Source: Agromyces ramosus (GTDB taxonomy: Bacteria > Actinomycetota > Actinomycetes > Actinomycetales > Microbacteriaceae). Taken from it: 64,000 bases of DNA. Below are positions 1 through 64,000 of this stretch, in pieces. The DNA is taken from contig NZ_SGWY01000001.1 of NCBI RefSeq assembly GCF_004216665.1, positions 1,116,001-1,180,000 of the forward strand, in the 5' to 3' direction. Made by a program: the position numbers and the translations under genes. Position 1 is the first letter of the stretch. Each line of letters starts with the position of its first letter. The notes beneath the pieces are model-generated. The model saw nothing but the letters and a program-made list of their open reading frames with translations. It ran no database searches and was not told the DNA's origin.

Positions 1-535
1 GGGGCGTGTCGTTCGTGCCGATGAGGGCGTCGCCGTCGGGGTCGGTCACGAGCAGCCCGAGGGTGCCGGCCCGGTCGACGACCGTCACCGGGTAGGCCGG
101 CGAGTCCTCGACGCGCTGCAGCGACGAGGCCATGAGCGACGAGACGGCCTGCTCCTTCGAGCCGTTGTGCCCGGTGCCGTAGTTCGTGAAGGCGATGTAG
201 CCGGTGTAGACGAGCACGAACACCTGGAACAGCACCAGGAAGATGAGGCCCGGCGTGAGGTACTTCGCCGGGAGCTTGCGACGCGAGAAGTAGATCCAGT
301 TGACGGCCGCGGCGACGACGGCGACGACCGCGGCGACCAGCCACTGGTTGTTCATCACGAGCACGAACACGGCGTACACCGCGATCGCGTCGAGGATGGC
401 GAGCATCACGATCTTGAGCAGGATCATCTTCAGGCCGCCGGATGCCGCATCGGCGATGTTCGCGGCCCGTCGCTGCCGGTTCGTCGGCTTCTGCGGCGTC
501 TCCGCCGTGACGTCTTCGTCGATCGTGGTGGTCAT
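1..535 (-). CDS. malF: Maltose/maltodextrin ABC transporter permease, MalF family (partial)
   Basis: The gene starts at an ATG (535) and runs off the left edge, so only about 178 N-terminal residues are visible. The start reads MTTTIDEDVTAETPQKPTNR, followed by hydrophobic segments near residues 35-75 (ILLKIVMLAILDAIAVYAVF and on) and 85-108 (LTPGLIFLVLFQVFVLVYTG), then the first extracytoplasmic part. This N-terminal arrangement is typical of MalF-type permeases of the CUT1 ABC family, which form the membrane channel with MalG and receive sugar from MalE. It lies 78 nt downstream of malE on the same strand. The permease (BPD) core domain is outside the window, so the family call rests on the N-terminus and context. 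Confidence 0.85.
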   Translation of the reverse strand, partial: MTTTIDEDVTAETPQKPTNRQRRAANIADAASGGLKMILLKIVMLAILDAIAVYAVFVLVMNNQWLVAAVVAVVAAAVNWIYFSRRKLPAKYLTPGLIFLVLFQVFVLVYTGYIAFTNYGTGHNGSKEQAVSSLMASSLQRVEDSPAYPVTVVDRAGTLGLLVTDPDGDALIGTNDTP

Positions 536-565
536 CCTGCTCGCTCTTCTCGTCGAACGTGAGTG

Positions 566-602
566 CTCCGGGTCGGATGCCGCAGCGGCATCCGACCCGG
601 AG
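566..602 (-). terminator. Perfect malE-malF intergenic hairpin
   Basis: An inverted repeat with a stem of about 18 bp (CTCCGGGTCGGATGCCGC pairing with GCGGCATCCGACCCGGAG) and a loop of about one to three nt lies between the malE stop (614) and the malF start (535). There is no T-tract. It could be a partial terminator or an mRNA-stabilising hairpin that leaves more malE than malF message. The arms carry the locally frequent GGATGCC/GGCATCC heptamer. Confidence 0.75.
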
Positions 603-613
603 TCGTTCACTCG

Positions 614-1846
614 TTACTTGGTGATCGCGGCCTGCACGTCGGTCGTGAGCTTCTGCCACGTCGCGACGGGGTCGGCGCCGTTGATGACGTCGGCCTCGGC
701 GATGCCCCAGTACTGCCACACCGATCCCATGGCCGGGATGGCCGGCATCGGCACGGCCTCGGCGCCGACGGCGGCGAAGCCCGCGATGATCGGGTCGCTC
801 GACGCGGTCTCAGCCGCGGACGAGAGCGCCGGGAGGATGTTGCCGGCCTCGAAGAGCTCGAGCTGCACGTCCTCCGTGCCGATGTAGTTGACGAGGAAGT
901 CGTTCGCGGCGACCTTGTTCTCCGACTCGGCCGAGACGAAGAAGCCCTTCACGCCGGCGAACGGCGAGGCGGGGGCGCCAGTCGGGCTGGGCACGGTGTC
1001 GATCGCGACGTTGACGCCGGCGTCGAGCGCCGCGCCCACGTTCCACGGACCGGTGAGCCAGAAGGCGGCCGTGCCGTCGATGAACGCCTGCTTGGCGATG
1101 TCGCCGTCGATGTCGGTGTTGAACACGCCCGTGCCGTTCTTGCCCTGGCTGCCGAGCCACGTGGCGAACAGCTCGCCGCCGGGGCCGCCGAGGCGGAGGT
1201 CGGCGGGGTCGTAACCCTGGTCGTTCGTGCCGAACACCGGGGCCTCGAACGCGGTCTGGAACGGGTACAGGTGGTAGGGATTGCCCTCGGCGCCCTGCTC
1301 CACAACGAAGGGCTGCGTGAGGCCGGCGGCCTGGCCCTTGGCGATCATGTCGTCGAAGCTCGTGGCGGCCTCGGGAACGAGGTCGGCGTTGCGGAGCACC
1401 GCGATGTTCTCCACCGCGTAGGGGAGCATGTAGGTCTGGCCCTCGTAGGTCGCCGCGTCGATCGCGACGGGGAGGTAGTCGCCGGATGAGTCGCCGAGCT
1501 CGATCGGCGCCACGACGCCGTTCGTCGAGAGCTCGCCCAGCCAGTCGTGCGCACCCATGGTGATGTCGGGGCCCTTGCCCGTCGGCACCTGCTGGATGAA
1601 GTCATCCTTGATGTCGGCGTTGTCCTTGCCGACGAGCTCGACCTCGACACCGGTCTTCTCGGTGTAGGCCTCGGCCGCGCCCTTCAGCGCGTCGACGCGC
1701 TCGGCGTCGACCCAGACCGTCAGCGTGCTGGCGGCAGAAGCGTCGCCGCCCGATCCGCTGTCGCCGGCCGAGCAGCTCGCGAGACCGAGGGTCGCGACGA
1801 CCGCGACGGCCCCGGCAGCGAGGAGGCTCTTCGTGTTCACCCTCAT
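614..1846 (-). CDS. malE: Maltose/maltodextrin-binding lipoprotein (ABC transporter substrate-binding protein)
   Basis: This is a 410-residue extracellular sugar-binding protein of CUT1 ABC importers. The chosen ATG (1846) opens a lipoprotein signal peptide (MRVNTKSLLAAG...LGLASC, lipobox LASC, lipidated Cys near residue 25) and is preceded by GAAGGG about 8 nt upstream; in-frame starts further upstream would bury the signal peptide. The mature protein has the SBP_bac family features LTVWVDAERV at the start of domain I, then KGPDITMGAHDWLGEL and GPWNVGAALDAGV, as in maltose/maltodextrin binders. It is followed by malF. Operator-like palindromes lie upstream, so LacI-type repression with maltodextrin induction is likely. 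The exact sugar is inferred from the GH13 neighbours. Confidence 0.93.
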   Translation of the reverse strand: MRVNTKSLLAAGAVAVVATLGLASCSAGDSGSGGDASAASTLTVWVDAERVDALKGAAEAYTEKTGVEVELVGKDNADIKDDFIQQVPTGKGPDITMGAHDWLGELSTNGVVAPIELGDSSGDYLPVAIDAATYEGQTYMLPYAVENIAVLRNADLVPEAATSFDDMIAKGQAAGLTQPFVVEQGAEGNPYHLYPFQTAFEAPVFGTNDQGYDPADLRLGGPGGELFATWLGSQGKNGTGVFNTDIDGDIAKQAFIDGTAAFWLTGPWNVGAALDAGVNVAIDTVPSPTGAPASPFAGVKGFFVSAESENKVAANDFLVNYIGTEDVQLELFEAGNILPALSSAAETASSDPIIAGFAAVGAEAVPMPAIPAMGSVWQYWGIAEADVINGADPVATWQKLTTDVQAAITK

Positions 1847-1975
1847 TGGTGTGCCCTTCTCAGTGTGCGTGGAGTCGGCGCCTTCGCCTGGTGAGGGAGC
1901 TGTGTTCCCCGTTCCGAAGCCGGAACCGCGCACCGTGCCCGAAAGGCCGTTCTTCCGTGTGGAGTGCTCGCGATA

Positions 1976-1989
1976 TGCAAGCGATTACA
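1976..1989. promoter_or_regulatory. LacI-type operator, malE side
   Basis: TGCAAGC|GATTACA is an imperfect palindrome directly downstream of the predicted malE -10 box, so a bound repressor would cover the start of transcription. It shares its TGCAAGC half with the sites at 2073 and 45886. Confidence 0.6.
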
Positions 1990-2018
1990 GGTATACCCTG
2001 CATGGCGTCCATTACCAA
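1990..2018 (-). promoter_or_regulatory. Predicted malE promoter
   Basis: On the minus strand, TTGGTA (2018-2013) is separated by exactly 17 nt from TATACC (1995-1990), a good sigma-70-type match. The operator at 1976-1989 follows at once. The promoter leaves a leader of about 140 nt before the malE ATG. Confidence 0.55.
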
Positions 2019-2072
2019 ACCGGAGGCCCAGCATTGATACCGGTTCGTGATGATGACGTTACGGGCCGTTGC

Positions 2073-2086
2073 TGCAAGCGTTTCCA
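2073..2086. promoter_or_regulatory. LacI-type operator, alpha-glucosidase side
   Basis: TGCAAGC|GTTTCCA is a hybrid palindrome (half TGCAAGC, half reverse complement of TGGAAAC). It lies between a possible -35 TTGCTG (2069-2074) and -10 TATCGA (2092-2097), spaced 17 nt apart, for the GH13 gene starting at 2118. This position suits repression of that promoter. Confidence 0.6.
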
Positions 2087-2117
2087 TGATGTATCGAGAT
2101 GACGTACAGTTTCCGTC

Positions 2118-4037
2118 ATGACTTCCGAGTGGTGGCGCACTGCCGCGATCTACCAGATCTACCCCCGGTCGTTCGCCGATGCGAACGGCGACGGCATGGG
2201 CGACCTCGCCGGCATCACGAGCCGGCTCGGTGACCTGCAGGAACTGGGGATCGACGCGATCTGGCTCTCCCCCTTCTACACGTCTCCGCAGCGCGACGCC
2301 GGCTACGACGTCGCCGACTACTGCGACGTCGACCCGCGATTCGGCACGCTCGCCGACTTCGATGCGATGCTCGCCGAGGCGCACGCCCGCGGCATCCGCG
2401 TGATCATCGACCTGGTGCCGAACCACTCGTCGGACGAGCACGAATGGTTCCAGGCGGCGCTCGCCGCCCCGGCCGGCAGCGCCGAGCGGGCCCGCTACCT
2501 GTTCCGCGACGGCCGCGGCCCCGGCGGCGACGAGCCCCCGAACAACTGGGAGTCGGTCTTCGGCGGCCCGGCCTGGACGCGCGTCGTCGAGCCCGACGGC
2601 ACCGCCGGCCAGTGGTACCTCCACCTCTTCGACAGCTCGCAGCCCGACTTCGACTGGACGAACGACGAGGTGCGCGAGGAGTTCCGCCGCATCCTGCGCT
2701 TCTGGCTCGACCGCGGAGTCGACGGATTCCGTGTCGACGTGGCCCACGGCATGATCAAGGCCGACGGCCTGCCCGACTACACGCCTCCTGCCGAGGGCGG
2801 CAGCATGGGCGGCGCGGGCGGCGTCGTCGAGCCGGTGGTGTTGTCGGCTGGCGCGGGCGCGTCGGTCGGGTCGGCCGAATCGGTGGTGTCGGTCGGGTCG
2901 GCGGGTGAGCTCGTCGGCGCCGGTGTCGGGTCGGCGGCCCGTTCCGCGGCCGGCGCTGCGGCGGGTGGCGCGGCGGCGGCGGGCGCGGCGGCGGCCGTCG
3001 CTGCGGCGAGTTCCGCGGCGGGTCCCTCGGTCTCCGCGACTCGGGAATCCGTCGGTGTCGACGCGACCGGTGTCGCACTCGAGCCCGCGATCAGCGACGA
3101 GGCCGGCGATAGGGCGCCCTATTGGGGACAGGACGGCGTCCACGAGATCTACCGCGACTGGCGCGCACTGCTCGACGAGTACCCCGGCGAGCGCATCCTC
3201 GCCGCCGAGGCCTGGGTCGACCCGCTCCCCCGCGTCGCCAAGTGGGTCCGTCCTGACGAGATGCACCAGGCGTTCAACTTCGCCTACCTCGAGACGCCGT
3301 GGAACGCCGCGGCCCTCCGCACGGTCGTCGACGCCTCGATCGCCGCGTTCGGGGGCGTCGGCGCTCCGTCGACCTGGGTGCTCTCCAACCACGACGTGGT
3401 GCGCCACGCCACGCGTCTCTCCGTCAGCGAGGCCAACCCGCAGGGCCACGGCCTCGGCCCCCGCTCGAAGGGCCTGCCCGCGTACGCGCCGGGCGTGCGG
3501 CGCGCCCGCGCCGCGACCGCCCTCATGCTCGCGCTGCCCGGCTCCTCGTACCTGTACCAGGGCGAGGAGCTCGGCCTGCCCGAGGTCATCCACCTGCCCG
3601 ACGACGCCCGCCAGGACCCCACGTGGTTCCGCACCGACGGCGAGCGCTACGGCCGCGACGGATGCCGCGTGCCGATCCCGTGGGAGGCCGACGCGCCGAA
3701 CTACGGCTTCGGCCCCGACGGCGATCCGTGGCTCCCGCAGCCGGCGCAGTGGGCGGAGCTCGCCCGTGACCGCCAGCGCGGCGTCGAGGGCTCGACGCTC
3801 ACGCTCTACCAGGACGCGCTCCGCCTGCGCCGCGAGCACGACCTCGGCGCCGGATCGCTGGAGTGGCTGTCCGGGTTCCCCGAGGCGATCGTCGCGCTGC
3901 GCAACGGCGACGTCGTCGTGGTGGCGAACACGGGCACCGAGCCCGTCGAGCTCCCCGAGGGCGAGTTGCTGCTCGCGAGCGGCCCGCTCGACGGCCGCTC
4001 CCTCCCGCACGACACGACGGCCTGGCTCCGCGCCTGA
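2118..4037 (+). CDS. GH13 alpha-glucosidase with low-complexity insertion
   Basis: This is a 639-residue cytoplasmic GH13 (oligo-1,6-glucosidase/alpha-glucosidase type) that would release glucose from maltodextrins. The opening WWRTAAIYQIYPRSFADANG is the family signature. Catalytic motifs are GFRVDVAH (nucleophile Asp, about residue 205), ILAAEAWVDP (acid/base Glu) and LSNHDVVRH (transition-state Asp). Between residues about 222 and 331 there is a stretch almost entirely of Gly, Ala, Ser and Val, absent from the paralogue at 11279-12967, which goes straight from the nucleophile region to HEIYRxW. The protein is otherwise complete. No clear ribosome-binding site precedes the ATG. It is divergent from malE and shares the operator region. 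Confidence 0.93.
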   Translation: MTSEWWRTAAIYQIYPRSFADANGDGMGDLAGITSRLGDLQELGIDAIWLSPFYTSPQRDAGYDVADYCDVDPRFGTLADFDAMLAEAHARGIRVIIDLVPNHSSDEHEWFQAALAAPAGSAERARYLFRDGRGPGGDEPPNNWESVFGGPAWTRVVEPDGTAGQWYLHLFDSSQPDFDWTNDEVREEFRRILRFWLDRGVDGFRVDVAHGMIKADGLPDYTPPAEGGSMGGAGGVVEPVVLSAGAGASVGSAESVVSVGSAGELVGAGVGSAARSAAGAAAGGAAAAGAAAAVAAASSAAGPSVSATRESVGVDATGVALEPAISDEAGDRAPYWGQDGVHEIYRDWRALLDEYPGERILAAEAWVDPLPRVAKWVRPDEMHQAFNFAYLETPWNAAALRTVVDASIAAFGGVGAPSTWVLSNHDVVRHATRLSVSEANPQGHGLGPRSKGLPAYAPGVRRARAATALMLALPGSSYLYQGEELGLPEVIHLPDDARQDPTWFRTDGERYGRDGCRVPIPWEADAPNYGFGPDGDPWLPQPAQWAELARDRQRGVEGSTLTLYQDALRLRREHDLGAGSLEWLSGFPEAIVALRNGDVVVVANTGTEPVELPEGELLLASGPLDGRSLPHDTTAWLRA

Positions 4038-4046
4038 CCCCACGCA

Positions 4047-4095
4047 CGGATGCCGCGGCGGCGCGCCGCTCGCCGGGCGCGCGCCGCGGCATCCG
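4047..4095 (+). terminator. GC-rich hairpin after alpha-glucosidase
   Basis: CGGATGCCGCGGCG pairs with CGCCGCGGCATCCG around a GC-rich loop, ending about 55 nt after the GH13 stop. It is a likely terminator without a U-tract and is built on the GGATGCC/GGCATCC heptamer. Confidence 0.55.
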
Positions 4096-4150
4096 CTCCC
4101 CCCGCCGGGCGCCGCGCCGCAGCATCCGCTCCCCCGGCTTCCTCTCGATT

Positions 4151-4206
4151 GCATGACGAGACGAGTGCTGCATCCTCCATACGGGCTCGATGAGCTCTCG
4201 TCATGC
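4151..4206. repeat. 56-bp palindromic element A (DUF559-associated)
   Basis: Perfect 11-bp arms GCATGACGAGA (4151-4161) and TCTCGTCATGC (4196-4206) enclose 34 nt. The right arm contains the stop codon of the DUF559 gene that ends at 4201. Its reverse complement resembles element B (5235-5290), which has the same length. Related 54-bp elements surround the second DUF559 gene. Confidence 0.75.
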
Positions 4207-5145
4207 GAACGCAAGCCGGTCGAGGCGACGGAACGGCACCGCAGCGGCGGAATGCTCGGCAGCGCGGTGTCCCCACCGGTGCCCGCCTCGCCGAACGAGC
4301 TCGAGGATGCCGCTGCTGACCGCGTCCCACTCGTTCAGCACCATCCGATAGCTGAGTCGCACCACGGTGTAGCCGCGCATGACGAGCTCGAAGTCGCGGC
4401 GCCGGTCGGCCTCGAACTCGGGGCCAGTGTGGAATCCCTCGCCATCGACCTCGATGACGAGCCGATCGCCGACGAGCAGGTCGACGTGGCCGACCCGTGG
4501 GATGAACACTTGCACCCGATGCCGGATGCCGTGGGTGCGGAGGAACAGCCGCACGATCGTCTCGATGCCCGACGCGGACCCCGGGTTCACGCGATCGACG
4601 AGAGATCTCCGCGATGAGGGGGCGAGTGCTCGCACCTGATCGAGGTCGCCGACGGAGATCGCTCCCACCGACACGGCCGAGTCCATGGCCACGATCGCCG
4701 CCGTCGGCTCGGCGCAGGCGAGCATCTCGGCGAGGGCGATCGGCAGGGCATCCCGCGCGCCCGTGATCACGGGGACGGTGCGATAGTGCAGGCACACCGC
4801 ATGGCGCCGCCGGTCGAGCGGTTCGTCGGAGGCATCCGGGTTCCTGAGCCTCCCGGTGCTGCTCGGGACCCTCACGTGCAGGAGCGGATCGCCGAGCAGC
4901 CAGACGCCTTCGAGACGTGCTGCGGATGCCGCCGTGACCGCGCCGCCCACGCGAGCCGCCCGCACGACGTCTCGTGGGGCATCGGGGATGGCGAACCATC
5001 CGCGCCGGACCCGCTGAATTGCGTGATCCGACACTGCTGCCGACACGGCGGCTCGCGGAATGCCACCCCTGTCGAGCTCGCGGTACGAGAGGGCGCCGCC
5101 GTTCGCGCGGATGAACTGGATGACGTGACCATGCTTGCGGTCCAT
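4201..5145 (-). CDS. DUF559 / Vsr-like endonuclease-fold protein with AbiEi-type N-terminal domain
   Basis: A 314-residue protein. The N-terminal ~80 residues (HGHVIQFIRANGGALSYREL...AIQRVRRGWFAI) look like the winged-helix domain seen in AbiEi-type antitoxins. The C-terminal ~110 residues carry the DUF559/REase_MTES_1575 signature of the PD-(D/E)xK fold: VGHVDLLVGDRLVIEVDGEG followed by FH, DRRRDFELVMRGY and VVRLSY, with Asp, Glu-x-Asp and His as candidate catalytic residues. DUF559 relates to Vsr mismatch endonucleases; the function of this architecture is not established. The ATG at 5145 lacks a good ribosome-binding site, so the start may differ. The stop codon lies inside palindromic element A, and element B lies 89 nt upstream. 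Confidence 0.82.
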   Translation of the reverse strand: MDRKHGHVIQFIRANGGALSYRELDRGGIPRAAVSAAVSDHAIQRVRRGWFAIPDAPRDVVRAARVGGAVTAASAARLEGVWLLGDPLLHVRVPSSTGRLRNPDASDEPLDRRRHAVCLHYRTVPVITGARDALPIALAEMLACAEPTAAIVAMDSAVSVGAISVGDLDQVRALAPSSRRSLVDRVNPGSASGIETIVRLFLRTHGIRHRVQVFIPRVGHVDLLVGDRLVIEVDGEGFHTGPEFEADRRRDFELVMRGYTVVRLSYRMVLNEWDAVSSGILELVRRGGHRWGHRAAEHSAAAVPFRRLDRLAFA

Positions 5146-5234
5146 CAGGGGAGTCTGCGTGCCCTGATCTGCGTCGGTCAGCGGCCCTACATCATCGAGG
5201 GACGATCGACCGGATGGCCGCCTTGTCGAGGAAT

Positions 5235-5290
5235 GCATGACGAGAGCGCGACGAGTTTCGCCTGGAGCATCCGACCGCGGCTGATCATGC
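5235..5290. repeat. 56-bp palindromic element B (DUF559-associated)
   Basis: It begins GCATGACGAGAGC, identical over 13 nt to the start of the reverse complement of element A, and ends TGATCATGC. The outer arms GCATGA/TCATGC are still complementary; the inner arm is decayed. It has the same 56-bp length and inverted orientation relative to A, and lies upstream of the DUF559 gene. Confidence 0.6.
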
Positions 5291-5408
5291 AAACGCTCGT
5301 GGCCTCCGCGGAGGAGGTCGGCTGAGATGGCCGCTCGGTGCGCGCGCGGACGCGGCCAGGCGGGTGCGCAGCCCGGCCAGGAAGGGCGGCGGGCCGCCGC
5401 GGCATCCG

Positions 5409-7589
5409 CTAGTTCGTGTTGGCGTAGAGCCACTCGAGCGGGTCGACCTTGGTGCCGTCGACGCCGCCGATGCGGATCTCGAAGTGCAGGTGCGGGCCGG
5501 TCGACATGCCCGTGTCGCCGGTCGTGCCGATCACGTCGGCCACGTGCACGGTGTCGCCCACCTCGAAGCGGCGCGAGTCGTACTCCATGTGCGCGTAGAC
5601 GCTGGTGATGAGCTCGCCGTCGATCACGTGGTCGATCATCATGACGACGCCGAGCGAGCCGCCGGAGTCGGTCGACACGGCCACGGTGCCATCGGCGATG
5701 GCCTGGATCTCGGCGCCGAGGCCCGGGTTGAAGTCCTGGCCGCCGTGGTCGCTCGAGCACCCGGCGCAGTTGCGGTAGCCGAAGTGGTCGCCGATGTGCA
5801 CGCCGACGGCGAAGGGCCACTGGATCGTGCCGGCCGGGTTGTTCGTGAAGTCCCCGGCGGCGCGGATGCCGGCGGCCGCCGCGTACTCCTGGATGGTCTG
5901 GTGCTCGTAGCCCTCGCGCTGCATGCTCTGCGCCACGATGTCGCCGTTCACCACCACGCGCTGCCCGTCGATCGAGTCGGTGCCGTAGTTCGCGAGAGCC
6001 AGCGCCTGGACATCCTCGGGCGACAGCAGCGAGAGCGACGGGATCGTCGTGGCCACGGCGAGGAGCGCCGCGAAGCTCATCGCGACCATGCTGACCATGC
6101 GGCCGGCCGCGCGGCGCCGACGGGTGGGGGCGGATGCCGCGGGGCGCGTGCTCGGGCGGCTCGCGGCGGGCACGGGCATCCGGCGAGCCGCCGCGCCGTG
6201 CCGCACGTCGGAGCGCACCGCTCCGACACGGGATCCGCGGGAGCGCGAAGCACCGGCCCGGGAGGCGTCGGCGCGGAGCGTGTCGCCTCGAGGCGTAGCG
6301 GCGAGCTCGGGCGAGCGGCGCGTCGACGGGGTCGCGTCGGCCGCGGAAGCCGGACGGACTGGCTCCGGCGTCGCTCCGAACCCGAGCAGCTCGGAGACTC
6401 CGGTCACGTCGGCCGGCACCACGGGCGACGGGTCGGATTCACGCAGTCGATCGCGGCCGCGGAGCGGGGCCGCCTCGAGGTTGAGGGACGCCCGCGACGG
6501 ACCCGTGGACGGATCCACGGTCGGCAGCGCACCGGCGGCGGCGGCGATCGCCGCGGCGAATCCGGCGGCCGCGTCGGCCGGCGGCACGACGCCTGAGGAA
6601 GCGCGGGCTACGGGACCGGATACGAGCCCAGCGGACGCGGAGGCCGCGGTGGCGGCGATCCCGGCCGTGCCCGTGATTCCGCCGACGAGGCTCGCGAGGT
6701 CGCCGTCGATCGCGTCGAGCGCGGCGGGCATCGACGCGCCACGGCGTGGACCGGCCGGAGCGGATCCGGAGGTCGATCGCCTGCCGGCCTTGCCTGCCTT
6801 CGGAGCCTTCTCGGCCTTGGGGGCCTTTCGGGCCTTCTCCGCCTTGGGAGCCTTCGCCGCCTTCCGATCCGCCCGCGCGCTCCGGCCGCCGTGATCGCCG
6901 CGACGGCCGCGAGGTGCGTCCACGTCGGCATCGCTCGCGAAGTCGGCATCGTCGTCGCCGAGCCCGGCGAACAGCGCGTCGAATCCGGGTGCCTCGTCGC
7001 GGCGAGCGGCCGAGCCGGCGCCGGGAGCCGTCGAGCGGCGGGGGGAAACGGAGGAGGCCGAGCTGCGACCGGAGGAGCGGTCGGCCTGCTCGGCCTCGGA
7101 GGGTGGGGAGGTGTCGACGCCACGGCGCCGAAGCGCTGTGGTCTCGACGGCCTGATGGGACGCGGCATCCGCGGCGCCGAAGATGGAGTCGAAGGCGGGA
7201 CGCTGGGGGGCGGGCTGGGCGGGTGCGGGAGCCTGCGGCGCCGAGATCTGCACGGCTGGGGCGACTGGGGCGGTCTGCTGCTGCATGGCCGTGGCGGCCG
7301 GGGCGGGCGGCTGCTGCATCGCCGTGGCGGCTGGGGCGGTCTGCTGCTGCATCGCCGTGGCGGCCGGGGCGGGCGGCTGGTGCGTGGGATAGCCGGCCTG
7401 CGCCTGCTGCACCGGATACCCGGCGGGCGGCGGTGCGGCGAATGCGGCGGCGGCCGCCGCGGCCGCGAGGCGCTGGGCCTCGGCCGTCTCCCGTTCCCGG
7501 ATCTCCCGTCTCGTCAGGGGTCGCTCAGGCCGCAATGGGACCTGGGTGCCTGGCGCAGAACCGTCGGGCACGAGGGGGGACTCGAGCAC
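5409..7589 (-). CDS. Membrane-anchored M23-family metallopeptidase with long disordered N-terminus
   Basis: A 726-residue protein. About 495 N-terminal residues are Ala/Pro/Ser-rich, with a PAATAMQQ-type repeat near residues 70-115 and a basic KAPKAEKARKAPKAEK run near 235-260. A single membrane segment follows (MVSMVAMSFAALLAVATTIP, about 497-522). The C-terminal domain has the M23 (LytM) zinc motifs HGGQDFN (about 611-617) and HLHFE (about 696-700), so it probably cleaves peptidoglycan cross-links outside the cell. The orientation implies a cytoplasmic tail. The start is GTG (7589) with GAAGGTCC upstream; an internal start is possible. Similar enzymes act in cell division and wall remodelling, but no specific role is shown here. 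Confidence 0.88.
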   Translation of the reverse strand: MLESPLVPDGSAPGTQVPLRPERPLTRREIRERETAEAQRLAAAAAAAAFAAPPPAGYPVQQAQAGYPTHQPPAPAATAMQQQTAPAATAMQQPPAPAATAMQQQTAPVAPAVQISAPQAPAPAQPAPQRPAFDSIFGAADAASHQAVETTALRRRGVDTSPPSEAEQADRSSGRSSASSVSPRRSTAPGAGSAARRDEAPGFDALFAGLGDDDADFASDADVDAPRGRRGDHGGRSARADRKAAKAPKAEKARKAPKAEKAPKAGKAGRRSTSGSAPAGPRRGASMPAALDAIDGDLASLVGGITGTAGIAATAASASAGLVSGPVARASSGVVPPADAAAGFAAAIAAAAGALPTVDPSTGPSRASLNLEAAPLRGRDRLRESDPSPVVPADVTGVSELLGFGATPEPVRPASAADATPSTRRSPELAATPRGDTLRADASRAGASRSRGSRVGAVRSDVRHGAAARRMPVPAASRPSTRPAASAPTRRRRAAGRMVSMVAMSFAALLAVATTIPSLSLLSPEDVQALALANYGTDSIDGQRVVVNGDIVAQSMQREGYEHQTIQEYAAAAGIRAAGDFTNNPAGTIQWPFAVGVHIGDHFGYRNCAGCSSDHGGQDFNPGLGAEIQAIADGTVAVSTDSGGSLGVVMMIDHVIDGELITSVYAHMEYDSRRFEVGDTVHVADVIGTTGDTGMSTGPHLHFEIRIGGVDGTKVDPLEWLYANTN

Positions 7590-7958
7590 GTGGGGGGACC
7601 TTCAGCGTTTCGGGGGCGGGAAGGGACTGGGAGGTGAGCATCACGACTCGACGTCGAGATAACGGGTTGGTAAAGCGTAACCGTTCTCGTCGGCCCGCGC
7701 CACGCGACGCGGAGATTCCCGTCCGTCTCGAACGTCGTCGAGCACGACATCCGCACAGGGCCGCGGATGCCGCGCCCGGCAGCGGGCGCGCGCGAATCCG
7801 CGACACGCCGAGCGGGTCGTCCGCGACGGAGGCCGGCGGCGAGCGCACGAGCCGCTCGGACGAGCGCAGAGCGGTCCCTTCTGCGCACCTCCACGCTGCA
7901 CCGGCAGCACCCGTCAACCGGCCGGCCGCCGGGCACCGTTGCCGCCAGGCCGGGCCCC
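7590..7958. other. Intergenic region upstream of the M23 gene
   Basis: No convincing gene is seen. It holds an 8-bp perfect hairpin CGCGCCCG/CGGGCGCG (7771-7790), a possible terminator for the phosphatase transcript. A stretch reading GGTAAAGCGTAACCG (7669-7683) resembles MtrA-type sites that precede wall-hydrolase genes in actinobacteria, but this is only a resemblance. Confidence 0.4.
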
Positions 7959-8798
7959 TCAGGCGTCGACCCCCGCCTCCCGCAGCGCGCGGGCGAGCTC
8001 CTCGTAGAGCCCGGGCGCCGCGGCGACGAGCAGCTCGCTGTTCTCGTGTCCGCCGCGGGGCCCGCCCAGGCGAGCACCGGCCTCGCGGGCGATGAGCGCT
8101 CCGGCGGAGTAGTCCCACGCGTTGAGGCCGCGCTCGTAGTAGGCGTCGATCCGACCGGCCGCGACGGCGCACAGGTCGAGCGCCGCGGAGCCTGCCCGAC
8201 GGATGTCGCGGATCCTCGGCAGCAGCCCGAGCAGCACGGCAGCCTGCTCACGGCGATGCTCGGCCGCGTACCCGAATCCGGTGCCGACGAGCGCTGCGGA
8301 GAGCGGCACGGCGTCGTTGACCGCCAGGTCGCGTCCGGCGAGCCGTGCGCCGCCGCCGGCTGTGGCCTCGAACAGCTCACCCGTGACGGGGTTCACGACC
8401 ACGCCCGCGATGGTCGTTCCGCCGATCGCACCGCCACCCGCACCCTCGACCACGGCGATGCTCACCGACCACGCGGGGATGTCGTACAGGAAGTTCACGG
8501 TGCCGTCGATCGGATCGACGACCCAGTCGAGGCCGCTCGTACCGATGTGCGTGGCGTCCTCCTCCCCGACGATCCCGTCGTCGGGGCGCGCTTCGAGGAT
8601 CAGCGAGCGGATGAGCGTCTCGGTGTCGCGGTCGACGGCGGTCACGATGTCGGTCGGCGTCGACTTGGTGGCCGCGACGCTCACCCCGGCCCGCCGCGCC
8701 TCGAGCGCGAACTCCGCGGCCCGTACGGCGATATCGCGCGCGAGGTCGAGCAGGGCGGCGGATGCCGCGGAGGCTGGGGATGCGACGTGCTGGCTCAT
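7959..8798 (-). CDS. Inositol monophosphatase family protein
   Basis: A 279-residue Mg-dependent phosphatase of the IMPase superfamily. Metal-binding motifs are all present: GEEDATH, WVVDPIDGTVNFLYDIP and, near the C-terminus, NAWDYSAGALIAREAG. Possible substrates are inositol phosphate, histidinol phosphate or related sugar phosphates; the sequence does not decide. The ATG at 8798 is preferred because a -10-like TAGCGT (8811-8806) ends 7 nt before it, consistent with a leaderless transcript; an ATG at 8804 is nearer to that box. It lies downstream of tRNA-Tyr on the same strand, separated by the tRNA terminator. Confidence 0.9.
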   Translation of the reverse strand: MSQHVASPASAASAALLDLARDIAVRAAEFALEARRAGVSVAATKSTPTDIVTAVDRDTETLIRSLILEARPDDGIVGEEDATHIGTSGLDWVVDPIDGTVNFLYDIPAWSVSIAVVEGAGGGAIGGTTIAGVVVNPVTGELFEATAGGGARLAGRDLAVNDAVPLSAALVGTGFGYAAEHRREQAAVLLGLLPRIRDIRRAGSAALDLCAVAAGRIDAYYERGLNAWDYSAGALIAREAGARLGGPRGGHENSELLVAAAPGLYEELARALREAGVDA

Positions 8799-8893
8799 GC
8801 CCATCACGCTACGCCCCCGGGCCGATCGGGAGCCGCCGACGTGACCCGCCGCGACGTGACCCACACGACATTTGCGACGACGCCGAGAACGAC

Positions 8894-8919
8894 GAAAGCC
8901 CCGGGTCACCGGGGCTTTC
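8894..8919 (-). terminator. Terminator after tRNA-Tyr
   Basis: GAAAGCCCCGG and CCGGGGCTTTC form an 11-bp perfect stem with a four-base loop directly downstream of the tRNA, read on the minus strand. Confidence 0.8.
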
Positions 8920-8924
8920 ACACG

Positions 8925-9006
8925 TGGCGAGTGAGGGATTCGAACCCCCGAAGTCGTAGACAGCTGATTTACAGTCAGATCCCTTTGGCCGCTTGGGTAA
9001 CTCGCC
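8925..9006 (-). tRNA. tRNA-Tyr (anticodon GTA)
   Basis: The minus strand starts GGCGAGTTACCCAAGCGGCC and ends with the T arm GGTTCGAATCC and ACTCGCCA. The acceptor stem GGCGAGT/ACTCGCC pairs perfectly. The anticodon loop CTGTAAA in stem TGACTGTAAATCA gives GTA. A long variable arm makes it class II, as expected for bacterial tRNA-Tyr. The CCA end is not encoded. Confidence 0.95.
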
Positions 9007-9166
9007 GATCGCACCCGACCGCGTTCCTCACACAACCGGGGGCCTGTCAAGGATACCCGCGGACTGGCGCGGCGAGAAATCAGCGCCGATGAGCGGATGC
9101 CGCGGCCCCCGCAGCCCCCTCCGCAGCCGCTCCGCAAGCCTCCCGTCGGGCCGTGCGCGCCCCGGC

Positions 9167-9790
9167 TCACCCGTCCTGGCGCCACCATGGCACGTCGATC
9201 GGCGCGGTCTGCGTGAGCTCGGGATTCGGTGCGGTGTACGGGTACTGCGACGGCTGCGGCGCCGGGCGGTTCTGCGGGCGTCCGCCCCCGCCGCGGAGGC
9301 CCGACCGCTGGATGACCCGCTGGATCGTCAGCCCGCGTTGGGTCGGCGAGCCGACGAAGCGGATCTCGCGAAGACCCTGCTCCTGCGCGGCGGACTCGAA
9401 GACGAAGTGCCCGTAGTTGAAGATGCGGCCGATGATCGGCGTGTGCACCGAGATGTCGAGGATGCGCGAGATCGGCATGGTCGCCACGTGCTGCGACAGG
9501 ATCCCGTGCACGCGGAACACCCGCATGTTCGTGACGACGAAGCGGTCCATCCGCACGCCGAGCATGCGCCACAGCGAGTGCAGGAGCAGCGCCAGCGCGG
9601 CGAACACCGGAACCCAGTACGCGCCCGAGGGCAACGCGCCGAGCAGGAGCACCACCGGGATGATGGCGAGCAGTTCGAGGAACGGACCGAAGACCGCGGC
9701 CCAGTGCTTGCGCACCTCGTCGACGATGACTTCGCCCTCGTCGGCGATGAGGTAGCGCTCGACACGGGGATCGAGGAACAGCACGCTCAT
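9167..9790 (-). CDS. Bacterial PH-domain membrane protein
   Basis: A 207-residue protein. Two adjacent membrane segments (about residues 32-70: FGPFLELLAIIPVVLLLGAL and YWVPVFAALALLLHSLWRML) are followed by a bacterial PH-like (bPH2/DUF304) domain with VRMDRFVVTNMRVFRVHGIL, PISRILDISV and YGHFVFESAAQEQGL, then a Pro/Gln-rich tail. Such proteins are membrane-associated with unknown precise function. The start ATG (9790) lies 4 nt after the stop of the small upstream gene (9795-9959), so the two are probably translationally coupled. Confidence 0.85.
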   Translation of the reverse strand: MSVLFLDPRVERYLIADEGEVIVDEVRKHWAAVFGPFLELLAIIPVVLLLGALPSGAYWVPVFAALALLLHSLWRMLGVRMDRFVVTNMRVFRVHGILSQHVATMPISRILDISVHTPIIGRIFNYGHFVFESAAQEQGLREIRFVGSPTQRGLTIQRVIQRSGLRGGGGRPQNRPAPQPSQYPYTAPNPELTQTAPIDVPWWRQDG

Positions 9791-9794
9791 GGCG

Positions 9795-9959
9795 TCATGT
9801 GGCGAGCGAGGTGAAGAACCGGCCGATTGCCTCGACTCCGGACCAGACCGCGGCGGTCGCACCCTCCACCGCGGTCGCCGCATCCTCGGGGCGGGTGACA
9901 ACGTAGAAGATCGCGAAGATGACCACCGCGGCGATGAGGATGCGCTTGACCCACTTCAC
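9795..9959 (-). CDS. Small single-pass membrane protein (54 aa)
   Basis: It begins at a GTG (9959) with a strong ribosome-binding site GAAGGGAAG about 6 nt upstream, giving VKWVKRILIAAVVIFAIFYV and then an amphipathic C-terminal helix (AVWSGVEAIGRFFTSLAT). One membrane segment covers residues about 6-22. It is short and has no recognised domain. It lies 4 nt before the PH-domain gene, suggesting joint expression and possibly a complex. Confidence 0.7.
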   Translation of the reverse strand: MKWVKRILIAAVVIFAIFYVVTRPEDAATAVEGATAAVWSGVEAIGRFFTSLAT

Positions 9960-10216
9960 GCGAACTTCCCTTCGAGTTGCTGCTGGCGGGCCTGGTCTGC
10001 CCCCATGAGCAAGCCCCGACCCGGCCCTTTTTACCGCAGGTGGTGGCGCACGGGCAATGCGCCACGCAGGGGAACCCGCAATCGGCCTCCCCCATCGGGG
10101 GCACACGACGGTCACGGCCGGGATCGCGGTCAGGCGATAGGATGCCTCCTGACTCGGTCAGACCGGGGATGACGCGCCGAGACCGGGGACCCTCGGCCAC
10201 CGGGAACGAGGAGCAC

Positions 10217-11239
10217 ATGGCCGGCATCGAAGAGGTCGCGAAGCTCGCGGGGGTCTCCACCGCGACCGTGTCGCGCGCGCTCAGCGGCCGCGGGCACGTC
10301 TCCCCCGCCTCGAAGGCGAAGGTGGTCGAGGCCGCGGCGCGCCTGGGGTACGTCGTCTCGTCGAACGCCTCGAGCCTGGCGTCGGGACGCACCCGCAACA
10401 TCGGCGTGGTCATCCCGTTCCTCAATCGCTGGTTCTTCTTGTCGGTGCTCGAGGGTGCGCAGCAGTCGCTCCTCCGCAGCGGGTACGACCTCACCCTCTA
10501 CAACCTCTCGGGCGACGGCCAGGAGCGGTCGAGCGTGTTCGAGCACTTCCTGCTGCGCCAGCGGGTCGACGCCGTGATCGCCGTGTCGCTCGAGCTCACC
10601 GAGCCCGAGGTCGCCCGCCTGCACGACCTGGGCAAGCCGCTCGTCGGCGTCGGCGGCCCGATCCCCGGAGTGCGCACGCTCACCATCGACGACGCCGCGG
10701 TGGCGCGCCTCGCCACCGAGCACCTCATCGCACTCGGGCACTCGCGGATCGCGCACATCGGAGGCGACCTCGAGTTCGACCTCGACTTCCACCTGCCCAC
10801 GAATCGCCGCATCGGCTACGAGGGCGCGCTGAGCGACGCCGGCATCGAGATCGACCAGCGCCTGTTCGCCCCAGCCGACTTCACGATCCGCGGCGGCTAC
10901 CACGCGGCCAAGCAGCTGCTCGGCGTGCCGCACGACCGCCCCACCGCGATCTTCGCGGCATCCGACGAGATGGCCATCGGCTCGATCCTCGCGGCGCGCG
11001 ACCTCGGCCTCTCCGTGCCCCGCGACGTGTCGATCGTCGGGATCGACGACCACGACCTCTCCGACTTCTTCGGCTTGTCGACCGTTGCGCAGTTCCCGCG
11101 CCTGCAGGGCGAGAAGGCGGTCGAGATCCTCATGGAGCAGCTCGAGCCCGAAGCGGATGCCCCAGCCCACGCCGCGGCGACGCCCCTGCCGTACGAGCTG
11201 CGCGTGCGCTCGTCGACCGCGCGTCCTGACGAGCGCTGA
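10217..11239 (+). CDS. LacI-family transcriptional regulator, MalR-like
   Basis: A 340-residue repressor. The N-terminal helix-turn-helix reads MAGIEEVAKLAGVSTATVSR, with ALSG completing the LacI signature. The effector-binding core follows from about residue 60 (NIGVVIPFLNRWFFLSVLEG) with FAASDEMAIGSILAARDLGL and VSIVGIDDHDLSDFFGLSTV. The ATG at 10217 has GAGGAG upstream; longer in-frame versions would place residues before the HTH. It is followed 39 nt later by a GH13 alpha-glucosidase, so it probably controls maltodextrin genes. The operator-like sites at 1976, 2073 and 45886 are candidate targets; none was seen directly before this gene. Confidence 0.9.
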   Translation: MAGIEEVAKLAGVSTATVSRALSGRGHVSPASKAKVVEAAARLGYVVSSNASSLASGRTRNIGVVIPFLNRWFFLSVLEGAQQSLLRSGYDLTLYNLSGDGQERSSVFEHFLLRQRVDAVIAVSLELTEPEVARLHDLGKPLVGVGGPIPGVRTLTIDDAAVARLATEHLIALGHSRIAHIGGDLEFDLDFHLPTNRRIGYEGALSDAGIEIDQRLFAPADFTIRGGYHAAKQLLGVPHDRPTAIFAASDEMAIGSILAARDLGLSVPRDVSIVGIDDHDLSDFFGLSTVAQFPRLQGEKAVEILMEQLEPEADAPAHAAATPLPYELRVRSSTARPDER

Positions 11240-11278
11240 CGCCTCGAGGCATCCACCCGGAAAGGAAGACGGAACGGA

Positions 11279-12967
11279 ATGACCGACTCCACCACCGACA
11301 CCCGCACGACCGAGGCATCCGCCGTGCTCGCGAGCGACCCGAACTGGTGGCGCCAGGCCGCCGTCTACCAGATCTACCCGCGCAGCTTCGCGGACGCGAA
11401 CGGCGACGGAATCGGCGACCTGCCGGGCATCACGAGCCGCATCCCGTACCTCGTGGAGCTCGGCGTCGATGCGGTGTGGCTCTCGCCGTTCTACCCGTCC
11501 GCGCTCGCCGACGGCGGGTACGACGTCGACGACTACCGCGACGTCGACCCGAAGCTCGGCACGCTCGCCGATTTCGACGTGATGATCGCGGCGCTGCACG
11601 CTGCCGGCATCCGACTCATCGTCGACATCGTGCCGAACCACTCGTCGAACCGGCACGAGTGGTTCCGGGAGGCGCTCGCGTCGCCACGCGGCTCGGCGGC
11701 CCGCGATCGGTACATCTTCCGCGACGGTGAGGGGCCCGACGGAACCGAGCCGCCCAGCGATTGGCAGTCGATGTTCGGCGGGTCGGCGTGGCAGCCGGTG
11801 GGCGACGGGCAGTTCTACCTGCATCTCTTCGCGCCCGAGCAGCCCGACTTCAACTGGGCGAACCCCGAGGTGCGCGCCGACTTCCTCACGACGCTGCGCT
11901 TCTGGGCCGACCGTGGCGTCGACGGGTTCCGGGTCGACGTCGCGCACGCGCTCGCGAAGGACCTCACGTATCCGCTGCGCTCGCACGCCGAGCTCGCAGC
12001 CATGCAGATCGGCGCCGAGGGGTCGCATCCGCTGTGGGACCGTGAGGAGCTCGACGAGATCTACGCCGAATGGCGGGCGGTGTTCGACGAGTACGACCCC
12101 CCGCGCATCGCGGTGGCGGAGGCGTGGGTCGAGCCCGCGCGCCGGCACCGGTACGCGGCGCCCACGAGCCTCGGTCAGGCGTTCAACTTCGACCTGCTGC
12201 GAGCCGACTTCGACGCCGACGGGTTCCGCGCGATCATCGACCAGAACCTCGAGTCGGTGACCGTCACGGGATCGTCGAACACGTGGGTGTTCTCGAACCA
12301 CGACGTCGTGCGGCATGCGACGCGCTACGGCCTGCCCGACGACCACGGCAACGACGGGCAGGTCGGGCGCCAGTGGCTGCTCTCGGGCGGGGTCTCCCCC
12401 GAGCTCGACGCCGAACGGGGACTGCGGCGCGCCCGCGCGGCCTCGCTCCTCATGCTCGCCCTCCCCGGCAGCGCCTACCTCTACCAAGGCGAGGAGCTCG
12501 GCCTGCCCGAGGTCGCCGACCTCCCCGACGCCGAGCGGCAGGACCCAACGTTCTTCCGCAGTCCCGGCGTCGACGTCGGGCGCGACGGATGCCGCGTGCC
12601 GCTGCCCTGGGCACGCACGGGCAGCTCGTTCGGGTTCGGCGCCGACGGCGCCCACCTGCCACAGCCGTCGTGGTTCGGCGACTACTCGGTCGAGGCGGAG
12701 CAGGCGGATCCCGACTCCACGCTCAACCTCTACCGCCGGGCGCTCCGGCTTCGTCGCGACCTGCAGGACGGCGAGCTGCTCACGTGGCACGCGCACCCCA
12801 GCGGCTCCGACGACGTGCTGTGGTTCGAACGGCCGGGCGGCTGGCACTCGCTCACGAACTTCGGCGACGCGCCCGTCGAGCTGCCCGACGGCGAGGTGCT
12901 CGTGACGAGCGTCCCACTCGTCGACGGGCTCCTCCCGGGCGCGGCGACGGCCTGGCTCCGAGGCTAG
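11279..12967 (+). CDS. GH13 alpha-glucosidase (second copy)
   Basis: A 562-residue cytoplasmic GH13 enzyme of the oligo-1,6-/alpha-glucosidase type. WWRQAAVYQIYPRSFADANG opens the barrel; catalytic motifs are GFRVDVAH, IAVAEAWVEP and FSNHDVVRH. Unlike its paralogue at 2118-4037 it has a normal-length B/A-domain connection and no low-complexity insertion. AAGGAAG lies upstream of the ATG. It follows the LacI-family gene by 39 nt and ends before a strong hairpin, so the two form a likely operon. It should complete intracellular maltodextrin breakdown; the two copies may differ in chain-length or linkage preference, which cannot be read from the sequence. Confidence 0.93.
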   Translation: MTDSTTDTRTTEASAVLASDPNWWRQAAVYQIYPRSFADANGDGIGDLPGITSRIPYLVELGVDAVWLSPFYPSALADGGYDVDDYRDVDPKLGTLADFDVMIAALHAAGIRLIVDIVPNHSSNRHEWFREALASPRGSAARDRYIFRDGEGPDGTEPPSDWQSMFGGSAWQPVGDGQFYLHLFAPEQPDFNWANPEVRADFLTTLRFWADRGVDGFRVDVAHALAKDLTYPLRSHAELAAMQIGAEGSHPLWDREELDEIYAEWRAVFDEYDPPRIAVAEAWVEPARRHRYAAPTSLGQAFNFDLLRADFDADGFRAIIDQNLESVTVTGSSNTWVFSNHDVVRHATRYGLPDDHGNDGQVGRQWLLSGGVSPELDAERGLRRARAASLLMLALPGSAYLYQGEELGLPEVADLPDAERQDPTFFRSPGVDVGRDGCRVPLPWARTGSSFGFGADGAHLPQPSWFGDYSVEAEQADPDSTLNLYRRALRLRRDLQDGELLTWHAHPSGSDDVLWFERPGGWHSLTNFGDAPVELPDGEVLVTSVPLVDGLLPGAATAWLRG

Positions 12968-12981
12968 GGGTTCGAGACCGA

Positions 12982-13017
12982 CGGATGCCGCGGGCAGGCG
13001 GTTGCCCGCGGCATCCG
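12982..13017 (+). terminator. Strong hairpin terminator after alpha-glucosidase
   Basis: A perfect 15-bp stem, CGGATGCCGCGGGCA with TGCCCGCGGCATCCG, and a six-base loop lie between the GH13 stop and yajQ. There is no T-run. The arms again contain GGATGCC/GGCATCC. Confidence 0.75.
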
Positions 13018-13063
13018 CCCGAGGCATCCGCTCGCCCTGCACGTGCTCGCTAGACTCGGGCGT

Positions 13064-13552
13064 ATGGCAGATTCAACGTTCGACATCGTGAGCAAGGTCG
13101 ACAAGATGGAGGCCGAGAACGCCGTCAACCAGGCCCGTAAAGAGGTCGACCAGCGCTACGACTTCAAGAACGTGGGCGCGTCGGTCGAGTGGAGCGGCGA
13201 GAAGGTGCTGCTCAAGGCGCAGACCGAGGAGCGCGTCAAGGCGGTGCTCGAGGTCGTGGAGTCGAAGTTCATCAAGCGCGGCATCACGCTGCGCTCGCTC
13301 GACGAGGGCGAGCCGTACCCGTCGGGCAAGGAGTTCCGCATCGAGATCGGCCTGAAGAACGGCATCGACAGCGAGAACGCGAAGAAGATCTCGAAGATCA
13401 TCCGCGACGAGGCGCCCAAGAGCGTGAAGAGCCAGATCCAGGGCGACGAGCTGCGCGTCTCGTCGAAGAGCCGCGACGACCTCCAGGCCACCATGGCGCT
13501 GCTCAAGGGCAAGGACCTCGACGTCGCCCTCCAATTCACGAACTTCCGCTGA
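13064..13552 (+). CDS. yajQ: YajQ-family cyclic-di-GMP/nucleotide-binding protein
   Basis: A 162-residue protein with the full YajQ pattern: MADSTFDIVSKVDKMEAENA, KEVDQRYDFKN, ITLRSLDEGEPYPSGKEFRI and DLDVALQFTNFR at the end. YajQ proteins have two ferredoxin-like domains and bind nucleotides; Xanthomonas members bind c-di-GMP, but the role here is unknown. A -10-like TAGACT (13051-13056) ends 7 nt before the ATG, so the mRNA is probably leaderless. The NUDIX gene begins 4 nt after its stop. Confidence 0.95.
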   Translation: MADSTFDIVSKVDKMEAENAVNQARKEVDQRYDFKNVGASVEWSGEKVLLKAQTEERVKAVLEVVESKFIKRGITLRSLDEGEPYPSGKEFRIEIGLKNGIDSENAKKISKIIRDEAPKSVKSQIQGDELRVSSKSRDDLQATMALLKGKDLDVALQFTNFR

Positions 13553-13556
13553 CCGC

Positions 13557-14285
13557 GTGACGGCCGAGAGCGAGCGGATGCCTGCGGCTGACGCCGCGAC
13601 CGAACCCGACGAGCGCACGCCGCAGCCCGGCGTCGACGTGCCCGACCGCCGTGGGCGCACCGGCCTCGACCGCGTCGGCCGCGACCTCGACCGCAACCCG
13701 CGGGTGCGGGTGCGCGACGTGCGCGTGCTCACGTCCAACTGGTACGTGACCCGCACGACGACCTTCGACTTCCAGCACGCCGACGGCACCTGGACCACCG
13801 AGGAGCGCGAGACCTACGACCGCGGCGACGGTGCGACCATCCTGCTCTACGACGTGGCGGCCCGCACGGTGCTGCTCACGCGCCAGTTCCGCTTCCCCGC
13901 CTACGTCAACGAGCACCCCGACGGCATGTTCATCGAGGCAGCGGCCGGCCTGCTCGACGAGGACGACCCCGAGACCGCCATCCGCCGCGAGGCCGAGGAG
14001 GAGACGGGGCATCCGGTGGGCGACGTCGAGCACGTCTTCGACGTGTACATGAGCCCGGGCTCGGTGACCGAGCGGCTGCACTTCTTCGCGGCGCCCTACG
14101 TGCGCGGCACGATCGCCGACGGGTCGCGTGCCGGCCTCGCCGACGAGGGCGAGGACATCGAGGTGCTCGAGCTCTCGTTCGACGACGCCCTCGACCGCAT
14201 CGGCCGCGACATCGTCGACGCGAAGACGATCATGCTCCTGCAGTGGGCGGCGCTGCGCGGTCCGTTCGCTGCGGCGCGCGCCTAA
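13557..14285 (+). CDS. NUDIX hydrolase, NudK/ADP-ribose pyrophosphatase type
   Basis: A 242-residue protein. The NUDIX box reads AGLLDEDDPETAIRREAEEE followed by TG, matching the NudK spacing, and is followed by DVYMSPGSVTERLHFFAAPY, a NudK-type segment. It would cleave nucleoside diphosphate sugars such as GDP-mannose or ADP-ribose. About 45 N-terminal residues are charged and not part of the fold. The GTG at 13557 is used; an ATG at 13578 is equally possible. It is 4 nt downstream of yajQ, so the two are likely co-transcribed. Confidence 0.88.
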   Translation: MTAESERMPAADAATEPDERTPQPGVDVPDRRGRTGLDRVGRDLDRNPRVRVRDVRVLTSNWYVTRTTTFDFQHADGTWTTEERETYDRGDGATILLYDVAARTVLLTRQFRFPAYVNEHPDGMFIEAAAGLLDEDDPETAIRREAEEETGHPVGDVEHVFDVYMSPGSVTERLHFFAAPYVRGTIADGSRAGLADEGEDIEVLELSFDDALDRIGRDIVDAKTIMLLQWAALRGPFAAARA

Positions 14286-14411
14286 CGAGACGGTCTCCGC
14301 CCAGCTGCGGTTGGCTTCGGGTCTCGGCACTCGCGTGCCCCCGGTCGGCGGAAACGTGTGTCCCGCTTATTGGGAGTACGTGACGACGCGCGCACCACAT
14401 AACGTGTCCAT

Positions 14412-14807
14412 GTGCAGTCCCAACCCCCCGGCTTCGATGCGAACTCGTCGCTCGACGCCCTCCGCGATCCGGCACCGATTCGCAAGAAGGGCGCATGGGT
14501 CGGCAGCGCGGCCGTGCTGGCGGTGATTGCAGTCCAGATCGCGGTGCCTTTCGTCGCATTGATGCTCCCTCCTCCTCAGAAGTTCGGCTTCCAGATGTTC
14601 TCCGGCCTCGGGGGCGCCCGTGTGTTTGTCGTCGACGATGAAGGTGCTGTTCGAGAACTCGATGATGTCGAGCAGACCGTGGGCAAGGTACGGCCTGACA
14701 TCGATTGGCTACCCACGCTGCCGGAGGCGGTCTGCATCGCTGTTCCTGAAGCCGTTGAAGTGCGGGTCGAGCAGTCAGGCCGCGAGCGGAGCGTCGTATG
14801 CGACTGA
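14412..14807 (+). CDS. Small membrane-anchored partner of an HTTM protein (SdpA-like)
   Basis: A 131-residue protein with one membrane segment (about 28-52, GSAAVLAVIAVQIAVPFVAL) and an outward C-terminal domain. The motif KFGFQMFSG just after the membrane span recalls small proteins encoded next to HTTM proteins (SdpA/DUF5819 type). The start is GTG (14412); a -10-like TAACGT (14400-14405) ends 6 nt before it, so it is probably leaderless. It overlaps the HTTM gene by 10 nt. Base composition is less extreme than in the neighbouring genes, and GGATGCC is absent. The function is inferred only; the SdpA comparison is from memory of the family. Confidence 0.65.
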   Translation: MQSQPPGFDANSSLDALRDPAPIRKKGAWVGSAAVLAVIAVQIAVPFVALMLPPPQKFGFQMFSGLGGARVFVVDDEGAVRELDDVEQTVGKVRPDIDWLPTLPEAVCIAVPEAVEVRVEQSGRERSVVCD

Positions 14808-15613
14808 CCGAGATCCGAACTGATCCACGCCCCGTAGCGATTGCCCGCATCGGCGTGGGAATAGCCACAATCCTCAACTCGATCGAGGCCTATCAGATCC
14901 TCTCCGGCGTCGCATCTGGTGGGCTGACCGCACCGGTTGCAGGCATTCTCACACCATCACTCGCAGCGCTTCTCCCCGTCGTCGTCGTCGCCCTGGTCGC
15001 AGCCGTTGCGGTCACGATCGGGTGGCACACGGAGTGGGCGGCGACTGTGTCAGTGGTGGTCAGTGTGACGTTCTTCTTCTGGGACCAGCAGATCTACAGC
15101 AGCCATCGCCTGCTTGCGACCCTACTGATGGCGTACATGATCTTCGCGAAGGCAGGAACTGCTTGGTCAGTGCGACCGGCCCCCGGTCGGCCCCCGGTCG
15201 TCTGGTGGCCGCAGTTGCTGATGATGACCCAGTTGTCGGTGTGCTATCTCTTCTCGGCGCTCAGCAAGATGAACGTCGTGTTCCTCTCGGGCGCGCCGCT
15301 CTCGACATGGGTCTGGGTCGACCTCCCCTGGCAGTTCTACACCGTCGCTGCCCTCTGCACCGTCGCTGTCGAGTTGGTCATCGCGTTCGGCCTGTGGTTT
15401 CGATCGAGTCGCCGCGTCGCCGTTCTGCTCGGACTGGGATTGCACCTCTCGATCGTCGTGCTGATGAAGGCAGATACGGTCGTCCTCTTCGCGTTCGCGC
15501 TCACGTGCGTGTCGCTGTACCCGCTCTTCATCTTCCGCCCGGCTCTGCGCTTCCCATGGATGGCCGATCCGGAGCCCACTAGCGAGGGCCGTAGCCCCGC
15601 AACCACCGCGTGA
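14798..15613 (+). CDS. HTTM-domain membrane protein (SdpB-like)
   Basis: A 271-residue integral membrane protein with about seven hydrophobic segments. It shows RIGVGIATILNSIEAYQIL at the start, FFFWDQQIYSSHRLLATLLM, LSVCYLFSALSKMNVVFLSG and LGLHLSIVVLMK, the pattern of the HTTM (vitamin-K-dependent-carboxylase-like) family. SdpB, which helps produce the SdpC toxin in Bacillus, belongs to this family. The gene overlaps its upstream partner by 10 nt, and its 3' end overlaps the convergent hydrolase gene by 35 nt. No toxin-like third gene was seen. The GGATGCC heptamer is missing here, which supports acquisition. Confidence 0.75.
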   Translation: MRLTEIRTDPRPVAIARIGVGIATILNSIEAYQILSGVASGGLTAPVAGILTPSLAALLPVVVVALVAAVAVTIGWHTEWAATVSVVVSVTFFFWDQQIYSSHRLLATLLMAYMIFAKAGTAWSVRPAPGRPPVVWWPQLLMMTQLSVCYLFSALSKMNVVFLSGAPLSTWVWVDLPWQFYTVAALCTVAVELVIAFGLWFRSSRRVAVLLGLGLHLSIVVLMKADTVVLFAFALTCVSLYPLFIFRPALRFPWMADPEPTSEGRSPATTA

Positions 15614-16601
15614 TCGATGCGTACGCAGCCGCCCGCGCCGGCTGCCGCGACAGGAACACGTCATGCAGTGCCCCGTCGATCCACGCGACCGACACCTCGG
15701 GGCCGAGCTTCAGCACCCGCTGGGCGATGTCGTCGACGACGAGCACGATGTCGGTCGTGAACATCGCGGGGTCCCACCTGGGCTGGATCGTGGATCGCGC
15801 CGACAGCAGGCTGAGGACCGGGGCGCCCACGTCGATGCCGGCGGCGACCGTGGCGTGTCCTGCGAGGATCGCCGTCAGCCAGGCCGGGTACACCGTGAAC
15901 CCACGCTCGGGTCGCCATTCGCCCGAGTACTCCCACTCGCCGTCGAACGCCTTCGAGACCGTGCGGGTGTAGAAGCCGAGGTCGACGTTCGGCATGGGGC
16001 CCATCGGGTTGGTGCGCGCGCCCCAGGCGACCACCGGCGTCAGCACCTCGCGTCCGATCCGGCTGCCCTGGAACTCGAGCCACGGGCTGTTCAGCACGAG
16101 CGCCGCGGCACGTCCGGGGTGCCGCGCCGCCCAGAGGCTGAGGGTCAGGCCGCCGGTGGAGTGCCCCAGCAGGATCAACGGCCGAGCGGATACCCCCGCG
16201 GCATCCGTCGCCCCGTGCCCCATCGCCGTGAGCGCGGCCTCGATATCGGCGTCGTAATCGGCGAGGTTCGTGATGTACCCGGGCGTCTGGCCGGGACGCA
16301 GGCTGCGGCCGTACTTACGCAGGTCGAGTGCGAAGAACCGAGCACCGGCGTCAGACCAGAACCGTGCGAGCTCGGTGTTGAAGAAGTAGTCGGTCCAGCC
16401 GTGCACGTAGAGCACGTCGGTTCCGGATGCCTCGGGCCGCTGCTCCCACGGCCACCGGAACCGGTCGGCCGCCGACGAGCGGTACTGCACGAGCGTCGCG
16501 ACGACCTCGCCCTCGTCGTCGCTCCCGAGCGGCAGCGTGAGCTGCTCGAACCCCTCGCCGAGCACGTCGGGACGCCACGTCTCGACGCTCTCCTCGGCCA
16601 C
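15579..16601 (-). CDS. Alpha/beta hydrolase (serine aminopeptidase S33 / lysophospholipase-like)
   Basis: A 340-residue hydrolase. The core contains DVLYVHGWTDYF (oxyanion region), FFALDLRKYGRSLR, and the nucleophile elbow LILLGHSTGGLTLSLWAARH (GHSTG). Late Asp (VLVVDD) and His (GALHDVFLS) complete a plausible triad. It resembles monoacylglycerol-lipase/S33 proteins; the substrate is unknown. The start is GTG (16601) with GGGGAGG upstream. It sits between the HTTM pair and the Tad cluster, yet contains the common GGATGCC/GGCATCC words, so it looks native. Confidence 0.85.
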   Translation of the reverse strand: MAEESVETWRPDVLGEGFEQLTLPLGSDDEGEVVATLVQYRSSAADRFRWPWEQRPEASGTDVLYVHGWTDYFFNTELARFWSDAGARFFALDLRKYGRSLRPGQTPGYITNLADYDADIEAALTAMGHGATDAAGVSARPLILLGHSTGGLTLSLWAARHPGRAAALVLNSPWLEFQGSRIGREVLTPVVAWGARTNPMGPMPNVDLGFYTRTVSKAFDGEWEYSGEWRPERGFTVYPAWLTAILAGHATVAAGIDVGAPVLSLLSARSTIQPRWDPAMFTTDIVLVVDDIAQRVLKLGPEVSVAWIDGALHDVFLSRQPARAAAYASITRWLRGYGPR

Positions 16602-16663
16602 GGCACCTCCCCCGCCGCCAGCCTATCGATGGTTGATCGCGTGGCTCGAACCAGGGGGCGCCG

Positions 16664-17548
16664 TCAGTTGGTTGCGGCGAAGCCTGCGATGATGCCGATC
16701 GCCGCCGGCGTCATGACCACGATGAAGAGCACGGGCAGTAGACAGAAGATCAGCGGGAAGATGATCTTGACCGTCACCTTCATCGCCTGCTCCTCAGCTC
16801 GCTGTCGTCGCTTGAGCCGCATCTCGCCCGCTTGGACCCGAAGGACATCACCGATCGCAACACCGTACGCGTCGGCTTGAATGACCGCGCGAATGAAGCG
16901 TCGCAGATCCTCGGTGTGCGTGCGACGCTCGAGCTCCATGAACGCGTCGCGCCGCGTACGCCCGATCGACATGTCCTGCAGCACGCGGATGAGCTCCTCC
17001 GCGAGCGGCCCCTTTCCGTTGCGAGCGGCCTTGGCCATGGCTGCGTCGAAGCCGAGTCCCGCCTCGACGGCGATCGTCATCTGGTCGAGCGTATCGGGCA
17101 GCGCGAGCTTGATCGCCTCCTGCCGGTCGTGGGCTCGGCTGTTGATGAGCACGTCCGGCAGAAAGAACACGAGCACCGTGAACGCGATCGCGAGCAGCAG
17201 CTTCCAAGCCTGAAATCCTCCATTGAACGCGAAGAGCAAGCCGAGGACGATACCCAGAATACTCAGGATGATCTTCCAGCTGATGATCCCGGGGATCGAC
17301 CAGCCGCTCGGCCGCCCCGCGTAAACCAGCTGCTTCTCGAGCCATCCGATGTACCCGCGCGGGGCTGCGGCGATAAGCGAGGCACCGATCGACGACTGTT
17401 GGACTGGGGGCAGAGACGGATTCTCTTCGGTGAGCTCGGCAGAGGTAGAGGCAGCGGCACGCTTGCCCGGGAACAGTAGGAAGACGAAGGCTCCGATGGC
17501 GAGTGCAGTCGCTCCGATGATGACGTAGATCACCACAGGTCCAGTCAT
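16664..17548 (-). CDS. tadC: Tad pilus membrane platform protein TadC
   Basis: A 294-residue type II secretion F-domain protein. An N-terminal membrane segment (VIYVIIGATALAIGAFVFLL) and a hydrophobic pair near 100-140 precede the cytoplasmic F domain (DTLDQMTIAVEAGLGFDAAM, RAVIQADAYGVAIGDVLRVQ); two C-terminal membrane spans follow. With TadB it forms the inner-membrane platform on which Flp pilin is assembled by TadA. It is the last gene of the operon, one nt after tadB. Confidence 0.93.
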   Translation of the reverse strand: MTGPVVIYVIIGATALAIGAFVFLLFPGKRAAASTSAELTEENPSLPPVQQSSIGASLIAAAPRGYIGWLEKQLVYAGRPSGWSIPGIISWKIILSILGIVLGLLFAFNGGFQAWKLLLAIAFTVLVFFLPDVLINSRAHDRQEAIKLALPDTLDQMTIAVEAGLGFDAAMAKAARNGKGPLAEELIRVLQDMSIGRTRRDAFMELERRTHTEDLRRFIRAVIQADAYGVAIGDVLRVQAGEMRLKRRQRAEEQAMKVTVKIIFPLIFCLLPVLFIVVMTPAAIGIIAGFAATN

Positions 17549-17549
17549 C

Positions 17550-18506
17550 TCAGAACTTCACTCTCACCGTGAAGGCCATCCAGACCGTCCCGAGAATCAG
17601 GAGGAGCACCGCGACCACCAAGGCGATCACGCCGATAACTGTCGTGAAGAAGACGGACAGGTAGTTCGGATTCGTGATGAGCAGGAAGACGAACACGAAA
17701 ATCGGCAGGGAGACAAGGACGATGCCGGAAAGTCGCCCCTCGGCGCTCAGCGCCTGCACCTGTCGTCGGATCTGGTTGCGCTCGCGGATGGTGCGACCGA
17801 CTTGATCGAGCACCTCCGCCAGGTTGCCGCCTGTCTCCTGGTTGATGGCGATCGCCTGCGCGACCCACTCGAAGTCGTCGCTGTGCATTCGCCTGGCAGT
17901 GATGGCGAGCGAGTCGGCAAGATTGCGACCCAATCGCACCTCGTTCACGACGCGCGCAAGCTCTTCGCTGGTCGGCTTCTCGGCCTCGGCCGCGACAGCG
18001 CCGATAGTGCGATTCAGACCGTGCCCCGCACGCAGTCCACCGGCTATGAGCTGCACGGTGTCGTCGACCTGATCAGCGAACCTCGATTGGCGTTGCGATG
18101 TGCGCATCGATACGACGAGTCTGGCTCCAACGGGCGCTAACACTGCGAGTCCGACTGCCCACAAGACCCAGGTCCCACTGGCCAGTCCAACGAGAACTCC
18201 AACGAGGGCGAGAACTGACGCGGCCGAAGCGACGAGCACCACGAAGCCAGAGGGTTCCGTCTTGATTCCAGCGAGTTCGAGTTGTTCAGCACCGAACCAG
18301 CGTCTCGTGCGCTTCGAAGAGGCCGACTCGATCGCCGCTGTCGTCTTCTGAGTGACTCTGGTCAGAGCCGAGACGTGCTCTACCCCGGGCGCCAACCGAC
18401 GGTCACGGGCGACCCTCGGCGCCGGGGGCGCGATGACGAAGAACAACAGTGCGAGCAGCGCCAGTAGCGCAATTCCGACGCCAAGCCCGAGCACTATGGG
18501 GTTCAT
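17550..18506 (-). CDS. tadB: Tad pilus membrane platform protein TadB
   Basis: A 318-residue F-domain protein. It has an N-terminal anchor (VLGLGVGIALLALLALLFFV), a membrane pair near 92-130, the F domain (DTVQLIAGGLRAGHGLNRTI, NQETGGNLAEVLDQVGRTI) and two C-terminal membrane spans. Its start overlaps the tadA stop by 4 nt (ATGA), indicating translational coupling. It pairs with TadC in the pilus assembly platform. Confidence 0.93.
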   Translation of the reverse strand: MNPIVLGLGVGIALLALLALLFFVIAPPAPRVARDRRLAPGVEHVSALTRVTQKTTAAIESASSKRTRRWFGAEQLELAGIKTEPSGFVVLVASAASVLALVGVLVGLASGTWVLWAVGLAVLAPVGARLVVSMRTSQRQSRFADQVDDTVQLIAGGLRAGHGLNRTIGAVAAEAEKPTSEELARVVNEVRLGRNLADSLAITARRMHSDDFEWVAQAIAINQETGGNLAEVLDQVGRTIRERNQIRRQVQALSAEGRLSGIVLVSLPIFVFVFLLITNPNYLSVFFTTVIGVIALVVAVLLLILGTVWMAFTVRVKF

Positions 18507-20035
18507 CGGATCTCGCCGAGCATTTCGCGAAGGTCGGGCTGGAAGAGCGCGACAGGAAGCGCGATGCCGTGGTCTGCGATTCGCTCAGCGAAGCGTGGTC
18601 GTACTCCCGTCGGTTCGATTCGCCCACGCAGGCGGCCCTCTTCGTCGTACCCGGGCGAGTAGTCGAAGGTGAACGCGTCCTGCAGGGTGATGATGTCACC
18701 CTCCATGCCGTGCACCTCGGTGACGTGAGTGATTCGCCGCACGCCGTCTTTGTGGCGGGTGATCTGCACGATGAGGTCGATCGCCGATGCGATCTGCTCG
18801 CGGATCGCGCGCAGCGGCAGGTCCATGCCCGCCATCAGCACTAGTGTCTCCATGCGGCTGATCGCGTCACGTGGGGAGTTCGCGTGAAGTGTCGAGATCG
18901 ATCCCTCATGGCCGGTGTTCATCGCCTGCAGCATGTCAAGCGACTCGGCGCCGCGCACCTCGCCCACGACAATGCGGTCTGGCCGCATGCGGAGCGAGTT
19001 ACGAACGAGTTCGCGAATCGTGATCTCACCGCGTCCTTCGATGTTCGGCGGGCGCGACTCGAGCCGCACGACGTGGTCCTGCTGCAGCTGTAGCTCCACG
19101 GCATCTTCGATCGTAATGATGCGCTCGTCATCCGGGATGAACGCCGAGAGCACGTTGAGCAGCGTGGTCTTACCGGTGCCGGTTCCGCCCGATACGAGGA
19201 TGTTGAGCTTCGCGCGCACGGCGGCATCGAGCACGGTCGCAACCTCGCGTGTGAGACTGCCAAAGCCGATGAGGTCGTTGACGTTGTACGGGGTGCCCGC
19301 GAACTTGCGGATCGTGAGCGATGCACCGTCGACCGCGAGCGGCGGGATGATCGCGTTGACACGCGAGCCGTCCTCGAGTCGCGCGTCGACGAGCGGCGAT
19401 GACTCGTCGATGCGACGGCCGACGCGGGCGACGATCCGTTCGATCACTCGCCGAAGCTGCGCCTCGCCAGTGAACCGATGCGGCGTTTCGATAAGACGGC
19501 CGTTGCGCTCGACATAGAGCCGATCGAATCGGTTGACCATGATCTCGCTCACGGTCGGGTCGGCGAGAAGTGGCTCGAGCGGGCCGTAGCCGAGCACGTC
19601 GGCACCGATGTCGTCGATGAGGCGATTGCGCTCAGCGGTCGAAAGGGCGAGCTGCTCTGCGGCGACGATCTCCGCGAGTTCCGCTCGCGCCAGCAGGTGC
19701 AGCTGTTCCTCAGTGAGCGAAGCGTCGTTGAGTCGCGAGCCGATACGCGAGAACAGTTCCTCAGCAGCCTTCTCCTTCACCGCTGCGAGGGGGTCGGTGG
19801 TGACTACTGGACGCGGTCGCGGCTGTGGCGCCGGCGGATGGAAGATGGCGGGCTCGTCGCCCGTCAGGCCCGCGCTGCCTAAAGCCAGGTCGGTCGCCTG
19901 CAACGCCGCGGCCTGAGCGCCGAGTTGGATTGACGCTCCGGACGGGGTGGCATATGGTGCGCTCGGTGCGGGCGCGAACACATCGGCGCCCTCCTGCTCT
20001 GCGCGAAGGGCGCTCAGCCGATCATTCAGGTTCAT
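18503..20035 (-). CDS. tadA: Tad pilus assembly ATPase TadA/CpaF
   Basis: A 510-residue secretion ATPase of the type II/IV superfamily. The P-loop ILVSGGTGTGKTTLLNVLSA lies near residues 278-297, and the Walker B/Asp box reads RIVVGEVRGAESLDMLQAMN (about 350-370). The N-terminal domain (GYGPLEPLLADPTVSEIMVN) is the CpaF signature. It powers polymerisation of Flp pilin at the membrane. The ATG at 20035 overlaps the end of the upstream cpaE-like gene by 14 nt. Confidence 0.95.
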   Translation of the reverse strand: MNLNDRLSALRAEQEGADVFAPAPSAPYATPSGASIQLGAQAAALQATDLALGSAGLTGDEPAIFHPPAPQPRPRPVVTTDPLAAVKEKAAEELFSRIGSRLNDASLTEEQLHLLARAELAEIVAAEQLALSTAERNRLIDDIGADVLGYGPLEPLLADPTVSEIMVNRFDRLYVERNGRLIETPHRFTGEAQLRRVIERIVARVGRRIDESSPLVDARLEDGSRVNAIIPPLAVDGASLTIRKFAGTPYNVNDLIGFGSLTREVATVLDAAVRAKLNILVSGGTGTGKTTLLNVLSAFIPDDERIITIEDAVELQLQQDHVVRLESRPPNIEGRGEITIRELVRNSLRMRPDRIVVGEVRGAESLDMLQAMNTGHEGSISTLHANSPRDAISRMETLVLMAGMDLPLRAIREQIASAIDLIVQITRHKDGVRRITHVTEVHGMEGDIITLQDAFTFDYSPGYDEEGRLRGRIEPTGVRPRFAERIADHGIALPVALFQPDLREMLGEIR

Positions 20036-21362
20036 TCGATCGCCGCCTTCTCTGGATTCTGCTGCGTTTGGGGAATGCCTCGGGTGCGATACGCAGGACG
20101 ATCGACCGGATCGCCTTCGCCGCGGGGTCGCGAACGTCATCGTGGATGAGCGGCACACCGCGATTGCTCGCAAGCAGCACGGCCGATGACCTCGGGACCT
20201 CGACGTCAACGGGGGCGCCGATGATGTTCTCGACATCCTTGGTGGTCAGACCGCTGAGCTTGTCGGTCTGGTTGACCACGATGTGCCGGTTCCCTGGCAT
20301 GAGACCCAACTTCGTGAGCAGTTCGAATTCGGTGCGCATCGCACGCAGGCTCGGTACGCCCATGTTGGTCACGAAGACGGCATCGGTGACGTGCTCGAGG
20401 GCGACGAGGGTATGTTCTCCGAGGCCGGGCGTCGTATCGACGATCACGTAGCGGAATGTCGCCCGAAGCCGGTCGATGAGCTTGGCCAACGCGCGAGGTG
20501 CGACACTGTCGCCGAGTTCAGGGGAGGGGGCGCTTGCGATGACGAAGAACCCGTCATCGTGGTGCGTGAGTGTGGTCTTCAACACCAGCTCGTCGGCCGC
20601 CCCATCCGCAACCGCATCGACGATGGTGCCCGTGGGGTCGAGCGCGAGCGCGGCGGTGATGTCTCCGAACTGCAGGTCCGCATCGACGAGCACGACCGAG
20701 TTCGGTGCGACTTCAGCAAGCCCGGTCGCAAGGTTGATCGCGATCGTCGTCTTGCCCTGTCCGCCCTTCGGCGCGACGACAGCGATCGCCTCAGTTCGGG
20801 TGCCCGAGTCGATCGGTGGAAAATCCCACCCGGTCTGTTCGGGCTCCAGATCCACGGCTTCGACGGATTCAACCGGTTCGAGGGGGAGGCTCGCGCGCTC
20901 AGGTTCAGCGACAGGGGACAGGTCGACGAACGGCATGTCATCGATCTCAAGTCCGAGTGGGACGTCGAAGTCGTGTGCGCTGGCCCGCCCGTTGGCGACG
21001 AGCCATTCGGCGAGCCGGTCGAGCAGCATGAGTGTCGACTCGTCGGTCGCTGCCGGGCTGAGCACCGCATGCAAGGCGAGTTCATCGACCCAGTCTTCGA
21101 GATCGGAACGCTGTTCGCGGACCACGATGAGACCGAGCTCCGGATGCTTCGAGATGAGTGCGTCGACGAGCCCCTTCGTCTCTTCGTAGTTCAGCACGGG
21201 ACCGAGCAGCGCAATGCGCGGCGTTTCCGGGACGCGGCTCACCACGGAGTCGGCGCCGAAGGTGAGAAACTCGCCTGGTATCACGGAAAGTCGCTCGCCG
21301 AGTAGCGCCCGTAGTCGAGTCTCGTACTCGGCGGAGCGGCTCACCAGGAGGAACGGGGTCAC
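20022..21362 (-). CDS. CpaE/TadZ-like ParA-family ATPase
   Basis: A 446-residue protein with an N-terminal receiver-like part (about 1-140, lacking a clear acceptor pattern) and a MinD/ParA ATPase domain. The deviant Walker A is VVAPKGGQGKTTIAINLATG (about 193-212), followed by VVLVDADLQFGDITAALALD and YVIVDTTPGLGEHTLVALEH. CpaE/TadZ proteins position the Tad machine at the cell pole. The GTG start (21362) overlaps the upstream stop by 4 nt. Confidence 0.9.
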   Translation of the reverse strand: MTPFLLVSRSAEYETRLRALLGERLSVIPGEFLTFGADSVVSRVPETPRIALLGPVLNYEETKGLVDALISKHPELGLIVVREQRSDLEDWVDELALHAVLSPAATDESTLMLLDRLAEWLVANGRASAHDFDVPLGLEIDDMPFVDLSPVAEPERASLPLEPVESVEAVDLEPEQTGWDFPPIDSGTRTEAIAVVAPKGGQGKTTIAINLATGLAEVAPNSVVLVDADLQFGDITAALALDPTGTIVDAVADGAADELVLKTTLTHHDDGFFVIASAPSPELGDSVAPRALAKLIDRLRATFRYVIVDTTPGLGEHTLVALEHVTDAVFVTNMGVPSLRAMRTEFELLTKLGLMPGNRHIVVNQTDKLSGLTTKDVENIIGAPVDVEVPRSSAVLLASNRGVPLIHDDVRDPAAKAIRSIVLRIAPEAFPKRSRIQRRRRSNEPE

Positions 21363-22117
21363 TGGAATGCGTTGCTTCCGGTGACCGGCGAGGTGCCGCT
21401 GTTGTTCGTCTGCTCGTTCTGCAGCGTCAGCCACATCTGTGCCCATCCGCCCGACTCGCCCTCGCTGAACCAGACCCAGCGCTCGATATCGTGCGCTGAC
21501 AGCGCGATGGTCAACATGATGCTGTCGCCGGCGCCCTGCTCGACCTGCTCTTCCGCCTCGGGGTCAGGGGTGACGACGCCTTGCACCTTCGTCACGAGCA
21601 CATCATGGAAAGCGAAACTCGTGATCGGGTTGATCACGTCTTCTTCATCGCCGACCTCGTCGGGTTCGATGGTACCGACGAGTCCGATCTTGTCGCCCGC
21701 CCGCACCTGCCCGCCCACCACCCGGTCCGCGGGCAGCGTGAACGACACGAGCTGCATCCCCTCGGGGACGCCGACGTCGCCTCGGGCGGCAAGCTCAGCG
21801 GGATCGATGAATCGTGCCTCGAGGAGCTGCTCGCCGGGCAGGATCGGGGCGTCGACGACGAGGCCCCCGAGATCATCCAGATCCGTCACGACGCCTTCGG
21901 CGACGTTGCGAGTCGGCATCGAATCCAGCTTGACGAACTCCGCCACCGACTCGCCTGGCGTACCCTCTGGAATTTCTTCCTGGACGACGTAGACGTCGGT
22001 CAGCTCCGCCCCCTCGGCCGCGCGCGCGTCAGCGCCACGAACGTAAGTCACGAGGATGAACGCGCCGATCGCAGCGAGAATCAGGGCGACGATCGCGCCG
22101 ATGATGCGGGTCTTCAT
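21359..22117 (-). CDS. cpaB: CpaB/RcpC-like SAF-domain pilus protein
   Basis: A 252-residue protein: one N-terminal membrane segment (IIGAIVALILAAIGAFILVT) followed by a SAF domain (VYVVQEEIPEGTPGESVAEF, ILPGEQLLEARFIDP) and a CpaB/RcpC C-terminal region (VSFTLPADRVVGGQVRAGDK). These proteins work at the cell envelope in Tad pilus biogenesis; in Gram-positive hosts without a secretin the role is probably structural. It is the fourth gene from the 3' end of the operon. Confidence 0.88.
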   Translation of the reverse strand: MKTRIIGAIVALILAAIGAFILVTYVRGADARAAEGAELTDVYVVQEEIPEGTPGESVAEFVKLDSMPTRNVAEGVVTDLDDLGGLVVDAPILPGEQLLEARFIDPAELAARGDVGVPEGMQLVSFTLPADRVVGGQVRAGDKIGLVGTIEPDEVGDEEDVINPITSFAFHDVLVTKVQGVVTPDPEAEEQVEQGAGDSIMLTIALSAHDIERWVWFSEGESGGWAQMWLTLQNEQTNNSGTSPVTGSNAFQ

Positions 22118-22149
22118 TGGTGGTGCCTTCGGGTAGGGTCGGATGGCTG

Positions 22150-23214
22150 TTAGTCGATGAGGCGTACGAACATCGGGTCGGAGGGACTACCTACCGAGGT
22201 CAGGAGAAGAGCCTCCGCGACAGACACGTACTCGATGAAGTAGCCCTGCAGACCACGTTCACTCCCCGTGAACTTGTACGGACTCGCGTCATATGGCGAT
22301 CCGATGTACTCCGTCGTGGCACCGCCCGATGGCATGACGGCCGAGTAGCCGGTGATATGGAATGCGGCGAACTTCGAGATCGTGTACTCGCCGTGTGAAC
22401 CAGTGCCGGAGAGCCCCGTGACCTCGTCGTAGAGCGCCACAAGCACGGTCTCGTCAAGAAGGTCGTTCAGGAAGCTCGTGCCGCACCCCGTGCCGCCGGT
22501 GTTGTTCCCGTTCTCCCCCGGCACGATGTTGTCCGGGTTCAGCGTGATCCGACAATTGTCATCGGTCAGCCAACTGAATCCGCCGGGGTAATCTGCATCG
22601 TCGCAGGGGTCTGGGGTCGACGGTGCGCCGCCGCCTCCGGCTCCGCCACCTCCGGCCCCGCCACCTCCGCCGCCTGAAGGCGTTGCATCGGTGAGCAGCT
22701 TGAACGGCGTACCGATCGAACCTGCATCGGCGATGCCGCGCTCGATTTCGCATTCCGCGATGGCGAGCGGGATGAACTCTCCTCCACCGACGTAACCCCA
22801 CTCCGCTGTCGCCTGCGCAGGCACATCAGTGGCGTCGAACCCGATCGCAGCTGCAAAAGGGTGCGCGAGGTCAGGCGTCTCGGTATGCACCGTTACCTTG
22901 CCCGAAGTGGTCGGTGTCGGCATCACCGGCGAGTCAACGGCTGTCACGGCGTTACCGTCGTTCATGCTGCCGCCCGAGAATGCGCTCGCTCGCACGGCCT
23001 GACCGGACGAGCTGCATGACGCGGCATCAGCCGCACACGCCTTTGCAACCGCTAAGGCTGCCGCATCTGCGCCGTTCTGGAGCTGTGCCCGCTCGGCATA
23101 CAGCGTACCGACATCAACCGCGAGCGCCGTAAATCCGATGAGCGCTGAAAGCAGGATAGCCACAAGTACGGCACTCGCGCCCCGTTCGTCCTCGAGTGTC
23201 CCTAGCCGCCGCAT
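22150..23214 (-). CDS. TadG-like pilus assembly protein
   Basis: A 354-residue protein. The N-terminal TadE/G-like segment DERGASAVLVAILLSALIGF is followed by VDVGTLYAERAQLQNGADAA, the usual TadG (Flp pilus-assembly) motif. The rest is predicted outside the cell and includes a Gly-rich linker (GGGGGGAGGGGAGGGG, about 180-197) and several Cys. It may be a minor pilin or tip component. The gene overlaps tadE by 13 nt. Confidence 0.85.
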   Translation of the reverse strand: MRRLGTLEDERGASAVLVAILLSALIGFTALAVDVGTLYAERAQLQNGADAAALAVAKACAADAASCSSSGQAVRASAFSGGSMNDGNAVTAVDSPVMPTPTTSGKVTVHTETPDLAHPFAAAIGFDATDVPAQATAEWGYVGGGEFIPLAIAECEIERGIADAGSIGTPFKLLTDATPSGGGGGGAGGGGAGGGGAPSTPDPCDDADYPGGFSWLTDDNCRITLNPDNIVPGENGNNTGGTGCGTSFLNDLLDETVLVALYDEVTGLSGTGSHGEYTISKFAAFHITGYSAVMPSGGATTEYIGSPYDASPYKFTGSERGLQGYFIEYVSVAEALLLTSVGSPSDPMFVRLID

Positions 23215-23615
23215 GTCGTCTTGCCCTTTCCAGTGAGGTCGTCACCCAGGATGGCGTCGAAAAACCCAGTCAGGGACGGCATGTCAATCTCGGCAGTTGC
23301 TTCAACATAAGGGTCCGACTCGGCGCAGTGGTCGATCACGGTGACACCGCCCGTGCTCCAATCCACCGACGGGGCAGCGGACTCGCCGTACCCTTCAGCG
23401 GCAACCTTGAGCGCTGCGCGATCTGCCGGCGAAACCACCAGGTGTTCGTGCACGGCGTAGTACCGCGCTGACTCGCGAGCGGCGTTCGAAAGCGAGACCT
23501 GCTGGTTGAAGATCCAACCGAACTCGCAGATACCAAACACGAGCAGAACGAGCGGCAGCAGTACGAGTGCGAACTCGACTGCTGCCGCTCCGCGCTCCTG
23601 AGGCTTGCGCGTCAT
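23202..23615 (-). CDS. tadE: TadE-like pseudopilin
   Basis: A 137-residue protein. ERGAAAVEFALVLLPLVLLV near the start is the TadE pseudopilin motif (processing after Gly, hydrophobic helix), followed by FNQQVSLSNAARESARYYAV. TadE-type proteins are processed by the prepilin peptidase and assist Flp assembly. It lies 34 nt after the pilin gene. Confidence 0.9.
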   Translation of the reverse strand: MTRKPQERGAAAVEFALVLLPLVLLVFGICEFGWIFNQQVSLSNAARESARYYAVHEHLVVSPADRAALKVAAEGYGESAAPSVDWSTGGVTVIDHCAESDPYVEATAEIDMPSLTGFFDAILGDDLTGKGKTTCGG

Positions 23616-23649
23616 TGAGCGTGCTGGCTGCGTGCGTTAGAGCAACGAC

Positions 23650-23856
23650 TCACGGGGCGGCGGGCGCGCCGCCCGGGATCCCGTCGACGATCGTCTGGAA
23701 GGCGGCGCGGATCTCGCCACCGAGAAGAATCACCACTGCGATGATCACGGCGGCGATAAGGGCAACGAGCAGGCCGTACTCGACCGCGGTCGCGCCATCC
23801 TCTTCGGTACGGAGGGAGTTGATGCGCGCGACTGCACGCGTGTATGCCTTGAGCAT
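23650..23856 (-). CDS. flp: Flp/Fap-type pilin
   Basis: A 68-residue major pilin. The leader MLKAYTRAVARINSLRTEED ends at Gly21; the mature part starts ATAVEYGLLVALIAAVIIAV, with the invariant Glu at +5 and Tyr at +6 of Flp pilins. The hydrophobic helix spans about 28-48 and a Gly/Ala/Pro tail follows. AAGGA lies upstream of the ATG. The first structural gene of the operon, it is preceded by a regulatory region with two inverted repeats. Confidence 0.95.
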   Translation of the reverse strand: MLKAYTRAVARINSLRTEEDGATAVEYGLLVALIAAVIIAVVILLGGEIRAAFQTIVDGIPGGAPAAP

Positions 23857-23949
23857 TGCTGTGTCCTTCGGGTTCGAGGAGATAGAAGTTGCCGCCGGCG
23901 GGCCCGGCGGCTGATAGACGGTAACTGTGCACATGCATGGAAAGCCATG

Positions 23950-23963
23950 CCCCCGTTTGGGGG
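23950..23963. repeat. C5/G5 inverted repeat 1 before flp
   Basis: CCCCC GTTT GGGGG is a short perfect inverted repeat about 95 nt upstream of the flp ATG. Repeat 2 at 24033 has the same arms, which suggests a common protein site or paired hairpins controlling pilus expression. Confidence 0.45.
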
Positions 23964-24032
23964 GATGCCAGCGTTTGCAGTGCATGCCTGCGACGGAAAG
24001 CCCGGAAAACTGCGAGAGCCGGGGTCATCAGT

Positions 24033-24047
24033 CCCCCGGTCTGGGGG
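24033..24047. repeat. C5/G5 inverted repeat 2 before flp
   Basis: CCCCC GGTCT GGGGG has the same arms as the repeat at 23950, 83 nt away, between flp and the prepilin peptidase gene. Confidence 0.45.
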
Positions 24048-24070
24048 TACGCGGGTGTACCCCGAATCGC

Positions 24071-24721
24071 CTACGCGCCAACGAAGAGCAGTGCGATCAA
24101 TGCCCCGGCGAGCATCGACGGCCCGAACGGGATCGACCCCCGAAGGGTGACCCGCCGCAGAGCCAGCGCCACCAGCGCGATGACGCCGCCGACGATGAAC
24201 GCCGCGAGCAGCCCGATGAGCCACGCGTTGAGGCCGAACCAGCCCAGCAGCAGGCCGATGACCAGGGCGAGCTTCACGTCGCCCATGCCCATCGACGACG
24301 GCGAGATCAGCGCGAGCACGAAGTAGACCGCGAACATCGCGACGGCCCCCACGAGCGCCCAGGCGAGCGCCATCCAGTCGCCCGTGGCCCAGGTCGCCGG
24401 TACGAGCAACACCGCGACGGCAGCCAGGGATGGAAAGATCACCGCGTTCGGCAGCCGCTTCTCGGCGAGGTCAACCAGGGTGAGCACCGTCGAGGCCGCC
24501 GCGAACGCGAGCAGCGCCGGCAGGATCCACGTGAGGCCGAACCGCAGCGCGAGCGCGGCGAACGTGACGGCGGTGATCGCGGCGCCGGCGATGCGCACGG
24601 TGCGCAGCGGCATCCGCTCGCCCTTCGTCGATCGCTGGGTCCACGCGGCGAGCGGCGACCAGCCGAGGGCCGCTCCGACGATGAACGCGACCACGGCGGT
24701 GATCGCGGAGTCGAGCGGCAT
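24071..24721 (-). CDS. tadV: Prepilin peptidase (A24 family, TadV/CpaA)
   Basis: A 216-residue polytopic membrane aspartic peptidase without the N-methylase domain. The two catalytic Asp lie in TLVDLAEKRLPN (D84) and MGMGDVKL (D148). It would cleave leaders of Flp and TadE. It is upstream of flp on the same strand but separated by about 215 nt. Its sequence contains GGCATCC and is GC-richer than the rest of the pilus operon, so it may be an older chromosomal gene. Confidence 0.92.
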   Translation of the reverse strand: MPLDSAITAVVAFIVGAALGWSPLAAWTQRSTKGERMPLRTVRIAGAAITAVTFAALALRFGLTWILPALLAFAAASTVLTLVDLAEKRLPNAVIFPSLAAVAVLLVPATWATGDWMALAWALVGAVAMFAVYFVLALISPSSMGMGDVKLALVIGLLLGWFGLNAWLIGLLAAFIVGGVIALVALALRRVTLRGSIPFGPSMLAGALIALLFVGA

Positions 24722-24829
24722 GATGTGCAGCGTAGCGGCAGCCGCGGCATCCGCTCGTCATGTGTGCACGCTCCATCGACACCACCGGCCGGGGCTGACA
24801 CAGTTGAGCAAAGGACGATTGGGGGCCCC

Positions 24830-25153
24830 ATGGGCGACGAAGCGGACCGCACGTACGACGCGGTGACACGAGAGCTGCTGCTCGACGAGGACTACGACGT
24901 CGACTTCACGCCCGACGGCCTGCTCGTGCACGGCCGCCTGTTCGCGTTCCTCGACGAGGACGACCTGATCGTCGAACTGCCGGCGGCCCGATCGGCCGAC
25001 CTCCGCTCACGCGGCGTCGCCGAGCCCTTCAGTGGAGTGCACGGCGGCCCGAGCCGCAACTGGGTGCGCGTCAGCGACCGCGAGCTCTGGTCGGAGCTTG
25101 CCCGCGAAGCGCACACCTACGTGGGCGAGCCGCCGGTCGGGCGCCAGTCCTGA
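24830..25153 (+). CDS. Small protein resembling TfoX N-terminal domain
   Basis: A 107-residue protein. LLVHGRLFAFLDEDDLIVEL, then PAARSADLRSRGVAEPFSG and NWVRVSDRELWSELAREAHTYV follow the general layout of TfoX-N/YjbR-like small proteins (a glycine-containing strand, LPA, late WxxLAREA). The match is moderate and no function is claimed. The ATG is at 24830, with no strong ribosome-binding site. It stands alone between the pilus genes and fprA. Confidence 0.6.
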   Translation: MGDEADRTYDAVTRELLLDEDYDVDFTPDGLLVHGRLFAFLDEDDLIVELPAARSADLRSRGVAEPFSGVHGGPSRNWVRVSDRELWSELAREAHTYVGEPPVGRQS

Positions 25154-25180
25154 CGAGCGCCGCGCCGAGCGCGCCGGAGC

Positions 25181-26566
25181 CTAGCTCGCGACCTCGCCGC
25201 GCGAGATGTCGACCATCTCGTCGCGGGGCACGACCTTGATGCGCTTGCGGCCCTCGGCCGAGCCGAGCGCCTGCTCGTGCTCGTCGAGGCGGTGCCAGCC
25301 GTCGAGGTCGGTCCACTCGATGCCGCGGGACTCGAGCATCTCGATCACCGACTCCTCCGACGGCGACTCGGGTCGCCACCAGTTGCCGAGGTCGTTGATC
25401 ACGTGCTTGATGGTCTCCATCGCGTCGGACTTCGTGTGGCCGATGAGGCCCACCGGGCCGCGCTTGATCCAGCCGGTGGCGTACACGCCGTACATCTGGC
25501 GGGCGTCGCCGCTCTCCTTGTCGCGCATGAGCACCTGGCCCTCGTGGTTCGGGATGACCCCGAACTTCTTGTCGAAGGGGATGCCGGGCAGGGGCGAACC
25601 GAAGTAGCCCACGGCCCGGTACACGGCCTGCACGGGCAGCTCGCGGATCTCGCCGGTTCCCACGACGCCGCCCTCGCCATCGGGCGCGGTGCGCTCCCAG
25701 CGGATGCCGCCGACGCGGCCGTTGCCGTCGGAGAGGATCTCGAGCGGCTTCGCGAAGAAATGCAGGTGCAGCCGACGTGACGCCTGGCCGACCTCGCGCT
25801 GGCGCCACTGGTTGAGCACCTTGTCGATGACGAAGACCTGCTTGTTGCCCGAGACGGCCGCGCGGGCGGCGTCGTCGTAGTCGAAGTCCTCGTCGTAGAG
25901 GATCATGTCGACGTCGCGCAGCTCGCCGAGCTCGCGCAGTTCGAGCGGGGTGAACTTCACCGACGTGGGGCCGCGGCGGCCGAAGATGTGCACGTCGGTC
26001 ACGGGCGACGCGGAGAGGCCGGCCGCGACGTTCGCGGGGATCTCGGTGGGCATGAGGTCTTCGACGTGCTTCGCGAGCATGCGCGACACGTCGAGCGCGA
26101 CGTTGCCGTTGCCGATGACGGCGACCTCGCGGGCGTCGAGCGGCCAGGTGCGCGGGAAGTCGGGGTGCCCATCGAACCAGGCGACGAACTCGGCGGCGCC
26201 GTAGGACCCGTCGAGGTCGTGGCCCGGCACGTTCAGCGAGGCGTCGCGCACGGCGCCCGTGGCGAAGATCACCGCGTTGTAGTGCTTCTTCAGGTCGTCG
26301 AGGGTGATGTCCTCACCGAATCGCACGTTGCCGAAGATGCGGATGTCGCCGCGGTCGAGCACCTCGCGAAGCGCCGTGATGATGCCCTTGATGCGCGGGT
26401 GGTCGGGCGCGACGCCGTACCGCACGAGCCCGTACGGCGCGGGCAGGTGGTCGAACAGGTCGATCGAGACGTCGAAGTTCCGCTCGGCCTTCAGCAGGAT
26501 GTCGGCGGCGTAGATGCCCGCGGGGCCCGCCCCGACGATCGCGAGTCGCAGCTTGTTCCTCGTCAC
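25181..26566 (-). CDS. fprA: Ferredoxin-NADP+ reductase, FprA type
   Basis: A 461-residue flavoprotein of the adrenodoxin-reductase/FprA family. The FAD site LAIVGAGPAGIYAADILLKA is at the N-terminus; the NADP site is VAVIGNGNVALDVSRMLAKH (about 148-167); YGLVRYGVAPDHPRIK and YATGWIKRGPVGLIGHTKSD are family signatures. It passes electrons between NADPH and ferredoxin. The start is GTG (26566). It lies 33 nt after the polyprenyl synthase gene on the same strand. Confidence 0.93.
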   Translation of the reverse strand: MTRNKLRLAIVGAGPAGIYAADILLKAERNFDVSIDLFDHLPAPYGLVRYGVAPDHPRIKGIITALREVLDRGDIRIFGNVRFGEDITLDDLKKHYNAVIFATGAVRDASLNVPGHDLDGSYGAAEFVAWFDGHPDFPRTWPLDAREVAVIGNGNVALDVSRMLAKHVEDLMPTEIPANVAAGLSASPVTDVHIFGRRGPTSVKFTPLELRELGELRDVDMILYDEDFDYDDAARAAVSGNKQVFVIDKVLNQWRQREVGQASRRLHLHFFAKPLEILSDGNGRVGGIRWERTAPDGEGGVVGTGEIRELPVQAVYRAVGYFGSPLPGIPFDKKFGVIPNHEGQVLMRDKESGDARQMYGVYATGWIKRGPVGLIGHTKSDAMETIKHVINDLGNWWRPESPSEESVIEMLESRGIEWTDLDGWHRLDEHEQALGSAEGRKRIKVVPRDEMVDISRGEVAS

Positions 26567-26599
26567 GTGCCTGGTCTCTCCATCAATTCTGGGCGCCTG

Positions 26600-27724
26600 T
26601 CAGCTCTGCCGCTCGACGATCGTCTCGGCGAAGCGCGTGAGCGCCTTCTTCACACTCCCCTGGGGCAGCGGCGCGAGCGCCGTCACGGCGTCGCGTGCCC
26701 ACCGGTGGGCCTCAGCGAGCGTAGCGCGCGTAGCTTCGTGCGTGCGGAGTTCGGCGACGATCGCGTCGACGGTCTCCTTCGACGGCACGATCCGCGAGGC
26801 GAGGGTGTTGGTGTCGTGCGGGTCGAACCCGTCGACGGGATTCGCGATGACGATCACGTCGCGCTCGATGCGGTCGAGCAGGTCTGCGGATGCCGCGTCC
26901 GACTTCGCGAGCTCGGCGAGACGCAGCAGCGGCAGCGTGACGACCCCGGCGCGCAGGTCGGTGCCGGGCACCTTGCCGGTCTCGTCGGGCTGCGGCGACA
27001 GGTCGATGACGTCGTCGATGAGCTGGAACGCCACGCCGATCTTCTCGCCGAACTCCACGATGGGCTTCTCGAAGGCGGGGTCGGCGCCCGAGAACACGAT
27101 GCCCGACTGCGCCGCGGCGGCGATCAGCGAACCGGTCTTGTCGGCGAGCACCTGGATGTAGTGCGCGATCGGATCCTCGCCGTTGGCGGGACCCACCGTC
27201 TCGTGCAGCTGGCCGAGCACGAGGCGCTCGAACGTGTCGGCCTGCATGCGGATGGCCCGCTCGCCGAGGCTCGCCATGAGCTGGCTCGCGCGGGCGAAGA
27301 GCAGGTCGCCGGTGAGGATCGCCACCGAGTTGCCCCACACCGTCTGGGCGCTCGGCACGCCGCGACGGCGCTCGGAGTCGTCCATGACGTCGTCGTGGTA
27401 CAGCGAGCCGAGGTGGGTGATCTCGATCGCCTCAGCGGCCGTGACCACGTCGTCGTTGGCGCCGGCGCCGAGCTGCGCGGTGAGCAGCGTGAGCATGGGG
27501 CGCACGCGCTTGCCGCCCGCTTCGAGCAGGTAGCGCGTCGAGACATCCGCGATCGAGTCGGCGAAGCTGACCTCACGCAGGAGGCCGGCCTCGACGCGCT
27601 CGATGCCGTCGTCGATCGCCTTCGCCATCGCACGGTCGGCCGATGACGCGAAGACGCGCTCGCTCAGGCCGAGGTTGGCAGCGAGCGCGGAGCCGCGTCG
27701 CGCGACCGGATGGCTCGGATTCAC
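26600..27724 (-). CDS. Polyprenyl diphosphate synthase (menaquinone side chain)
   Basis: A 374-residue trans-prenyltransferase. The two Asp-rich motifs are LYHDDVMDDSERRRG (FARM) and FQLIDDVIDLSPQPDE (SARM); LEAGGKRVRPMLTLL binds isopentenyl diphosphate. It makes the long prenyl chain that MenA attaches to the naphthoquinone ring. The GTG (27724) is 6 nt after TAGGCT (27736-27731), an apparent leaderless start. It lies between menG and fprA, all on the minus strand. Confidence 0.9.
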   Translation of the reverse strand: MNPSHPVARRGSALAANLGLSERVFASSADRAMAKAIDDGIERVEAGLLREVSFADSIADVSTRYLLEAGGKRVRPMLTLLTAQLGAGANDDVVTAAEAIEITHLGSLYHDDVMDDSERRRGVPSAQTVWGNSVAILTGDLLFARASQLMASLGERAIRMQADTFERLVLGQLHETVGPANGEDPIAHYIQVLADKTGSLIAAAAQSGIVFSGADPAFEKPIVEFGEKIGVAFQLIDDVIDLSPQPDETGKVPGTDLRAGVVTLPLLRLAELAKSDAASADLLDRIERDVIVIANPVDGFDPHDTNTLASRIVPSKETVDAIVAELRTHEATRATLAEAHRWARDAVTALAPLPQGSVKKALTRFAETIVERQS

Positions 27725-27808
27725 GTTCCCAGCCTACCGGTGCGCTTCCCGTGAGCCGTGTCGACGACGGCGAGCGCGGAGGGCTTGACTCGCCGGCCGG
27801 GCGAGTGC

Positions 27809-28516
27809 TCAGGCGAGCGGCTTGCGTGCGCGATGCAGCGCCACGACGCCCATCGTGAGGTTGCGCCATTCGACGTCGACCCAGCCCACCTCGCGGATCC
27901 ACCCGGCGAGCGTGGGCTGGTCGGGCCACGCGTTGATCGACTCGTTGAGGTACTCGTAGGCGGTGTCGTTCGAGCTCGAGAGCCGCACGAGCGGCGGCAT
28001 CACGTAGCGCTGGTAGGCGTGGTACCCGGTTCGCACGAACGCCACCGGCGGGTGCGAGAACTCGCAGATCACGAGGCGTCCGCCGGGCTTGGCGACGCGG
28101 AAGAACTCGGCGAGCGCCAGCTTCGGCTCGTTCACGTTGCGCAGGCCGAACGAGATGGTGACGGCATCGAACTCGCCGTCGCCGAACGGCAGCTTCGTGG
28201 CATCCGCCTCGACGAAGACCAGGTTCGGCACGCTCGCCTGGCGACGGCGGCCGACCTCGATCATGCCGGGCGAGAAGTCGGCGGCGACGACGGATGCCCC
28301 GGACTTCGCGAGGCTCGCACTCGACGTGCCGGTGCCCGCAGCCACGTCGAGGATGCGGTCCCCCGGCTTCGGCGCGACCGCGCGGGTCGTCGCGACCCGC
28401 CAGAGCGGCGCGTTGCCGACCGAGAGCACGTTGTTGGTGCGGTCGTAGCGGGCGGCGACCCGGTCGAACATCGCCGACACCTGGCTCGGATCCTTGCCGA
28501 GGTCTGCGCGCATCAT
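27809..28516 (-). CDS. menG: Demethylmenaquinone methyltransferase (MenG/UbiE)
   Basis: A 235-residue SAM-dependent methyltransferase. VAARYDRTNNVLSVG is the UbiE start motif, ILDVAAGTGTSSASLAKSG the SAM site, and VTISFGLRNVNEPKLALAEF a further family motif. It carries out the last step of menaquinone synthesis. TAGACT (28528-28523) ends 6 nt before the ATG at 28516, suggesting a leaderless message; the divergent DUF427 gene starts 159 nt away. Confidence 0.95.
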   Translation of the reverse strand: MMRADLGKDPSQVSAMFDRVAARYDRTNNVLSVGNAPLWRVATTRAVAPKPGDRILDVAAGTGTSSASLAKSGASVVAADFSPGMIEVGRRRQASVPNLVFVEADATKLPFGDGEFDAVTISFGLRNVNEPKLALAEFFRVAKPGGRLVICEFSHPPVAFVRTGYHAYQRYVMPPLVRLSSSNDTAYEYLNESINAWPDQPTLAGWIREVGWVDVEWRNLTMGVVALHRARKPLA

Positions 28517-28674
28517 GCTCCGAGTCTACGGCGCGGCATCCCCGCGGATCCGGTCGCTGTGAGTCCCCTGCGAGCCTCCACGGAGGCCCTATGCGTCGGA
28601 ATGCATCCGGATGCGACCGCGTTCCGTATCACTGGAGTCAACGATGCGGGCGCGTGCTCGCGAGGAGGAGATCC

Positions 28675-28959
28675 ATGAAGGCCATCTGGAACGGTGCGGT
28701 GCTCGCGGAGTCCGACGACACGATCGTCGTCGAGGGCAACCACTACTTCCCGCGCGAGTCGATCGACGAGCGGCACTTCGCCCCGAGCGACAACCGCAGC
28801 GTGTGCCACTGGAAGGGCACCGCGAACTACTTCCACGTCGAGGTCGACGGCCGGCGCAACCCGAACGCGGCCTGGTACTACGACACCCCCTCGGCGCAGG
28901 CCTCCGAGATCGCCGGCCACGTGGCCTTCTGGCACGGCGTCGAGGTCGTCGCCGCGTAG
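28675..28959 (+). CDS. DUF427 domain protein
   Basis: A 94-residue complete DUF427 protein: MKAIWNGAVLAESDDTIVVE, NHYFPRESI, CHWKGTANYFHVEVDG, and AWYYDTPSAQASEIAGHVAF with WHGVEV at the end. It has a small beta-rich fold and no established function. A very strong ribosome-binding site GAGGAGGAG precedes the ATG. menF starts 31 nt downstream but has its own promoter-like box. Confidence 0.92.
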   Translation: MKAIWNGAVLAESDDTIVVEGNHYFPRESIDERHFAPSDNRSVCHWKGTANYFHVEVDGRRNPNAAWYYDTPSAQASEIAGHVAFWHGVEVVAA

Positions 28960-28990
28960 GCGGCCTCCTCGCGCGACGTAGGCTGGTGCG

Positions 28991-30289
28991 GTGACCCAGA
29001 CGGATGCCCCGGCGCCGCACCTCGCCGCCACTCGGCTCGTCGTGCGCACCGAGCCCGTCGACGAGCTCGCGCCGCTGATCCCACGCGCCGACCCGCGGCA
29101 TCCGCTGCTCTGGATGCGCCGTGGCGAGGGCATCGTGGGCCTCGGCGAGACGCTGCGCATCGAGACGAGCGGCGCGAGCCGCGTCGCCGATGCCGCCGCC
29201 GCGTGGACGTCGGTCGCGGCCGCCGCCGACGTCGACGACCGCGTCGGGCTCCCGGGCACCGGGCTGGTGGCGTTCGGCGCCTTCGCCTTCGCCGACGACT
29301 CCGCGTCCACGAGCGTGCTCGTGGTGCCCGAGCTCGTGCTCGGCCGACGCGACGGACGCGCCTGGGTCACGCGCATCGCACTCGCCACGGTCGACGACGC
29401 CGCGGATGCAGCGGATGCCGCGGCATCCGTCGCCCTCGAGATCCCCGCGCCGGCACCGAAGCGCCGCGTGCCCCGCGTGGCATTCGGGCCCGGGGCCGTG
29501 CCGCCCGAGCAGTACATGCGGGCGGTCGCCGAGGCGGTGCGCCGGATCGACGACGGCGAGCTCGAGAAGGTCGTGCTCGCGCGGCAGCTCGTCGGCGAGC
29601 TGCATGAGGAGGACGGCCTGCGCGCCGTCATCAACCGCCTCGCCGAGGACTACCCCGACACCTGGGTGTACGCCGTCGACGGGCTCATCGGCGCGAGCCC
29701 CGAGACGCTCGTGCGCGTCGACCACGGAACCGTGTCGGCGCGCGTGCTCGCGGGCACGACTGCGCGGGGCGCCGGCGAGGCATCCGACCGCGAGCGTGCC
29801 GCCGCCCTCGTCGAGTCGCATAAGGACCGGGCCGAGCACGCCCTCGCCGTGGCCAGCGCCGTGAAGCGACTGGCGCCCCACACCGCCCGCCTCGACGCGA
29901 GCCCCGAGCCGTTCACCCTGCAGCTGCCGAACCTGTGGCACCTCGCCACCGACCTCAAGGGCACGCTCGGCGACGGTTCGAGCTCACTCGACCTCGTGCA
30001 GGCGGTGCATCCGACCGCCGCGGTCGCGGGCACGCCCCGGCGAGTCGCGCTGCGGGTGCTGGCGGAGCTCGAGGGCTTCGACCGCGGTCGCTACGCCGGC
30101 CCCGTCGGCTGGATCGACGGCGACGGCGACGGCGAATGGGCCATCGCGCTGCGGTGCGCGCAGATCGGTCCCGACGGCGCGATCGCGGCATATGCCGGAT
30201 GCGGCATAGTCCACGATTCCGAGCCGACCGACGAGCTCGCCGAGACCGTCATGAAGTTCCGGCCGATCGTGGAGGCCTTCGGCGGCTGA
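28991..30289 (+). CDS. menF: Isochorismate synthase
   Basis: A 432-residue chorismate-binding enzyme that begins menaquinone synthesis. Signatures: EQYMRAVAEAVRRIDDGELE plus KVVLARQL, YPDTWVYAVDGLIGASPETL, VHPTAAVAGTPRRVALRVLA and IALRCAQIGPDGAIAAYAGC. The N-terminal third is variable and contains an Ala/Asp run (about 135-150) encoded by GGATGC-type words. The start is GTG (28991), 6 nt after TAGGCT (28979-28984), a probable leaderless start. Confidence 0.93.
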   Translation: MTQTDAPAPHLAATRLVVRTEPVDELAPLIPRADPRHPLLWMRRGEGIVGLGETLRIETSGASRVADAAAAWTSVAAAADVDDRVGLPGTGLVAFGAFAFADDSASTSVLVVPELVLGRRDGRAWVTRIALATVDDAADAADAAASVALEIPAPAPKRRVPRVAFGPGAVPPEQYMRAVAEAVRRIDDGELEKVVLARQLVGELHEEDGLRAVINRLAEDYPDTWVYAVDGLIGASPETLVRVDHGTVSARVLAGTTARGAGEASDRERAAALVESHKDRAEHALAVASAVKRLAPHTARLDASPEPFTLQLPNLWHLATDLKGTLGDGSSSLDLVQAVHPTAAVAGTPRRVALRVLAELEGFDRGRYAGPVGWIDGDGDGEWAIALRCAQIGPDGAIAAYAGCGIVHDSEPTDELAETVMKFRPIVEAFGG

Positions 30290-30300
30290 GCAGGCGGACG

Positions 30301-31158
30301 TCAGCTCGCGATGAGCCGCGCCTTCTCGGCCTCGACGTCGTAGTCGGGCTTCGGCCACTCCAGCTCGAGGGCCTGCAGCGCCTGGATGAGCAGGTGCTGC
30401 ACCGCGAGCCGCGCGTACCACTTGTGGTCGGCGGGCACCACGTACCACGGTGCGATGGGCGTCGAGGTGCGATCGAAGGCGATCTGGTACGCCTCCTGGT
30501 ACTTCGGGCCGAGCATCCGCTCGTCGACATCGCTCGGGTTGTACTTCCACTGCTTCTCACGCCGTCGGAGGCGATCGAGCAGGCGCTTCTTCTGCTCCTC
30601 GGCGGAGATGTGCAGCATCACCTTGATGATGGCGGTTCCCTCGCCGACGAGCTCGGCCTCGAACTCGTTGATGGCGCCGTACCGCCGCTCGATCTCCTCG
30701 GGCGTCGCGAACTCGCGCACGCGGGCGATGAGCACGTCCTCGTAGTGCGACCGATCGAACACACCGATGTTGCCGGGCTCGGGCACCTCCTTGCGGATGC
30801 GCCAGAGGAAGTCGTGCTCGAGCTCCTCATCGGTGGGCTTCTTGAAGGCGGCGAGCTGCACGCCCTGCGGGTCCACGGTCCCGATCACGTGCTTCAGGAT
30901 GCCGCCCTTGCCCGCCGTGTCCATGGCCTGGAGCACGAGCAGGATGCGGCGCCCGTCGTCGCCCGTCTGGTGGTGGGCGAACAGCCGCTCCTGCAGGTCG
31001 GCCAGCACGAGGGCGCCCTCCTTCAGTGCGGCCCGCCCCGCGGCCTTGTTGCCATCGAATCCGGGATGCCCGTCGGTCGGCGACGCGACCAGCTTGAACC
31101 CGGACTCCACGCGGAGCAGCCCGCTCGGGTCCTGGGTCCAGTACGACTCCTTGCTCAT
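30301..31158 (-). CDS. ppk2: Polyphosphate kinase 2 family protein
   Basis: A 285-residue PPK2 enzyme (polyphosphate:nucleoside phosphotransferase). The Walker A-like AMDTAGKGGILKHVIG, FDRSHYEDVLIARV and the lid/Walker B region KVMLHISAEEQKKRLLDR are present; WKYNPSDVDER follows. It uses polyphosphate to phosphorylate nucleotides; NDP versus NMP preference cannot be assigned. GAGGAG lies upstream of the ATG (31158). It is convergent with menF. Confidence 0.93.
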   Translation of the reverse strand: MSKESYWTQDPSGLLRVESGFKLVASPTDGHPGFDGNKAAGRAALKEGALVLADLQERLFAHHQTGDDGRRILLVLQAMDTAGKGGILKHVIGTVDPQGVQLAAFKKPTDEELEHDFLWRIRKEVPEPGNIGVFDRSHYEDVLIARVREFATPEEIERRYGAINEFEAELVGEGTAIIKVMLHISAEEQKKRLLDRLRRREKQWKYNPSDVDERMLGPKYQEAYQIAFDRTSTPIAPWYVVPADHKWYARLAVQHLLIQALQALELEWPKPDYDVEAEKARLIAS

Positions 31159-31362
31159 GCCATGCTCCTCAAGTGCGACACCGCGTCGCATTGGCCTCCA
31201 TCCTGTCGAGCGAGCGGATGCCGCGGCAAGGCCTCGACTCGGGCGGACTTCCGTGCATAGGCGTCAGCGCGTGGCTGCGAAGTATGGGCGTTAGCGCGTA
31301 GCTGCGAACCGTGCCGATGCGGTTGAGCGCGGCGGCGCGACGGCGCGACGGCGCGGATCGTG
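31159..31362. other. ppk2-menD intergenic region with 27-bp imperfect direct repeat
   Basis: Two copies with 27-nt spacing begin near 31257 and 31284 and read GGCGTCAGCGCGTGGCTGCG and GGCGTTAGCGCGTAGCTGCG. A GGCGCGAC run follows at about 31330. No gene is seen. It may hold ppk2 promoter elements. Confidence 0.4.
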
Positions 31363-33246
31363 TCAGCGCGGCAGCGGCACCTCGACGAGCTGCGGTCCGT
31401 CGATGCGGCCGGTGAGGGCCTCGTCGAGCTCGCCGCGCGTCGACGCCCGCGCGTACCCCCAGCCGTAGGCCGCGGCGAGCGCTGCGAGGTCGACCTGCTG
31501 CGGCGTGAACTGCACGCGATCGAACGCGTCGGGCGACGCCGACCCCGCGACCTCGAGCGCGTCGAAGATCGTGCCGCCGCCGTCGTTGCCCACGATGACC
31601 TGCAGGCGGGGGCGGAACTCGCCCGCCCCGAGCAGGAGGGATCCGACGTCGTGCAGCAGCGTGAGGTCGCCGATGAGGGCGCGGGTGACGCCGGTGCGGG
31701 CCGGTGCGGCCGGCGACGCGGCATCCGTTGCGCCCTCCGCATCCGCTGCACCGGCCGCATCCGCGGCACCCGGGGCATCCGCCCGACGCGCCGCGGCATC
31801 ACCGGGTGCCGGCGACTGGCTCGCGATCGCGATGCCGAGCGACGTCGCCACGGTGCCGTCGATGCCGGCGAGGCCCCGGTTCGCGTGCACGGGGATGCGG
31901 CGCCCGGGCACGGCACGGTCGGCGTCCCGGATCAGCCGGGAGGCGCCGAACACGAGCCGGTCGTGCGGCCAGGTCGCGGCCCAGAGCGCGTCGACGAGCA
32001 TTCGGCGCGTCACCGGCGCGCGCACGACGGCGAGCTGGGCGCGCGTGTACTCGCGCTGCGCCGCGAAGTCCGACACGTGCCCGGTCTCGTCGACGCCGCT
32101 GCGAACGGACGCCGCCGCGGGCAGCCCCTCGTCGACGATCATGCGGCTCGCCCGCACCCACCGGCCCGTCCACGCACGCTCGTCGGTCGACGGATCGTGC
32201 GCGGCGACGCGCACCGCGCGCTCGAACCGTCGCACCCGCCGCCCGGGGTTGTACCACTCGATGCCCGTGGGCGCCACGACGACCGTGTCGACGCCGTCGC
32301 GCTGCACGAGCGCGGGCACCTCGCGCGAGAGGGTCGGATGCCCGAACACGATCACGCGCTCGACGGCGTCGCCGAAGCCGGGCTCGCGCAGCAGCTCGCG
32401 GTAGGCCACCACGAGGTTCGGCCCGAAGTGCGCGCCGCTCGTGACCTCGGCGATGAGCGGCCACCCACCAGCGCGCGCGAACTCCTCGGCGCGCGGGCCG
32501 GCGCCGGCGCCCGCGACGACGATCGTGCGGGGGCCCGGCTCGATCACCGCGGCGCCATCGGCGCCCCGGGGTGCGGCCGCCGCATCGAGGCGTGACCCGT
32601 GGGGGTGGTCGGGGTACGGCGGCGTGTCGAGCGTCAGCACGGCGGAGAGCGGCTCGCGGAACTGCAGGTTCAGGTGCACCGGCCCCGGCCCGGGGTGCGG
32701 CACGGAGTCGCCGTCGCCGTCGCGGCCGAGCGCGGCGGCGACGGCCTCGCGGGCGAGGCGCGCCGCGGCATCCGCTTCACCGGCCTTTCCCTCTGGCGCG
32801 ACGACGTCGCGTTCGAGGCGCACCGCTCCGGCGAAGATGCCCGGCTGCATGGTGGTCTGGTTCGAGCGGATGCCGCGCAGCTCCGCCGGCCGGTCGGCCG
32901 AGCAGATGATGAGCGGCACGCCCGAATGGTGGGCCTCGAGGACGGCCGGGTGCAGGTTCGCGACGGCCGTGCCCGACGTGGTGACGACCACCGCGGGACG
33001 CCCCGACTCGATCGCGGTGCCGAGCGCCAGGAACGCCGCACCCCGCTCGTCGATGCGCACGTGCAGCCGGATGGCGCCGACCCGCTCGAGCTCGGCGGCC
33101 GCGAGGGCGAGCGCCTGCGATCGCGAGCCCGGCGCCACGACCACGTCGCGCACGCCCTCACGCGCGAACGCGCTGAGGAGCGCCATCGCGGCGTCGCTCG
33201 CGGGGCTCCACCGGGCGCTCACCCGATGGGGCGCCGGATCAGCCAT
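31363..33246 (-). CDS. menD: SEPHCHC synthase (MenD) with repeat-derived insertion
   Basis: A 627-residue thiamine-diphosphate enzyme joining 2-oxoglutarate and isochorismate. Motifs: [57 protein letters not shown], and [20 protein letters not shown] with [15 protein letters not shown] and [15 protein letters not shown] in the cofactor domain. Between IASQSPAP and [11 protein letters not shown] (about residues 480-520) there is an Ala/Asp-rich stretch made of several in-frame GCATCCG words (31718-31800), normally a short loop. It overlaps the upstream PLDc_N gene by 8 nt. Confidence 0.93.
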
Positions 33247-33784
33247 TCGGTCGGCCGGACGGGCCCGCCTCACCCGGCGTGTCGGGCGCATCGGGGCGCT
33301 TGCGCTCGGTGCCGAGCGCGTCGCCGGTGTCGAAGCCGTCGCCGGATGCCGCGGTGCCCGAGCCAGCGGAGCCGGTCGTGCCGGCCGAGCCCCCCGCAAT
33401 CCCGGAGGCGCCGGTGCTGCGCCCGTTGCCCGCACCGGGCGTGGTCGGCTTGAGGGGATCGTCGGCGTCGAGCTCGGCGAGTTCCTGCTCCATGCGGCGG
33501 ATGCGCTCGTCCTGCTCGGCGTCGCTGCGCAGGCGGCGCAGGAACTCCGCATCGTCGTCGGGGGCGACCGTTCCGCCGCGCGAGGGTCCGACCCGAGTGG
33601 CCCGTCCGCGCCCGATGATGAACCACAGCAGCCCGCCGATGATGGGCACGAAGAGGATCACGACGATCCACCAGCCGCGACGCAGGCCTCGAATGCGCGA
33701 GCGATCGAAGAACGCGCAGTCGGCGACGGCGTAGATCGTGAAGATCACGGCGGCGACGCCGAGTCCGAAGAGCAGCCGGGCCAT
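33239..33784 (-). CDS. PLDc_N-type small membrane protein
   Basis: A 181-residue protein. Two N-terminal membrane segments ([20 protein letters not shown] and [20 protein letters not shown]) with [15 protein letters not shown] between them match the PLDc_N (phospholipase D-nuclease N-terminal) motif. The rest is charged, then Gly/Ser/Ala-rich, without a catalytic domain. TACACT (33796-33791) ends 6 nt before the ATG at 33784, so a leaderless transcript is likely. It leads into menD with an 8-nt overlap. Confidence 0.85.
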
Positions 33785-33857
33785 GCTCACAGTGTAGGCG
33801 CGTCCGGCCGCACTGCGGCTGTGAGACCGCTCAGGAGCGCCGACCTACACTGTTGAG

Positions 33858-34151
33858 GTGAAATCCGTGCCCGTCTGGATCTGGTACACCGCGCTGCGCA
33901 TCCTGCTGTTCGCCGTGCCGCTCGCCGTGCTCCTCATCGCCGGGGTCAACCCGTGGGTGTCTGCCGCAGTCGCGGCCCTGTTCGGCCTGAGCGCGTCGCT
34001 CGTCTTCCTGCGCCGCCCGCGGGAGTCCATCGCGAACGACCTCTACGCCGCACGGCACCGCGAGACGCCGGCTCCCCGTGCCGACGACGATGAGGAGGAC
34101 GCGGCCGTCGACGCGAACGGGCGCGAGCGCCGCGACGACGCCGAGGCGTGA
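33858..34151 (+). CDS. DUF4229 membrane protein
   Basis: A 97-residue protein: two membrane segments (WIWYTALRILLFAVPLAVLL and WVSAAVAALFGLSASLVFLR), then RRPRESIANDLYAARH, the DUF4229 layout, and an acidic tail. The function is unknown. The start is GTG (33858), 6 nt after TACACT (33846-33851); the same arrangement drives the divergent PLDc_N gene, so the two share a 73-bp divergent leaderless promoter region. Confidence 0.85.
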   Translation: MKSVPVWIWYTALRILLFAVPLAVLLIAGVNPWVSAAVAALFGLSASLVFLRRPRESIANDLYAARHRETPAPRADDDEEDAAVDANGRERRDDAEA

Positions 34152-34176
34152 GCCGCGGCATCCGTACGTCGCGCCC

Positions 34177-35169
34177 CTAGAGCGCGAACGCCAGCCCGAG
34201 CCCCACGCCGTAGACGAGTGCCGTGAAGCTCGCGAGCTGCAGCGCGAGCAGCAGCTCGCGCGGGGTCTTCGCCCAGAGCACGATGACGCTCGCCGGCACG
34301 GCGAGCAGCAGCGCGAACAGCACGAGCCACGCGGTCGGGTAGAGCAGCGCGAAGAACACGACGATCGCGAACGGCACGAGCATGAACACCGCGAACAGGA
34401 TGCGTCCCGCGAGCGGGCCCACGAGCACCGCGAGGGTGCGCTTGCCAGCGGCCTTGTCCTGCGCGACGTCGCGGAGGTTGTTGGCCATCAGCACCGCGCA
34501 CGCGATCAGTCCCGCCCCGACGCCGCCGAGCCACGCTTCGAGGTTCACCGTGAGCGCCTGCACGTAGGCCGAGCCGGCGGTGGCGACGAGCCCGAAGAAC
34601 ACGAACACGAACAGCTCGCCCAGGCCGTAGTAGCCGTAGGGGTGCCTGCCGCCGGTGTAGAACCAGGCGGCGACGATCGCGACGGCACCGACGGCGAGCA
34701 GCCACCACTGCTGGGTCACGATCACGAGCGCGAGGCCGGCGAGTGCGGCGAGCGCGAAGAAGCTGAGCGACACCGCGAGCACGTGCTTCGGCTTCGCGGC
34801 ACCCGAGCCCGTGAGGCGGGCGGGCCCGACGCGGTGGTCGTCGGTGCCGCGCACCCCGTCGGAGTAGTCGTTGGCGTAGTTCACCGCGATCTGCAGCGCC
34901 AGCGCGACGACGAGGGCGAGCAGCGCGCGGGCCGGATGCCACGGGCCGTCGGCGATGGCGACGACCCCCGCTCCCGTGCCGAGCGCGACCGGGGCGATCG
35001 CCAGCGGGAGGGTGCGCAGCCGAGCGCCGGCCACCCAGTCGGCGGCGGTCGCGGGACCGCGGCGAGCGGCCGGCGCGGAGGCGCCCTTGGCGGGGTTGCC
35101 GGACCGGCCGCGCGTGCCGCGGTTCCGGATGTCATCGGGGTTCATGCGCTGGGGTTTCGGGCGTGCCAC
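34177..35169 (-). CDS. menA: 1,4-dihydroxy-2-naphthoate polyprenyltransferase (MenA)
   Basis: A 330-residue UbiA-family membrane prenyltransferase. The substrate motif NYANDYSDGVRGTDD and the second Asp motif NNLRDVAQDKAAGKRTL are present with eight or so hydrophobic segments. It attaches the polyprenyl chain to DHNA. I prefer GTG 35169 because TACCAT (35181-35176) ends 6 nt before it (leaderless pattern); ATG 35145 has no ribosome-binding site. It is convergent with the DUF4229 gene. Confidence 0.93.
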   Translation of the reverse strand: MARPKPQRMNPDDIRNRGTRGRSGNPAKGASAPAARRGPATAADWVAGARLRTLPLAIAPVALGTGAGVVAIADGPWHPARALLALVVALALQIAVNYANDYSDGVRGTDDHRVGPARLTGSGAAKPKHVLAVSLSFFALAALAGLALVIVTQQWWLLAVGAVAIVAAWFYTGGRHPYGYYGLGELFVFVFFGLVATAGSAYVQALTVNLEAWLGGVGAGLIACAVLMANNLRDVAQDKAAGKRTLAVLVGPLAGRILFAVFMLVPFAIVVFFALLYPTAWLVLFALLLAVPASVIVLWAKTPRELLLALQLASFTALVYGVGLGLAFAL

Positions 35170-35293
35170 ATCGCCATGGTAGTTCGGGTGCCCATGACGT
35201 TCCGATGTCGCGGCGGGGCGGCGAGCGTCGCGGCATGCGCGGCCGCACGGCGCCGGCGGTCGACACCCCGGCCGGCGCCCGGCTCGACGATGC

Positions 35294-35791
35294 TCAGCGC
35301 GTGGTGCCCGCGGTGCCCGCGGTGGCCGACGGTCCCGCAACCCGGTCGCTGCGCCGGCCGAGCAGCAGCCCGAGCGCGACCATGGCGACGGCGAGCCCGA
35401 TGTGCAGCCAGTTGTCGGCCGCGTTCACCGGGATGAAGTTCGCCGGGTGGTCGCCGGCGACGAACAGCCCGTACAGGAAGAGCAGCGCGTAGACCAGGCC
35501 ACCCCAGATCAGGTAGCCCCTCGAGCCGGCGAAGGTCATGGCGAAGCCGAGGCCCGCCAGGCCGTAGAGGATGTGAACGCAGTTGTGCAGGATCGACACC
35601 TGGAACACCCCGAGCAGCAACGCTCCGGACTCGTGACCCGCGAACTGCAGGCTCTCGAGGTTCGTCGTGAGCCCCGGGATGAACCCGGCGATTCCGACGA
35701 CCAGGAAGACGATGCCGAAGACCAGTGCGACGATCTGCACCGGGGTGCCGGCGTAGCGCGTACTGTCGGTCGATCGTGTTGTGCTGTGCAT
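35294..35791 (-). CDS. DUF4383 membrane protein
   Basis: A 165-residue protein with four hydrophobic segments: QIVALVFGIVFLVVGIAGFI, SILHNCVHILYGLAGLGFAM, YLIWGGLVYALLFLYGLFVA and WLHIGLAVAMVALGLLL. The order and the HNCVHILYG and NWLHIGLA motifs fit DUF4383. No function is known. A good GAGGAGG ribosome-binding site precedes the ATG. It lies between menA and menE on the same strand. Confidence 0.88.
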   Translation of the reverse strand: MHSTTRSTDSTRYAGTPVQIVALVFGIVFLVVGIAGFIPGLTTNLESLQFAGHESGALLLGVFQVSILHNCVHILYGLAGLGFAMTFAGSRGYLIWGGLVYALLFLYGLFVAGDHPANFIPVNAADNWLHIGLAVAMVALGLLLGRRSDRVAGPSATAGTAGTTR

Positions 35792-35924
35792 GACGACCTC
35801 CTCGTCTGGTCCGACGCAGGGCGTCGGATGCGGGCGCAGCGTCCGCATTCCCATTCTCCTCCCGGTTCCCGGGCGTGGCGAGGGGGGCGGGAGCGGCATC
35901 CGCCCGGCGCGAGGGGCCTGCCGG

Positions 35925-37097
35925 CTATGCCGGCCCGGCGGCGCGCAGCAGTGCCTCGAGGGCGCGGCGGTCGGGCTTGCCCGAGGCGAGCAGCGGCGGC
36001 CGATCCACGAGTTCGAGGCGCACGGGCCGGGCGGCGGGCGTGAGCCCCGCCGCGTCGGTCGCAGCGGCGAGCGTCGAGAGGGCATCGGATGCCGCGGCGG
36101 CATCCGTGCGCACCGCCACCACCGCCGCGCGCTCGCCCCACTCGGGGTCGCGAACCCGTACGACGATCGCGTCGCCGAACCCCGGCACCGCCCGCACCGC
36201 CCGCTCGACGTCGCCGAGCGAGACCTTCACGCCGCCCGAGATGATCACGTCGTCGGCGCGGCCCCGGATGCGCAGCGTGCCGTCGTGCGTGACCTCGCCG
36301 AGATCGCCCGTGCGATACCAGCGCGTGCCGTCGGCGTCGGTGGTGAAGGCACCCGCGGTGCGGTCGGGATCGCCGAGGTAGCCGTCGGCGAGCATCGGAC
36401 CCGTCAGCTCGACGCTGCCGTCGACGATGCGGAGCCCGACGCCGTCGAGGGCACGCCCGTCGTAGACGCATCCGCCGGCCGTCTCGCTCGATCCGTACGT
36501 GCGGGTGATGCGCACGCCGAGGGTGTCGGCCGCCAGGATCAGGCTCGGCGACGCGGCCTGCCCGCCCAGCAGGATGCGGTCGAACGCGTGCAGCGCGGCG
36601 GCCACCGTGCGGTCGGTCCTCGCCGCCTCGACGAGCCGGGAGAGCTGCACCGGCACGAGCGACGTGTACCGCGGGAACCGCCGGTCGAGCCGAGCGGATG
36701 CCTCGGCGAACGCGGCCGGGTCGAAGTGCTCCCCCTCGAGCACGACGGGCTCCGTGCCCGCGACGATGGAGCGGACGAGCACCTGTGCTCCGGCGATGTA
36801 GTGCGCGGGCAGGGTGAGCAGCCACTGCCCCGGACCGCTGAGCGCCGCCTCCGTCGCCGCGGCGCTCGCTCGCAGCGCGTCGGCCGAGAGCAGCACGCGC
36901 TTCGGGGCATCCGTCGACCCGCTCGTCTCGACCACCAGGGCGACGCGATCCTCGACGACCCAGGCGGGCTCCTCCGCCGGTGGATGTCGCTCGGCGTGCG
37001 CCACGGGCCACACGGCCGGGCCGCCCTCGAGGGCCGCTCGCAACGCCTGCGTGACGCCCGCGACGTCGGCGGCCGACACCTGCATGAGCGGTTTCAT
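35925..37097 (-). CDS. menE: O-succinylbenzoate-CoA ligase (MenE)
   Basis: A 390-residue, compact AMP-forming ligase. VALVVETSGSTDAPKRVLLS is the P-loop, RITRTYGSSETAGGCVYDG the A5 motif, WYRTGDLGEVTHDGTLRIRG the A7/A8 hinge, and LASGKPDRRALEALL carries the A10 lysine. It activates o-succinylbenzoate for MenB. The ATG lies 13 nt after menB, with GAGG upstream; the two form an operon. Confidence 0.92.
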   Translation of the reverse strand: MKPLMQVSAADVAGVTQALRAALEGGPAVWPVAHAERHPPAEEPAWVVEDRVALVVETSGSTDAPKRVLLSADALRASAAATEAALSGPGQWLLTLPAHYIAGAQVLVRSIVAGTEPVVLEGEHFDPAAFAEASARLDRRFPRYTSLVPVQLSRLVEAARTDRTVAAALHAFDRILLGGQAASPSLILAADTLGVRITRTYGSSETAGGCVYDGRALDGVGLRIVDGSVELTGPMLADGYLGDPDRTAGAFTTDADGTRWYRTGDLGEVTHDGTLRIRGRADDVIISGGVKVSLGDVERAVRAVPGFGDAIVVRVRDPEWGERAAVVAVRTDAAAASDALSTLAAATDAAGLTPAARPVRLELVDRPPLLASGKPDRRALEALLRAAGPA

Positions 37098-37110
37098 CGT
37101 GCGCCTCGGC

Positions 37111-38064
37111 TCAGAAGTGCCAAGGGTAGGGACCCCAGTCGGGGTCGCGCTTCTCGAGGAACGCGTCGCGTCCCTCGACCGCCTCGTCGGTGCCGTAGGC
37201 GAGTCGCGTGGCCTCGCCGGCGAAGACCTGCTGGCCGACCATGCCGTCGTCGACCGCGTTGAAGGCGAACTTGAGCATGCGGATCGCCGTCGGCGACTTC
37301 GTGAGGATCGTGCGGGCCATCGCGATCGCCTCGCGCTCGAGGTCGGCGTGCGGCACCACCCGGTTCACCGCGCCCATCTCGTACGCGCGGTCGGCGTCGT
37401 ACTCCTCCGCGAGGAAGAACACCTCGCGCGCGAACTTCTGCCCGATCTGGCGGGCGAAGTACGCCGACCCGTAGCCGGCGTCGAAGCTGCCGACGTCGGC
37501 ATCCGTCTGCTTGAACCGGCCGTGCTCGCGGCTCGCGATGGTGAGGTCGCAGACGACGTGAAGTGAGTGACCGCCGCCCGCGGCCCAGCCGGGCACGACC
37601 GCGATCACGACCTTCGGCATGAAGCGGATGAGCCGCTGGACCTCGAGGATGTGCAGGCGGCCGACCGCCGCCCGGCCGCCGTGCTCGCCCGCCGTGCCCT
37701 CGACGAGTCCGGTCTCGGCGTCCGAGTACTTGTACCCGTCGCGGCCGCGGATGCGCTGGTCGCCGCCGGAGCAGAACGCCCAGCCGCCGTCCTTCCCGCT
37801 CGGGCCGTTGCCCGTGAGCAGCACCACCCCGATGCGCGGGTTCGTGCGGGCATCCTCGACGGCGCGGTAGAGCTCGTCGACCGTGTGCGGGCGGAACGCG
37901 TTGCGCACCTCGGGCCGGTCGAACGCGATGCGCGCGATGCGTCCGTCGTGCGAGTGGTGGTACGTGATGTCGGTGAATCCCGCACCGGCGTGCTGCCCGG
38001 CGACACCGGATGCCGCATCCGTCCACTCGCTCGCATCGAACAGTTCGGAGACCTCGCGCGCCAT
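37111..38064 (-). CDS. menB: 1,4-dihydroxy-2-naphthoyl-CoA synthase (MenB)
   Basis: A 317-residue crotonase-family enzyme closing the second ring of the naphthoquinone. Typical regions: RIAFDRPEVRNAFRPHTVDE, FCSGGDQRIRGRDGYKYSD, VPGWAAGGGHSLHVVCDLTI and DADVGSFDAGYGSAYFARQI. TAGGCT (38076-38071) ends 6 nt before the ATG at 38064, an apparent leaderless start. It is followed by menE. Confidence 0.95.
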   Translation of the reverse strand: MAREVSELFDASEWTDAASGVAGQHAGAGFTDITYHHSHDGRIARIAFDRPEVRNAFRPHTVDELYRAVEDARTNPRIGVVLLTGNGPSGKDGGWAFCSGGDQRIRGRDGYKYSDAETGLVEGTAGEHGGRAAVGRLHILEVQRLIRFMPKVVIAVVPGWAAGGGHSLHVVCDLTIASREHGRFKQTDADVGSFDAGYGSAYFARQIGQKFAREVFFLAEEYDADRAYEMGAVNRVVPHADLEREAIAMARTILTKSPTAIRMLKFAFNAVDDGMVGQQVFAGEATRLAYGTDEAVEGRDAFLEKRDPDWGPYPWHF

Positions 38065-38104
38065 GCCACCAGCCTATTCCCGCGGGCCCCGGCCCGAGGC
38101 GGCG

Positions 38105-38323
38105 CTAGGTGGCGGACACCTCGGTCGCCGGCGGGCCGCCCGTGAAGAACGCCACCACGCCGGCGTACACGATCGAGCCGATCCAGATCGCGCCCCACGT
38201 GAGCGGGATCAGCGCCGCGACGGCCAGCACCAGGCCGATGACGGCGATGAGCACGTTGCGACCGGCGGAGTCGGGGCGCACCTCGGTGGCCTCGACCCCC
38301 AGCGTGTCGAGTTCGTCGGACAT
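38105..38323 (-). CDS. Small two-span membrane protein (72 aa), unknown
   Basis: MSDELDTLGVEATEVRPDSA is followed by a long hydrophobic region, VLIAVIGLVLAVAALIPLTW and GAIWIGSIVYAGVVAFF, that can form two membrane segments. There is no recognised family. A GGGGGTG stretch lies upstream of the ATG (38323). It sits between menB and the divergent menC; a role in quinone metabolism is only suggested by position. Confidence 0.65.
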   Translation of the reverse strand: MSDELDTLGVEATEVRPDSAGRNVLIAVIGLVLAVAALIPLTWGAIWIGSIVYAGVVAFFTGGPPATEVSAT

Positions 38324-38670
38324 GTGCACCCCCAAGTCGGCCCACCATAACAGACGGGCGTCCGCGACCACCCAGCGTCGCGAGCGCAGCCGGCGGGCCG
38401 GGCCGCCCCCGAGAGCCAGTCGAAGCATCCGCGCGGCATCCGTCTCATGGATACGGCCGAGGCATCCCAGAGGCATCCGCGCCTCATCGACTCGCGCGAG
38501 GCATCCCCAATGCAGGAGATCGGTCGTCATGAGCCCCGCTCACGGAGCGCGACGACCATTCTCCTGCGTTGCGCGGGCCGAGGGGCTTCGGGCCGGCCGG
38601 CGGCACAGTGCCGCGGTGCGGTCTTCGCGATTTCCGGATGCCGCGCGCCGGTCGGTGCCACGATGGGAGG
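38324..38670. other. Intergenic region rich in GGCATCC words
   Basis: No convincing gene is seen. Between about 38430 and 38505 the word GGCATCC recurs about five times (for example CGAGGCATCCCAGAGGCATC), so this is a local cluster of the heptamer that marks the rest of the chromosome. The menC promoter must lie at the right end; CACGAT (38659-38664) sits 6 nt before its GTG. Confidence 0.45.
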
Positions 38671-39699
38671 GTGACCGACGACGCCGCGCCCCTGCCCTCC
38701 CTCGACGAGCTGCTCCCCTCGGCGCGGGTGGTCGCACTCCCGCTCGTGACCCGCTTCCGCGGCATCGACGTGCGCGAGGCCATGCTCTTCGAGGGACCGG
38801 AGGGCTGGACGGAGTTCTCGCCGTTCGCCGAGTACGACGACGAGGAGGCATCCGCGTGGCTCGCCGGGGCGATCGACTACGGCTGGAACGCGCCGCCGCC
38901 CGCGCTGCGCGACCGGATCGCGGTGAACGCGACGGTGCCGGCGGTCGACCCCGACAGCGTGCGCGCGGTGCTCGCCCGATTCCCCGGATGCCGTACGGCG
39001 AAGGTGAAGGTCGCCGGCGGCGACGAGACCCTGGCCGCGGATGTCGCGCGGGTGCGCGCCGTGCGCGAGGCGCTCGGCCCCGAGGGCCGCATCCGGATCG
39101 ACGCGAACGGCGGCTGGAACGTCGACGAGGCCGAGCACGCGATCCACGCCCTCGCGCCGTTCGACCTCGAGTACGTGGAGCAGCCGTGCGCGACGATCGA
39201 CCAGCTCGCCGAGATCAGCCTGCGCACGAAGTACATGGGCATCCCGATCGCGGCCGACGAGAGCGTGCGCCGGTCGGGGGACCCGCTCGCGGTGGCCGAG
39301 TTCGCCGCCGCCGACATCCTCGTCATCAAGGCGCAGCCGCTCGGCGGGATCCGTCGGGCGCTGCGCATCATCGCGGCCGCGGGGCTGCCCGTGGTGGTCT
39401 CGAGCGCGCTGGACACGAGCGTGGGGCTCGCGATGGGGGCGCAGCTCGCGGCATCCGTGCCCGACCTCGAGTACGACTGCGGGCTCGGCACCGCCTCGCT
39501 GCTGGCCGCAGACGTGACGCGCGACCCGCTCGTGCCCGTGGGCGGGTCGATCGAGGTGCGTCGCGTGCATCCCGACCCCGAACGGCTCGACCGGTACGCC
39601 GCCGACGCCGAGCGCACGGACTGGTGGATCGAGCGCCTCGCGCGCGTGCACGCGGTGCTCGAGGACGCCGCGGCGACCACGGCGGCCCCCGTCGACTGA
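38671..39699 (+). CDS. menC: o-Succinylbenzoate synthase (MenC)
   Basis: A 342-residue enolase-superfamily enzyme. AKVKVAGG carries the catalytic Lys; metal ligands are in IRIDANGGWNV, VEQPCATIDQLAEI and IAADESVR; ILVIKAQPLGGI holds the second Lys. It dehydrates SHCHC to o-succinylbenzoate. The GTG (38671) directly follows GGGAGG, and a weak -10 (CACGAT) 6 nt upstream also fits a leaderless start. It is convergent with the amylopullulanase gene. Confidence 0.92.
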   Translation: MTDDAAPLPSLDELLPSARVVALPLVTRFRGIDVREAMLFEGPEGWTEFSPFAEYDDEEASAWLAGAIDYGWNAPPPALRDRIAVNATVPAVDPDSVRAVLARFPGCRTAKVKVAGGDETLAADVARVRAVREALGPEGRIRIDANGGWNVDEAEHAIHALAPFDLEYVEQPCATIDQLAEISLRTKYMGIPIAADESVRRSGDPLAVAEFAAADILVIKAQPLGGIRRALRIIAAAGLPVVVSSALDTSVGLAMGAQLAASVPDLEYDCGLGTASLLAADVTRDPLVPVGGSIEVRRVHPDPERLDRYAADAERTDWWIERLARVHAVLEDAAATTAAPVD

Positions 39700-39715
39700 G
39701 CGCCCGGCACGCCGA

Positions 39716-39746
39716 AGGGGCGCCGCGACGGTGCCGCGACGCCCCT
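39716..39746. terminator. Hairpin between convergent menC and amylopullulanase genes
   Basis: AGGGGCG (39716-39722) pairs with CGCCCCT (39740-39746), and inner CGCG pairs extend the stem. The position between two convergent stops suggests a shared terminator; there is no clear T-tract on either side. Confidence 0.55.
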
Positions 39747-39760
39747 CCTGAATCAGTGCA

Positions 39761-42700
39761 CTACCAGAGCACGATCACCATGGGCACCGACTGCGAATCG
39801 GCGTAGCCCTCCGCCCCGTCGAACGCGACGGTCAGCACGTGCATCCCGGCGCCGAGCTTGGGCAGCTTCACGTCGAAGCGTCCCGCATCGCCGGCGGCGA
39901 CCTGGGCCGTGGCGATGGCGGTGCCGCCGTCGAGGATCGTGAGCGTGCCGACCGCGTCCGTGCCGTCGCCCGCGGCCACGTGACCGCCGACCTTCACGGC
40001 CGACCCCGCCTTGCCGAGGACCTTGTTCGGCACCGCCGTCACCGACGTGCCGATCTCGGCGGGCTCCTGGTCGTCGACGAGCACGGCGACCGAGCGGGCC
40101 GGCACGGTGACCGTGCCCGTCGCGGCATCCCAGCCGGTCGTCCTCACGACCGCGTCGGCGCCGTTCGCCTGCGCGTCGGTGAGCGCGAACTCCCGGCCGG
40201 CGAGCCCGTCGACCTGCTCGGTGATCGCCTCGGGCGAGGCGTTGAACACCACCAGGGCACCGTCGAGCTCGGCGTCGACGTCGTCGCCGACGAGGTCGTC
40301 GACCTGCATCACGATAAGGCCAGGCGTGGCATCCGGCCCGCTGTTCGGGAAGGAGACCTTCTCGTCGATCAGCTCGGCCGAGCCGAGCTGCAGCAGGTCG
40401 ACCTCGTCGCGCACGCGCAGCAGGTCGAGGGCGGATGCCTCGGCCGCCGCGATGTCCGCAGCGCCCGGCTTGAGCGCGGGGTTCGCGAGCAGCGGCCCCA
40501 TCACGTCCCAGTTGTCGCCGTTGTCGGCCTCGCTCGGCAGGCCCGACCCGAAGGTCGACTCCTGGCCGGTCCAGTCGATGCGGTTGAACCAGTCGCCCGA
40601 GTTGTAGCTGTTGCGGTCGAGCGACTTGGACCGCAGGAGCTCGGTGCCGGCGTGCCAGAACGAGGGCGACTGCGACAGCGTCACCGTCGCGAGCGACAGC
40701 GTGTTCATGCGCACGCGGTCGGCCATCGGCAGGTCGACCGGCAGCTTGAGCACTCCGAGGTCGAACAGCGTCTCGTTGTCGTGCGCGTCGACGTAGTTGA
40801 TCACCTCGTCGGGCTGGTCGGCGTAGCCGGCCGGCGACCCGTTGTAGTCGACCTCGGTGCCGCTCTTCAGCACGCCGTCGTAGCCGGTGAACTCGAAGTC
40901 GCGCAGGTTGCCCGCGAGGCCGAGCTTCACGAGGTCGGTCTGCTGACCGAGGTTGCGGATGTCGGTCCGCTCCAGGGGCCGGCCGTTGGGGTCGCCCGCC
41001 AGGCCGGTGCCGAAGCCCTGCTCGAAGAGGGACTCACCGACCACCGGGCTGCCGCCATGCACGCCGTCGCGCAGCCGGTCGTTGAACGACCCGATGCCCG
41101 TTCCGCCGAGCTGGCCCTGCGTGGCCTGCTCGAAGCGCGCGTTGCCTGCGACCTCGCCGAAGTTCCAGCCCTCGCCGTAGAGGTACACGGCCTTGCCGTC
41201 GACGCCGTCGGCCTCGAGCGTGAGCTCGTCGAGCGCGGCACGGACGGCGAGCATGTTCTGCTTCGAGTGGTGGCCCATGAGGTCGAACCGGAAGCCGTCG
41301 ACCTTGTACTCCTTGGCCCACAGCACCACGGAGTCGACCATCAGCTTCTCGGCCACCTCGTGCTCGGTCGCGACGTTCTGGCAGCAGGTCGAGGTCTCGA
41401 CGTTGCCCACCGCGTTCAGTCGCTGGTAGTAGCCGGGCACGATCCGGTCGAGCACCGACTTCTCACCCTGGCCGGATGCCGCGGTGTGGTTGTACACCTC
41501 GTCGAGCACGACCTGCAGGCCCATGCCGTGCAGGGCGCCCACCATCTCCCGGAACTCGCTCACACGCGCGCCGCCGTTCGGGTCGACCGCGTAGGAGCCC
41601 TCGGGCGCCTGGAAGTGGAACGGGTCGTAGCCCCAGTTGAAGCCGTCGAGGTCGCGGATGCCGTCGATGCACGCCTGCTGCTCGGCGGAGGCGGGCCCGA
41701 ACGACGCGAGGTCGCAGGCGGGCACCGCCTGCTGGTCACGGCGCTCCTCGATCGTGGCGATGTCGAACGTCGGCAGCAGGTGCACGGTGTTGATGCCGGC
41801 GTCCGCGAGCTGGCGCAGCTGGTCGGTGCCGGCCGAGTCGCGCGTGAACGCTCGGTAGGTGCCCCGCTCCGCCTCGGGCACCGACTCGTCGGTGATCGAG
41901 AAGTCGCGCACGTGCAGCTCGTAGATCGCGCGGTCGACCGGCCGGTCGACGACCGGCGCGGGCGTCTCGGCCCACTGGTCGGGACGCAGCGAGTCGTCGT
42001 CGAGGTCCACGACGACCGAGCGGGCCGAGTTGGTCGTGAGGGCCACGGAGTAGGGGTCGGTGACCGAGTTGACCTCGACCTTGCCCGTCGTCGGCGCATA
42101 GACCTCGACCGACCAGCGGTACTCGTCGCCGACCGAGGGGCCATCGACGCTCCACGTGCCGTCGGTGGCGTCGAACTCCGCGGGGATGACCGCGGGGTCG
42201 CCGATCGCGCCGGAGTCCCACACCTGCAGCGAAACCGACTGCGCGGTGGGCGCCCACAGGCGCACCGTCGAGTCCAGGCCGGTCACGGTCGCGCCGAGCG
42301 GCGTCGACGCGAGTGCGTCGGCGTAGAGGTCGTCGAGCACTCCCGGCAGCTGCACGCCGGTGAAGCCGGTGAGCTCGCCGTCGAGGCGCTGTGCGACTCG
42401 GAGCTGCTCGGTGAGCAGCGCCGCCACCCGGTCGCGATCGAGCCCGACGGGCCGGAGCACCGCGGAGTCGGCGAGGTGCGGGAACTTCTCCTCCTGCGCG
42501 TCGGTGAGGCCGGCCGGATCGTACTCGAGCTCGATCGACTCGCCGCCGCCCACGACCTCGCCGTCGGCGACGGCCAGGGTCGCCTCGGGCGAGTGCTCGA
42601 GCGTGTAGGTGAGTCCGCTCGGATCGCCCGCGCCGGCGAAGGTCTTCGGCACCACCAGGGTGTCCTCGCCCAGCCAGTGCGCGCGCGATTCACCCGTGCC

Positions 42701-45700
42701 CGCGAGGGGCGGGTCGGTCACGATGATCTCGAGCACGTGCGTCGCGAGCGTGTAGCGGAACTCGACGAGCTTGCCCTCGGTCGCCACGAACGTGTAGTTC
42801 GCGCCGCCGGGCGCGCCGCCCACGCCGTAGTTCTCGTCCCAGCTGCGGTTGTGCGCGACCTTCACCTCGTACGATCCGTCGTCGAGCCCGTCGGTCGCGA
42901 ACGTGTACACGCCGTCCTTGTCGCCGTCCTGCATGAGGGAGGCGAGGCAGTCGGGCTGCCAGTCGCCGGGGCATCCGATCTGCGACTGGAAGTTGCCGGG
43001 CAGGGTCACCACGGGGCCTTCGGCGGTCGAGGAGACCACCTTGGTCTCGGGGTTCCAGAAGAAGGTGATCGGTCCGCCCCCGTGGGTGTAGCCGACATTC
43101 GGGCCGTTCTGCTCGCCGTTCGCGCCATAGTTCACGTCCCAGTTGCCGTTGAGCGCCACCTTGTACTCGTAGTCGTCGGCCGGAAGGTCGAACGTGCCGG
43201 CGTAGATGCCGTCGGCACGCAGCGTGAGCTTCGCGGCCTCGCAGCCCGGGGCCCAATCCCCCGCGCAGCCCATCTCCGAGTTGTGGCTGCCGGGCACCGT
43301 CACGAGGTCGATCGGCTGCTCGGGCTCCTCCTCCTCGACGAGGTTCACCGCGTTGCCGACCGAGGCGTAGGTGCTGGCCGCCGAGCGGTGGCCGGCGGCA
43401 TCCGTCGACACCGCCCGGTACTCGAGGAGCGTGCCGTTCGCGAGGCCGGCCGTGTCGTGGAAGACGCGCGGGCTCGTGTCCTCGGCGGTGCCGAGCGCGT
43501 GCCACTCGTCGGAGCCGGCGACGCGCCACGCGAAGCTCGTCTCCTGCCAGGTGGCGTCGTCGACGTCGGCGGCGACCGGGGCGATGCCGGTGACGCCGGC
43601 GCCGGCCGCGGGCGTCGCGACCGCGATGGCCGATGCCGCGTCGGGCGCACTCACCGTGCGGTCGGCCTTCAGCACCACGGTGGCGAGGGCCGGCACGGTG
43701 ACGGATGCCACGCCGTCGGCGTTCGCCGTGACGGGCGCGGCGTCGCCGTACAGCACCTCGAACGCGCCGTCCTCCGTGAGGGTCGGCACGTCGACCGTCT
43801 TCGCGGTGTTCGAGTTGTTGGCCGCGACGAGGTACTCGACCCGCTCGGTGCGGTCGACGCGGGAGAACGCGTAGACGCCGGCGCCGTTGTCGACGTAGCG
43901 CTCGACCTGGGCGCCGGTCGCGAGCGCCGGGTGGGTCGCGCGCAGGCCGGCGAGCGCGGCGATGTGCCCGTAGAGCGGGACATCCGTCGCGAAGTGCTCG
44001 CCGGTGCCGAACGTGTCGCCGGTGACGAGCGGCTGGTCGCGGTACTCGGCCACCTGCGTCGGGAAGAGGGTCTGGCGGGCGCTCTGGTCGCCGCCCGTGC
44101 CGGCGAAGCCCTGTTCGTCGCCGTAATAGACCACGGGCTGGCCGCGCGTGAGGAAGAGCAGCTCGTGGGCGAGCTCGTCACGCTGCAGCGGGGCATCCGA
44201 CGACTGCAGGAAGTAGCCGACGCGACCCATGTCGTGGTTGCCGAGGAAGGTCGGCAGCGCCGTGGCCGAGGAGTCGGGCGTCGTGTAGTAGTCGTCGCCC
44301 GCGAAGAGGGACTGGAGGTTCTTCGCCGAGTTGCCGGCCGCGAAGCTCACGGCCTGCGACTGGAAGGTGAAGTCGAGCACGGAGTTCATGTCCGTCTTGC
44401 GCACGTAGGGCGAGAGCTTCTGCGGGTCGGCGTCGTAGACCTCGCCGAACATGAAGAAGTCGGGCTTGCCGGATGCGTGGGCGTAGTCGAGCACCTCGGT
44501 CGACCACTGCTCCCAGAACTCGAAGTTCACGTGCTTGGCCGTGTCGATGCGGAAGCCGTCGATGCCGAGGTCGATCCAGTCCTGGTAGACGTCGACGAAG
44601 CCGTTCACGACGGTGGGGTGCTCGGTCATGAGGTCGTCGAGGCCGACGAAGTCGCCGAACGTCACTGACTCGCCCGCCCACGTGGAGTCGCCGCGGTTGT
44701 GGTAGAGCGAGGGGTCGTTGAGCCAGGCCGGGACCTTGAGGTCGGCGTCCTCGGGCGTCACGACCGGCGTGTACGGGAAGCTCGTGGCCGGGTCGAGGGC
44801 GGGGAAGGGCTGGCTGCCGTCGGCGTAGTCGCCCGGGTCGAACGCGGTGCCCGAGGCATCCGTGTAGGGGCTGGTTGCCTGGTCGATGTAGGAGTGCTGT
44901 CCCTCGGCGTAGTCGATGACGTCGGCCGTGTGGTTCGTGATGATGTCGAAGTAGACCTTGATGCCCTTGGCGTGCGCCTCGGCGATGAGCGCCTCGAGCT
45001 CGGCGTTCGTGCCGAGGTGCGGGTCGATCTGGGTGAAGTCCGTGATCCAGTAGCCGTGGTAACCGGCGGACGCGTTCGCGCCCTCGCCCTGCACCGGGCG
45101 GTTCTTGAAGCTCGGGGTCAGCCAGATCGCGGTCGTGCCGAGGCCGTCGATGTAGTCGAGCTGCGATCGGAGTCCGGCGAGGTCGCCGCCGTTGTAGAAG
45201 CCCTTGTGGGCGGGGTCGTAGCCGGTGGTGAGGGCGTCGCCGCTGAGCCCGCCCTGGTCGTTCGACGCGTCGCCGTTCTCGAAGCGATCGGTCATCACGA
45301 AGTAGAACACCTCGTCGCTGCCGGGCTGGCGCACCGGGTCGGCCACGAGGGCGGCGTCGGATGCCTCCTGGTAGGCGCCACGGAGGCCCGTCGCCTCGAG
45401 GCCGACGCGCTTCAGCGTGTCGTCGAACACGACGCGCACGGGCGTGTCGCCCGCGACGGTCAGCGGGATGTTGTCACCGCCGCCGTTCAGGCCGTAGGAC
45501 TCGGCCCAGCCGTCGTTCACGGCGACCTTGTATTCGTAGGTGCCGGCCGGGATCGTGAACTCGGCCGAGTACACGCCCGCCGTGTCGGTGGGCGCGAGGT
45601 CGGTGGCGGCGCACGCCGGCTCCCAGTCACCGCCCGCGTTGGCGCCGAGATCGGTGCAGCCGAGCTCCGACTGCAGCGAGCCGACCAGGGCGAACGTCCT

Positions 45701-45811
45701 GGGTTCCTCGGCCGCGGCCGCGAGGCCCGGTGCGAAGACGATGGCGGATGCCGCGAGGGCGCCCGTGATTGCTGTAGCGAACCAACCGCGCGCGCGCGCC
45801 CGTTGCGTCAT
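39761..45811 (-). CDS. Secreted bifunctional amylopullulanase (GH13 amylase + GH13 pullulanase)
   Basis: A 2016-residue secreted enzyme. Order: signal peptide (MTQRARARGWFATAITGALA, cut near 35); pullulanase-type X25 module (about 38-140); GH13 alpha-amylase (about 160-720) with DGFRIDTAKH, FMFGEVYDAD and FLGNHDMGR; an Ig/FN3-like segment; two further X25 modules (about 835-930 and 930-1030, starting PGSHNSEMGC and PGNFQSQIGC); pullulanase with an N-terminal beta domain and GH13 core (about 1300-1750) holding EVYNHTAASG, VDGFRFDLMGHH, YLYGEGWNFG and NYVDAHDNETLFD; C-terminal Ig-like domain (about 1915-2016). Both catalytic sets look intact, so it should cut alpha-1,4 and alpha-1,6 bonds of starch or glycogen. 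A perfect LacI-type palindrome lies 75 nt upstream. An upstream in-frame start (45847) is less likely. Confidence 0.93.
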   Translation of the reverse strand: MTQRARARGWFATAITGALAASAIVFAPGLAAAAEEPRTFALVGSLQSELGCTDLGANAGGDWEPACAATDLAPTDTAGVYSAEFTIPAGTYEYKVAVNDGWAESYGLNGGGDNIPLTVAGDTPVRVVFDDTLKRVGLEATGLRGAYQEASDAALVADPVRQPGSDEVFYFVMTDRFENGDASNDQGGLSGDALTTGYDPAHKGFYNGGDLAGLRSQLDYIDGLGTTAIWLTPSFKNRPVQGEGANASAGYHGYWITDFTQIDPHLGTNAELEALIAEAHAKGIKVYFDIITNHTADVIDYAEGQHSYIDQATSPYTDASGTAFDPGDYADGSQPFPALDPATSFPYTPVVTPEDADLKVPAWLNDPSLYHNRGDSTWAGESVTFGDFVGLDDLMTEHPTVVNGFVDVYQDWIDLGIDGFRIDTAKHVNFEFWEQWSTEVLDYAHASGKPDFFMFGEVYDADPQKLSPYVRKTDMNSVLDFTFQSQAVSFAAGNSAKNLQSLFAGDDYYTTPDSSATALPTFLGNHDMGRVGYFLQSSDAPLQRDELAHELLFLTRGQPVVYYGDEQGFAGTGGDQSARQTLFPTQVAEYRDQPLVTGDTFGTGEHFATDVPLYGHIAALAGLRATHPALATGAQVERYVDNGAGVYAFSRVDRTERVEYLVAANNSNTAKTVDVPTLTEDGAFEVLYGDAAPVTANADGVASVTVPALATVVLKADRTVSAPDAASAIAVATPAAGAGVTGIAPVAADVDDATWQETSFAWRVAGSDEWHALGTAEDTSPRVFHDTAGLANGTLLEYRAVSTDAAGHRSAASTYASVGNAVNLVEEEEPEQPIDLVTVPGSHNSEMGCAGDWAPGCEAAKLTLRADGIYAGTFDLPADDYEYKVALNGNWDVNYGANGEQNGPNVGYTHGGGPITFFWNPETKVVSSTAEGPVVTLPGNFQSQIGCPGDWQPDCLASLMQDGDKDGVYTFATDGLDDGSYEVKVAHNRSWDENYGVGGAPGGANYTFVATEGKLVEFRYTLATHVLEIIVTDPPLAGTGESRAHWLGEDTLVVPKTFAGAGDPSGLTYTLEHSPEATLAVADGEVVGGGESIELEYDPAGLTDAQEEKFPHLADSAVLRPVGLDRDRVAALLTEQLRVAQRLDGELTGFTGVQLPGVLDDLYADALASTPLGATVTGLDSTVRLWAPTAQSVSLQVWDSGAIGDPAVIPAEFDATDGTWSVDGPSVGDEYRWSVEVYAPTTGKVEVNSVTDPYSVALTTNSARSVVVDLDDDSLRPDQWAETPAPVVDRPVDRAIYELHVRDFSITDESVPEAERGTYRAFTRDSAGTDQLRQLADAGINTVHLLPTFDIATIEERRDQQAVPACDLASFGPASAEQQACIDGIRDLDGFNWGYDPFHFQAPEGSYAVDPNGGARVSEFREMVGALHGMGLQVVLDEVYNHTAASGQGEKSVLDRIVPGYYQRLNAVGNVETSTCCQNVATEHEVAEKLMVDSVVLWAKEYKVDGFRFDLMGHHSKQNMLAVRAALDELTLEADGVDGKAVYLYGEGWNFGEVAGNARFEQATQGQLGGTGIGSFNDRLRDGVHGGSPVVGESLFEQGFGTGLAGDPNGRPLERTDIRNLGQQTDLVKLGLAGNLRDFEFTGYDGVLKSGTEVDYNGSPAGYADQPDEVINYVDAHDNETLFDLGVLKLPVDLPMADRVRMNTLSLATVTLSQSPSFWHAGTELLRSKSLDRNSYNSGDWFNRIDWTGQESTFGSGLPSEADNGDNWDVMGPLLANPALKPGAADIAAAEASALDLLRVRDEVDLLQLGSAELIDEKVSFPNSGPDATPGLIVMQVDDLVGDDVDAELDGALVVFNASPEAITEQVDGLAGREFALTDAQANGADAVVRTTGWDAATGTVTVPARSVAVLVDDQEPAEIGTSVTAVPNKVLGKAGSAVKVGGHVAAGDGTDAVGTLTILDGGTAIATAQVAAGDAGRFDVKLPKLGAGMHVLTVAFDGAEGYADSQSVPMVIVLW

Positions 45812-45885
45812 CCTTGACTCCCGATTCCCGGCACGACCGCGTGCCACCGACTTGGAGCCGACCGTAGCAGCGCAGCGGGAGTTAA

Positions 45886-45899
45886 TGCAAGCGCTTGCA
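45886..45899. promoter_or_regulatory. Perfect LacI-type operator before amylopullulanase
   Basis: TGCAAGC|GCTTGCA is a perfect 14-bp palindrome 75 nt upstream of the start codon. Its half-site is identical to those in the malE/alpha-glucosidase region (1976, 2073), pointing to the same LacI-family repressor, probably the product of 10217-11239. Confidence 0.7.
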
Positions 45900-45970
45900 A
45901 CTTAGCCGTGCTGGAACCACGGTCGTCGGCACGTCCCGCATGATCATGGGGCTCGTGACCTGACGAATGT

Positions 45971-45984
45971 TGGAAACGCTCTCA
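45971..45984. promoter_or_regulatory. Possible second LacI-type operator
   Basis: TGGAAAC|GCTCTCA has one good half (TGGAAAC, the other half-type seen at 2073) and a degenerate right half. It lies 85 nt from the perfect palindrome, a spacing compatible with looping or with an activator site. Confidence 0.4.
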
Positions 45985-46250
45985 CCACTTGGCCCTCGTT
46001 CGGGGGACCACGAGGTGAGGCACGGGTTGGCGAGCGGTTGCGGCGGGCGCGGGCTCACGAGTGGGTGGCGGGTGCGGCAGAGGTGGCGAGGTGAGGGCCG
46101 GTGCGGCTGAGGCGGGGAGGGTCGCAGGGACGGAGAGGCGGGCAGTCGCAAGGTAGTGATCGCCGACCACCGACCCCGACCACGCGGCATCCGACCGCCC
46201 GGAACCCGACCGCCCGCCAATCGACCGCTGACCCCCTGCGTGGCGATCCG

Positions 46251-46322
46251 GTGGCGAAGTAGCGAGGTGCCGAAGTGGCAAAGTGCCGAAGTGCCGAAGT
46301 GCCGAAGTGCCGAAGTGGCGGA
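46251..46322. repeat. 8-bp tandem repeat, nine copies
   Basis: Unit GTGCCGAA: copies are GTGGCGAA, GTAGCGAG, GTGCCGAA, GTGGCAAA, then four perfect GTGCCGAA, then GTGGCGGA, for 72 bp. The four identical central copies suggest recent slippage and likely length variation between strains. Confidence 0.9.
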
Positions 46323-46431
46323 GATCTTCAGATGATGACCTCTCGCCGGCAGGCTGCCGGTCGGGTTGGCACGGCACGAGGCACTGGAATGGCACCGTGG
46401 ACCATGAACTGACGAGGACCTCTCCGTAGCG

Positions 46432-46662
46432 TCAGATCATGCGCGCCATGGCCACGTTGCGGAAGCGCTCCTCGCGCAGCCGCTCGGCCTCCTGCCGGCG
46501 CTCGTGCAGTTCGGCGAGCTCCTCGCGGCTGTGCCGCTGCTCGGCGCCGCGGCTCCACGCCACGAGCGCCAGTCCCGCCCGGCGGGAGATGCGCTGGAGG
46601 AGCGTCGAGTGCCCGATCGGGCGGACGGTGACGTGCCCGGCGCCGACGAGTGCGGTGTTCAT
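46432..46662 (-). CDS. Small coiled-coil-like protein (76 aa), unknown
   Basis: It begins MNTALVGAGHVTVRPIGHST and continues with LLQRISRRAGLALVAWSRGA, followed by a charged helix (REELAELHERRQEAERLREE) likely to form a coiled coil, and a basic C-terminus. No family is recognised. AGGGGAT lies about 7 nt upstream of the ATG. It follows the large LuxR-type regulator by 129 nt on the same strand. Codon pattern and helix composition support real coding. Confidence 0.65.
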   Translation of the reverse strand: MNTALVGAGHVTVRPIGHSTLLQRISRRAGLALVAWSRGAEQRHSREELAELHERRQEAERLREERFRNVAMARMI

Positions 46663-46791
46663 GATGATCCCCTGTCGATCGTGGCGGTCCGCCGTTCGCG
46701 GGCCGTGGAACCATCACATCGCGACGCGCGATCCGCATCATCGGCGACCACTACCGAGATCGGCGGCGCCGACTACCGAGATCTCCCGGGG

Positions 46792-49374
46792 TCACGCCGA
46801 GAGCAGGCCGAGCTCGCGCGCCGCGCGAACGGCATCCTGCCGACTCTGCACGCCGAGCTTCGTGAGGACCGCGGCCACGTGGCTGTCGACGGTGCGCACC
46901 GACACCACGAGGCGGTCGGCGATCTCGGAATTGGTGAGGCCCTCGGCGAGCAGTTCGAGCACCCCGACCTGGCGGTCGGTGAGCCCCTCGGGATTGCGAC
47001 GGGTGAGGCTCGACGGGCCGCGGGGGATGCTGCGCACGCCGCGCCCCCGCAGGTCCGCTCGGATCCGGCGCGCGAGCGGCCCGGCGCCGAGGCGGTCGAG
47101 GATCGCGAGCGCGTCGAGGAGGTCGGCCTCGTCGGGGCTCTCGGCGAGCGCCGCGGCCTCGTGGTACGGCGCACCGGCCTCGTGCCAGAGATCGGCTGCG
47201 CCCCGCCAGTCGCCGCGCGCCTGGACGGCGAACGGGTGCGGGTCGTCCGCCGCCACGTCGACGTCCTCGCCCGCACGGCGCAGCAGGTAGGCCAGCTCGG
47301 CGCGGAGCGCGCTCGCGGTCCGGCTGTCGGCCTCGTCGAACTCCGGGCGGGCGATCTCGCGAGCGGCGGCGAGGTCGCCGCGCAGCAGGGCGGCCTCGGC
47401 CCGGGCGGCGGCGACCGGTCCTCGACGCTGGAGTTCGCCGAGCTCGTCGGCGAGGCGCCGTGCCTCCTCCAGCAGCGCGTCGGCGTCCTCGTCGCCACGG
47501 CGCAGCTGCGCCGTCCCCGCGACGGTCAGCGCGACGCACCGCGCATGGGGCGCCTCGGGGATCTCCTCCACCACGGCCAGCGCGTCGTCCCAGCGGGCTC
47601 GCGCGAGGTCGAGCCGGCCCTGCTCCATCCGCTGATAGGTGACGAAGCCGATGAACTCCGCCCGCTCGGTGAGGTCCATCGCACGGGCGAGGTGCTGCTC
47701 GGCGAGATCGAGCCGGTACTGGTCGAGCAACCCCCACACGAGATTCACGTACGCGCGCGCCGCGTCCTCCATGTCGTCGACGGCCAACGCGACCTCGGCC
47801 GACTCGACGAGCTCGCCGATCCCGGCGTCGTCGGCCCGGAACATGAGCGCGGTGCCGTGGTTGTTCAAGGCGTGCGAGAGCACCGTGCGATCCCCTGTTT
47901 CCCGAGCGATCGCGATCGCGCGGCCGGCGAGCTCCATGGCGCGTGCCGAGTCGTGGGCGAGCAGGGCGAGCTGGGACTCGTTGCTCAGGGCCATCGCGAG
48001 CAGGCTCGGGTCGCCGGCATCGGCCAGCACTGCGGATGCCTCACGAGCGGATGCCTCCGCGTCGGCGCGACGGCCGCCGAACCACTGGAAGCGCGAGAGC
48101 CAGCGCAGGCTCGCGCCGAGCCGGCGCGGATCGCCGAGCTGCCGACGCAGCGCGATTGCCTCGGACTCGGCGACCATCGCGTCACCGCTCGCGCCGATCG
48201 TGTACGACTCGATCGCGAACTCCTCCCACAGATCGGCTCGCTCGGCCGGCTCGAAGCGGTCGGCGTGGTCGAGCGCCGCCCGGTAGTGCGCCGTCGCCTG
48301 GCGGTGCGCGCCCGAGGCGGCGGCATCCCGTGCCGCGGCCGGTGCCCATTCCGCGACGGCGTCGGTGTCGCCCGCGGACAGCGCGTGATGCACCAGCCGC
48401 GCCGGGTCGGCGACGCCCGACGCCACCAGCGCGGCGAGCGCGCGACGCTCGAGTTCGATGCGCCGCGACGTGGGCAGCGCATCGACGACCGCGCGACGGG
48501 TGAGCTCGTGGCGGAACCGGACGCCGTCGGGGGTGACCGCGAGCAGGCCGCCCTCCTCCGCGGCTCGGAGCGCGCCCTCCGAGCCCGGCACGAGCCGGGC
48601 GAGCAGGTCGCGATCGACCAGCGAGGGCACGACGGCGAGCTGCTCGACGTGGTCCTGCGTCGCGGCATCGAGCCGGCGCAGGCGCCCGGTCACGGCGTCG
48701 ACGACCGTCGGCGGCACCCGCGCCTCGTCGGCGGACGCGACGAGCTCGCTGACGAAGTACGGGTTCCCCTCGGTCATCCGGTAGACCCGGGCGGGGTCGA
48801 GCCCGCTGTCGGCGGTGAGCGCGCCGACCGCCGCCGGCGACAGGTGGGGCAGCGCGATGCGGTCGACGCGGTCGCCGTGGCCGAGGTCGCCGAGCAGGCG
48901 GCTCAGCGGATGGTCGCGGTCGAGCTCGTCGCGGTAGGTGAGGACGAGCGCCGCGGGCAGGTCGGCGATCCGACGCGCGACGAACCGGAGCACGTCGAGC
49001 GTGGCCTCGTCGGCCCAGTGCACGTCCTCCACGATGAGCACGGTGCCGTGCGCATCGGAGAGCTCGTCACGGAGCGCGGCGTAGACCTCCTCGCGGTCGC
49101 CCGCTCGCAGGGCCTCGCCCAGCCGCGGTCCGACCGCAGGAGCGAGGTCGCGCAGCGGCCCGAGCGTCCGCGGCGTGGACATGGCGTCGCACGAGCCGAC
49201 GAGCACCCTGACGCCATCGGGCGGTTCGGCACGCAGCGCGTTCACGAGGCTCGTCTTGCCGATGCCCGCCTCGCCGTGCAGCAGCACGACGCGGCCGCGC
49301 CCGGCCGCTGCCTCCTGCACCGCGGCGCGGAGCTCGTCGAGCTCCGTATCACGCTCGAGGAGGGCCCGGCTCAT
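46792..49374 (-). CDS. Large ATP-binding LuxR-family (LAL) transcriptional regulator
   Basis: An 860-residue regulator. The N-terminal AAA/STAND ATPase has Walker A GEAGIGKT (34-41) and Walker B VLIVEDVHWADE (about 112-123). The middle ~450 residues are Ala-rich helical repeats (TPR-like). The C-terminal LuxR helix-turn-helix reads LTDRQVGVLELLAEGLTNSE, then IADRLVVSVRTVDSHVAAVL. LAL/MalT-type proteins sense a ligand and activate neighbouring genes; MalT activates maltose genes in enterics. The adjacent amylopullulanase makes a starch signal conceivable, but the ligand is unknown. It is transcribed away from the ccs genes. Confidence 0.9.
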   Translation of the reverse strand: MSRALLERDTELDELRAAVQEAAAGRGRVVLLHGEAGIGKTSLVNALRAEPPDGVRVLVGSCDAMSTPRTLGPLRDLAPAVGPRLGEALRAGDREEVYAALRDELSDAHGTVLIVEDVHWADEATLDVLRFVARRIADLPAALVLTYRDELDRDHPLSRLLGDLGHGDRVDRIALPHLSPAAVGALTADSGLDPARVYRMTEGNPYFVSELVASADEARVPPTVVDAVTGRLRRLDAATQDHVEQLAVVPSLVDRDLLARLVPGSEGALRAAEEGGLLAVTPDGVRFRHELTRRAVVDALPTSRRIELERRALAALVASGVADPARLVHHALSAGDTDAVAEWAPAAARDAAASGAHRQATAHYRAALDHADRFEPAERADLWEEFAIESYTIGASGDAMVAESEAIALRRQLGDPRRLGASLRWLSRFQWFGGRRADAEASAREASAVLADAGDPSLLAMALSNESQLALLAHDSARAMELAGRAIAIARETGDRTVLSHALNNHGTALMFRADDAGIGELVESAEVALAVDDMEDAARAYVNLVWGLLDQYRLDLAEQHLARAMDLTERAEFIGFVTYQRMEQGRLDLARARWDDALAVVEEIPEAPHARCVALTVAGTAQLRRGDEDADALLEEARRLADELGELQRRGPVAAARAEAALLRGDLAAAREIARPEFDEADSRTASALRAELAYLLRRAGEDVDVAADDPHPFAVQARGDWRGAADLWHEAGAPYHEAAALAESPDEADLLDALAILDRLGAGPLARRIRADLRGRGVRSIPRGPSSLTRRNPEGLTDRQVGVLELLAEGLTNSEIADRLVVSVRTVDSHVAAVLTKLGVQSRQDAVRAARELGLLSA

Positions 49375-49434
49375 AGAGCGAGCATGCCCGGGCCGGGCCG
49401 AGCCTGCAACCGGGCACCCCGGGGCATCCGTGGA

Positions 49435-50505
49435 TCAGAGTCCGGAGTAGGCGTGCAGCCCCTTGAAGAACAAGTTGACCACGGTGAAGTTGAACAGCAC
49501 GGTCGAGAACCCGATGATGGCGAGCCAGGCCGAACGCGAACCGCGCCAGCCGCGTGTCGCCCGCGCGTGGATGTAGCCGGCGTAGACCACCCAGATGATG
49601 AAGGTCCACACCTCCTTGGTGTCCCAGCCCCAGTAGCGGCCCCAAGCCGCCTCGGCCCAGATCGCGCCGGCCATGAGCGTGAAGGTCCAGAGGATGAACC
49701 CGATGATGATGACGCGATAGGCGAGGTTCTCGAGCGTCGCGGAGTCGGGCAGGGTCGCGAGGAAGTTCTGCTTCACGGCCTTCGCGGAGGCCACGAGCGA
49801 CTCGCGCCGCGCCTGCAGCAGCTGCACGACCGAGAGCGCGAACCCGAGCGCGAGGAAGCCCGTCGCCGAGGTCGCTACGAACACGTGGATCACGAGCCAC
49901 GCCGACTGGAGCGCCGGGGGCAGCGGCGCGACGACCACGTAGAAGTTCACCGTGGCGACGCCGAGCAGCACCAGCACCAGCCCCGTGACGAAGGTGCCGA
50001 GGAAGCGCAGGTCGTGCTTCGAGACGACGAGCACGAGCAGGTACACCGACGTGATCACGAGCGTGCCCGTGAGGGCGAACTCGTACATGTTGGCCCACGG
50101 CACGCGGCCCGCGGCGAGGCCGCGCGTCACGTCGGCGGCGAGGTGCAGCGCCCAGGCGATCACGGTCATCGCGACGCCCACGCGCAGCGCCGGCGACTTG
50201 CCGTAGGCGACGGATGCCGCGCCACGCACCGTGCCCGAGGCGGGCTTCGCCGACGTGGGCGTCGATCCACCCGGGCCGCCCGCCGCCACCGCACCCGCAG
50301 GGGCGCCCGCGCCCGCGCTCGCACCGACGGCGACCGGCGAGTCCGCCGTCGCCACACCCGCCGCCGCAGCCGCCTTCGCCTCGTCGGCCGCCCTGGTCGC
50401 GACGGCCGAGCGACGCGCGAGGTCGATGGCGTAGGCGACGAACGCGATGGCGTACACGGCCATCGCCGAGTACACGAGGGTGATGGAGATGTCGTCGAGC
50501 GTCAC
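49435..50505 (-). CDS. ccsB: Cytochrome c biogenesis protein CcsB (CcsA/ResC family)
   Basis: A 356-residue polytopic membrane protein carrying haem to apocytochrome c with ResB. The WWD-type haem motif is WAEAAWGRYWGWDTKEVWTF, and conserved His sit in WLVIHVFVATSATGF, ALHLAADV and YIHARATRGW. The N-terminal half has an Ala/Gly-rich cytoplasmic stretch (about 45-85). It is 10 nt after resB. Confidence 0.93.
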   Translation of the reverse strand: MTLDDISITLVYSAMAVYAIAFVAYAIDLARRSAVATRAADEAKAAAAAGVATADSPVAVGASAGAGAPAGAVAAGGPGGSTPTSAKPASGTVRGAASVAYGKSPALRVGVAMTVIAWALHLAADVTRGLAAGRVPWANMYEFALTGTLVITSVYLLVLVVSKHDLRFLGTFVTGLVLVLLGVATVNFYVVVAPLPPALQSAWLVIHVFVATSATGFLALGFALSVVQLLQARRESLVASAKAVKQNFLATLPDSATLENLAYRVIIIGFILWTFTLMAGAIWAEAAWGRYWGWDTKEVWTFIIWVVYAGYIHARATRGWRGSRSAWLAIIGFSTVLFNFTVVNLFFKGLHAYSGL

Positions 50506-50514
50506 GGGTCTACC

Positions 50515-52359
50515 TTACGTCGAAGGATTCGGGCGGTCATCGGCGGATTCGCCGGGCGGAGCGGCTTCGGGCGCGGGCGTCGCCGCCGCGGCATCCGTCG
50601 CCGTGCCCGCGTGCCGGTCGGCGAACGACGCCACCGCGTCCTCGAGGCCCGGGTCCTCGCCGCGGGCGAGGCCGGCGTACTCGAGCACCACCGCGCCGTC
50701 GCGCTGCACGGCCTTCACCCACATGCGGCGGCGCGGCACGAAGAGCGACACCAGCAGGCCCGCGATGATGAGCACGGCGAACACCAGCACCCATCCCTGC
50801 GAGGGGTCGTCGTGGATGTCGAAGCTCGCGAAGCGGCTGACGCTCTGCGAGTAGTCGCCCTCGTCGGCGGCGGGATCGGCACCTGCTCCGGCGGACACAT
50901 CCTCGAAGGTGACCGAGCCGAGGCCGTTCGGAAGGTCGACCGTCTCGCCGGGCATGAGCTCGATCGACTCGACGCCCGTCGAGCCGCCGGTGAGCTGCTC
51001 CATGCTCGACGGATCGAGCGTGTACACCGAGGTCGGCTCGCCGCCGTCGATGCCGAGGTCGCCCTGGTACACGTTCAGCGTGAGCACCGGGAAGACGAGG
51101 TCGGGGTAGCTCGACGTGTAGGCGCCCGAGCCGAGCGTCGTCTGGGTGGGGTAGAAGAACCCGACCATGCCGAGCTGCTCCTCGAGGCCGTCGGGCACCT
51201 TCACGACGCCGATCGAGGTGAGGTTCGCGTCCTGCGGCAGGAACGGCACCGCGTCGGTGAACACGACCTCGCCGTCGGGGTCGCGCACGGTGATCGTGGG
51301 CGCGTATCCGTTGCCGAGCAGGTAGACGTCGGTGCCGTGCACGCGCAGCGGCTCGTTCACCTTCACGACACCCGGCTGCGACTCCTTGCCCTGCGCCTGC
51401 ACCGAGACCGTCGCGGTGAAGTCGATGGGCTGGCCGATCGCCTCCTGGTTGCGCGTCTCGTACACGGCGTCGAGCTCCTCGAGCGAGAGCCGGTAGGGGT
51501 CGAGCGTCGTGTCGTCGAAGAAGCGGCCCGGGTTGAACGAGTCGTAGGCCGCGAGCGTGTTGACGAACGACTGCCCCTCCACCACGACGCGCTGTCCCGA
51601 GAACCCGAACCCGCCGCCGATGCCCACGGCCACGAGCACGCCGACCAGCGCCGTGTGGAACACGAGGTTGCCGGTCTCGCGCAGGTAGCCGCGTTCGGCC
51701 GAGACGGATGCCTCGCCGCGCACGTCGTAGCGCTCGACCCGGTAGCCCGCCCGCTTGAGCTGCTCCGCTGCCTTGGCGATTGCCGCGTCCACTCGCGGTT
51801 CAAGGTCTGCCGGATACGCCGAGCGACGCGATGCGTCGCTCGGCTCCTGCTGCCGCCTTTCGCCTTGCGCCGCGTCGCTTCGCGCCGCGCCGGGCAAGGC
51901 GCGCTCGGTGTACCCGGCCAGCCGGGAGAGTCGCGCGGGCGTGCGGGGCGGCCGGGCCCGGAGCGCCTCGAAGTGGTGCTTCGTGCGCGGGATGACGCAT
52001 CCGATGAGCGAGAGGAACAGCAGCAGGTACACCGCCGAGAACCACGCCGACGTGTACACGTCGAACAGCTGGAAGCCGTCGAGCACCGGCGCGAGGTCGG
52101 GGTTGTCGGCGAAGTACTGCGTGACGCCGTTCGGGTCGCTCGAGCGCTGCGGCACGAGCGAGCCCGGCACCGCGGCGATCGCGAGCAGCAGCAACAGCAG
52201 CAGCGCGGTGCGCATGCTCGTCAGCTGGCGCCACCCGAACCGCAGCCAGCCCACGAAGCCCAGCTTGGGCTGGGTGACGGATGCGTCGGGCTCGCGCTCG
52301 GGCGAGTCGATGTGGTCCCCGGGGCGCGAGAGCGCGTCGGGATCAGATCGCGGGGACAA
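50515..52359 (-). CDS. resB: Cytochrome c biogenesis protein ResB/Ccs1
   Basis: A 614-residue membrane protein. The family start LRFGWRQLTSMRTALLLLLL and AAVPGSLVPQ, then further membrane spans and a large extracytoplasmic domain (EGQSFVNTLAAYDSFNPGRF, ELDAVYETRN) and a last span near 545, match ResB. With CcsB it ligates haem to apocytochrome c. The only plausible start upstream of the conserved region is TTG (52359), overlapping ccdA by 17 nt. Residues about 150-185 form an extra basic/Ala stretch encoded by an in-frame palindromic segment (51818-51900). Confidence 0.92.
   Translation of the reverse strand: MSPRSDPDALSRPGDHIDSPEREPDASVTQPKLGFVGWLRFGWRQLTSMRTALLLLLLLAIAAVPGSLVPQRSSDPNGVTQYFADNPDLAPVLDGFQLFDVYTSAWFSAVYLLLFLSLIGCVIPRTKHHFEALRARPPRTPARLSRLAGYTERALPGAARSDAAQGERRQQEPSDASRRSAYPADLEPRVDAAIAKAAEQLKRAGYRVERYDVRGEASVSAERGYLRETGNLVFHTALVGVLVAVGIGGGFGFSGQRVVVEGQSFVNTLAAYDSFNPGRFFDDTTLDPYRLSLEELDAVYETRNQEAIGQPIDFTATVSVQAQGKESQPGVVKVNEPLRVHGTDVYLLGNGYAPTITVRDPDGEVVFTDAVPFLPQDANLTSIGVVKVPDGLEEQLGMVGFFYPTQTTLGSGAYTSSYPDLVFPVLTLNVYQGDLGIDGGEPTSVYTLDPSSMEQLTGGSTGVESIELMPGETVDLPNGLGSVTFEDVSAGAGADPAADEGDYSQSVSRFASFDIHDDPSQGWVLVFAVLIIAGLLVSLFVPRRRMWVKAVQRDGAVVLEYAGLARGEDPGLEDAVASFADRHAGTATDAAAATPAPEAAPPGESADDRPNPST
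51818..51844. repeat. Palindrome inside resB
   Basis: GCCGAGCGACGC, loop GAT, GCGTCGCTCGGC is a perfect 12-bp stem within coding sequence. A second inverted pair GCCTTGC/GCAAGGC follows to 51900. Together they look like a palindromic element inserted in frame. Confidence 0.7.
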
Positions 52360-53098
52360 AGCCGGTGATCACCGCCTGCAGTTCGTACATCCAGATGGTC
52401 CAGAGGCCCGACACCATGAGCAGGCCGATCGCGATGAGCAACGAGCCGCCGATGAGGTTGATCGTGCGGATGTGCCGCCGGAAGAACGCGAGCGAGCCCG
52501 TGACCCACCCGAAGCCGAGCGCCACGAGCAGGAACGGGATGCCGAGGCCGATGCAGTACGCGAGCCCGAGCAGCACCGCCCGTCCGGCCGACGCCGAGTC
52601 GGCGCTGAGCGTGAGCACCACGGCGAGGGTCGGTCCGATGCACGGGGTCCAGCCGAGCCCGAACACGATGCCGAGCAGCGGAGCGCCGGCGAGGCCCGTG
52701 GCCGGACGCCACGACGGCTTGAACGTGCGCTGCAGGAACGTGAACTGGCCGATGAACACGAGGCCCATCACGATGAGCACGATGCCGAGGCCGCGCGTGA
52801 TGAGGTCGCCGTACGCCTTGAACCATGCGCCCGCGACGCCCGCGAGCAGGTTGAAGGTGACGAACACGAGCGTGAACCCGGCGATGAACAGCAGCACGCC
52901 GAGGACGAGTCGGCGGCGGTTGCGTCGTTCCTCGGACGCCTCGGCCGAGGCATCCGTGAACCCGCCGAGGTAGCCCAGGTACCCCGGCACGAGCGGCAGC
53001 ACGCACGGGGAGAGGAACGAGACGAGGCCCGCGGCGAGCGCGATGGGGACGGCGGCGAGCAACTGGCCGTTCAGCACGATCTCGCCGATGCCGCCCAC
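52343..53098 (-). CDS. ccdA: Thiol-disulfide carrier CcdA
   Basis: A 251-residue DsbD-type membrane protein. SFLSPCVLPLVPGYLGYLGG holds the first redox Cys and GIVFGLGWTPCIGPTLAVVL the second, the CcdA pair; six membrane spans are visible. It passes reducing power across the membrane to ResA-like thioredoxin for apocytochrome c reduction. The start is GTG (53098), 18 nt after the resA-like gene. Confidence 0.94.
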   Translation of the reverse strand: MGGIGEIVLNGQLLAAVPIALAAGLVSFLSPCVLPLVPGYLGYLGGFTDASAEASEERRNRRRLVLGVLLFIAGFTLVFVTFNLLAGVAGAWFKAYGDLITRGLGIVLIVMGLVFIGQFTFLQRTFKPSWRPATGLAGAPLLGIVFGLGWTPCIGPTLAVVLTLSADSASAGRAVLLGLAYCIGLGIPFLLVALGFGWVTGSLAFFRRHIRTINLIGGSLLIAIGLLMVSGLWTIWMYELQAVITGFVPAI

Positions 53099-53116
53099 GA
53101 TGCCCGTCGCCCGCCC

Positions 53117-53749
53117 TCAGGCCTGCTCGGCGAGGATGCCGTCGATGATCGACTCGAGGATCGAGGCGTCGGTGAGCTGGCCGAGCACGCGTGCGGCGAC
53201 TCGGCCCTCCTGGTCGAGCACGATCGTGGTCGGCACGGCGGCGGCGGGCACGGGCCCCGCGAACGCGAGCTGCGCGGCGCCCGACTCGACGTCGAGGATC
53301 GACGGGTACGTCACGCCGTAGGTCTCCTCGAACGAGGCCGCCGTGCCTGCCTGGTCGCGCACGTTCACGCCGACGAAGCTCACGCCGTCGTCGCCGAACT
53401 GCTGCGACACCTCCTCGAGGATCGGCGCCTCGACGCGGCAGGGGGCGCAGCCGGCGTACCAGAAGTTGACCACGGTGACCTCGCCGAGCGTGTCGGCGGA
53501 GTCGAACGTGCCGCCCTCGACGGTGTCGCCCGAGAACTCGATCGGCTCGCCGCGCTGCGGCTCCGCGAACTCCGAGATGGTGCCGTCGCCGGCGATGTAG
53601 TTCTTGCCGCTGCCCTCGCGGAACTGGTCGGCGAGCGGGTCGCTCGCACACCCCGTGAGCAGCAGGGCGGATGCCGCGACGAGGGCCGCGATCGCCGCCG
53701 CGGGTCGTGGGCGCAGGCGTGTACGCACGCGCGATGCCGGGACCATCAC
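53117..53749 (-). CDS. resA: Extracytoplasmic thioredoxin-like lipoprotein (ResA/TlpA)
   Basis: A 210-residue lipoprotein: signal AAIAALVAASALLLTGC with a Cys at the lipobox, and a thioredoxin fold with WYAGCAPCRVEAP (CxxC) and VVNFWYAG. It keeps apocytochrome c cysteines reduced, taking electrons from CcdA. The GTG at 53749 overlaps the upstream gene's stop; an ATG follows at once (53746). Confidence 0.92.
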   Translation of the reverse strand: MMVPASRVRTRLRPRPAAAIAALVAASALLLTGCASDPLADQFREGSGKNYIAGDGTISEFAEPQRGEPIEFSGDTVEGGTFDSADTLGEVTVVNFWYAGCAPCRVEAPILEEVSQQFGDDGVSFVGVNVRDQAGTAASFEETYGVTYPSILDVESGAAQLAFAGPVPAAAVPTTIVLDQEGRVAARVLGQLTDASILESIIDGILAEQA

Positions 53750-54390
53750 ACCGCCCCCACGTCGGTGGCGCGCACGTTGAGCCCCGCCGCCGGGTCGCGG
53801 TAGTCCACCTCGACGAAGACGGCGCCGCGGCGCTCGAACGTCGTGATGCTCGACAGGGCGCAGCGACGGCGGCGCGGGTCGTGCGCGAGCGACTTGCCGG
53901 CCACGCGCCGGTGCACCATCCAGATGGGCAGCTGGTGGCTCACGATCACGGCGTCGCCGGCCTCGGTCGAGTTCCAGGCGTCATCCATGGCGTGCAGCAT
54001 GCGACGGGCGATCGAGCCGAACGGCTCGCCCCAGCTGGGTTCCCACGGGTTCACGAGGAACGCCCAGTTGCGCACGTCGCGCAGCGCGCTGTCGCGTCCG
54101 CTCATGCGCTTGCCCTCGAAGCGGTTCTCGGGCTCGATGACGCGGTCGTCGAGTGCCGCCTCGAGGCCGAACAGCCGAGCGATCGGCTCCGACGACTGCT
54201 GCGTGCGCTGGAGCGGCGACGAGATCAGCGCGCCGACGGGCCGCGAGCGAGCGACGAGGTCGTCGGCGGCGGCCTGCGCCATCTCGTGCCCGAGGCTCGA
54301 GAGGCCGTACCCGGGGAGTCGGCCGTAGAGCACGCCCTGGGGGTTGAACACCTCGCCATGGCGCACGAGATGGATCTGCTCGGCCGGCAC
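53746..54390 (-). CDS. Histidine phosphatase family protein
   Basis: A 214-residue phosphoglycerate-mutase-like protein. The catalytic LVRHGEVFNP is at the N-terminus and the second His region is DAVIVSHQLPIWMVHRRVAG. The substrate is unknown; in actinobacteria a member of this family regularly heads the ccs cluster. The start is GTG (54390), 7 nt after TAGACT (54403-54398), so probably leaderless and the first gene of the ccs operon. Confidence 0.9.
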   Translation of the reverse strand: MPAEQIHLVRHGEVFNPQGVLYGRLPGYGLSSLGHEMAQAAADDLVARSRPVGALISSPLQRTQQSSEPIARLFGLEAALDDRVIEPENRFEGKRMSGRDSALRDVRNWAFLVNPWEPSWGEPFGSIARRMLHAMDDAWNSTEAGDAVIVSHQLPIWMVHRRVAGKSLAHDPRRRRCALSSITTFERRGAVFVEVDYRDPAAGLNVRATDVGAV

Positions 54391-54452
54391 GGTCTCCAGT
54401 CTAGAGAGCCATTCCCTTTGAATCCGCCGAGGGTCGCGGCTCCGGCCGGCGC

Positions 54453-54504
54453 TCAGCGTGGCGATCGGCGGGGGCGATCAGCGTGGCGATCGGCGGGGGC
54501 GATC
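54453..54504. repeat. 25-bp tandem duplication at the 3' end of the DyP gene
   Basis: The same 25 nt, starting TCAGCGTGGCGATCGGCGGG, occur at 54453-54477 and 54478-54502. Since 25 is not a multiple of three, the duplication shifts the frame and sets the present stop codon. Confidence 0.92.
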
Positions 54505-55472
54505 CGCGCCGCGGATCCGTCACCGTCGCCGAGCGCCTCGAGCAGGTGAAGCGGCGGCACGAAGAACGTGCCGCCGGTCACGGCGGTCGAGACGTCGAGG
54601 ATGCGGTCGTGCAGTCCCGGCGGGTCGCCGATGAACATGCGCTTCAGCATCCGCTCGATCACCCACAGCCGGCGGGTGTAGCCGATGAAGTACGTGCCGA
54701 ACTCGCCCGACGCGGGGCTGCCGAACGGCATGTTGTCGCGCAGGATCTCGAACTCGGTGCCATCGTCGTCGGTGATCGTTGCGAGCGTCTTATGGGCCTG
54801 CTGCGGCTCGGTGTCGTCGAGCTCGACGTTGTCGGCCTTCCGGCGGCCGATCACGGCCTCCTGCTGCTCGGTCGTCATCGCATTCCAGGCCGCGAGGTCG
54901 TGCAGGTACTTCTGCACGACCACGTAGCTGCCGCCGGCGAACGCCGGATCCTCGTCGCCGATGAGCGTCGCCTCGGCCATGCCGGCGCCGCTCGGGTTCG
55001 CGGTGCCGTCGACGAAGCCGAGCAGGTCGCGCGCGTCGAAGTAGCGGAAGCCGTTCACCTCGTCGACCACGTCGACGGCGTCGCCGAGCTGTTCGAGCAG
55101 CAGGCGCTCGAACTCGAAGCAGAGGTCGGCTCGGTCGGCTCGGATGTGGAAGAGCAGGTCGCCCGGGGTCGCGACCGCCGAATGGGCGGCGGTCTTGATC
55201 GTGATGAACGGGCGCAGTTCGGCGGGCCGGTCGGGGCGACCGAATCGCTCCCACGCGGCCGAGCCGATGCCGACCACGCACGAGAGGTTCGCCGCCATGT
55301 CGCGGAAGCCGACCGTCTTCGCGAGGTCGTCCAGAGCGGCGAGCACGTCGCGCACGGCGTGGAGATCGGCCGCGGCCGGGCGGATCGTCACGACGAGGAA
55401 CACCGCGAACTGGGACAGCGGGGCGTCCACCTTCTGCGCGTCGATCGGCACCCGACGGTCGGTGTCCTGCAT
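54453..55472 (-). CDS. DyP-type haem peroxidase
   Basis: A 339-residue dye-decolourising peroxidase, class B-like. The distal motif LLGFVDGTANP (about 149-159) holds the catalytic Asp; the likely proximal haem His lies in EPQQAHKTLA (about 225); GTYFIGYTRRLWVIERMLKR is typical of the C-terminal half. No Tat or Sec signal is seen. The C-terminus ends in a basic tail that results from a 25-bp duplication; no encapsulin-type tail was found. The ATG is at 55472. Confidence 0.92.
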   Translation of the reverse strand: MQDTDRRVPIDAQKVDAPLSQFAVFLVVTIRPAAADLHAVRDVLAALDDLAKTVGFRDMAANLSCVVGIGSAAWERFGRPDRPAELRPFITIKTAAHSAVATPGDLLFHIRADRADLCFEFERLLLEQLGDAVDVVDEVNGFRYFDARDLLGFVDGTANPSGAGMAEATLIGDEDPAFAGGSYVVVQKYLHDLAAWNAMTTEQQEAVIGRRKADNVELDDTEPQQAHKTLATITDDDGTEFEILRDNMPFGSPASGEFGTYFIGYTRRLWVIERMLKRMFIGDPPGLHDRILDVSTAVTGGTFFVPPLHLLEALGDGDGSAARIAPADRHADRPRRSPR

Positions 55473-55608
55473 GGGCGTGCTCCCTCCACCTGGCTGCGCG
55501 CGGCCGCGACCTGGCTGCGCGCTCTCGCGCCGACCGGCCGTGTTGCGGCATCCGCTGCGCCCTCACGTCACGATATCGGCCGGACACGCGCAGGTAGGAT
55601 GGTCGATC

Positions 55609-56955
55609 GTGAACAACCGCACCCTCGTCAAGCATCTCGCCGCGCTCCCCGACGGCCCCGTCACCGTCGCCGGATGGGTCGAGACCGTGCGCGATCAGAA
55701 GAAGGTGCAGTTCGTCATCCTCCGCGACGAGTCCGGCGCGGTGCAGCTCGTGAACCCCGCCACCCGCGAGCTCGATCCCGAATCGGCGGACGCGGCATCC
55801 GCCGACGCCTTCGCGGTCACCGAGGAGATCTCGGCGCTGGCCCACGGGTCGTTCATCAGCGTCACCGGCCAGCTGAAGCACGACGAGCGCGTGAAGCTCG
55901 GTGGCCTCGAGGTGAAGATCGCGTCGCTCGCCGTCGTCGCCGAGGCCGACCCCGAGACGCCGATCGCCGCGGACTCGAGCCTCGACAAGCGCATGGACTG
56001 GCGCTTCCTCGACCTGCGCCACCCCAAGCAGAACCTCATCTTCCGGATCCAGACCACGTTCCTGCACGCCCTGCGCACGTACTGGGTGGAGCGCGACTTC
56101 GTCGAGATCCACACGCCCAAGCTCATGGCCTCGGCGTCGGAGTCGCGCGCCGAGCTCTTCGAGGTCGGCTACTTCGACGGCACGGCCTACCTCGCCCAGA
56201 GCCCCCAGTTCTTCAAGCAGATGGCACAGCCGGCCGGCTTCGGCAAGGTCTTCGAGGTCGGGCCCGCGTTCCGCGCCGACCCCTCGTTCACCTCGCGCCA
56301 TGCCACGGAATTCACGTCGATCGACGCGGAGATGAGCTGGGTCGACTCGCACGAGGACGTCATGCAGATGCACGAGGAGCTCCTCGTCGCCGGCATCACC
56401 GCCGTGAAGGAGAAGCACGGCGCCGAGATCGCCGAGCTCTTCGGCATCGAGCTCGAGGTCCCCACGCTGCCGTTCCCGCGCATCCCGCTCGCCGAGGCGA
56501 AGCAGATCGTCGCCGACCGCGGCTACGTGATCCCCCGCACCGACGAGGACATGGACCCCGAGGGCGAGCGCCAGATCTCCGCCCATGTCAAGGAGACCTA
56601 CGGGCACGACTTCGTGTTCGTCACCGACTACGCCTCGAGCATCCGGCCGTTCTACCACATGCGCCACGAGGGCGACCCCAGCCTCACGAACTCGTACGAC
56701 CTCATCTACAACGGCGTCGAGATCTCCACGGGAGCACAGCGCGAGCACCGCATCGACCTCCTCGTCGAGCAGGCGAAGGAGAAGGGGCTCGACCCCGAGG
56801 AGCTCGAGTTCTACCTCGACTTCTTCCGCTACGGCGTGCCGCCCCACGGCGGCTTCGGCATGGGCCTCGCCCGCGTGCTGATGCTCATGCTCGAGGAGCA
56901 CTCGATCCGCGAGACGACGTACCTCTTCCGCGGCCCGACGCGCCTGCTGCCGTAG
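55609..56955 (+). CDS. aspS: Aspartyl-tRNA synthetase, archaeal/eukaryal-type
   Basis: A 448-residue class II synthetase without the bacterial GAD insertion, hence archaeal-type AspRS. The N-terminal OB fold has VAGWVETVRDQKKVQFVILR; motif 1 region HPKQNLIFRIQ; AQSPQFFKQM; motif 2 FRADPSFTSRHATEF; motif 3 GVPPHGGFGMGLARVL. The OB-fold position that is Trp in Thermococcus AspRS (WVW) is Glu here (WVE). GTG (55609) lies 8 nt after TAGGAT (55595-55600), a possible leaderless start. It could charge tRNA-Asp only, or also tRNA-Asn. Confidence 0.92.
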   Translation: MNNRTLVKHLAALPDGPVTVAGWVETVRDQKKVQFVILRDESGAVQLVNPATRELDPESADAASADAFAVTEEISALAHGSFISVTGQLKHDERVKLGGLEVKIASLAVVAEADPETPIAADSSLDKRMDWRFLDLRHPKQNLIFRIQTTFLHALRTYWVERDFVEIHTPKLMASASESRAELFEVGYFDGTAYLAQSPQFFKQMAQPAGFGKVFEVGPAFRADPSFTSRHATEFTSIDAEMSWVDSHEDVMQMHEELLVAGITAVKEKHGAEIAELFGIELEVPTLPFPRIPLAEAKQIVADRGYVIPRTDEDMDPEGERQISAHVKETYGHDFVFVTDYASSIRPFYHMRHEGDPSLTNSYDLIYNGVEISTGAQREHRIDLLVEQAKEKGLDPEELEFYLDFFRYGVPPHGGFGMGLARVLMLMLEEHSIRETTYLFRGPTRLLP

Positions 56956-57029
56956 CCCGCTCCCGCGCCGACCCGCCTCGGCCCGCCCCGCCCCCGACCC
57001 GCCCCCGCTCGAACCGCGCGGCATCCGTC

Positions 57030-57083
57030 GAGATGACGCGAATCGTCGTGATACCGCGCACGATGGACGGTTCGCGTCATCTC
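57030..57083. repeat. 54-bp palindromic element C (DUF559-associated)
   Basis: Perfect 13-bp arms GAGATGACGCGAA (57030-57042) and TTCGCGTCATCTC (57071-57083). Its right half matches the reverse complement of element D at 20 of 22 positions, so it is inverted relative to D and E. The stop codon of the DUF559 gene (57082-57084) overlaps the arm end. Confidence 0.8.
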
Positions 57084-57999
57084 ACGCCGCCCCGGGGCGC
57101 CAGCCGGCCGCGACCAGCGCCTCGTGCACGCGCATCAGGCGTTCGCGGCGCCTGACGCCGACATGCTCGGCGTTGAATCGGATGACCCGCCAGCCCTCTC
57201 GGGCGAGGTCGTCCAGCCGGTCGACGTCCCTCGCGTACTGCCTGCGATCCGTGCGATGGTGCTCGCCGTCGTACTCGACGATCACGCGGTAATCGCGGTA
57301 GACGAGATCCCCGATGGCGATCCGGCGACCATGCCGGTCGAGGATGTCGACATTGATCTCCGGCTCCGGCAGCCCGTACTCCACGAGATCCAGCCGCAGC
57401 AGCGTTTCCGCCGGCGAGTCCGTTCGCGCGCGCACGGCTCGCAGTGCATGCACGAGACGACGGAAACCTCGACGAGCGCCTCGACGCCCGACCGCGGCAG
57501 CGAGCACGTCCATCGTGGCGATCGGACTCGACCTTCGCACGAGTGCGTCTCCGAGCACCACGAGGTCGCGGTGACCGAGCTCCGCTGCGAGCTGGCACCA
57601 CGCGTCGACGGCCGACACCATCTGCAGCCCGCGAACCAGTTCGGCACGGATGTCGCAATGCCGCACTCGGTGGCCCCGGACGCCCGACGCCCTCGGGACC
57701 CCGTGCGGTTCGAACGCCGCGACGTCGAGACGCCCGTCGTCGCGGGGCCGGATGGGGAGGCCATGGAGGGCCCCCGCCGTGCGATGCGAGAAGACCTCGC
57801 AGCTGCGCATCCGGACGCAGTAGGCGCGGCAGCGCAGCTCCAAGTCGGGGGTCGCCGATGCGACGACGCGCACGCCGCGGAACGGCCGGACCAAGTCGCG
57901 GCCCCGCATCCGCTCGTCGCCGAGCCCTGCTGCTCGCCCGTCGGCGAGCGAGAACGGGGTGCTGTCGAGCCAGGGCGGGACGGGGATTCGTGCGGTCAC
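57082..57999 (-). CDS. DUF559 / Vsr-like endonuclease-fold protein (second copy)
   Basis: A 305-residue protein. The C-terminal domain shows the DUF559/REase_MTES_1575 signature: EINVDILDRHGRRIAIGDLV, YRVIVEYDGEHH, YARDVDRLDDLAREGWRVIR and FNAEHV, with Asp, Glu-x-Asp and His as candidate active-site residues. The N-terminal ~190 residues (PFRGVRVVASATPDLELRCR, FSHRTAGALHGLPI) resemble the helical/wHTH part in AbiEi-associated DUF559 proteins. The GTG at 57999 is a best guess; frames upstream lack signals. Three palindromic elements lie around it (57030, 58125, 58271). It shares the family, but not the full N-terminus, of the protein at 4201-5145. Confidence 0.78.
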   Translation of the reverse strand: MTARIPVPPWLDSTPFSLADGRAAGLGDERMRGRDLVRPFRGVRVVASATPDLELRCRAYCVRMRSCEVFSHRTAGALHGLPIRPRDDGRLDVAAFEPHGVPRASGVRGHRVRHCDIRAELVRGLQMVSAVDAWCQLAAELGHRDLVVLGDALVRRSSPIATMDVLAAAVGRRGARRGFRRLVHALRAVRARTDSPAETLLRLDLVEYGLPEPEINVDILDRHGRRIAIGDLVYRDYRVIVEYDGEHHRTDRRQYARDVDRLDDLAREGWRVIRFNAEHVGVRRRERLMRVHEALVAAGWRPGAA

Positions 58000-58124
58000 A
58001 CCCGCATGTTCTCGCGTGGCCCGACACGCCGGCGCGGAAACCCACATGAGGGGCTGCCTCCCCCGTGCAGCTCGCCTGTGGAGGACGACTGCGGCCGCCG
58101 CCCGCCCGACCCTCCCCGGGCGGC

Positions 58125-58178
58125 GAGATGACGCAAACCGTCCTTCGGGAGAAGCCCACGAACGTTTGGCGTCATCTC
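58125..58178. repeat. 54-bp palindromic element D (DUF559-associated)
   Basis: Arms GAGATGACGC-AAAC and GTTTG-GCGTCATCTC with a one-base bulge. It differs from element E at only 2 of 54 positions, although the sequence between D and E is unrelated. It lies 126 nt upstream of the DUF559 start. Confidence 0.8.
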
Positions 58179-58270
58179 TGCGGCCGGATAAGAGGGGAAC
58201 GGGCGGTGAGGTGACCGGGCGGTGGCGGGCGGCGGGGCGAGGGCAGCGGGCGGGCCGGGGCGACGGCGGC

Positions 58271-58324
58271 GGGATGACGCAAACCGTCCTTCGGGAGAAG
58301 CCCACGGACGTTTGGCGTCATCTC
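58271..58324. repeat. 54-bp palindromic element E (DUF559-associated)
   Basis: GGGATGACGCAAAC to GTTTGGCGTCATCTC, 52 of 54 positions identical to element D and in the same orientation, 92 nt away. Confidence 0.8.
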
Positions 58325-58467
58325 GGCGGCCGGAGAAGGGCGGACGGGCGGCGAGGCGAGGGCAGCGAGGGCGCGGCGAGGTGGGGCGAGGGCAGCGGGC
58401 GGGCGGCGGGGCGCGGCGGGGCGCGGGGCGGGGCCTAGGGCCGCGCGCTGAGACGTAGGCTCGGAGG

Positions 58468-59388
58468 ATGACGGTCGACGCGACGCGCATGGTGCGGATC
58501 GAGGGGGGCACCTTCCGCATGGGCTCGGCCGAGTTCTATCCCGACGAGACGCCGGTGCACGAGCGCGCGGTCGACGCGTTCGAGATCGACCTCCACCCCG
58601 TGACGAACGAGCAGTTCGCGGCGTTCGTCGCGGCTACGGGCTACGTCACGGTCGCCGAACGCCCGCTCGACCCGGCCGACTTCCCCGGCGTCGACCCCCG
58701 CGACCTCGTGCCGGGCGGTCTCGTGTTCACGCCGACCCCCGGCCCCGTCGACCTGCGCGACTGGCGGCAGTGGTGGCGGTGGGGCGAGGGCGCGAGCTGG
58801 CGGCATCCGCTCGGCCCCGAGTCATCCGTCGACGACAAGCCGACGCACCCGGTGGTGCAGGTGAGCCTCGAGGATGCCACGGCCTACGCCGGGTGGGCGG
58901 GCAGGCGGCTGCCCACCGAGGCCGAGTTCGAGTACGCGGCGCGTGGCGGCCTCGACGGCGCCCGCTTCGCCTGGGGCGACGAGGAGCGGCCCGACGGACG
59001 CCTCATGGTGAACCAGTGGCAGGGCCACTTCCCCTATGAGAACACCGGTGCCGCGGGCTGGGTCGGCACCTCGCCCGTCATGACCTTCCCGGCCAACGGC
59101 TACGGGCTCTTCGACGTCACCGGCAACGTGTGGGAGTGGACCACCGACTTCTACACGCCGCGACACGAGGTGCCCGGCGTCGCGCCGGTCGACGCGGCCG
59201 GCCGGGAGAACCTGCTCGCGGCGGCATCCGCCGAACCGGGCTCGCGCATCCCGCGCCGGGTGCTGAAGGGCGGCTCGCACCTCTGCTCACCCGAGTACTG
59301 CCTGCGCTACCGACCCGCTGCGCGCTCGCCCCAGGCCGACGACACGGCGACATCGCACATCGGGTTCCGCTGCGTGCGAGACGCCTGA
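58468..59388 (+). CDS. Formylglycine-generating enzyme (SUMF1 family)
   Basis: A 306-residue FGE-sulfatase-domain protein that converts the sulfatase active-site Cys to formylglycine. Motifs: GGTFRMGSAEFYPDETPVHE, PVVQVSLEDATAYAGWAGRR, LPTEAEFEYAARGGLDGARF, NVWEWTTDFYTPRHEVPG and, with both copper-binding Cys (273 and 278), GSHLCSPEYCLRYRPAARS; GFRCVRDA ends the protein. TAGGCT ends 6 nt before the ATG, so the gene is probably leaderless. It is convergent with the operon that encodes the likely substrate, the sulfatase. Confidence 0.93.
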   Translation: MTVDATRMVRIEGGTFRMGSAEFYPDETPVHERAVDAFEIDLHPVTNEQFAAFVAATGYVTVAERPLDPADFPGVDPRDLVPGGLVFTPTPGPVDLRDWRQWWRWGEGASWRHPLGPESSVDDKPTHPVVQVSLEDATAYAGWAGRRLPTEAEFEYAARGGLDGARFAWGDEERPDGRLMVNQWQGHFPYENTGAAGWVGTSPVMTFPANGYGLFDVTGNVWEWTTDFYTPRHEVPGVAPVDAAGRENLLAAASAEPGSRIPRRVLKGGSHLCSPEYCLRYRPAARSPQADDTATSHIGFRCVRDA

Positions 59389-59433
59389 CCCGGACGACCT
59401 CCCGGTGAGGTGACGCAGCCGGCGCGAGGCGAC

Positions 59434-61056
59434 TCAGCGCCCCGACACGGCCGCGTCGAGCGTGTCGAACCGGCGCCCGCCGGCCTCGAGCCCGCGGAAC
59501 CAGCTCGTGCGACGCGCGACCTCGGTGCCGCCGCCGGCAGCGACCGCGAGGCGCAGTTCGATCCCCTGCCCGGCGAGCTCGCGATCGAGGTCGGCGAGGG
59601 TGTCGAGCACCGTGATGGACGTCGTCGAGAACCTCGTCAGTTCCACGGCGACGGCGCGGATCCCCGGGTGCGCCGCCGCCTGGTCGAGGATCGCGTTCTC
59701 GTTCGCGAGCACGTTGGCGGTATAGAGCGGTCCCTCGAGGCGGATCGGCAGCACCCCGTCGACCACGGCGCCAGGAACGACCCGCAACCGGTTCAGTTCG
59801 CGGAAGACCACGAAGAACGTGCCGACCACGCCCACCGCGACGGCGGGCAGCAGTCCGGCCGTGAGGCCGACGACGGCGGTGGTGGTCGCGATCCAGAAGT
59901 CGTCCCGGCTGATCCGTCGGAAGCGCACGAGCGCCCCGAGGTCGACGAGCCCGATCACCGCCACGAACACGAGCGACGCGAGCGTCGCCTGCGGCAGCAG
60001 GCTCAGCACCGGCGCGAGGAAGAGCGCGACGAGCAGCGCCAGCACCACGGTCACGATCGACGACAGCTGCGTGCGCGCGCCCGCGCCTTGGTTCACGGCG
60101 CTCTGCGAGAATCCGCCGGCGGACGGCAGGGTCTGGAAGAAGGCGCCGATCGTGTTCGCCGCGCCCGTGGCGAGCAGCTCCTGGTTGCTGTCGATCTGCG
60201 TTTCGCCGGGCTTGCGGATGCCGCGGGCCACCGCGGCCGACTCGAGCAGCGCCATCACCGCGATCGCGAGCGCGCCGGGCACGAGGGCGCCCACGTGGGC
60301 GAAGGACGGCAGCTCGGGCGGCGGGAAGCCCTGCGGCACGGGTGCGATGAGCTCGACACCCGCGTCGTCGAGGCCGGCGAACGCCACGAGGAGGATCCCC
60401 GCGACGACCACGATGAGCGGGCCGGGCACCCGTGGCAGCCAGCGCTTCAGCACGAGCACCACGGCGATCGATCCGGCGGAGAGGAGGATCGTCGCGAGGT
60501 TCGCCCCGGGCAGCGCCTCGACGACGGCGACGATCGAGCGGATGAACCCGTGCCCGGAGAAGTTCTCGGTCTCCCCGAGCAGCTTGGGCAGCTGGCCCAC
60601 CGCAACGGTGGCTCCGACGCCGATCTGCACGCCCGTGATGGTGGCCTTCGAGATGTTCTCGACGAGCGACCCGAGCTTGAACAGGCGTGCGACGAGCAGG
60701 ATGACCCCCACGAGCAGGGTGAGGGCCATGAGGTCGGGGATCGGGTCGTCGGAGTCCGCCGCGACCCCCGCGGCGACCAGGGTCGTGGCGGTGAGCGTCG
60801 CGATCGTCGACGTCGTCGACACGCTCATCGCACGCGAGCCGCCGAGCGCGGCGTACACGAGCATCGGCACCATGCACGTGTAGATGCCCACCTGCACGGG
60901 CAGGTTCGCGATGGTGGCGTACGCCATCGCCTGCGGGATCACGACCGCGCCGGCGGAGAGCCCGGCGAGCAGGTCGCGCCCGAGCCACGCGCGTCGGTAC
61001 CCCGCGAGCGTCGGGAACAGCCGCGGTCGTCGGCTCGGGGCATCCGCCGCCGGCAT
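59434..61056 (-). CDS. SulP-family anion transporter with STAS domain
   Basis: A 540-residue carrier. About ten to twelve hydrophobic segments include LLAGLSAGAVVIPQAMAYAT (SulP N-terminal signature), followed by FSQSAVNQGAGARTQLSSIV; a C-terminal STAS domain (VAVELTRFSTTSITVLDTLA) follows. Substrates in this family include sulfate and bicarbonate; the sulfatase neighbour suggests sulfate. Its ATG overlaps the HAD gene stop (ATGA), so it is translationally coupled. Confidence 0.92.
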   Translation of the reverse strand: MPAADAPSRRPRLFPTLAGYRRAWLGRDLLAGLSAGAVVIPQAMAYATIANLPVQVGIYTCMVPMLVYAALGGSRAMSVSTTSTIATLTATTLVAAGVAADSDDPIPDLMALTLLVGVILLVARLFKLGSLVENISKATITGVQIGVGATVAVGQLPKLLGETENFSGHGFIRSIVAVVEALPGANLATILLSAGSIAVVLVLKRWLPRVPGPLIVVVAGILLVAFAGLDDAGVELIAPVPQGFPPPELPSFAHVGALVPGALAIAVMALLESAAVARGIRKPGETQIDSNQELLATGAANTIGAFFQTLPSAGGFSQSAVNQGAGARTQLSSIVTVVLALLVALFLAPVLSLLPQATLASLVFVAVIGLVDLGALVRFRRISRDDFWIATTTAVVGLTAGLLPAVAVGVVGTFFVVFRELNRLRVVPGAVVDGVLPIRLEGPLYTANVLANENAILDQAAAHPGIRAVAVELTRFSTTSITVLDTLADLDRELAGQGIELRLAVAAGGGTEVARRTSWFRGLEAGGRRFDTLDAAVSGR

Positions 61057-61985
61057 CAGGCCTCGACGAAGACGGTCGACCAGTCCCGCTTGACGCTCAC
61101 CACGGTGAAGCCCCGATCGGATGCCGCGGCGAGCGCCTTCTGGGCACCCTGGTCGTAGGGCGCATCGCCGCGACCCGTGTCGTCGTCGTGGTGCACGAGC
61201 AGCGCGAGTCCCACCGCACCCCGCCGGATGAAGTCGAGCATCGGCACGTCGCCGTTCGAGTTACCCGCGGCGAGCAGCGGGCGTCGTCCGATGCGGCTCC
61301 AGATGCGGATGGGCTTCTCGTCGCCGTCGTCGAGGAAGTCGAACTCCGCCGTGTAGCGCACCTGCGCGCCGTCCTCGTCGTACCGCAGGCCGAGTGCCGA
61401 GCCGATCACGCGCTCTGGCGGGATGCCGTAGTAGTCCTCGGTCATCGGCCGCATGAAGTCCCGGTCGCCGCCCGAGACGATGTAGCACGTGAATCCGTGC
61501 TCCTCGAGAAAGCGCATGAGCTCCACCATCGGCACGTAGATCGCGCTGCGGTACGCGCGCTGCAGCGTGAGGTGCTTGGCCGTGCGGTAGAACTCGGCCA
61601 CCGAGCTCGCGTACTGCTCGACGCTCATGCCGTCGGTGAGTCGGGCGATCGCGTCGATCACCGTGGAGACGTCGGACTCGTCGCCGTCGTAGTGCTTGTC
61701 GATCGCCGCGCCGAGCCAGCCGAGGTCCCCGCTCACGGCGGCGCGGTACGGCTGGTGCTCGGCGAGCGACGGATCGGCCTCGGCCGCGGCGCGCCACTGC
61801 TGCACGATGTAGTGCAGCTGCGTCGGCATCGGCTTCTCGGTCCAGAGCGTGCCGTCGTTGTCGAACACGGCGACGCGCTGCTCGACGGGCACGGCGTCGG
61901 GGCCCTCGGTGACGGATGCCACGAACTCGAGGATCGCGTCCCGGGCGGCGCCGTCCGTCCACGACGGCAAGGGCTCGTCAGTCAC
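61056..61985 (-). CDS. HAD-family phosphatase
   Basis: A 309-residue HAD hydrolase. Motif I VAVFDNDGTLWTEKPM, motif II TCYIVSGGDRDFMRPM, motif III/IV GRRPLLAAGNSNGDVPMLDF. There is no signal peptide. The substrate is unknown; a role in processing the product of the sulfatase is only suggested by the operon. The GTG start (61985) overlaps the sulfatase stop by 8 nt. Confidence 0.9.
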   Translation of the reverse strand: MTDEPLPSWTDGAARDAILEFVASVTEGPDAVPVEQRVAVFDNDGTLWTEKPMPTQLHYIVQQWRAAAEADPSLAEHQPYRAAVSGDLGWLGAAIDKHYDGDESDVSTVIDAIARLTDGMSVEQYASSVAEFYRTAKHLTLQRAYRSAIYVPMVELMRFLEEHGFTCYIVSGGDRDFMRPMTEDYYGIPPERVIGSALGLRYDEDGAQVRYTAEFDFLDDGDEKPIRIWSRIGRRPLLAAGNSNGDVPMLDFIRRGAVGLALLVHHDDDTGRGDAPYDQGAQKALAAASDRGFTVVSVKRDWSTVFVEA

Positions 61986-64000
61986 GGGCGAACGCCGCCG
62001 CGAGGTGCTGCTCGAGGTCGATGTACGCGTCGTCGGCCACGTCGAAGACCACCTTCTTGATCTCGCCGCCGGCGTAGTCGAACCGTCCGGAGTAGTCCGC
62101 GGCCGACACGCTGTCACCCGAGTCGTAGCCGATGCACAGCCCCTCGCCGCACAGCGCGTAGTGACCGGTCATCGTGCGGATCTCCTCGGATGCGACCGCC
62201 CGGTCGTCGATGTAGAGCGTCGCGGTGCCGTATGACTCGCGGTGCTCGCCGGTGCGTTCCTTCCTGAAGTCGATGCCCAGCACGTGCTCGCCCGCCGGCG
62301 GCATCGTCGCCGACAGCAACTGTGGCTCGCCGATCCCGAGGAAGTTGTGCACGTAGTGCAGCCGGCCGCCCTTCACGAACAGCGCGTGCCCACCGAACCG
62401 AGAGCCTTGCGCGAAGATGACCCCCTGCGTCTGGTCGGTCGTGACCACGTGCCCGAGCACCCGGAACGACACCGCGTGGGTGTTCGCCGCGCTGCGCTCG
62501 GGGATCTCGCTGGTTCCCGGGTAGTAGACGTACTGTCCACTCGGGGGCACCGGGATCGAGAACTCCATGGTGAGGAAGGTCTCGAGGTCCTTGCCGACGA
62601 CGTTCAGGTCGTTGAGCGGCAGCACGTTGTTCGCCTGCGCCTCCCTGAGCCACAGCGCCTTCAGCTCCTCGACCTTCTCGGGGTGCTGTTCGGCGAGGTC
62701 GACGGCCTCGGCGCGATCCTCCTCGGTGTGGAAGAGCTGCCAGCGGTCATTGTCGTAGTCGCCGAGCCCCGAGATCGGTCCGTGCTCGGTGACCGCCTTC
62801 CATCCCCGATGCCAGATGCCGCGATTGCCGAACATCTCGTAGTACTGGGTCTCCTTCGCGGTCGGCGCGTCCGCCGAGCCGAAGCTGTACCCCATCGAGA
62901 CGCCCGAGAGCGGCGCCTGCTGCACGCCGTCGACATGATCGGGGAACTCGACGCCGCATGCCTCGAGGATCGTGGGCACGATGTCGGTCGAGTGGTGGTA
63001 CTGGCTGCGAATCTCGCCGCGCGCGGCGATGCCCTTGGGCCAGGAGATCACCAGCGGGTCCGCGATGCCGCCCTGGTACACGTACCGCTTGAACATGCGA
63101 TACGGCGTCGAGAACGCCGCTGCCCATCCCGTGGGGTAGTGATTGTAGGTGTCGGGCGATCCGAGCCGGTCGAGGTACTTGAGGTTCTCCTCCATGGTGT
63201 CGGGGAACCCGTTGAAGAACTTCCCCTCGTTGACCGAGCCGTTGGGGCTCCCCTCCCCGGAGGCGCCGTTGTCGGCCGCGTAGATGACGAGGGTGTCGTC
63301 CAACTGGCCGGACTCCTCGAGGTAGTCGATGATGCGCCCCACCTGCGCGTCGGTGTACTCCGAGAACCCGGCGTACACCTCCGCCATGCGGCTGAAGAGC
63401 CGCTTCTCCTCATCGGAGAGGGAGTCCCACGGTCGCACGCGGTCCGCCTCGGAGAACGTGCCGTCGGCCATGGGGTTCAACGGCGTCAGTTCGGTCCCCT
63501 CCGGCAGGATGCCCCGTTCGATCATGCGCGGCAGCACCCACTCGCGGTAGGCCTCGTACCCGTCGTCGAACCGGCCCGCGTACTTGTCGATGTACTCCTG
63601 GGGGGCGTGGTGCGGCGCGTGGTTGGCGCCGGGGCAGAACCAGAGGTACCAGGGCTTGTCGGGGTCGGTCTGCTTCGAGTCCCGAATGAACGCCATCGCC
63701 TTGTCGGCGAGGTCCTTCGAGAGGTGGTACCCCTCCTCGGGCATGTAGGGCTGGTCGATGTAGTGGTTGTCCTCGGCGAGCGACGGATACCACTGGTTCG
63801 TCTCGCCGCCGATGAACCCGTAGAACCGGTCGTAGCCCTGCGCGAGCGGCCAGTCCTTCTTCGAGCCGCCGGCCGTCCAGGCGTCGATCGGCACGTTGTG
63901 GTTCTTGCCCACCCAGTACGTGCTCCACCCGGCATCGCGGAGCACTGCGGCCATGGTGGCGTTCGACTTCGGGATGTGCGAACTGTAGCCGGGGAATCCC
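61978..64000 (-). CDS. Sulfatase (partial, N-terminus outside the window)
   Basis: 673 residues are visible; the reading frame continues past the right edge (first visible residues GFPGYSSHIPKSNATMAAVL). The arylsulfatase pattern is clear: GWSTYWVGKNHNVP, LWFCPGANHAPHHAPQEYID, TDAQVGRIIDYLEESGQLDD followed by TLVIYAADNGASGEG (metal-binding Asp-Asn), and KRYVYQGGIADPLVISWPKG. The C-terminal ~170 residues form a beta-rich accessory domain. The Cys/Ser-x-Pro-x-Arg active-site signature lies outside the window, so activity type cannot be confirmed. It heads the operon with the HAD and SulP genes. Confidence 0.92.
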   Translation of the reverse strand, partial: GFPGYSSHIPKSNATMAAVLRDAGWSTYWVGKNHNVPIDAWTAGGSKKDWPLAQGYDRFYGFIGGETNQWYPSLAEDNHYIDQPYMPEEGYHLSKDLADKAMAFIRDSKQTDPDKPWYLWFCPGANHAPHHAPQEYIDKYAGRFDDGYEAYREWVLPRMIERGILPEGTELTPLNPMADGTFSEADRVRPWDSLSDEEKRLFSRMAEVYAGFSEYTDAQVGRIIDYLEESGQLDDTLVIYAADNGASGEGSPNGSVNEGKFFNGFPDTMEENLKYLDRLGSPDTYNHYPTGWAAAFSTPYRMFKRYVYQGGIADPLVISWPKGIAARGEIRSQYHHSTDIVPTILEACGVEFPDHVDGVQQAPLSGVSMGYSFGSADAPTAKETQYYEMFGNRGIWHRGWKAVTEHGPISGLGDYDNDRWQLFHTEEDRAEAVDLAEQHPEKVEELKALWLREAQANNVLPLNDLNVVGKDLETFLTMEFSIPVPPSGQYVYYPGTSEIPERSAANTHAVSFRVLGHVVTTDQTQGVIFAQGSRFGGHALFVKGGRLHYVHNFLGIGEPQLLSATMPPAGEHVLGIDFRKERTGEHRESYGTATLYIDDRAVASEEIRTMTGHYALCGEGLCIGYDSGDSVSAADYSGRFDYAGGEIKKVVFDVADDAYIDLEQHLAAAFARD

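Follow-up and report, generated by a model that had tools for sequence, protein, structure and literature searches.

A DUF559-type nuclease gene of Agromyces ramosus and its flanking palindromes suggest a palindrome-linked type of mobile element not described so far

REP palindromes have so far been tied to one class of enzymes, the RAYTs, as far as the accessible part of PMC3733652 goes, and one large group of them, the CGTC REPs, is described there as ‘apparently’ being without a dedicated transposase. The locus considered here, a DUF559-type nuclease gene with palindromes around it, shares with REPtrons and REPINs, as the available parts of PMC3733652 and PMC8049555 portray them, the flanking of a single enzyme gene by palindromes, enzymes that keep to their own repeat when a genome has more than one repeat family, scattered copies including dimers and clusters, and vertical inheritance of the enzyme. 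Two traits of REPtrons, namely many-copy palindromes dispersed outside genes and an enzyme gene located between its cognate palindromes, were both found. In contrast to REPtrons, the enzyme is a predicted Vsr-like PD-(D/E)XK-type nuclease and not a Y1 HUH transposase, and cassettes of other specificity appear to replace one another; the palindromes have a median length of 58 nt as compared with 20–40 bp for REPs, and the genome of origin holds ∼19 copies, whereas 69–235 are given for E. coli REPINs (PMC8049555, in the part available). The hairpins of REPs, 20–40 nt long, have an unpaired GTAG or CGTC foot. Among 14 copies of the palindrome type found in the window, the one type inspected in this respect, the CGTC string is located inside the arms, and no tetranucleotide outside the arms is conserved; the one record in which a link between CGTC REPs and DUF559 was sought, S. 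meliloti pSymB, was without DUF559 match. The literature covered, which comprised neither preprints nor most subscription papers, yielded no description of a nuclease–palindrome partnership: the MTES_1575 Vsr-type domain is named within a multi-domain protein (PMC3710099, in part), and the accessible portions of the MTES_1575/DUF559 family literature, PMC3710099 among it, make no mention of palindromes.

The window, i.e. the entire stretch of 64,000 nt that was analysed, contains the nuclease gene on the minus strand at 57082–57999 (305 aa, with an inferred GTG start at 57999), with aspS on one side and an FGE-sulfatase-like gene on the other. Three 54-nt palindromic elements, to which no strand is assigned, lie exactly where the original prediction had placed them around this gene: C (57030–57083; covariance-model E 1.2e-12) at its 3' side, sharing 2 nt with the stop of the minus-strand frame that ends at 57082; D (58125–58178; E 2.1e-13), 126 nt upstream of the inferred start; and E (58271–58324; E 2.1e-14), a second upstream copy that differs from D at 2 of 54 positions. 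C had also been described as inverted relative to D, with 20 of 22 bases of one half matching the reverse complement of D. This count is correct for the right-hand halves (by eye), but the inverted sense means little because each element is itself palindromic, and the left halves of C and D match at 19 of 22 positions in direct orientation. The elements have the form GARRTGACGCGAANCGTC – 18/19 nt – reverse complement, with variation among the 14 copies, and single-stranded (DNA) folding gives each of them a better result than any of its 200 shuffles (z between −4.4 and −5.1). The covariation score of the window type is 0.175 versus 0.133 for shuffled alignments and is reached by 4 of 500 shuffles, while two of five covariation measures fail to outperform shuffling (248/500 and 309/500); pairing of the arms is thus likely, with modest support. 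Apart from a single tRNA, Rfam has no match across the window, and PADLOC has none in it. A second DUF559 protein is encoded in the window on the minus strand (frame 4201–5820, DUF559 match at ∼4294–4533); its N-terminus is different and winged-helix-like, and a scan of positions 2800–6800 around its gene revealed no palindrome pair of the C/D/E kind.

The protein encoded between the palindromes matches Pfam DUF559 with 30.3 bits (cut-off 20.6) and MTES_1575 with 27.3 bits, below the cut-off of 38.2; the single NCBIfam match in the window, likewise to DUF559, is sub-threshold. Comparison of its high-confidence AlphaFold2 model (mean pLDDT 95.6) with solved structures using Foldseek yields Rv2827c (1zel_A) as the sole match at E ≤ 0.001, a weak to moderate one (E 4.1e-4, TM 0.38, 224 columns), and next Vsr, PvuRts1I, I-Bth0305I and 3hrl at E 0.18–0.8, amid unrelated proteins that score similarly. 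The match to Rv2827c, the best for the whole protein and covering most of it, relates the protein to the AbiEi-type antitoxins of type IV toxin–antitoxin systems, and the N-terminal part (57418–57999, minus strand) is a putative DNA-binding half. Unlike AbiEi-type antitoxins, however, the window protein possesses an additional nuclease domain, and unlike in AbiE, no DUF1814 or nucleotidyltransferase toxin adjoins the gene, the neighbours being those named above. The C-terminal domain (57082–57417, minus strand; residues ∼195–305, inferred limits) resembles Vsr and I-Bth0305I in that the fold search pairs it with 1cw0, 3r3p and 3hrl, albeit weakly (1cw0 with E 0.18; 3r3p with E 0.5 and TM 0.66 on the target); among solved structures, a search by profile weakly matched PvuRts1I, 3hrl and 3r3p, and Vsr was absent from it. 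In an alignment of 76 sequences, comprising the window protein and those 75 of 80 related loci that are free of stops and longer than 265 aa, residues S195, E198, E242, Y243, G245, H248 and D258 of this domain are invariant; the motif of the Vsr and I-Bth0305I enzymes is named EDxHD. Of the 76, 62 match MTES_1575_REase (PF18741) and 50 match DUF559 (PF04480) at E ≤ 0.01. Fold and conserved acidic and histidine residues fit a Vsr-like PD-(D/E)XK assignment, and DNA cleavage is a predicted activity.

A covariance model built from 14 copies identifies in the genome of origin 19 window-type elements at E ≤ 1e-6, of which 14 are the training copies, along with a few weaker ones. In the ten regions of this genome that were examined, the copies are intergenic or overlap a gene end, and their positions include the 5' and 3' sides of genes as well as the spaces of divergent gene pairs. 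Among dispersed copies, some are located close behind stop codons (by eye), and doublets with short gaps are present. A weak match (E 0.22) lies 90 nt past a second DUF559-family gene (C3:184470–185345). The same genome (G000) exhibits an unusual local amplification at C4:346556–346972, where six palindromes with mostly a ∼58-nt period are clustered, with divergent genes on either side. Among 40 genomes including the genome of origin, 22 contain model matches (21 of the 25 from the genus and 1 of the 15 others), and at 13 of 30 nuclease loci a palindrome recognised by the model (E < 0.01) is found directly beside the gene. Several of the model-positive loci (e.g. L097, L103 and L107) possess palindromes whose sequence is of another type, and the model therefore responds partly to shape. 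The original prediction had named a scatter of copies unrelated to DUF559 genes as evidence against itself; taken literally, 72 of the 88 distinct copies listed are scattered in this manner, yet REPs behave likewise, and 16 of the 88 have a DUF559 match at a distance of 450 nt or less, versus 0.165 expected. The latter count is based on 47 DUF559 intervals (two entries were merged, and one interval is in a genome without listed copies) and involves seven genes, two of which (in G022 and G024) are accompanied by palindromes that differ in sequence from the window type. Two genomes, G009 and G018, contain 14 and 15 model matches (both strands counted), yet no close nuclease.

Relatives of the nuclease are present in all 25 genomes of the genus, and a contig scan confirmed at least 573, of which the best 80 were kept; these are mostly from Microbacteriaceae, with others from Arthrobacter, Specibacter, a Ruania MAG and further taxa. 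Most of the nuclease loci other than the 13 with a palindrome recognised by the model are likewise flanked, by palindromes that are different in sequence and of the same type on both sides. When the 250 nt upstream were compared with the 350 nt downstream, using swapped pairs as the null, 70 of 100 non-redundant Actinomycetota loci exceeded the 99th percentile, 81 exceeded the 95th and 19 fell below the latter, whereas in distal control windows more than 1.1 kb away 0 of 98 exceeded the 99th and 7 of 98 the 95th percentile (from 110 loci, L118, L130 and L167 had been removed as redundant and, of the resulting 107, seven for short flanks). It is this comparative evidence, together with palindrome types tied to nuclease lineages and the cassette-like exchange described below, that strongly supports the pairing of nuclease and palindromes at the heart of the original prediction; the prediction as a whole is partly supported, the roles it had envisaged for a REP/RAYT-like pair, as mobile element, defence unit or regulatory circuit, being candidate ones. 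In 171 palindromes, with the median length given above, complementarity amounts to 91–100% at the outer ten positions, which is partly by construction, and to 74–85% at positions 11–19. Among 14 further DUF559 loci, L291, L293 and L296 of the main family have matched flanking palindromes, and L286, L287, L289, L290, L292 (encoding a 160-aa Vsr-like protein), L294, L295, L297 and L298, scoring 21–35, offer no convincing match of the flanks. The other two of the 14, L285 and L288 of G019, belong to another DUF559 subfamily with a different N-terminus and are likewise flanked by matched palindromes; the partnership may thus reach beyond the nuclease family studied here.

Three further palindrome types were counted, and each is concentrated in the genomes that carry the corresponding nuclease. 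GAGAGTGCACTCGTCGCCC has 37 matches in G019, 16 in G012 and 1–9 in the other 23 genomes (reversed-pattern control 0–4), GAGCCTGCACGATTCGTCGTTC is matched 9 times in G024 and once in the remaining 24 genomes, and CTGTGACGCAGTANNTGCTGA has 25 in the genome of Specibacter cremeus and 0–3 in seven others. All four carrier genomes have a nuclease gene that is enclosed by two of the matches, and several of the Specibacter copies exhibit an identical change in both arms. A palindrome type is not always confined to one nuclease lineage: L132, L133, L151 and L177 from Leifsonia, Agromyces and Microbacterium share one type with a core near CGCAACACGCCGC, their proteins being 37–47% identical across genera. 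Among pairs with less than 50% protein identity, 5 of 2373 reach a palindrome score of 40. A Mantel test on those loci where hairpins occur both upstream and downstream (71 of 107) yields a small correlation between protein and palindrome similarity (rho 0.138) that lies above all 500 permutations, and it is small because palindrome similarity is mostly lost below ∼60% protein identity.

Comparison of two sites across genomes revealed both occupied and unoccupied states. Between ligD and ku, which could be read at 28 of 30 loci, a window-type element is present in four (G000, G009, G051 and G071) and part of one is apparently retained in G047; in G023 the site contains a palindrome of the type that flanks that genome's own nuclease. 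Between aspS and the FGE gene, readable at 26 of 30 loci, six sites carry a cassette with palindromes in a stretch of 1.2–1.5 kb, 14 are shorter than 300 nt and offer no room for a cassette, five contain other DNA, and in G050 a 575-nt stretch, too short for the gene, is bounded on each side by palindromes; G023, read separately, likewise has a cassette there. By eye, the unoccupied aspS–FGE sites of G009 and G041 contain an apparent half palindrome. Solo palindromes were also encountered: those at the aspS–FGE site of G012 and G069 (L214) are near the CGCCGAGTGTTAACG type, to which a palindrome at the ligD–ku site of G012 is related (the loci of G012 being L219 and L230), and those of G065 (L218) and G003 (L225) at aspS–FGE resemble the palindrome next to L109, a distant nuclease of G003.

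Relatives that are at least 62% identical in protein sequence mostly occupy syntenic positions, and free transposition is therefore not evident. A nearest-neighbour test at the aspS–FGE locus was not clean (for 2 of the 16 palindromes possessing a partner, this partner was the nearest), and a broader ortholog test followed. Aligned flank segments are better conserved than the nuclease DNA in 82 of 88 ortholog pairs (median 81% vs 67%), a difference exaggerated by comparing whole genes with aligned segments only. In 61 of the 70 ortholog pairs scored for palindromes, out of the 88, a flank resembles the opposite flank of its own locus more closely than its counterpart in the other species (median 45 vs 18.5); since pairs share loci and the best hairpin pair was picked within a locus, these are non-independent and favour this outcome, and the unbiased test is the swapped-pair comparison of 100 loci described above. 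Of 39 pairs with both flanks, 36 entered an edge test (L100/L142, L122/L143 and L123/L143, with nucleases at least 91% identical, were excluded); four lacked a flank within 1.5 kb and seven had similar palindromes. In the 25 left, syntenic pairs with different palindromes, flank homology ends near the palindromes, with its closest gap within 30 nt on 34 of 50 sides; at 3 of 100 edges it continues inside the cassette for more than 30 nt. The end of homology at the cassette edge may partly reflect the end of coding sequence, which would sharpen the picture. The clearest cases are L104/L105 and L105/L107 of Agromyces and L139/L174 of Herbiconiux, with flanks 93–96% and nucleases 48–51% identical; in L139/L174 the flanks are 96 and 95% identical, the nucleases 51%, and the palindromes unrelated. 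Divergence in place of such an extent is hard to credit, and exchange of the whole block is therefore favoured. Hence, the sequence comparison suggests that palindrome, nuclease and palindrome are exchanged as a unit.

Our best reading is that the window contains one member of a widespread actinobacterial single-gene cassette system whose protein joins an AbiEi-like N-terminal half to a Vsr-like domain. As delineated by comparative sequence analysis, the cassette comprises the nuclease gene between two or more palindromes of ∼54–62 nt with a sequence specific to the nuclease lineage. Association, lineage specificity, dispersal as solo and doublet copies, coordinated flanks, cassette limits and presence or absence at fixed sites are all observed, and binding, cleavage and mobilisation by the nuclease are proposed. 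We consider it rather probable that this is a REPtron-like mobile system in which a PD-(D/E)XK-type nuclease takes the place of the tyrosine transposase. The AbiEi-like half would recognise its own palindrome, either as a hairpin or as a two-armed duplex site, and the Vsr-like half would nick or cut there; this would promote the copying of palindromes into intergenic sites, and whole cassettes would be exchanged between related bacteria and displace each other. Binding of the nuclease to the flanking copies would probably also control its own expression. More tentatively, one may view the cassettes as competing selfish alleles, each nuclease cutting or nicking its own palindrome, spreading copies of it and ousting cassettes with a different specificity from fixed intergenic positions. 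If so, the specificities of enzyme and palindrome would turn over together and far faster than the surrounding genome, and the system would be a homing-like, REP-forming one unrelated to tyrosine transposases. Unlike the gene of the homing endonuclease I-Bth0305I, the gene considered here appears to leave its presumed site uninterrupted and has palindromes on both sides, although exchange would fit homing.

The main rival is a regulatory one: an AbiEi-like autoregulator to which a nuclease domain has been fused would bind to the palindromes, and the dispersed copies would mark promoters under its control or be leftovers. The promoter of the gene for Rv2827c, the nearest solved fold, has two sets of inverted repeats to which the protein indeed binds (PMC7319586, in the part available), and palindromes are found at a median of 114 nt upstream of the start of the protein match; they are also found downstream, however, at a median of 44 nt, dispersed copies occur after stop codons and between divergent genes as well (by eye), some arms reach 27–29 bp and thus exceed usual half-sites, and the apparent exchange of whole cassettes is left unexplained. 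We regard this explanation as unlikely. Less likely still is a conventional insertion sequence with the palindromes as terminal repeats, the nuclease as cut-and-paste transposase and the solo and doublet copies as miniature derivatives. One gene between matched ends in the 1.2–1.5 kb stretches at aspS–FGE, and doublets with short gaps, would suit such an element, but in the genomes examined (G000, G010, G019 and G024) a single nuclease gene is flanked per palindrome type, relatives are syntenic, and no target-site duplication was seen by eye in the two pairs read (L139/L174 and L105/L107). That we are dealing with ordinary bidirectional terminators, or with stabilisers of RNA, unconnected with the nuclease, as the location of some dispersed copies right behind stop codons might suggest, is very improbable and was rejected: no T-tract terminator-like site was found around the elements in window positions 56900–58600, and terminators would neither be private to a lineage nor match on both flanks while distal controls do not (0/98). 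Ordinary REPs moved by a RAYT elsewhere in the genome, which intergenic placement, doublets and clusters would resemble, can practically be dismissed, as the Y1 (RAYT-type) transposase family PF01797 has no match at E ≤ 0.01 in eight genomes including that of origin, the E. coli control being positive.

Taken together, the cassettes point to a type of mobile element, linked to palindromes, for which no description was found. If the REPtron-like reading with a nuclease in place of the transposase is correct, a second, unrelated class of enzymes with palindromes of its own would mean that such partnerships arose more than once. It would also supply a candidate function for many DUF559-type genes of Actinomycetota, and would give dozens of natural enzyme–site pairs with which to study how DNA specificity changes.
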